Shown: positions 1 through 32,523 of the stretch, piece after piece
Numbering within the stretch: the first letter of the stretch is position 1
How the letters are laid out: each line of letters starts with the position of its first letter
Origin: Candidatus Odoribacter faecigallinarum
Lineage (GTDB): Bacteria > Bacteroidota > Bacteroidia > Bacteroidales > Marinifilaceae
Assembly (NCBI GenBank): GCA_019114285.1
Contig: DXFT01000046.1
Coordinates: 1-32,523, forward strand
Length of the DNA: 32,523 bases
Direction of reading: 5' to 3'
The notes under the pieces: generated by a model
What the model saw: the letters and a program-made list of their open reading frames with translations, nothing else
Told to the model about the DNA's origin: nothing
The model's database searches: none
Translations under genes and position numbers: made by a program

Positions 1-61
1 GTAATTTATTCTGCTGCAAAAGTTGCAAATTGAAATCAGAATTCAAAGCAAAACTACGATT

Positions 62-1168
62 TTATAATATTTTTGGGATTTCTCTTATCAAATCGTAGCA
101 TGCCCGGCGCAAATAAGGTTCCGGATGCCGGATGGAATCTTCCAAGGAAGAGGCGTATTGCATTAATGTATAGACGTTTTGGAAACCGGGCAAGGGGAGT
201 TCCGCGCAGCCTGCAATGGCGACAACGGGTATCTTCGCTTCATTGCACCGGGAAGCGATGACGCCCGGCAATTTGCCTTGCAGGCTTTGGCTGTCCAATT
301 TTCCTTCACCGGTAATGACGAATCCGGCTTCATGAATCCATTGCCCGAAGCCTGAAATTTGCAGGCAATAATCGGCTCCGGAAACCAGTTTTGCCCCCAA
401 GAGCGAAGAAAAAGCAGCGGCAATGCCCCCTGCCGCTCCGCCTCCCTCTACGGTCAAGGGGTCTATTGCCCGGGCATGGGGTGTCAGCAGGGTTGCATAA
501 TTGCGCAGGTGATTTTCGAGCAAGCCGGTTTGTGAAGGGGTTGCTCCTTTTTGTGGACCAAATACGGCTGCCGCCCCATTTTTTCCACAAAGGGGGTTGG
601 TCACGTCACAGAGCAGCAGGATTTCCGTGTCTTTAAAATTCTTCTTTAGGTTTGTTGTGTCAATCTCTTTTATTTCAATCAGATGATTTCTATATGGAGT
701 AGGAGCTTTCCGGATGTTCATGCCCATTTCTTCCAAAGCTCCTGTTCCGCCGTCTATGCTGGCGCTGCCTCCCACGCCAAGGATGATTTTCGTTATGCCC
801 TGATGCACGATTTCAAGCAGCACTTTGCCCAAGCCGGCGGTATTGGCATTCATGACGTCATATTCAGCCGGTTTCAGGTGTTTTAAACCACAACATGCTG
901 CCAAGTCCACCAAGGCTGTATTGCCGTCCGTATAAAAAGTTGCCCGGTGTTCCCTGCCCAGGGCATCGACTGTAAGGCAGGTCTGGGGAAGGGCGTGCCG
1001 GTAGCATGCCAGGATTCCGGCTGTCCCATCTCCGCCATCGCACATAGGAAGGCAGACGGGACAATATCCGGCACTTTGCAATTCTTCGGCAACAATCCGG
1101 CAAAAATCCGTGGCTGTCAGCGACCCTTTGAAAGCGTTGGGTGCCAGAATGACCTTTTTTTCTTGCAT
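62..1168 (-). CDS. Glycerate kinase (GlxK/GarK family)
   Basis: 368 aa ORF; N-terminus KKVILAPNAFKGSLTA, plus GVGGSASIDGGTGALEEMG, GGGAAGGIAAAF and ITGEGKLDSQSLQGK, typical of glycerate kinases. Confidence 0.95.
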   Translation of the reverse strand: MQEKKVILAPNAFKGSLTATDFCRIVAEELQSAGYCPVCLPMCDGGDGTAGILACYRHALPQTCLTVDALGREHRATFYTDGNTALVDLAACCGLKHLKPAEYDVMNANTAGLGKVLLEIVHQGITKIILGVGGSASIDGGTGALEEMGMNIRKAPTPYRNHLIEIKEIDTTNLKKNFKDTEILLLCDVTNPLCGKNGAAAVFGPQKGATPSQTGLLENHLRNYATLLTPHARAIDPLTVEGGGAAGGIAAAFSSLLGAKLVSGADYCLQISGFGQWIHEAGFVITGEGKLDSQSLQGKLPGVIASRCNEAKIPVVAIAGCAELPLPGFQNVYTLMQYASSLEDSIRHPEPYLRRACYDLIREIPKIL

Positions 1169-1169
1169 G

Positions 1170-2546
1170 TCAATGGATGACTAATAATTTTTCATTGGTG
1201 AGGTCTTGCATTTCGAACAAGTCTCGGTCTGGCCATTCCTCAACGGTGGTCATGGCTTGGGCGACAGCCCGGTTGATGTAGGAAGGAAACCGTGCACCTT
1301 TCCAACAACTTGTATTGGTCAGGAATACCCATGAATAGCCGTCCGGCTGGCGTTTCATCATGGCGCTGGTGCCTGCCAGGGTGCCGCTTCGCATCCATTC
1401 GCCCCTTGAGTTGGTGTTCATCCATCCAATCGGAAGTCCTTCTTCTACATGCCGGGTCATGTATTCAACGGATGCAGGGGAGAGAATGTCCGGAATTGCC
1501 GGGTCATTGTCAATGGCAGCAAGGAAGCGCAAGAGTTCTGAAGGCGAGGCTACCCAACCGCCAGCCCCGTATAAATCTTCTATGTTGTTGCCTCCGTTGC
1601 TGCGGTAAACGTATTTGCCGCTGCCATCGCATGCAAGGATTTGTTCCGCGTTGGGGGCTTCATAATATTTTACTTCATTAGGCAACTTGTCTTCGTACAG
1701 GTTTTTGCCCAAGTGCATGTCAAAACAACCTGCAGGAAGGAGAATGTGTTTTCTGACATAAGTCTCATAGTCTTCTCCCGATACTTTTTCTATTACCTTA
1801 GATAGAATGCCGTAACCAATGTTGGAATAGGCACTTGACTTTCCGGGAGTATATTGTAGCCGTCGGGAGAGGACGAAGCGTATCATGGTATTCAGGTCGG
1901 CAGGTGGGGTAACGTCCATTTTTTTCGCAATGGTCAGCGGACAGAACATCGGGTCGCCGTATGCCTGGGTATATCCGCCCTGGTGGCGTAGCAGTTGTTC
2001 AACAGTAATGTCTTTGCTGCGCTTGTCTTTGATGTCCAAGAACAAGGAATCGTTTAATATGCCTTCCGGGCCAAATACATGGTCGGAGAGGTGTAATTTA
2101 TTCTCTTCCTGTAACTTCATGATGGCAACAGCGGTGATGAGTTTAGACACCGAGGCTATCCGGAATACATGCATGACATCCATGGGGATGCCTGCTTCTT
2201 CGTCGGCATAGCCATAGCCTTTGCTGTAAATTAAACGGTCGTCTTTCATCAAGGCAAATGAAGCTCCTTTCAGTTCCCAACGCTTCATGAATTTTTGGAT
2301 GGCTTTATCAAATTTCTGTGTGATTTCCAATTCGGAATCTTCGTTGTTTATTACTTGGTTTGCAGGAAGTAAAAATATGGAATCTAATATGTCAGTTGAA
2401 GTCGTTATTGTTGTGTCTGGTGTTGCCTGGACTTTGGAGGTGGCTGTTCCTTGCCATGGTTTTATCCAAAGCAATACCCCTATTATGATTGCACCCAGTA
2501 TATATTTTATCATCGTAATAAGCTTTGTTTTTATCGTATTTTGCAT
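1170..2546 (-). CDS. Serine hydrolase, beta-lactamase/class C-like, N-terminal membrane anchor
   Basis: 458 aa; FRIASVSKLITAVAIMKL (SxxK), YSNIGYGIL (YxN); hydrophobic N-terminus MIKYILGAIIIGVLLWIKPW. Confidence 0.9.
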   Translation of the reverse strand: MQNTIKTKLITMIKYILGAIIIGVLLWIKPWQGTATSKVQATPDTTITTSTDILDSIFLLPANQVINNEDSELEITQKFDKAIQKFMKRWELKGASFALMKDDRLIYSKGYGYADEEAGIPMDVMHVFRIASVSKLITAVAIMKLQEENKLHLSDHVFGPEGILNDSLFLDIKDKRSKDITVEQLLRHQGGYTQAYGDPMFCPLTIAKKMDVTPPADLNTMIRFVLSRRLQYTPGKSSAYSNIGYGILSKVIEKVSGEDYETYVRKHILLPAGCFDMHLGKNLYEDKLPNEVKYYEAPNAEQILACDGSGKYVYRSNGGNNIEDLYGAGGWVASPSELLRFLAAIDNDPAIPDILSPASVEYMTRHVEEGLPIGWMNTNSRGEWMRSGTLAGTSAMMKRQPDGYSWVFLTNTSCWKGARFPSYINRAVAQAMTTVEEWPDRDLFEMQDLTNEKLLVIH

Positions 2547-2662
2547 GCCGGAAAAAGGGGACTTTTGCCCCTCTTTCCTGACGGCACAATATTACAAAAA
2601 AGCCGGTAATTATGAAATGACTTTCTTTTCAAAACTTCTTAAAAGATGGTAAAATCAGGCAT

Positions 2663-3445
2663 TTAGCTTTTCAATAAAGCAAAATAATATTCCATCAATT
2701 CCCGTAAAAAGGCGTTGTCTGTATGGTAGCAGATATTATTAATCCGATTAATCGGGAGAATGAGCGGGGATGTTCCGGTCAGGAATGCTGCGTCGTAATC
2801 TTTTAGGGAGTGAAGGTCGATGCGCTTTTCTTCGATGCGGATGGCATGTTCCCGGCAAATATCAAATACCCTTTTTCTGCTGGTTCCGGGGAGTACGTAT
2901 TGAAGTGGCGCGGTGTACAGTACCTTTTCTTTAATAAAAAATACATTGGAACGTGAACCTTCTGTGATATAGCCTTCCCGGTCAACTAACAGAATTTCAT
3001 AAACATGGCATTCTTTCATCAAACGGTTTGCCAAGGAGCGTAAGTCGGTATTGATGTATTTGACTTCCGGGTTTTCACGAACCGCCTCATGGGTGATTGT
3101 CGGGACGCCCTCCTGGTAATCTTTTTCTGTCGGATAAGCATGCGGTATCTGGAAAATATATTCATCCGGTTTGCTCGAATTGAAGTGCAATACATATTTT
3201 ACATTGCCTTCCGTGATGTGGTTCAGTTCAATGAAATGTTGCAATTTTCCAGGGATGTCCAATTGGGAGACGTCTATTTTTATATTTGATTTTTTTAGTG
3301 AATTGTCAAGTCTTAGGATGTTGTCTTTTAAAAATATAGGACTCCCCTCAAAAATGCGTATGACCTCATATATGCTAAGTCCTTTTTCGAAAATATTTTC
3401 GGAAAATCTGTTTTCTGGTTGAATGGTGTTATTTATGAAAATCAT
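2663..3445 (-). CDS. Aminotransferase class IV (PLP-dependent; IlvE/PabC-like)
   Basis: 260 aa; VDREGYITEGSRSNVFFIKEKVLYTAPLQYVLPGTSRKRVFDIC is the class IV signature region. Confidence 0.9.
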   Translation of the reverse strand: MIFINNTIQPENRFSENIFEKGLSIYEVIRIFEGSPIFLKDNILRLDNSLKKSNIKIDVSQLDIPGKLQHFIELNHITEGNVKYVLHFNSSKPDEYIFQIPHAYPTEKDYQEGVPTITHEAVRENPEVKYINTDLRSLANRLMKECHVYEILLVDREGYITEGSRSNVFFIKEKVLYTAPLQYVLPGTSRKRVFDICREHAIRIEEKRIDLHSLKDYDAAFLTGTSPLILPINRINNICYHTDNAFLRELMEYYFALLKS

Positions 3446-3527
3446 GGCTTTTTAACTTTGCCGCAAATTTATATAAAAATCTTCGTTTTCTAATCTCGAT
3501 TATTTGCTTTAATTTTGGGCAGATTCT

Positions 3528-4022
3528 ATGGAAAAAGAAGAGCAAATAAATCGGATTGAGAAATTTTTGGATGAAGTGGTCATCCAGGAATTGGGGAAAG
3601 CGCATCAGGCAGGCTTGACTTATATGCAGTTTGTGTTGATGGGCCAGGCTATTGAAGTGTTGGGCAGTTTACTTGACAATAAGCCGATAAAGGCAAAAGA
3701 TCAATCTGCCAAACGGTTTTCTAATAGCATAAATTGGCTTTTTGGTGGTAGATATCGTTTGTTGAATACAAATAATGTTCTATATGATAAACTTCGCAAC
3801 CAAATGACGCACACATTTATTCCAAGTAATGATATTTTGCTGCGCAATCAGAAAGACAGCCAGGGGGAATATCATCATTTGGAATTTTGGAATGGAAAAT
3901 TGGTATTGGTAAGTGAAGTTTTTTATGAAGATATTTGCAGGGCTTGCCGCCGTTTGCTTCATTTATTGAAAGAAGGAAAGGTGAAACCTAAAAATATAGC
4001 GTTTGAAATATATGAGAAATAA
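3528..4022 (+). CDS. Small protein of unknown function with HEPN-like Rx4H motif
   Basis: 164 aa ORF; LYDKLRNQMTHTF resembles the HEPN signature; preceded by a -7 element TAATTTTG (3510-3517). Confidence 0.75.
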   Translation: MEKEEQINRIEKFLDEVVIQELGKAHQAGLTYMQFVLMGQAIEVLGSLLDNKPIKAKDQSAKRFSNSINWLFGGRYRLLNTNNVLYDKLRNQMTHTFIPSNDILLRNQKDSQGEYHHLEFWNGKLVLVSEVFYEDICRACRRLLHLLKEGKVKPKNIAFEIYEK

Positions 4023-4845
4023 AAGGATTGTTTTAATCGGCGCTGGCAATGTGGCACATGCACTGGCTCCGGCTTTGTTGAAAGCCGGGTTGAATCTTTG
4101 CCAGATTTACAGCCATACGGTGGAGTCAGCCAGGGAATTGGGGATGAAGACGGGGATTACTTACACTTCCGAAACGTATGCCATTTATCCAGATGGCGAT
4201 ATTTATATTTTTTGTGTAAGTGATGATGCCTTACCTTCTTTGATAAAAAGAGTTGTGATAAATCACGATGCGTTGGTGCTTCATACTTCAGGGAGTTTGC
4301 CTTTACAAGTGCTAAAGCCTTTAGGCAAACGTTATGGCGTGTTGTATCCTTTGCAGACTTTTACCAAGAAACGGGTATTGGATTTCTCAGAAATACCTTT
4401 ATGTATTGAGGCAGTAAATCCTGCAACTTTGAAAGACGTAAGGGAATTGGCAGGAATATTGTCTAACCACATAGAAGAAATTTCTTCCGACAGGAGGAAA
4501 ATATTGCATCTGGCAGCCGTATTTGCCAATAATTTTGTCAATCATCTTTATACGCTTGCTGATGGGATTTTGCAGAGGGAAGGATTGGATTTCAATCTGT
4601 TGCGTCCTCTTATCTTTGAAACTGCGCATAAAGTCCTTTCATTTTCGCCAGAACAGGCTCAAACAGGTCCAGCGAAACGTGGGGACGAGGGAATTTTGTC
4701 TATGCATAAAGCGTTATTGAAAAATGACAGCAAATTATTAAATTTGTACACCATTTTGTCGGATTCTATTCGTCAAACGGAACAAAAAAGATTGGAAATA
4801 AAGGCAGAAACGGAGGAAAAAACGTTGATGCCTACTTTATGGTAA
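4012..4845 (+). CDS. Rossmann-like/DUF2520 domain protein
   Basis: MRNKRIVLIGAGNVAHALAPALLKAGLNLCQIYS (Rossmann GxGNVA) and C-terminal AVFANNFVNHLYTLADGIL. The ORF track begins at a TTG (4003); ATG at 4012 is the likelier start. Confidence 0.9.
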   Translation: MRNKRIVLIGAGNVAHALAPALLKAGLNLCQIYSHTVESARELGMKTGITYTSETYAIYPDGDIYIFCVSDDALPSLIKRVVINHDALVLHTSGSLPLQVLKPLGKRYGVLYPLQTFTKKRVLDFSEIPLCIEAVNPATLKDVRELAGILSNHIEEISSDRRKILHLAAVFANNFVNHLYTLADGILQREGLDFNLLRPLIFETAHKVLSFSPEQAQTGPAKRGDEGILSMHKALLKNDSKLLNLYTILSDSIRQTEQKRLEIKAETEEKTLMPTLW

Positions 4846-4846
4846 G

Positions 4847-5401
4847 ATGATTAAATGTAGTGTCAGTATGGGATTTTTTAAAGATGACTTGAAAAAAGTA
4901 AGGGCATTTATTTTTGATGTCGATGGTGTATTGTCTTTGGCTACCCAGAACCTTACACCTGAAGGAGAATTGGTGAGGACTTCATGTACCAAGGATGGTT
5001 ATGCCATTATGTACAGCCTTCGTAAGGGATATATTATTGCCGTCATTTCCGGCGGGGGGGCTCCGGGAGTACGTGAACGTTTGGAAAAATTGGGTTTGAA
5101 ATCGGAAGATATTTATCTGAAAGTGCCGAATAAGCTTGAAGCTTTGGCTGAAATAGTTGCCCGTTATGCTTTGCTGCCGGAAGAGATTCTTTATATGGGC
5201 GATGATATTCCGGATTACAACGTCATGAGCCATGTCGGCGTGCCTGTTTGCCCGGCAGATGCTTGTGAAGAAATCAAATCTATTGCACGGTATATTTCTG
5301 ATGTGACAGGAGGGAATGGTTGTGTCCGGGATGTTATATCGCAAGTATTGAAAGCGCGGGGGGATTGGATGGATACGAGTTGTTATGTGCGCAGCATGTA
5401 A
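4847..5401 (+). CDS. HAD-family phosphatase, KdsC-like (3-deoxy-D-manno-octulosonate-8-P phosphatase-like)
   Basis: 184 aa; FIFDVDGVLS motif I, ISGGGAPGVRERLEKLGL, MGDDIPDYNVM motif IV. Confidence 0.88.
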   Translation: MIKCSVSMGFFKDDLKKVRAFIFDVDGVLSLATQNLTPEGELVRTSCTKDGYAIMYSLRKGYIIAVISGGGAPGVRERLEKLGLKSEDIYLKVPNKLEALAEIVARYALLPEEILYMGDDIPDYNVMSHVGVPVCPADACEEIKSIARYISDVTGGNGCVRDVISQVLKARGDWMDTSCYVRSM

Positions 5402-5410
5402 GTTTTATTT

Positions 5411-6370
5411 TTGTCGCTTATGTTGGAAATTTTGCGCTTGATACGGATTCGAACTCTGGTATATGCTGTTTTTACAATGTGTACCATGCGTTACTGCATC
5501 ATTTTGCCTTTGCTGGCAACATGGGGGTTTGCTTCGCCTGTAACGAACGGGCAGTTTCTGTTGTTGGCAATTGCAATATGTTGCCTGGTATCCGGTGCTT
5601 ATATTATCAATGATTATTTTGATGTAAAGCCGGACCGTGTCTCTGGTGTCCGTACCGTAGTGGTCGGTAAAACTGTCAGCCGTCGTGCAGCCATTACCTT
5701 GCATACGGTTCTGAATGTTGTAGCTGTTGCCATCGCTTTTTATTTAAGTTATATGGCAAGGGCGTGGTGGGTGGCTCTGTTGTTCCTTTTGGTATCAGGA
5801 TTATTGTGGGGGTATTCTTCCATTTTCAAAAAGCATTTCATGACAAGTTATGTTTTGGTTGCTTTCCTTGCAGCGTTGATTCCTTTAAGTTCAGTGGTCT
5901 ATGAAATACCTTTTTTGGAACGGGCATACGCATCCCAGACGGATGAAATAGAATTGCTTTTGAAGGATTTATTTTGTGATCTGCTTATTTTTTCGTGGAT
6001 AGTTTTTCTGAATACCCTTATATATGAAATGAACAAAGACATTTACACGATGGAGGGAGATCGGGAGAATGGAATAAAGACTTTTCCTGTCCGGCATGGG
6101 GTAAAAGGTACGCGTCGCGTATTGACGTTTTTGTCTGTTATTGCCTTGTTGTCAGTAGGTTTTTTGTTTTGGGCGAATTTCGGCTTTTATTGGCAATTGG
6201 TTCTTTACCTCATTGTAGCAGTCCTGTTGCCTTATGTTATTTATATCTGGGCAATTTGTTGCAAGGAGAACCGTTCCCTGCAATTAAATTTGTTGCGTGG
6301 CTTGATGGTAACCAGTATAGGCATCGGCATTTTTTTAATGCCTTTATTTAAAGAACTGTATATGTTTTGA
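5411..6370 (+). CDS. UbiA-family prenyltransferase (geranylgeranylglycerol-phosphate geranylgeranyltransferase-like)
   Basis: 319 aa multi-TM; SGAYIINDYFDVKPDRV (NDxxDxxxD) and NKDIYTMEGDRENGIKTFPVRHG second Asp motif. Confidence 0.9.
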   Translation: MSLMLEILRLIRIRTLVYAVFTMCTMRYCIILPLLATWGFASPVTNGQFLLLAIAICCLVSGAYIINDYFDVKPDRVSGVRTVVVGKTVSRRAAITLHTVLNVVAVAIAFYLSYMARAWWVALLFLLVSGLLWGYSSIFKKHFMTSYVLVAFLAALIPLSSVVYEIPFLERAYASQTDEIELLLKDLFCDLLIFSWIVFLNTLIYEMNKDIYTMEGDRENGIKTFPVRHGVKGTRRVLTFLSVIALLSVGFLFWANFGFYWQLVLYLIVAVLLPYVIYIWAICCKENRSLQLNLLRGLMVTSIGIGIFLMPLFKELYMF

Positions 6371-6373
6371 TTT

Positions 6374-6940
6374 ATGACAGAGTATAAGTTAGTTTTAGCT
6401 TCAGCATCACCGCGTCGCCGTCAATTATTGGAAGGCGCAGGTTTCCATTTTGACATCCGTTTGAAGCCGGTGGAGGAGCATTGGGAAGAAGGCATGGCGC
6501 CGGAACATGTGCCGGAATACCTTGCCCGTTTAAAGGCTGCTGCCTTTGCAGGAGATTTGCAAGCCAATGAATTGTTGATTACGGCAGATACAGTGGTTTG
6601 CCTGAATGGGGAAATTTTAGGAAAACCTGCCGGAAGGAACGAGGCGGTCATGATGTTGCGTAAATTGTCCGGGTGTAAACACACTGTTGTCACGGGGGTC
6701 TGTTTGACGACCGTGGAGCGTCAGAAATCCTTTTCTGTTTCTACGGATGTCTATTTTAAGGATTTGCTGGAAGAAGAAATCAGTTATTATGTTGACCGTT
6801 ACCAGCCTTTTGACAAGGCTGGTGCATACGGCATCCAAGAATGGATAGGTTACATTGGAATACAAAGGATTGAAGGCTCCTTTTATAATGTTATGGGATT
6901 GCCTGTACAAAGGCTTTATGAAGAATTGAAACATTTTTAA
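6374..6940 (+). CDS. maf: Maf family nucleotide pyrophosphatase
   Basis: 188 aa; LASASPRRRQLLEGAGFHFDI, ITADTVVCLNGEILGKP, DKAGAYGIQEW. Confidence 0.95.
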   Translation: MTEYKLVLASASPRRRQLLEGAGFHFDIRLKPVEEHWEEGMAPEHVPEYLARLKAAAFAGDLQANELLITADTVVCLNGEILGKPAGRNEAVMMLRKLSGCKHTVVTGVCLTTVERQKSFSVSTDVYFKDLLEEEISYYVDRYQPFDKAGAYGIQEWIGYIGIQRIEGSFYNVMGLPVQRLYEELKHF

Positions 6941-6956
6941 TACAAAGAATAAGTCC

Positions 6957-9113
6957 ATGAAGAAAAAATCAATGCTCGTTGCAATGGCACTGCTCTTAGG
7001 ATGGATGGGGTGCCGCGCAGATGAAGGGATGTGGATTCCCATGCTGCTTAAAAAGTATAACATTGAAGACATGCAGAAACAGGGATTTAAATTGACTGCT
7101 GAGGATGTCTATAGTATTAATCAGGCATCGTTGAAGGATGCTGTTGTGGGATTGGGAAGGGAAGGCTATCCTTTTTCTCATTTCTGCACGGCAGAGATTA
7201 TCAGCGATGAAGGCTTGATGGTGACCAACCACCATTGCGCATTTGATATGATTCAATCCCATAGTAGTTTGGAACATAATTATTTGCGGGATGGATTTTG
7301 GGCAAAGGACAAGCAAGATGAGTTGGCTAATCCTGGCATTACGGCTTCTATTTTAGTACGCATGGAAGATGTTACTGACAGGATTAATGCCCAATTGACC
7401 CCGGAAATGAGTGCGGAGGAAAGGAATGCCAAAATTAAACAAGTAGCGGCAAGGTTGGAAGCCGAGGCGGTGAAAGGTACAAACCTGCAAGCTAACATTA
7501 AGCCTTATTTTAATGGGAACCAGTATTTCATGTCTGTATTTAAGATTTACAAGGACGTGCGTCTTGTTGGTGCTCCCCCTTCAGCAGTCGGCAAATTTGG
7601 CGGAGATACGGATAATTGGGTATGGCCTCGCCATACCGGTGATTTTTCCGTATTGCGCATTTATGCCGGGAAAGATAATGAACCTGCAAACTATTCTCCG
7701 GATAATCAGCCTTACAAGCCTTCCACGTTCTTTAAAATTTCCACGAAAGGTTTAAAGGAAGGGGATTTTACCATGGTGTTCGGTTATCCTGGTACGACGA
7801 AAGAATACCTGACTTCTTATGCCGTAGAACAAATACAGGATATTGAGAATCCTCATAAAATAGCCATCCGTACAGCAAAATTGAACATTATAAATGCTGC
7901 AATGGAATCAGACGAATTGTTGCGCATCAAATACGCAGCGAAAGCTGCCAGTGTTGCCAACTCCTGGAAGAAATGGCAAGGGGAGATAAAAGGTTTGAAG
8001 CGTTTTAATACAGTGGAGAAGAAACAACAGGAAGAACAAGCGTTCCGGCAATGGGCAGCAGGAAAGCCCGCCTATGCCCACCTTTTGGACCAATATAAAT
8101 CACTTTACGATAAGAGGAAAGATTTGATACTTGCACAGGCTTATCTGACAGAAGCAGGCAAACAGGGGGCTGAAATTGTCATGTGGAGTGCTAAGGTGTA
8201 TAATACCCTTGGCAGCAAAGAATTTATTAATAATCCGGAACAGATAAGGGAAAGAATCAAGGCTGCTGCAAAAGAATTTTATAAAGATTATGACCCTGCT
8301 ACCGATTGCAAGATACTTGTGGAAATGTTGAAACTGTATAATGAAAACCTTCCTGCTGCCTGGATTCCAGCAGAAGTGCAGGCTGCAATTGCCAAAAAAG
8401 GGGTAGAGGCATACGCTGCATCTCTCTTTAAAAATTCAGTCTTTGCTTCCGAGGAGGCTTTCAATGCTTTTATTGACAAAGTGGATGGCAAGTCATGCCG
8501 TAAATTGGAAAAGGACCCTGCTTATTATCTTTATCATTCCATAGACCTTTTTTATGCGGATAACATCTATCCGGAGTTGTCGCGTATTGAAAATGAAGTA
8601 AAGGTGCTGGATAAGACTTGGCTGGCTGCCCAGATGGAGATGCATCCCGACAAGCATTTTTATGCGGACGCCAATTCCACGTTAAGAGTGGCGTATGGTA
8701 AAGTGCAAGGATATGTTCCTTGTGATGCCGTTTATTATAAACATTTTACGACTTTGGCAGGCATTATGGAAAAGGACAATCCTGAAATTTACGATTATGA
8801 TGTGCCGCAACGCTTAAGGGAAATTTATGAAAAGAAAGACTTTGGCAGATATACCCAAGATGGGGAGGTGCCTGTATGTTTTATTGCCACCAACCATACC
8901 ACAGGAGGTAATTCCGGCAGTCCTGTATTAAATGCGGAAGGGCATTTGATTGGCATTAATTTTGACCGGGCATGGGATGGAGTGATGTCTGATATCCAAT
9001 ATAATCCGGAAATTTGCCGTAATATTTCCGTGGATATCCGTTACGTGCTTTTTATCATTGACAAATTGGCTGGCGCCAGCCATTTAATTGATGAAATGGT
9101 TATTGTAGATTGA
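6957..9113 (+). CDS. dpp11: S46 family peptidase, DPP11-type (Asp/Glu-specific dipeptidyl-peptidase predicted)
   Basis: 718 aa; VTNHHCAFDMIQ catalytic His, GGDTDNWVWPRHTGDF, TGGNSGSPVLNAEGHLIGINFDRAWDG catalytic Ser with Arg at Ser+18. Confidence 0.93.
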   Translation: MKKKSMLVAMALLLGWMGCRADEGMWIPMLLKKYNIEDMQKQGFKLTAEDVYSINQASLKDAVVGLGREGYPFSHFCTAEIISDEGLMVTNHHCAFDMIQSHSSLEHNYLRDGFWAKDKQDELANPGITASILVRMEDVTDRINAQLTPEMSAEERNAKIKQVAARLEAEAVKGTNLQANIKPYFNGNQYFMSVFKIYKDVRLVGAPPSAVGKFGGDTDNWVWPRHTGDFSVLRIYAGKDNEPANYSPDNQPYKPSTFFKISTKGLKEGDFTMVFGYPGTTKEYLTSYAVEQIQDIENPHKIAIRTAKLNIINAAMESDELLRIKYAAKAASVANSWKKWQGEIKGLKRFNTVEKKQQEEQAFRQWAAGKPAYAHLLDQYKSLYDKRKDLILAQAYLTEAGKQGAEIVMWSAKVYNTLGSKEFINNPEQIRERIKAAAKEFYKDYDPATDCKILVEMLKLYNENLPAAWIPAEVQAAIAKKGVEAYAASLFKNSVFASEEAFNAFIDKVDGKSCRKLEKDPAYYLYHSIDLFYADNIYPELSRIENEVKVLDKTWLAAQMEMHPDKHFYADANSTLRVAYGKVQGYVPCDAVYYKHFTTLAGIMEKDNPEIYDYDVPQRLREIYEKKDFGRYTQDGEVPVCFIATNHTTGGNSGSPVLNAEGHLIGINFDRAWDGVMSDIQYNPEICRNISVDIRYVLFIIDKLAGASHLIDEMVIVD

Positions 9114-9131
9114 ACAGATAAAAAACCAAAG

Positions 9132-9166
9132 AAGTGGGGCTGTATCAAAATAGCCCCACTTTTCTT
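9132..9166 (+). terminator. Rho-independent terminator after S46 peptidase
   Basis: GTGGGGCT...AGCCCCAC hairpin followed by TTTTCTTTT. Confidence 0.8.
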
Positions 9167-9185
9167 TTGCCTTTACATCATTTTT

Positions 9186-9349
9186 ATCGTTAATCGTTCA
9201 TCTTTAACCGTTTTCACGGTGTATTCCCGTTCTGTTCCCGTATCATCCCCGGTTCACTTCTGGTGATACTTTGTTCTTCCTTTGGTTGGCATGGGCGGAG
9301 GAAGGGGGAATTTGAGGGTGTGTTACCTGGATAATGTTTGATTTGGTCC
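9186..9349 (+). repeat. Dispersed intergenic repeat, copy A
   Basis: Aligns with 18401-18568 (reverse strand) and 30920-31080; shared CTGTTCCCGTATCA, TTGGCATGGGCGGAGGAA, GTGTGTTACC, TTTGATTTGGTC blocks; 11-bp phasing. Confidence 0.85.
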
Positions 9350-9372
9350 TGCCTTTTCCGAAGTGATGGCAG

Positions 9373-9407
9373 GCACAAAAAGGGGCATGTCGATTTTGGC
9401 ATGCCCT
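9373..9407 (-). terminator. Terminator for TonB-dependent receptor gene
   Basis: Minus strand GGGCATG...CATGCCC stem followed by TTTTT. Confidence 0.65.
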
Positions 9408-9431
9408 CCTTCTTTCATGTGGTTTCGCAAA

Positions 9432-11564
9432 TCAAAGTTTGATAGTGAGGGAAATGCCGGCTCTCCGTGGTGCTCCGGATTGTCCCATTTCATTGTATGC
9501 TGTCAATTTGCTGCCTATGGGATTATTCAACATATAGGCAAAAAAGGCTTTGTCCAAAATGTTCTTTGCCCATACCCGCAATTCTAATCTCTTTCCCGAT
9601 ACTCCAGCGTTTAAGTTCCATAAAAAGTAAGGGGATTGGGACAAGGTATTGGCTTCGTCAAAGTATTGTTTGCCAAACCCGTTTACTGTTGTTGTTATGT
9701 CAAAATGCCGGAACAGGGGCAGGCTGACTTGTTTTCCGTAGTGAAATCCTGTATGGCAGGTAAATTCCGGCGACATGACAATTCGGTTGCCCTCATGTTC
9801 TTTTTCCTCGTTCCGGTAATATTTGGAATGGTTGTATCCTGCGGCTAAGATGTACGATAGCCCTGGCAACAATTCCCATTGCAAATCACTTTCCACCCCC
9901 CAGCTGTGTGCATCCCCTGCATTCTGGATATTAGGTCCCATCATGCCCATTACAAAGATTTGCTGATTTTGCCAATCAATGAAAAACGTAGCCGCGTTTA
10001 AAGAAAATCTTTTGTTACGTGCCCTATATTTTATGCCTATTTCGTAATTCCACAATTTTTCAGCATCGTATCTTAGGTTTACTTCCTTTGACATCATGTC
10101 ATTCACAATAATATTGTACCCTCCGGCTTTATAACCTTTGGCGATTGTTGCGTAAATAGAAAGGTGGTCATTGCATTGGTACAGGGCGGAGAACTTGGGC
10201 AACCAGGCTTGGAAATCTGCATTTTCCTCGGATGCATGGAATTCCTGAAAACCGTTTCCTCCTGTAAAAAGCACACTGTCCCGGTAATCCAAATTTGTTT
10301 TCTCATAATCATAACGAAGGCCAGCCGTCAGGCTCAAGCCTGGCAGCAAGCCGTGCAGGCAGATTTGCCCGTATCCGGCGATACCCCATGTGTCATTCTC
10401 ATTGACGTAATTGGCTTTCTCCAAAGGGACAGGCAATAACAATTGTTTGTCCTTCCCGAAATTGGCGACATATTTATTGGTTAAGCCCTTGTAAAAACCA
10501 AATACCCCCGCAGTCCATTCCAACCGGCTACCGCTGACGGATTGAATATTGATTTCTTCCGTCACCAGATGTTGGTGCGACTTTTTATTGTTATCGAACA
10601 CATCCAGGTAAGTGAAGTCGGCATCCAATAATTGTTTGTCTTTGCTCCAGGAATAAGAGGTTGCTGAGGATAAGTTGAATTTTTGCCAGCGCTTTTCAGT
10701 GTTTATGTGTGCAGATGCCAAGTCCCGTTTATAAGAAGACGGTACATTATAATTGACCCGGTATCTGTCCATTTTAAGGGAATCTATCCGGTAGTATGCA
10801 TAACCGCCATCATAGGAATCCAGGTAGTTTGCCCCGAAAACAATCTTCCAATCTTGTCCTGCATACCAGATGCCGTTATATTGTACATTCCACATTTCTG
10901 TTGGATTTGAGCGTTGGTCTGCATCGAATTTGTTGCGGAAATACCCCCGTGACCGATTGTAAGAAGCTGCTAACTTGCTGTAAACCTTTTTACCTGGCAA
11001 ATGAAATATGGCATGGTAATCTTGGGACAGGAAACTTGCTATGCCCAATTGGATTTCACCTTTAAATTCTCTTGCCGGTGGGTTGGTTTCAATGTTGATA
11101 AGTCCATTGATACTGTTCCTGCCGTAGAGGGTAGTCTGCGGTCCTCGTAGCACGTCAATTTGCTTAATGTCATATAATTCAAAAATAAAGGCATTTTTGT
11201 CGAATACAGGGATGCCGTCCACATATAACCCTACGGGCGGAGTACCTGATACCGTCCCGACACCTCTCATGTAAATGGGAGTGGAGAGTTTCAATCCTCC
11301 TTCTTGCATGTAAAAATTGGGAACCAAGCCTGAAAGGTTTCTTAAGTCGGGCGCACTCTCTCCTGAAAGCAGGGAGGGTGTGATAACGCTTAACGCTACG
11401 GGAATTTCCATGGGCGACAGCTTTCTTTTTTCAGCTTTCACGATAATTTCTTGTAGCGTTTGCATATAGTGGAATGTTGAGTCTTCCGGATGGAAAAAAC
11501 TGGACTTTTGAGCTAAAATAGGAATATGGATTAAACATATTAATCCGATGATTAGATATCGCAT
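9432..11564 (-). CDS. TonB-dependent outer membrane receptor
   Basis: 710 aa; plug domain (QEIIVKAEKRKLSPMEIPVALSVITPSLL...IYMRGVG...IDVLRGPQTTLYGRNSINGLINI) and C-terminal beta-barrel end GAPRRAGISLTIKL. Confidence 0.95.
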   Translation of the reverse strand: MRYLIIGLICLIHIPILAQKSSFFHPEDSTFHYMQTLQEIIVKAEKRKLSPMEIPVALSVITPSLLSGESAPDLRNLSGLVPNFYMQEGGLKLSTPIYMRGVGTVSGTPPVGLYVDGIPVFDKNAFIFELYDIKQIDVLRGPQTTLYGRNSINGLINIETNPPAREFKGEIQLGIASFLSQDYHAIFHLPGKKVYSKLAASYNRSRGYFRNKFDADQRSNPTEMWNVQYNGIWYAGQDWKIVFGANYLDSYDGGYAYYRIDSLKMDRYRVNYNVPSSYKRDLASAHINTEKRWQKFNLSSATSYSWSKDKQLLDADFTYLDVFDNNKKSHQHLVTEEINIQSVSGSRLEWTAGVFGFYKGLTNKYVANFGKDKQLLLPVPLEKANYVNENDTWGIAGYGQICLHGLLPGLSLTAGLRYDYEKTNLDYRDSVLFTGGNGFQEFHASEENADFQAWLPKFSALYQCNDHLSIYATIAKGYKAGGYNIIVNDMMSKEVNLRYDAEKLWNYEIGIKYRARNKRFSLNAATFFIDWQNQQIFVMGMMGPNIQNAGDAHSWGVESDLQWELLPGLSYILAAGYNHSKYYRNEEKEHEGNRIVMSPEFTCHTGFHYGKQVSLPLFRHFDITTTVNGFGKQYFDEANTLSQSPYFLWNLNAGVSGKRLELRVWAKNILDKAFFAYMLNNPIGSKLTAYNEMGQSGAPRRAGISLTIKL

Positions 11565-11656
11565 AAAAATAATTTAAAATCAAAAAGTAAATAATAAGAT
11601 AGGGCAAAACGACTTGCCATTGGGGGCAATTGACCCGACAGGCCAAAAGACAGAGT

Positions 11657-11974
11657 TTATGCGAAACATGACGGGGGAGCGCGTAAAAACCCCAAGGAGA
11701 GGACAGGGGAATGTGTTTCAGAATCAGGCACGACACCAATGTCTGTCCTTTCAATTTCTTCAAAACCTGAATCTTCTTCTGCTTCTTTGCTTTGGGTAGT
11801 TTGGCTGATTACAATAACCGTTTCCGCCTTTGCCGGGCATTCGTAATGGACGCCTTGCGAAGGGATATTGATTTCCATTGCACCCCTTGCTCCTTTGAAA
11901 TAAAGGAAAACCACCAAAAAAGCAGGGAATAACAGGTAAATCATCAAGTGAGCCGATATACCTATTAAAAACAT
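11657..11974 (-). CDS. Small membrane-anchored hypothetical protein
   Basis: 105 aa; N-terminal TM helix MFLIGISAHLMIYLLFPAFLVVFLYFKG; promoter-like TAATTTTG immediately upstream on the minus strand; same strand as TBDR. Confidence 0.6.
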   Translation of the reverse strand: MFLIGISAHLMIYLLFPAFLVVFLYFKGARGAMEINIPSQGVHYECPAKAETVIVISQTTQSKEAEEDSGFEEIERTDIGVVPDSETHSPVLSLGFLRAPPSCFA

Positions 11975-12101
11975 GGGGGCAAAATTACAAATATCTTCAT
12001 GAAAACAAACACCCCGGACAGAAAAAAGCGTACCGGTTCTTTTATTTGCGATGCCCGAAACTTCTTGTTTAACGGGATGTAGCTTATGGGTTGCTTATGG
12101 G

Positions 12102-12213
12102 TTTCTTCGTCTTTCCGGGTACCTTACCGGTACCTTCCGGGTACCCTGGGGGTTCAAATATACTACCAAGGTACCAACAAGGTTCCCCCAAGGTACCCGG
12201 AAAGACGAAGAAA
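12102..12213. repeat. 24-bp perfect inverted repeat enclosing an 11-bp-phased GGTACC array
   Basis: TTTCTTCGTCTTTCCGGGTACCTT (12102-12125) vs its exact reverse complement (12190-12213); GGTACC at 12118, 12129, 12140, 12170, 12192. Confidence 0.9.
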
Positions 12214-12242
12214 CATCGAAGAAAGGCAGGGGAAAATAGAAA

Positions 12243-12893
12243 TTACTGCACTTTAATTCTTCTTTCCACCTTTTCCCAATCTACTAATTTCCAAAAATTC
12301 CCGATATACTTGGCTCGGGCGTTTTGCGTGTCCAGATAATAGGCATGTTCCCATACATCCAGCGTAAGGAGGGGATGTTTGCCTTCCGTCAAAGGATTGC
12401 CGGCATTCCCCAGTGCCAGAATCTCCACGTTGTCTCCGTTCTGTACCAACCATACCCATCCGGAACCGAACAAAGTAGCTCCTGCCTGGGTGAATTTTTC
12501 TTTGAAATCCTCCACGCTGCCGAAGCTCTTTTCCAACAATTGGCGAGCCTTTCCCTCCGGTTGGCTTTCCCCGTTGCCTTGCAGGGCTTCAAAATAGAAG
12601 TAATGGTTGAACGTTTGGGCTGCATTGTTGAACAATCCGCCATTGCTTCGGACAACAATTTCATGTAGCGGCAGGTTTTCAAACTCTGTCCCTGTTTTCA
12701 ACTTGTTCAGGTTTTCAATATAGGTGGCAAGGTGTTTCCCGTAATGGAATCCAATGGTCTCTTTGCTGATATAAGGTTCCAGCGCATCCACAGCGTAAGG
12801 CAGGGATGCCAATACGAATTGGTTGTCTTTATTTCTTGCGTTTACTGTCTCACAGCATAGCAAGCCGCAGTTGCATGTTTCGTTTTTCATCAT
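12243..12893 (-). CDS. sodB: Fe/Mn superoxide dismutase with Cys-rich N-terminal extension
   Basis: LPYAVDALEPYISKETIGFHYGKHLATYIENLNKL, GSGWVWLVQN, LLTLDVWEHAYYLDTQNARAKYIGNFW. ORF-track start (12944) falls inside the promoter; ATG at 12893 preferred. Confidence 0.95.
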   Translation of the reverse strand: MMKNETCNCGLLCCETVNARNKDNQFVLASLPYAVDALEPYISKETIGFHYGKHLATYIENLNKLKTGTEFENLPLHEIVVRSNGGLFNNAAQTFNHYFYFEALQGNGESQPEGKARQLLEKSFGSVEDFKEKFTQAGATLFGSGWVWLVQNGDNVEILALGNAGNPLTEGKHPLLTLDVWEHAYYLDTQNARAKYIGNFWKLVDWEKVERRIKVQ

Positions 12894-12913
12894 GGTTTTA
12901 AATTTTACTTTTA

Positions 12914-12944
12914 CAAATATATTGATTTTATTTGAAATACGCAA
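12914..12944 (-). promoter_or_regulatory. Bacteroidetes-type promoter of sod
   Basis: Minus strand TTG (12944-12942), 20-bp spacer, TATATTTG (12921-12914), ~20 nt before ATG 12893. Confidence 0.65.
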
Positions 12945-13077
12945 GGAAGATTATTTTCTTTTTATTTTATAAGCGAAGCGAGACGCTTATGTTGCTTCAT
13001 GACGCCCGATTGAATGAAAGGTTTTATTTTTCATATTGAGAAACTGTGTCAATAACTAATAAAAAAGTTTGAAATGC

Positions 13078-13108
13078 TTGCAGTAAAGAGAAAACAACTA
13101 TAATTTTG
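13078..13108 (+). promoter_or_regulatory. Promoter of rubrerythrin gene
   Basis: TTGC (13078-13081), 19 bp, TAATTTTG (13101-13108). Confidence 0.6.
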
Positions 13109-13142
13109 TACTACATATTTAATCAATAAAACAAAGAAAGTC

Positions 13143-13691
13143 ATGAAGAAATTTATTTGTACTGTATGCGGATATGTTTATGAGGGTGAGGAAGCTCCAG
13201 AATTTTGCCCGCAGTGTAAAGCACCGAAGTCTAAATTCAAAGAAATGGTAGAAACTGAGGGTGCATTGACTTTTGTTGACGAGCATGTAATTGGAGTTGC
13301 AAAAGGTGTAGATCCTGAAGTCCTTGAAGGTCTGAAGGCACATTTTAATGGTGAATGTACAGAAGTAGGCATGTATCTTGCAATGAGTCGCCAGGCTGAT
13401 CGTGAAGGCTATCCTGAAGTTGCTGAAGCATTTAAGCGTTATGCGTGGGAAGAAGCTGAGCATGCAGCTAAATTCTGTGAACTTTTGGGAGAAATGGTTT
13501 GGGATACCAAAACCAATCTGAAAAAACGGATGGAGGCAGAAGCCGGGGCTTGTGAAGACAAAAAACGTATTGCAACACTCGCCAAAAAATTGAATTATGA
13601 CGCGATTCATGATACGGTGCATGAAATGTGCAAAGATGAAGCACGTCATGGTAAAGGGTTTGAGGGGTTATATAACCGTTATTTTAAATAA
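13143..13691 (+). CDS. Reverse-type rubrerythrin (N-terminal rubredoxin domain)
   Basis: [25 protein letters not shown] rubredoxin domain precedes the diiron domain ([28 protein letters not shown]). Confidence 0.95.
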
Positions 13692-13711
13692 TCCGATGCT
13701 TAGTGATATTG

Positions 13712-13740
13712 AGCGCAACTTTCTAAGTTGCGCTTTTTTT
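13712..13740 (+). terminator. Terminator after rubrerythrin
   Basis: AGCGCAACTT-TCT-AAGTTGCGCT followed by T-run. Confidence 0.9.
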
Positions 13741-13809
13741 ATGCTTCCATTTTAAATTCACTATAAAATTGAATGGTTACTTTGTCGTGTAATTTAAAAT
13801 TGATGAGTT

Positions 13810-15114
13810 ATGAATAGATTTTTGATTCTTTGTGCAATAAGTATTGCCAGTTTGTTTGTCGCTTGTGATGATGATTCCTCTAAGCGATTGCCTGATGGAG
13901 TTATATTGAATCCGAATGATGTGCCGGTGGCTGTGCTGGATGCTTTTGAAAAACAATATCCGAATGCTGTAAATGTCAGATGGGAAAAAAAGAACGGGTA
14001 TGCAGTAGCTACTTTTAATGAGAGAGAAGGTAATAAAGATGACCAAAGCGCTTGGTTTTCATGGAGCGAAGGTGTGTGGGGCATGACAGAATATGAGATT
14101 TTGTATGATGCTCTTCCAGACAATGTGCGTGCAGCTTTTGAATCCAGCAAATATGCTGCAAATCCTTGGAAAAAATCGCGGGAAGTTGATGTGTTGCAAC
14201 GTAATGAGAGTGAAACTCTTTATGTCATAGAAGTTTCTAAGGATGAAAAAGGGAAGGAGACTGAGGTTGACCTTTATTATAGTAGTGACAGTATTTTGGT
14301 AAAGGAAATTGCAGATGCCGAGGATGACAAAGATTATTATGAACTATTGCCCCAACGCCCGGAAAGTTTTGTCTCCAATTGGTTGAATACGAATTACCCG
14401 GATGCCCGTATTGTGGATATGGAAATTGAAAATGGCATGACAGAAATTGAATTTATTCACAGTGGGTTGAAATTGGAGGCATTGTTTGACGGTTCATCTG
14501 CTTGGATGCAGACAAAGACAGAGTATGAAGGAAAGTGGATAGAAGAGGTGCCCGTAAATTTAGAAATCATCAAAAATACCTATCCTGACGCACGAATAGA
14601 GGAAGTCGTCAAATATGAGACTGTAAAAAATGGGGTGTATTATTGCGTTGAATTGGAAAGCCGTTTTGATGATGATATGAAAGTTTATATAGACGAAGAA
14701 GGCAGGGAAATCGAGCGTCCCATTGATAACCCGATAACAGGAGGAATTCCTGTCGGAAATAATATTGAGAATTTTATTGCCGACCGCTATCCGGGTGCGG
14801 TTATCATAGAGAAGGATTATGATGACGGTTATACGGAAGTGGGTTTCCGCCATGACAGCTATATAAAAGAAGCTTATTTTACAGGCAGTGAGGAATGGGT
14901 ATGTACAACTTGGGATATCCACCCTGATGATTTGCCAGAGGCTGTACGTTTGACTTTAGAGCAAAAATACAGCAATTATAGGATTGACGGAGAGGTTGAA
15001 GTTATTGAAAATTCCTCCTTTGTCCAATATGAGGTTGAAATAGAAAACGGAAGGCATGAATTAAAGCTAATTTTCGCAAAAGACGGAGAAGTATTACAAG
15101 AAGTGAGAGATTAA
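13810..15114 (+). CDS. Lipoprotein with tandem PepSY-like (PF11396-type) domains
   Basis: 434 aa; lipobox LFVAC followed by DDDSS; repeated blocks VLDAFEKQYPNAVNVRW / VSNWLNTNYPDARIVDM / IENFIADRYPGAVIIEK. Confidence 0.8.
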   Translation: MNRFLILCAISIASLFVACDDDSSKRLPDGVILNPNDVPVAVLDAFEKQYPNAVNVRWEKKNGYAVATFNEREGNKDDQSAWFSWSEGVWGMTEYEILYDALPDNVRAAFESSKYAANPWKKSREVDVLQRNESETLYVIEVSKDEKGKETEVDLYYSSDSILVKEIADAEDDKDYYELLPQRPESFVSNWLNTNYPDARIVDMEIENGMTEIEFIHSGLKLEALFDGSSAWMQTKTEYEGKWIEEVPVNLEIIKNTYPDARIEEVVKYETVKNGVYYCVELESRFDDDMKVYIDEEGREIERPIDNPITGGIPVGNNIENFIADRYPGAVIIEKDYDDGYTEVGFRHDSYIKEAYFTGSEEWVCTTWDIHPDDLPEAVRLTLEQKYSNYRIDGEVEVIENSSFVQYEVEIENGRHELKLIFAKDGEVLQEVRD

Positions 15115-15148
15115 TATTCTTGTCTAAAAGAATAAAGAGAGGTTGTCC

Positions 15149-15212
15149 AAGCATAGCCAGCTATGCTTCTTGAAATGCCCCCAAAAAGTTGGATAAAAAC
15201 TTTTTGGGGGCA
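15149..15212 (+). terminator. Two adjacent hairpins; second is a strong terminator-like inverted repeat
   Basis: AAGCATAG-CCAG-CTATGCTT (15149-15168); TGCCCCCAAAAAGTT-ggataaa-AACTTTTTGGGGGCA (15176-15212), 15-bp perfect stem. Confidence 0.7.
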
Positions 15213-15418
15213 CTTCATTTTGAACGGTTCATAGAAGGAACTGTCAGTAACCACTAACCCATAAAATTTTCTCACGACAAAAAAGTCAGGCAAAAAGGGA
15301 ATAAAAAAACTTTTTGATGTAATTTTGAGGATGACAAGTGAGTGGTAATTTAGTAATAATAGACTCAACTTTTTCAGCAAAGAAGAAGGAAAAATGAATG
15401 AATGGAATAAAAGTGTAT

Positions 15419-15826
15419 ATGATGAAAGAGAAGGTAGAGTTATTGAATGATATTTGTAAAAATACGTTGGTGGAGAATTTAGGTATTGTGTTTACCGCTT
15501 CCGGAGAAGATTGGTTGGAGGCACGGATGCCCATTGATAGCCGTACCTGCCGTCCGGACGGGGCGTTGCACGGTGGCGCAAACATGGCTCTGGCGGAGAC
15601 AGTTGGCGGAGCTTTGAGTACGATGTTGCAGCCGGAAGGGGAGCGTTTCCGGGTGTTTGGCATTGAGGTGAACGGAAACCATGTGAAGCAAGCCCGCGGG
15701 ACATCTGTTACCGCACGGGGATACTTCCTCCACCGGGGCAGGCGGACGCAAGTTGTACAGGTGGAAATCCGTGATGAATACGGTACTTTAGTGACAATCA
15801 ACCGAGTGACCAACATGGTCGTGTAA
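15419..15826 (+). CDS. PaaI/hotdog-fold thioesterase
   Basis: RPDGALHGGANMALAETVGGALSTM (hotdog HGG motif), VTARGYFLHRGRRTQVVQVEI. Confidence 0.88.
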   Translation: MMKEKVELLNDICKNTLVENLGIVFTASGEDWLEARMPIDSRTCRPDGALHGGANMALAETVGGALSTMLQPEGERFRVFGIEVNGNHVKQARGTSVTARGYFLHRGRRTQVVQVEIRDEYGTLVTINRVTNMVV

Positions 15827-16150
15827 ACAGGGAAAGATGTGCCGGACTGAAAGTATCTGTAAATAGGTTACAAATATCCGTAAATGCGTTATAGTCTTTG
15901 CAAAGCCCGTCCTAATATGCTTACGCCTGCAGAACGGGAAGCGCTTGGGGCTGCCATTTATGCCTATCGTCATGCACCGGATGTGGAGAATGCTTGGCAA
16001 AATGTCCCCAACACTTGGATATTCCTGGTTTATTGGCAAAGGTGAAAGAAACAATGGGAAGGTAAAAGCACTTTCCCAAACCTTTATCTTATGGAATGAC
16101 AGTGGACAATCGTTGGAAACGGGGATTGTCAGCAAAATTTATGAAAGTCT

Positions 16151-16184
16151 GTTGTCTAATGACGATAAAATCTTGTTATTTTTG
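16151..16184 (+). promoter_or_regulatory. Promoter of M13 peptidase
   Basis: GTTG (16151-16154), 22 bp, TATTTTTG (16177-16184). Confidence 0.5.
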
Positions 16185-16229
16185 CGCTTACTTTGTAGAT
16201 GAATCAAGTTTTAATCAATAAGTATAATT

Positions 16230-18263
16230 ATGAATAAAGGATTTTATGTATCGGTATTGGCACTTGCCTTGGCAACAGTAGCTTGCAACGGCAAGAAGGA
16301 GGGTGCCTTGAGTGGGGGCATTGATGTTGCGAATCTGGATAAAACTGTTTCTCCCAAGACAGATTTTTACCAGTACGCTTGTGGGGGATGGATGAAGACG
16401 CATCCGTTGACAGATGAGTACGGACGTTTCGGTTCTTTTGATTTGTTGGCGGAAAATAATCGGACTCAATTGCATGGATTAATTAAAGGTCTTGCCACTC
16501 AGCAGCAGGAACCGGGTAGCATCGGACAGAAGATAGGGGATTTGTATAATCTGGCGATGGATTCCACAAAATTGAATGCTGACGGAATGAAACCGATGAA
16601 ACCAATGTTGGATAAGGTTGCAGCGGTGAAAGACCGTAAGGGTTTGACTGTATTGGCAGCTGAAATGACACGCCAAGGCTTGGGGGCTTATTTTAATCTG
16701 TTCATAGGGGCTGACGAGAAAAACAGCAGCATGAATATTGTGCAGGCATTCCAAGGCGGGTTAGGTCTTGGCGACCGCGATTATTATCTTTCTGATGACG
16801 CGCACAACAAGGATATTCGTGCGAAGTATGAAGCCCACATTGCGAGGATGTTCCGCTTAGCAGGATATGAGGAGGGACAAGCAGTGAAAGCAGCAGGTCA
16901 GGCAATGGCAGTGGAGACCGATTTGGCAAAGGCTGCCTATGACAGGGTGAAAGCGCGTGACCCGCAAGCCAATTACCATAAAATGACTGTGGCAGAATTG
17001 GAACGGCAAGCACCGGGGATAGATTGGAATTTGTATTTCAAGTCTCTCGGATTGCCGGAAGTAAAGGAGTTGAACGTGGCGCAGCCGGAAGCTTTGGCAG
17101 AGGTTGCAAAACAAGTGGGGAAGGGAGATTTGGATGCACAGAAATCATATTTGCTTTGGAAAGTGATTGACGGGGCGGCTTCTTACTTGAGTGATGAATT
17201 TGTAGAAGCTAATTTTGATTTCTATGGCAAAGTCTTGTCCGGGACGCCGGAAATGCAACCTCGTTGGAAACGGGCAGTGTCGGCAGTGGATGGCATGATG
17301 GGAGAAGCTGTCGGCAAAATGTACGTGGAGAAATACTTCCCCGCTGCAGCCAAGGAACGGATGGTGAAATTGGTTGGCAATCTGCAACAGGCATTGGGTG
17401 AGCGTATCCGTGCATTGACGTGGATGAGCGATGAGACGAAGGCAAAGGCGCTGGAAAAATTGTCTGCCATTTATGTGAAAGTGGGCTATCCTGACCAATG
17501 GCGTGATTACAGTTCGTTGGACATCAAAAAGGATTCTTATTGGGCAAATGTCCTTCGTTCCAATGTATTCGAATATGATTATATGCTGGCAAAGAACGGA
17601 AAACCGGTGGATAAGACAGAATGGATGATGACACCGCAGACAGTGAATGCTTATTATAATCCGACGACGAATGAGATTTGTTTCCCTGCCGGTATTTTGC
17701 AGTATCCGTTTTTTGACATGAAGGCAGATGACGCTTTTAATTATGGGGCTATCGGTGTGGTCATCGGTCATGAGATGACCCACGGGTTTGACAATCATGG
17801 ACGCCAATATGACAAAGATGGTAATCTACGGGATTGGTGGACGGCAGAGGATGCCAAGAAGTTTGAGGAACGCACCCAAGTCTTGGTGGATTGGTTTGAT
17901 AAGATAGAAGTACTTCCGGGATTGCATGCTAATGGCAAGTTGACCTTGGGTGAGAACATTGCCGATTACGGTGGTTTGCAAGTGGCTTTCCAGGCTTTCC
18001 ACAATGCGGTGAAAGATGCTCCGTTGGGCGTTGTGGACGGTTTTACTCCTGAACAGCGTTTCTATCTGGCATACGCCGGCGTGTGGGCTGCCAATATCCG
18101 GGACGAAGAAATCCGTTTGCGTACGCAGACTGACGAGCATTCTTTGGGACGTTGGAGGGTAAATGCAACCCTTCCGCACATTGAAGGCTGGTATGAAGCG
18201 TTTGGCGTACAGGAAGGAGACCCGATGTATCTGGCTCCGGATAAACGGGCTTCTATCTGGTAA
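16230..18263 (+). CDS. M13 family (neprilysin/PepO-like) metallopeptidase, predicted lipoprotein
   Basis: 677 aa; VIGHEMTHGFDNHGRQYDKDGNLRDWW (HExxH), LGENIADYGGLQVA, lipobox ATVAC. Confidence 0.96.
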   Translation: MNKGFYVSVLALALATVACNGKKEGALSGGIDVANLDKTVSPKTDFYQYACGGWMKTHPLTDEYGRFGSFDLLAENNRTQLHGLIKGLATQQQEPGSIGQKIGDLYNLAMDSTKLNADGMKPMKPMLDKVAAVKDRKGLTVLAAEMTRQGLGAYFNLFIGADEKNSSMNIVQAFQGGLGLGDRDYYLSDDAHNKDIRAKYEAHIARMFRLAGYEEGQAVKAAGQAMAVETDLAKAAYDRVKARDPQANYHKMTVAELERQAPGIDWNLYFKSLGLPEVKELNVAQPEALAEVAKQVGKGDLDAQKSYLLWKVIDGAASYLSDEFVEANFDFYGKVLSGTPEMQPRWKRAVSAVDGMMGEAVGKMYVEKYFPAAAKERMVKLVGNLQQALGERIRALTWMSDETKAKALEKLSAIYVKVGYPDQWRDYSSLDIKKDSYWANVLRSNVFEYDYMLAKNGKPVDKTEWMMTPQTVNAYYNPTTNEICFPAGILQYPFFDMKADDAFNYGAIGVVIGHEMTHGFDNHGRQYDKDGNLRDWWTAEDAKKFEERTQVLVDWFDKIEVLPGLHANGKLTLGENIADYGGLQVAFQAFHNAVKDAPLGVVDGFTPEQRFYLAYAGVWAANIRDEEIRLRTQTDEHSLGRWRVNATLPHIEGWYEAFGVQEGDPMYLAPDKRASIW

Positions 18264-18271
18264 TACTTTTA

Positions 18272-18310
18272 AGAAGGCTGTACAAAAGGAATGCAGCCTT
18301 CTCTTGTTTT
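18272..18310 (+). terminator. Terminator after M13 peptidase
   Basis: AGAAGGCTG...CAGCCTTCT then CTTGTTTTTG. Confidence 0.8.
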
Positions 18311-18339
18311 TGTTCTAAACAAATGATATGAGTAAATGA

Positions 18340-18382
18340 AGCAGCCTGTCTTTGACAAAGCATACGTCAAGGACAGGCTGCT
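18340..18382. terminator. Long hairpin in convergent intergenic region
   Basis: AGCAGCCTGTC-T-TTGAC...GTCAA-G-GACAGGCTGCT, 17-bp stem including one G-T. Confidence 0.65.
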
Positions 18383-18400
18383 TGTTCATAGTGAAGACAA

Positions 18401-18568
18401 GACCAAATCAAATGTTATCCCGGTAACACACCCCCAAATTCCCCGTTCCTCCGCCCATGCCAATGAGAGGAAGAAGGGGGATAAATCGGAGTTGAAACGG
18501 CTTTGATACGGGAACAGACCGTGTACAGACCGGGAAAACGATTAAAGATGAGCGATTAACGATTAATG
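18401..18568 (-). repeat. Dispersed intergenic repeat, copy B
   Basis: Reverse complement matches copies A and C, including TAATCGTTAATCG, CGGTCTGTTCCCGTATCAA, ATTGGCATGGGCGGAGGAA, GGGTGTGTTACC, TTTGATTTGGTC. Confidence 0.85.
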
Positions 18569-18624
18569 ATAGAAATTTATAATTTCTGGATTTCTGCCTC
18601 TGTAAATCGGTGTTCCTCACTGTG

Positions 18625-20409
18625 TTATATCAGTCCCATTTGTTTTAAGAGTATGCTGGCATTCATGGTGGTACTGACACCTTTATGGAGTTTATAGTCA
18701 TATTGGATTTCTTCCCCTTGGTGAGTGATTTCAAAACAGACATTAAAGAAATTCTCCGGATATTCATTTTCCAATTCTCCTAATGCCAAATCATGGGTTG
18801 CTATTAGTCCGGTAACAGGGTATTGCAGCAATTTGCGGAGGAATGCGAGAGAACCATTTAGTTTGTCAACGGAATTGGTTCCTTTGAGCATTTCATCAAG
18901 TATGATGAATACGTGTTCTTGCTTTGCCATTTCGACCAATTGTTTTAGCCGCAATAATTCGGCGTGGAAGTAGGAGGTATCTTTTGCCAGATTGTCGGTG
19001 GTGCGCATGCTGGTGAAGAGGGCTGTGGGATGAAAATCAAAACGGGCGCTGCGCACAACGTTGCCGGATTGTGCCAGGACAAGGTTGATTCCGACGGTGC
19101 GGAGGAAAGTGCTTTTCCCTGCCATGTTTGCTCCCGTGACAATGAACATTTGGTGTTCCCGGAGGATGGCAAAGTCGTTGGTTACGCATTTTTTATTTTG
19201 CAGCAGTGGATGTCCTATTCCTTCGGCATTCAACTGATAGTTGTCGCTGATTACCGGAAATGTATATTCCGGGTGGTTGAAGCTGAAGTTTGCCATGCTT
19301 GCCAAGGCATCTGTCTGGCTGATGGCGGTTGTCCATTGGTTGATGCAGGCGCTGTATTTTTCTTTCCATTTGTCTAAATCCAAAATGGTATGCATGTCAC
19401 GCAAGTATAGCCCGTTCAGGAAAAAAGCTGCAATGAGGTTGCCACGCTGGTCTAATTTTTCTTGTATCCTTTTTAAGGATGATAAGGCTTTTAGAGCATT
19501 TTGATTGTCCTGGAAAAGTAGTTTTTTTATTTCCTGCAAGTGGGAAGAGGTAAAAGGTTGTCTTTCCAGAAGACGTACGAGAGGGAGGTAGTTGCTTATA
19601 CTACTGATGAAGGTATTTAAACGATTGTGATATTGGTTTATTTTTTTGAGGAGGAATGAAAGCGCCAGCAGTTGCGATAAGGAAAGAAGCAGGGGAATGG
19701 GATAGGGGAGAATGCCGGCTATCGTACATCCCCATGTTGCGATGGTACATCCATTGATAAAGAGGAGGATACGGCGGATTCTTTTCTTGTGGTGAAAGAA
19801 GGGTGGTTCCTGTTGCCATTGATAGAGGTTTTCAGTATTTATTTCTTGTATTTTTTGCGTTTTGCCATTGGCCCGGAAAAGTTGCCGCCATGACGGCAAG
19901 GCAGTTAACTCGCGAACGGCTTCCTGGCGGCGTAGGATTTCTTGGCGTTGCAGGCAAGGGGTAAGCAGCCATTCAGCCAATTGCCGTTGCCCTTCATGGG
20001 TGACTGTGCGGTCCAGGTGGCGGAACAGGGAGTCATCACCGAATAAATCCAAGTCGCAAGCATAGGGATGGGAGGGGTGCCCATATTCTTTGCCGGCGGG
20101 GAAGGGAGAGAGGTCGCCTTGCAGATAGGCATTTTCTTCTTCATTAATTCGGATAAGGGCTTCTGTGACCCGAATGTGGTTAACGACTTTGCTGTCTATG
20201 CGTGTCATGGCAATAAAGGCGATAATGGCGACGAGCAGTGGATACAGGAAATAAGGAGTTCCGTCGTTAATGGCGATATAGATTTGCCATACGATGATGG
20301 CGAATATAAGTATTTTTGTAATGGTAATGAAGTTGCGTTGTTTTTGGTATTGACGGAGGGTATGTTTGTGTTTCTCTGATTGGGATTTGTAATAAGTTAT
20401 TGGTTCCAT
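18625..20409 (-). CDS. MutS-related ATPase with N-terminal transmembrane segments
   Basis: 594 aa; TGANMAGKSTFLRTVGINL Walker A, HVFIILDEMLKGTNSVDK Walker B, IATHDLALGELE; hydrophobic stretches at N-terminus and mid-protein. Confidence 0.9.
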   Translation of the reverse strand: MEPITYYKSQSEKHKHTLRQYQKQRNFITITKILIFAIIVWQIYIAINDGTPYFLYPLLVAIIAFIAMTRIDSKVVNHIRVTEALIRINEEENAYLQGDLSPFPAGKEYGHPSHPYACDLDLFGDDSLFRHLDRTVTHEGQRQLAEWLLTPCLQRQEILRRQEAVRELTALPSWRQLFRANGKTQKIQEINTENLYQWQQEPPFFHHKKRIRRILLFINGCTIATWGCTIAGILPYPIPLLLSLSQLLALSFLLKKINQYHNRLNTFISSISNYLPLVRLLERQPFTSSHLQEIKKLLFQDNQNALKALSSLKRIQEKLDQRGNLIAAFFLNGLYLRDMHTILDLDKWKEKYSACINQWTTAISQTDALASMANFSFNHPEYTFPVISDNYQLNAEGIGHPLLQNKKCVTNDFAILREHQMFIVTGANMAGKSTFLRTVGINLVLAQSGNVVRSARFDFHPTALFTSMRTTDNLAKDTSYFHAELLRLKQLVEMAKQEHVFIILDEMLKGTNSVDKLNGSLAFLRKLLQYPVTGLIATHDLALGELENEYPENFFNVCFEITHQGEEIQYDYKLHKGVSTTMNASILLKQMGLI

Positions 20410-20430
20410 GTTGTTCCGGTGTTTTGAAAT

Positions 20431-20481
20431 GCAAAAGTAATAAAGAAAAATCTACATGTTGAAAAAAAGCATTACTTTTGC
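20431..20481. promoter_or_regulatory. Symmetric divergent promoter region (mutS-like / TRIC)
   Basis: GCAAAAGTAAT (20431-20441) and ATTACTTTTGC (20471-20481), each arm containing a TACTTTTG -7 element facing its gene. Confidence 0.55.
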
Positions 20482-20503
20482 GCTCCGAAAAAAATAATAT
20501 TCC

Positions 20504-21121
20504 ATGGATTTTCTGACAATTATTGATTATCTGGGTACTTTTGCATTTGCCATTAGCGGTATCCGTTTAGCGTCAGCCAAGCGCTTTGATTGGTTTGGCG
20601 CTTATGTGGTTGGTTTTGTTACAGCAGTTGGAGGAGGAACTATCCGCGATTTGCTGTTGGATGTGCCTCCTTTTTGGATGCAGCAGCCTTCTTACCTTAT
20701 TGTAACGGCTGCAGCCCTTGGATTTGTCATCATTTTTGGGAAGTATGTCATCCGTTTGAATAATACTTTTTTTATTTTTGATGCGATAGGTTTGGGATTA
20801 TTCACAGTGGTGGGCATGGAGAAGAGCATCGCCCATGATTATCCAATTTGGGTGGGTATTATTATGGGGACTTTGACGGGAGCTGCAGGTGGCGTGTTGC
20901 GGGACGCCTTGATTAATGAAGTCCCCTTGATATTCCGGAAGGAGATTTATGCTTTGGCTTGTGTGTTTGGTGGCTTGTGCTATTATTTGTGTACTTTTTG
21001 GGGTGTGAATGATGTGGTCGCTCAAATTATAGGGGCAATTTCCGTTATTTTGATGCGTCTGTTGGCTGTGAAGTATCATTTGAGTCTGCCGGTTTTGAAA
21101 GGGGAAACAGGAAATACCTAA
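20504..21121 (+). CDS. Trimeric intracellular cation channel (TRIC/UPF0126) family protein
   Basis: 205 aa; GTFAFAISGIRLASAKRFDWFGAYVVGFVTAVGGGTIRDLLLD and duplicated GAAGGVLRDALINEVPLIFRKEIYA. Confidence 0.93.
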   Translation: MDFLTIIDYLGTFAFAISGIRLASAKRFDWFGAYVVGFVTAVGGGTIRDLLLDVPPFWMQQPSYLIVTAAALGFVIIFGKYVIRLNNTFFIFDAIGLGLFTVVGMEKSIAHDYPIWVGIIMGTLTGAAGGVLRDALINEVPLIFRKEIYALACVFGGLCYYLCTFWGVNDVVAQIIGAISVILMRLLAVKYHLSLPVLKGETGNT

Positions 21122-21140
21122 ATATTGTGATTGGAAAAGC

Positions 21141-21172
21141 ATTGTTACTTTCATAAAGTGTGCGTATCTTTG
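21141..21172 (+). promoter_or_regulatory. Promoter upstream of cupin gene
   Basis: ATTG (21141-21144), 20 bp, TATCTTTG (21165-21172). Confidence 0.6.
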
Positions 21173-21236
21173 CCCCCCGGGAAAAGTAGTAGTGAAACAT
21201 AATTAAGTCTAATCTAATAGTGTTTTGTAGTAGGAT

Positions 21237-21557
21237 ATGGAACTGAAAAATATTTTTTCAAATTTAGCGGATGCCGGGGAAGAAGAGCAATTTACTGTAT
21301 TGGGCAAGTCTGCCAATTGTCGTATTGAACGTATTGTCTCATCTGGATACAGTTCTCCGGAAGGCTTTTGGTATGACCAGGAGAATGACGAGTTTATTTT
21401 GTTGTTACAGGGAGAAGCCACGTTGGAATTTGAAGATGGAATGAGGGAAATGAAAGCGGGTGATTATTTGATTATTCCTAAAAATTGTAAACATCGTATA
21501 GCCAAAAGCAGCCTTGCTCCGGCATGCGTGTGGTTGTGTGTTTTCGACTTGGATTGA
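21237..21557 (+). CDS. Cupin domain protein
   Basis: 106 aa; EFILLLQGEATLEFEDGMREMKAGDYLIIPKNCKHRI. Confidence 0.9.
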   Translation: MELKNIFSNLADAGEEEQFTVLGKSANCRIERIVSSGYSSPEGFWYDQENDEFILLLQGEATLEFEDGMREMKAGDYLIIPKNCKHRIAKSSLAPACVWLCVFDLD

Positions 21558-21620
21558 TTTCTATTTTACTCTTTCATATATTTCCTTAATTTTGCAGGCT
21601 CATGTTATAGGCATAAAAAT

Positions 21621-24485
21621 ATGAAGGAAATTCAGGAAGAAAACAATATAATTGCCATTTATGGTGCGCGTGAACACAACCTTAAGAATATAGATTTAAC
21701 GATTCCGCGGAATAGTTTGACGGTGATAACCGGCTTAAGCGGCAGTGGTAAATCTTCATTGGCATTTGATACGATTTATGCTGAAGGGCAGAGGCGTTAT
21801 ATGGAGACGCTTTCTGCTTATGCCCGGCAATTCTTGGGTAATATGGAACGTCCTGATGTGGATCAGATTACCGGGTTAAGTCCTGTGATTTCCATAGAAC
21901 AGAAGACCACCAATAAGAATCCGCGTTCTACGGTCGGCACGACCACAGAAATATATGACTTCCTGCGTTTGCTTTATGCAAGGGCAGGAGAGGCTTATTC
22001 TTATCTTACGGGCAGCCGTATGGTGAAATATACGGATGAAAAGATTATTGAATTGATTCTTGCAAACTTTGACGGGAAACGTATTTTTTTGCTGGCTCCA
22101 TTAGTCAAGGCGAGGAAAGGAAATTATAGAGAACTTTTTGAAAATCTTAGTAGGAAAGGGTTTCTTACAGTACGCGTGGACGGTGGGCTTCGTACAATAA
22201 CTTCCGGTTTAAGCCTTGACCGTTACAAGATTCATAATATTGAGGTCGTGATTGATAAGATGGTCGTATCTAAGGATATGGACGTGAAACGACTGAAAGC
22301 CTCTGTGGAAACAGCAATGAAGAGTGGTAAAGGGACTATTATGGTGCAAGATGCTGATCAGGGTGATTTGAAATATTACAGTCGCAATTTAATGTGTCCT
22401 GATACAGGAATTTCTTATCCTGACCCGGCTCCGCATACTTTCTCTTTCAATTCCCCGCAAGGGGCTTGCACTAAATGCAAAGGTATGGGAGTGGTTACTA
22501 CGGTGGATATTCATAAAATCATTCCGAATGAATCCCTTTCTATATATGAGGGGGGGATAGAGCCTTTGGGCAAATATAAAAATACGATTCTTTTTTGGCA
22601 GATAGAGACTGTCTTGAAAAAGCATGGCTTTGATTTGCATACCCCCATTAGGGATTTGTCGGAAGAGGCTGTTACGGATGTGTTATATGGTTATCCGGGT
22701 CAGATACGCTTGTCGAAAGAGGCGTTGGGGGTCTCTTCCAATACGCTTTATGCTTTTGAGGGCATTATCAAATATATTGTAATGCAAGAAGAGAATGCCA
22801 CCTCAAAGCGTGCGAACAAATGGGCTGAGCAGTTTCTTTCACAGGTAAAGTGTGATGTCTGCCATGGACAGCGCCTTACCCAGGAAGCTTTAAGTTATCG
22901 CATTGACGGTAAGAATATTTCTGATTTGGCAGAAATGGAATTGCGGGATTTGTATGATTGGATATGTAAGCTGGAGGAAAAACTGGAGCCGGCGCAACGG
23001 CGGATTGCAGGGGAAATTCTTAAGGAAATCCGTACCCGCCTTCGTTTTTTGTTGGATGTCGGCTTGGAATATCTGTCATTGAATCGGCAGTCTGCCACAC
23101 TTTCGGGAGGAGAGTCGCAGCGTATCCGTCTTGCCACGCAGATAGGTTCGCAATTGGTAAATGTCCTCTATATCCTTGATGAGCCAAGTATTGGATTGCA
23201 CCAGAAAGACAACCGCCGGTTGATTGATTCTTTACGGAAGTTGCGGGACAACAGTAATTCGGTCATTGTTGTCGAGCATGACCGTGAGATGATGGAATCT
23301 GCCGATTATATTGTCGATATGGGACCTTATGCAGGACGTAAGGGAGGGCAGGTAGTTGCAGCTGGAACATATTCAGATATTTTGAAAAGTGACAGTTTGA
23401 CAGCCAAATACCTGAATGGTACGCTTGATATAAAACTCCCTGCTTGCCGCAGGGAAGGCAACGGTCATTTTCTTACTTTGAAAGGGTGTACGGGAAACAA
23501 TCTGCAACATGTGGATTTGTCTCTTCCCTTGGGGTTGCTGGTATGTGTCACCGGGGTTAGCGGGAGTGGTAAGTCATCCCTTATAAATGGTACCCTTTAT
23601 CCGATATTGTCGAAGCAATTATACCGTTCCGTAGCAGAGCCTCTGCCTTATGAAGAGATAGAAGGGATGCAATATATCGATAAGGTGATTATAGTGGACC
23701 AAAGTCCGTTGGGGCGTACTCCGCGGTCTAACCCTGCGACTTATACTGGTATTTTCACTGATATCCGTAAATTGTTTGAGCGTTTGCCGGAAGCACAGAT
23801 TCGTGGTTATGGGGCTGGACGTTTCTCTTTTAACGTGCCCGGCGGGAGGTGTGAGGAATGCAAAGGCGCCGGAGTAAAGGTCATAGAAATGAATTTCTTG
23901 CCGGATGTGTATGTGCATTGCGATGCATGCGGGGGAAAGCGTTATAACAAAGAGACATTGGAGGTACGCTACCGTGGCAAATCTATCGGAGACGTATTGG
24001 ATATGACAATTAATCAAGCGGTAGAATTTTTTGAAGGGGTCCCTTACCTCCAACATAAGCTGAAAGTATTGCAGGAGGTAGGTATGGGATATATTAAAAT
24101 CGGCCAGCCCTGCACGACTTTGAGCGGTGGGGAATCACAACGTGTAAAGCTGGCATCGGAATTGGCTCGCCGGGATACGGGCAAGACCCTTTATATTCTT
24201 GATGAGCCAACGACAGGTTTGCATTTTGAAGATATACACATTCTACTTGAGGCTATCGGTAAACTGGTGGACAAAGGCAATACGGTAGTTGTCATAGAGC
24301 ATAATCTTGATGTCATTAAAATGGCAGACTACATTATAGATATGGGACCGGGCGGAGGACGTGAGGGGGGACGGATTGTGGCAGTGGGAAAACCCGAGGA
24401 AGTGGCGGAAAATCCTGCTTCTGAAACGGGAAAATACCTTCGTGAAGAATTGTTGCGTTCTTCGCGCCATTCAAGCAGTACTTGA
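21621..24485 (+). CDS. uvrA: Excinuclease ABC subunit A (UvrA)
   Basis: 954 aa; two ABC domains (GLSGSGKSSLAFDTIYAEGQRRYMETLSAYARQF; GVSGSGKSSLINGTLYP), zinc-finger CxxC pairs, LSGGESQR twice. Confidence 0.98.
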   Translation: MKEIQEENNIIAIYGAREHNLKNIDLTIPRNSLTVITGLSGSGKSSLAFDTIYAEGQRRYMETLSAYARQFLGNMERPDVDQITGLSPVISIEQKTTNKNPRSTVGTTTEIYDFLRLLYARAGEAYSYLTGSRMVKYTDEKIIELILANFDGKRIFLLAPLVKARKGNYRELFENLSRKGFLTVRVDGGLRTITSGLSLDRYKIHNIEVVIDKMVVSKDMDVKRLKASVETAMKSGKGTIMVQDADQGDLKYYSRNLMCPDTGISYPDPAPHTFSFNSPQGACTKCKGMGVVTTVDIHKIIPNESLSIYEGGIEPLGKYKNTILFWQIETVLKKHGFDLHTPIRDLSEEAVTDVLYGYPGQIRLSKEALGVSSNTLYAFEGIIKYIVMQEENATSKRANKWAEQFLSQVKCDVCHGQRLTQEALSYRIDGKNISDLAEMELRDLYDWICKLEEKLEPAQRRIAGEILKEIRTRLRFLLDVGLEYLSLNRQSATLSGGESQRIRLATQIGSQLVNVLYILDEPSIGLHQKDNRRLIDSLRKLRDNSNSVIVVEHDREMMESADYIVDMGPYAGRKGGQVVAAGTYSDILKSDSLTAKYLNGTLDIKLPACRREGNGHFLTLKGCTGNNLQHVDLSLPLGLLVCVTGVSGSGKSSLINGTLYPILSKQLYRSVAEPLPYEEIEGMQYIDKVIIVDQSPLGRTPRSNPATYTGIFTDIRKLFERLPEAQIRGYGAGRFSFNVPGGRCEECKGAGVKVIEMNFLPDVYVHCDACGGKRYNKETLEVRYRGKSIGDVLDMTINQAVEFFEGVPYLQHKLKVLQEVGMGYIKIGQPCTTLSGGESQRVKLASELARRDTGKTLYILDEPTTGLHFEDIHILLEAIGKLVDKGNTVVVIEHNLDVIKMADYIIDMGPGGGREGGRIVAVGKPEEVAENPASETGKYLREELLRSSRHSSST

Positions 24486-24614
24486 GGTTTCCGAGGTATC
24501 TGGAAACAGGGAGCAAGCCATTAGTTGCATTTCGTCAAGCAAGGGAAGCGGACATTTCAAATGAAAAAGCCGTGGCATGTTTGCAGGAAAAGACAGGAAA
24601 AGGAGAGAATGCCC

Positions 24615-24644
24615 TTGTTTTTTAGCCCTAAACGTTTATCTTTG
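24615..24644 (+). promoter_or_regulatory. Promoter of guaA
   Basis: TTG (24615-24617), 19 bp, TATCTTTG (24637-24644). Confidence 0.6.
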
Positions 24645-24667
24645 CACCGCAAATCAAAATTAATGCA

Positions 24668-26197
24668 ATGCAAGAAAAGATATTGATATTAGATTTCGGT
24701 TCGCAATACACACAGTTGATTGCGAGGCGGGTGCGTGAATTGAATGTTTATTGCGAGATTTATCCTTACAATAAATATCCGGCGCTGGATGCTTCAGTGA
24801 AAGGTGTAATTCTATCCGGAAGCCCTTTCTCTGTTAGGGATAAGGCTGCACCACAGCCCGATTTGTCAGCCATAAAGGGGAAGTTGCCCTTGTTGGGAGT
24901 GTGTTTTGGAGCCCAATATTTGGCTCAGCATTTTGGAGGAGAGGTGAAAGCTTCTGATAAACGGGAATATGGACGGGCAAACCTTTCGTTTGTGAATACA
25001 GATTGTCGTTTATTCAAGGGCATTAGTCCTAATTCTCAAGTATGGATGTCCCATGGAGATACAATTGAACGTTTGCCGGAAAACACGGAAGTATTGGCAA
25101 GTACTTCTGATGTGGTAAACGCTGCATACGCTTTTCATGGAGAGCCGACATTTGGCATACAGTTCCATCCGGAAGTTTACCATAGCACAGAAGGGAAAGA
25201 ACTTCTGTATAATTTCGTCGTAGGTATCTGTGGATGTTCCCAGAGTTGGACTCCAGACTCGTTTGTAGAGGTTACGGTTTCTGAATTGAAACGTAAACTG
25301 GGAGATGACCGGGTAATCTTGGGCTTGTCCGGAGGAGTAGATTCTACAGTGGCGGCGATGTTGCTTCATCGTGCCATAGGAACGAACTTGACTTGTATTT
25401 TTGTGGATAACGGTTTGCTGCGTAAGAATGAGTATAGGGATGTATTGGAGAATTACAAGGAGTTGGGATTGAATGTAGTAGGAGCTGAAGCAGGAGAACT
25501 TTTTCTAAGCCGTTTGGCAGGAGTGACGGAACCGGAACGGAAACGCAAGATTATAGGTAGCACCTTTATAGATGTCTTTGACAAAGAAGCTTCCAAGATA
25601 AAAGATGCCAAGTGGCTGGGACAGGGAACCATTTATCCGGATGTGATAGAGTCTTTGTCGGTCAATGGTCCTTCTCAGACTATCAAGTCACATCATAACG
25701 TCGGAGGGTTGCCTGATTATATGAAATTACAGTTGGTAGAACCTTTGCGCTTGCTGTTTAAGGATGAAGTGCGACGCGTAGGAAAGACACTCGGTTTACC
25801 GGATAAATTCTTAAAACGGCATCCTTTCCCGGGACCGGGTTTGGCTATCCGCATATTGGGTGAAATCACGGCTGAAAAAGTGCGCCTTTTGCAGGAGGCT
25901 GACCATATTTTTATTTCCATGCTTCATGAGGCTGGGTTGTATGATATGGTATGGCAGGCAGGAGTCATATTATTGCCTGTGCAAAGTGTAGGCGTCATGG
26001 GAGATGAGCGTACTTATGAAAATGTGGTGGCGCTTCGTGCGGTGGAATCGACAGACGGGATGACTGCTGATTGGTGTCATCTGCCTTATGACTTTTTGGC
26101 ACGGGTGTCTAACCGTATTATAAATCAAGTTCGTGGTATCAACCGGGTTGTTTATGATATTAGTTCCAAGCCGCCAGCCACAATCGAATGGGAATAA
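24668..26197 (+). CDS. guaA: GMP synthase (glutamine-hydrolysing)
   Basis: 509 aa; [75 protein letters not shown]. Confidence 0.98.
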
Positions 26198-26278
26198 AGA
26201 CTGGCGTGTGCAACAATGGTATATAATTTGTAAGAAAATACGTGTAATGAATAGTTTTAACTTTAAAATTAAATCGTT

Positions 26279-26392
26279 ATGGGAGCAGCTGGAAATAAAA
26301 AACCGAAGGGCATGAAGAAAAAACACGAAGCAAGTTATTTAGCTGAAGAAGCTACGCATGAGGTTGCATTGAAAAAGGGAAAGAAGAAATAA
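26279..26392 (+). CDS. Candidate 37-aa lysine-rich small protein
   Basis: ORF MGAAGNKKPKGMKKKHEASYLAEEATHEVALKKGKKK; own strong terminator at 26427; below ORF-track length cutoff. Confidence 0.5.
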   Translation: MGAAGNKKPKGMKKKHEASYLAEEATHEVALKKGKKK

Positions 26393-26426
26393 AGAAGAGG
26401 GGAGAAGTGTTAAAAATTGCCCGAAG

Positions 26427-26470
26427 AAGGGGCTAAAAGTGTTTCTTTATCACTTTTAGCCCCTTTTATT
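26427..26470 (+). terminator. Strong terminator between small ORF and DHH gene
   Basis: AAGGGGCTAAAAGTG-tttctttat-CACTTTTAGCCCCTT then TTATTTTTAT. Confidence 0.9.
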
Positions 26471-26501
26471 TTTATCTTTGTCCGATTTATGATGGATAGA
26501 T

Positions 26502-27539
26502 ATGAAAAATATAAAAGACTGTATAGAAGAATTACGATTCAAGCTGGCTGGAGGTTTAGTGAAAAATGTAGTGATTATTCCTCATATTTCGCCGGATGGC
26601 GATGCGGCGGGTTCTTGTTCAGCGCTGGCAGAAGTCATGCAACAGGTTTGTTTGCAATGGCATATCCTGACTTGCGATTATATGCCGGAATATTTGCGAT
26701 TTTTGAAACATATTCCCAAATTGATTTCTTACCAAGATAAGCCGGAAGAATGCAAACGGTTAATAGCAGAAGCAGACATTATTTTTATGCTCGACCACAA
26801 TACGGTGAAACGTGAAGGGGATTTGGAACCTTGGGTCATGGAAGCGAAAGCCTCACGGGTAATTATTGACCACCATCTTGAGCCGGATGAGGAAGATATC
26901 GTGATTTCAGATACCAGTGTGTCTTCCACTTGTGAATTGCTTTATTCCGTAATCACGCAGATTTGGGGAAGAGATATCATTAATGAAGATATAGCTAATT
27001 CGCTTTATGCAGGTATTAATACGGATACAGGGGGGCTGAATCATAATTCTTCCCGCCCGGAGACTTATCGGTTGATAGCCGAATTGTTGGAACAGGGATT
27101 AGATAAAGAATATGTGCATGAACACATTTACCAGATGAACCGGCTGTCACGTTTGAGGTTAATTGGCAATACCTTATTGAATAAGTTGAGAGTCAATGAG
27201 GAATATGGAGTGGCAATCATGCCTGTTACAAAAGAAGAATTGGAACGGTATAGGTATCGGGACGGGGATTTGGAAGGATTGGTGAATATTCCTCTTACCA
27301 TACGCAATGTCGTGGTATCTGTGTTGATTACTGAACGGAAAGAGCGAATAAAACTTTCTTTTCGTTCAAAAGGCAAAGTACCGGTCAATGAATGGGCAAA
27401 AAAATGGTTTAATGGAGGAGGGCACCTAAATGCAGCAGGCGGGCAGATGGAATCGCCATTGGAGGATGTCGTCTGTAAACTGAAAGAAACCATACCCCTT
27501 TTCTTTGAAGATGTGGCTGTGGCGGAAAAGAAGAAATAA
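26502..27539 (+). CDS. DHH family phosphoesterase (NrnA-like oligoribonuclease/pAp phosphatase)
   Basis: 345 aa; IIPHISPDGDAAGSCSAL, IIDHHLEPD (DHH), GGGHLNAAGGQM (DHHA1). Confidence 0.93.
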   Translation: MKNIKDCIEELRFKLAGGLVKNVVIIPHISPDGDAAGSCSALAEVMQQVCLQWHILTCDYMPEYLRFLKHIPKLISYQDKPEECKRLIAEADIIFMLDHNTVKREGDLEPWVMEAKASRVIIDHHLEPDEEDIVISDTSVSSTCELLYSVITQIWGRDIINEDIANSLYAGINTDTGGLNHNSSRPETYRLIAELLEQGLDKEYVHEHIYQMNRLSRLRLIGNTLLNKLRVNEEYGVAIMPVTKEELERYRYRDGDLEGLVNIPLTIRNVVVSVLITERKERIKLSFRSKGKVPVNEWAKKWFNGGGHLNAAGGQMESPLEDVVCKLKETIPLFFEDVAVAEKKK

Positions 27540-27549
27540 TGGGAAAATA

Positions 27550-27584
27550 TTGCATATTTGCATAGAAATGCTTACGTTTGCATA
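27550..27584 (+). promoter_or_regulatory. Promoter/operator candidate of MarR gene
   Basis: TTG-20-TACGTTTG promoter overlapped by three TTGCATA repeats at 27550, 27558 and 27578. Confidence 0.5.
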
Positions 27585-27602
27585 AGTATAGTAAAACAGA
27601 CC

Positions 27603-28028
27603 ATGAATGAAATAAGGGAACTGATGGCGTATCTCAGCAAAGCTGAGCGCGGATACACGAAAATACTTAACCGTGCCTTTCTAAAAGCCGGCTACGATGT
27701 GAGCAGGGAACAATTTGAATTGCTGCAAGTGCTTTGGGAAGAAGATCACGTAAACCAGCAAACCATTTCAAAACGTTTGCAAAAAGACAAATACAATGTG
27801 ACAAAATTATTGAATACCTTGACAAAACGTGGGTATGTACAACGCAAGATGTGCAAGGAAGACCGGCGGAATAATTTTGTTGTCCTGACAGAAAAAGGGA
27901 TTGAGGTGAAAAAAGCCTTGACTGGCATTGAGGAACAGCTGCATGTCGATTTGACATTGACCATTGCGCCTCAGGAAGTCAAGTCATGCGTATGGGTTTT
28001 AAAGAAATTGACCGACAGGATGGAATAA
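27603..28028 (+). CDS. MarR family transcriptional regulator
   Basis: MNEIRELMAYLSKAERGYTKILNRAF...QQTISKRLQKDKYNVTKLLNTLTKRGYVQRKMCKEDRRNNFVVLTEKG winged helix. ORF-track start (27558) lies in the promoter. Confidence 0.92.
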   Translation: MNEIRELMAYLSKAERGYTKILNRAFLKAGYDVSREQFELLQVLWEEDHVNQQTISKRLQKDKYNVTKLLNTLTKRGYVQRKMCKEDRRNNFVVLTEKGIEVKKALTGIEEQLHVDLTLTIAPQEVKSCVWVLKKLTDRME

Positions 28029-28072
28029 ATATCTTGCCTGTTTTTAGAACATAATATAAATATGCAAAAATA

Positions 28073-32523: not shown

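Follow-up and report, generated by a model that had tools for sequence, protein, structure and literature searches.

A palindromic array of 11-bp units beside sod in Candidatus Odoribacter faecigallinarum: one copy of a dispersed, possibly MITE-like intergenic element

Introduction

Beside the superoxide dismutase gene (sod) of Candidatus Odoribacter faecigallinarum lies a perfect inverted repeat built from short units that recur every 11 bp. Is this structure a 3′ signal of sod, a mobile element or an array of protein-binding sites, and why is its period 11 bp? The window analysed here is a stretch of 32,523 nt on contig DXFT01000046.1 of the MAG of this organism (GCA_019114285.1, hereafter G000). 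A first-pass annotation of the window had boxed the structure at 12102–12213 and had offered these same three guesses as to its nature.

Results

A symmetrical array of twelve 11-bp units

The locus comprises the following features, the repeat being assigned to a family hereafter called family A.

11657–11974, minus strand: small ORF (family unknown); in the sibling species G003 its homologue and the sod stop codon share an overlap of 10 nt
12079–12100, plus strand: outer units GTAGCTTATGG and GTTGCTTATGG, which prolong the 11-bp register outwards
12091–12224, plus strand: family A element, this copy; twelve 11-bp units, the left half TT-led and the right half AA-led, with the central unit AATATACTACC
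12101–12125, plus strand: left arm of the perfect 25-bp inverted repeat
12118–12149, plus strand: left inner array, with GGTACC at 12118, 12129 and 12140 in 11-bp phase
12166–12202, plus strand: right inner array, with GGTACC at 12170, GGTTCC at 12181 and GGTACC at 12192 in 11-bp phase
12190–12214, plus strand: right arm of the perfect 25-bp inverted repeat
12243–12944, minus strand: sod, Fe/Mn superoxide dismutase gene (Pfam Sod_Fe_N and Sod_Fe_C)

The arms first described at 12102–12125 and 12190–12213 are indeed exact reverse complements, the perfect repeat being 25 bp long rather than 24, and the five GGTACC sites (12118, 12129, 12140, 12170 and 12192) and two GGTTC sites (12151 and 12181) lie where they had been placed. 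Location and phase were thus right, but the box was too small: the 11-bp register reaches out to about 12079 on one side and 12224 on the other, and the perfect arms are nested in a 49-bp palindrome (84%; 12101–12149 / 12166–12214). These arms are the sole exact inverted repeats of at least 18 bp within 300 bp in the window, and five of its six GGTACC sites sit in the array. The phasing is beyond chance: the window contains five clusters of 11-bp periodicity, whereas 100 dinucleotide shuffles of it average 0.02.

A dispersed family in the same genome

Further copies, which the first-pass annotation had proposed to look for, do exist: there are about ten in G000. All are intergenic and have unrelated neighbours (those of the window copy are sod, the small ORF, a TonB-dependent receptor and rubrerythrin), and they are found between tandem, divergent and convergent gene pairs. 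Family A is therefore multi-copy, short, non-coding and dispersed at unrelated loci. Alignment of the copies defines a body of about 134 bp, equal to twelve in-register 11-bp units, which are ordered as outer TTGCTTNNNGG, inner (N)GGTACCTT and central AACATACTACC units followed by their mirror image. The whole element is palindromic, and outer CTTGTTT/AAACAAG ends are seen in some copies only.

Five KpnI-type sites in 80 bp could evoke a role in GGTACC restriction-modification, or else a freak of chance or of assembly. The other families of G000 described below are, however, devoid of GGTACC, several G003 copies carry GGCTCC or GGTGCACC in its place, chance is ruled out by the dinucleotide shuffles, and an assembly artefact fits badly with some ten distinct copies in distinct flanks. 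This set of explanations is barely credible.

The copies also hint at how the family may evolve. Copy C35 contains one additional unit of exactly 11 bp and forms a near-perfect hairpin, its right arm holding left-arm units. In the window copy, the left and the right perfect 25-bp arm depart together from the family consensus. Together with the arm swap in C35, this departure is what foldback template switching would be expected to produce: one arm would have been copied onto the other, giving rise to the perfect repeat of the window copy. More generally, family A would evolve through gain, loss and replacement of 11-bp units.

Family A in related genomes

In the sibling species G003, a profile search detects about 11 diverged family A loci, most of them spanning the full model, while BLAST detects just two weak copies; a match to the GTACCTT pattern agrees with the profile match at C2:101848. 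The same profile gave no match in the six other congeners searched (G001, G002 and G004–G007, O. splanchnicus included). Several G003 copies are made of other units (GGCTCC/GGAGCC, GGTGCACC), yet length and 11-bp register are mostly kept; copy C9 requires a 12-column gap in the alignment.

The copy between argR and carA occupies an orthologous position in G000 and G003, with recognisable flanks, which implies that some family A copies are old; the sequences give little evidence of recent movement. With the element, the argR-carA gap measures 333 bp in G000, compared with 139–146 bp in O. splanchnicus, G004 and G001. In G003 two small ORFs beside the family A copy in this gap (L302:899-1456) resemble, by eye, a Phd/YefM-type antitoxin and its toxin partner.

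Arrays of 11-bp units are found in both species in the argR-carA gap and in the gap before rplS. Other orthologous gaps contain an array in one of the two species and lack it in the other, and a comparison of 13 orthologous gaps revealed none with an array in both. The gap upstream of rplS houses a family A copy in G000 (L307) and an unrelated 11-bp array (AATAGGTTTAT) in G003 (L308).

The sod locus itself differs between the two species. G003 has no element there, and the ATG of its next gene overlaps the sod stop by 10 nt (ATGTTTCTAA), while in G000 the two genes are 268 bp apart with the element inside, these 268 bp containing more than the element. Relatives thus offer empty sites both here and in the shorter argR-carA gaps, although the difference at sod could alternatively reflect a deletion in G003.

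The element as an RNA structure

Since sod is on the minus strand and its stop codon is at 12243–12245, the element begins 29 nt past the stop. Folding of both strands, a check that the first-pass annotation had called for, gives an extreme predicted fold of −73 to −76 kcal/mol on either strand (z = −8.9). Moreover, arrays are biased towards gene 3′ ends: of 19 gaps between tandem genes, 16 have the array nearer to the upstream stop than to the downstream start (P = 0.004). All this could point to a 3′ RNA structure for sod, whether terminator, attenuator or stabilising hairpin. The bias is also that expected if insertions into promoters are lost, and several observations speak against such a structure: divergent gene pairs, argR and carA among them, also have family A copies between them; the G003 homologue of sod is devoid of the element; and Rfam searches, at gathering and at relaxed thresholds, returned chance-level matches only, far below the family cut-offs. 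The guess of a terminator finds no support, and an intrinsic terminator was rejected: the scan makes no call, and there is no U-tract.

Base-pair covariation tells the same story. The covariation score was reached by 63/500 and 58/500 shuffles, and the percentage of paired positions was no better, within the species and across the two. A conserved hairpin as a demonstrated constraint was likewise rejected, as neither paired cells nor double changes exceed shuffles. A 3′ structure serving sod is consequently improbable. Transcripts crossing the element would nevertheless carry a very stable hairpin; the phenotypic effect of family A is probably mild.

The element as a mobile repeat

Of the three initial guesses, that of a MITE-like element fits best: the family is palindromic and species-restricted, occurs between genes at dispersed loci, and is missing where the G003 sod gene overlaps its neighbour. 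I therefore favour, with somewhat better than even confidence, the reading that the palindrome at sod belongs to a dispersed family of MITE-like intergenic elements, non-coding and palindromic, with a degenerate 11-bp minisatellite body. Family A would behave as a non-autonomous mobile element, spreading by a trans-acting or recombinational route. Target-site duplications were looked for: there is a possible ATAC at C85 but none that is reproducible, the junctions not being clean and the outer ends being degenerate. A search with the end motifs for an autonomous element in this 88% complete MAG returned family A and family D loci and a few weak others, and phage and plasmid collections gave no match. 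Family A is accordingly likened to a MITE and not classed as one, there being no reproducible target duplication and no helper transposase found.

Another mobile candidate would be a repeat of REP/BIME type that a RAYT (Y1) transposase mobilises. Like family A, REP/BIME sequences are multi-copy extragenic palindromes (PMC2817692, PMC3733652), but their unit is 20–40 bp long instead of about 134 bp with a tandem 11-bp structure, and no match to Y1_Tnp, the tyrosine transposase, was found in G000 or in most congeners. This affiliation is hardly tenable.

An 11-bp period shared by unrelated families

The MITE-like reading does not by itself explain why the exact 11-bp period recurs in families of unrelated sequence. 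The noncoding DNA of G000 was scanned for periodicity in 552 kb of contigs that took in the window and had been selected without regard to family A. Lags 11 and 22 stand out: lag 11 has 24 array clusters, whereas lags 8, 9, 10, 12 and 13 have none. In G003, a 225-kb sample, two contigs of which had been chosen for their family A matches, contains 17 lag-11 clusters and none at neighbouring lags. No lag-11 excess was detected in O. splanchnicus (400 kb), G004 or E. coli (150 kb), and G001 and G002 have one or two 11-bp arrays. The arrays of G000 fall into families A, B, C, D, E and F plus singletons; four copies other than that of family A lie in the window.

9183–9411, plus strand: family B copy, 11-bp-phased dispersed repeat
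18394–18566, minus strand: family B copy, 11-bp-phased dispersed repeat
30919–31081, plus strand: family B copy, 11-bp-phased dispersed repeat
31139–31248, plus strand: family C copy, palindromic, with 11-bp units in both arms

Family B (TCTGTTCCCGT/ATCAACTCCGG), unrelated in sequence to family A, has at least 13 copies in 699 kb of G000, the copy in L211 being one unit, exactly 11 bp, shorter. The first-pass annotation had heard in the sod palindrome an echo of this dispersed repeat; the common 11-bp phase is real, but the dispersed repeat is a separate family. In family D (TTATCAACTCC), some outer units resemble those of family A, with which it has the TTGCTTNNNGG type in common.

Two further observations concern these repeats. 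The family C palindrome (GAGCACCGAAG units) has at least two further copies in G000, 80–86% identical. Runs of a 7-bp period head family B copies in the window (9186–9212 and 18537–18570); degenerate 7-bp tandem arrays, for instance at L245:4089-4184, L245:6948-7183 and L236:349-463, account for 2.9% of the noncoding bases across 20 sampled Bacteroidota genomes and for 0.8% in O. splanchnicus.

Distribution of the phased unit

GTACCTT units phased at 11 bp were then sought in 85,462 genomes, and the titles of the matches were counted by hand. At least 113 stretches were found, compared with about 8 expected by chance under equal base use. Among the matches listed, about four-fifths are Bacteroidota by title (Flavobacterium, Sphingobacterium, Prolixibacteraceae and several Bacteroidales), and 14 of 113 have both orientations close together, most not being palindromic. 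An even sample of 149 Bacteroidota genomes contains the exact 11-bp pattern in the window's genome only, which indicates that the exact unit is rare and the phenomenon scattered; changing its phase to 10 or 12 bp gives no match in these 149 genomes. One contig of a 'Neobacillus' MAG (L054) carries an array nearly identical to those of Sphingobacterium and, on account of this near-identity, is probably mis-binned.

Discussion

What holds the period at 11 bp? Left to itself, tandem slippage would be expected to yield a spread of unit lengths and not a single one, whereas the degenerate arrays of G000 and G003 keep to exactly 11 bp. Three origins are possible: all families may descend from a single array, one helical turn may be selected for, or DNA may be copied by a machinery that moves in 11-nt steps.

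Selection for a helical turn corresponds to the third initial guess, a helically phased protein-binding or DNA-bending array in which each 11-bp unit, about one turn, presents the same site on the same face of the DNA. The ligand would be a protein of nucleoid type or one that binds DNA cooperatively, and the inverted arms would yield the palindrome as a by-product. This guess draws on a conserved unit core and phase and on pairing without covariation. Of the 24 GTAC columns in the six full units, 22 are invariant, compared with 30 of 71 other columns (P = 1.5e-5), a conservation inflated by copies related through recent descent. The family A consensus has AA or TT at columns 2, 13, 24 ... 134, that is at 13 consecutive 11-bp steps running through the symmetry centre, AA/TT being the commonest dinucleotide class in noncoding DNA anyway. 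Base-pairing shows no covariation beyond shuffles, and unrelated families adopt 11 bp, with none at 8–10, 12 or 13. Unit-wise conservation without covariation argues against a selected RNA stem and leaves either unit-by-unit copying of DNA or a DNA site once per turn. On the other side, there is no candidate protein, congeners do without the array, and unit sequences differ between families and between G000 and G003. A binding array is thus doubtful, if worth entertaining.

A broader conjecture can be offered, though I consider it rather unlikely. Scattered Bacteroidota would carry intergenic arrays constrained in period (11 bp, about one helical turn) and not in sequence; their families would be many and unrelated, with units being replaced while length and register persist. 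Such arrays would be the product or the target of a putative machinery whose copying or binding of DNA advances one turn at a time, and 12091–12224 would be a twelve-turn symmetrical unit of this kind. Whether the period is made (by a copying step), selected (for one-turn binding) or inherited (from an ancestral array), the answer would explain part of the intergenic DNA of Bacteroidota and would caution against taking such palindromes for terminators or regulators. Since a close relative, O. splanchnicus, is free of 11-bp arrays, a comparison of sibling species is a way to look for the cause.

Comparison with known systems

The parC site of plasmid R1, a plasmid centromere adjoining parM and parR, consists of 11-bp direct repeats bound by ParR. 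Family A may be compared with parC for its one-turn spacing of direct repeats, but it has many chromosomal copies, and the likeness is a resemblance only. The enterobacterial RU/ERIC-type repeats are not known to have an 11-bp internal period. These repeats are, like family A, about 130 bp long, non-coding, dispersed and MITE-like (PMC2759123). The TAACTGA heptamer arrays of Beggiatoaceae, Cyanobacteria and a few Bacteroidetes recall the 11-bp arrays as intergenic direct repeats of fixed short period in scattered genomes, but differ from family A by a 7-bp period, an exact unit and the lack of a palindrome (PMC4679880).

The closest known case is that of BrickBuilt and PgRS/MITE464 of Porphyromonas gingivalis (Klein et al. 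2015, PMC4596501). Their units are 23 or 41 nt long, in contrast to the degenerate 11-bp unit of family A, and no sequence similarity is claimed; the 23-nt tandem unit and the IS5-like terminal repeats identified in BrickBuilt/PgRS are both absent from family A (PMC4596501). The two are alike in several respects: both belong to Bacteroidales, are intergenic and species-restricted, number about 10–20 copies, and combine internal tandem repeats and predicted long stem-loops with inconsistent target duplications (PMC4596501).
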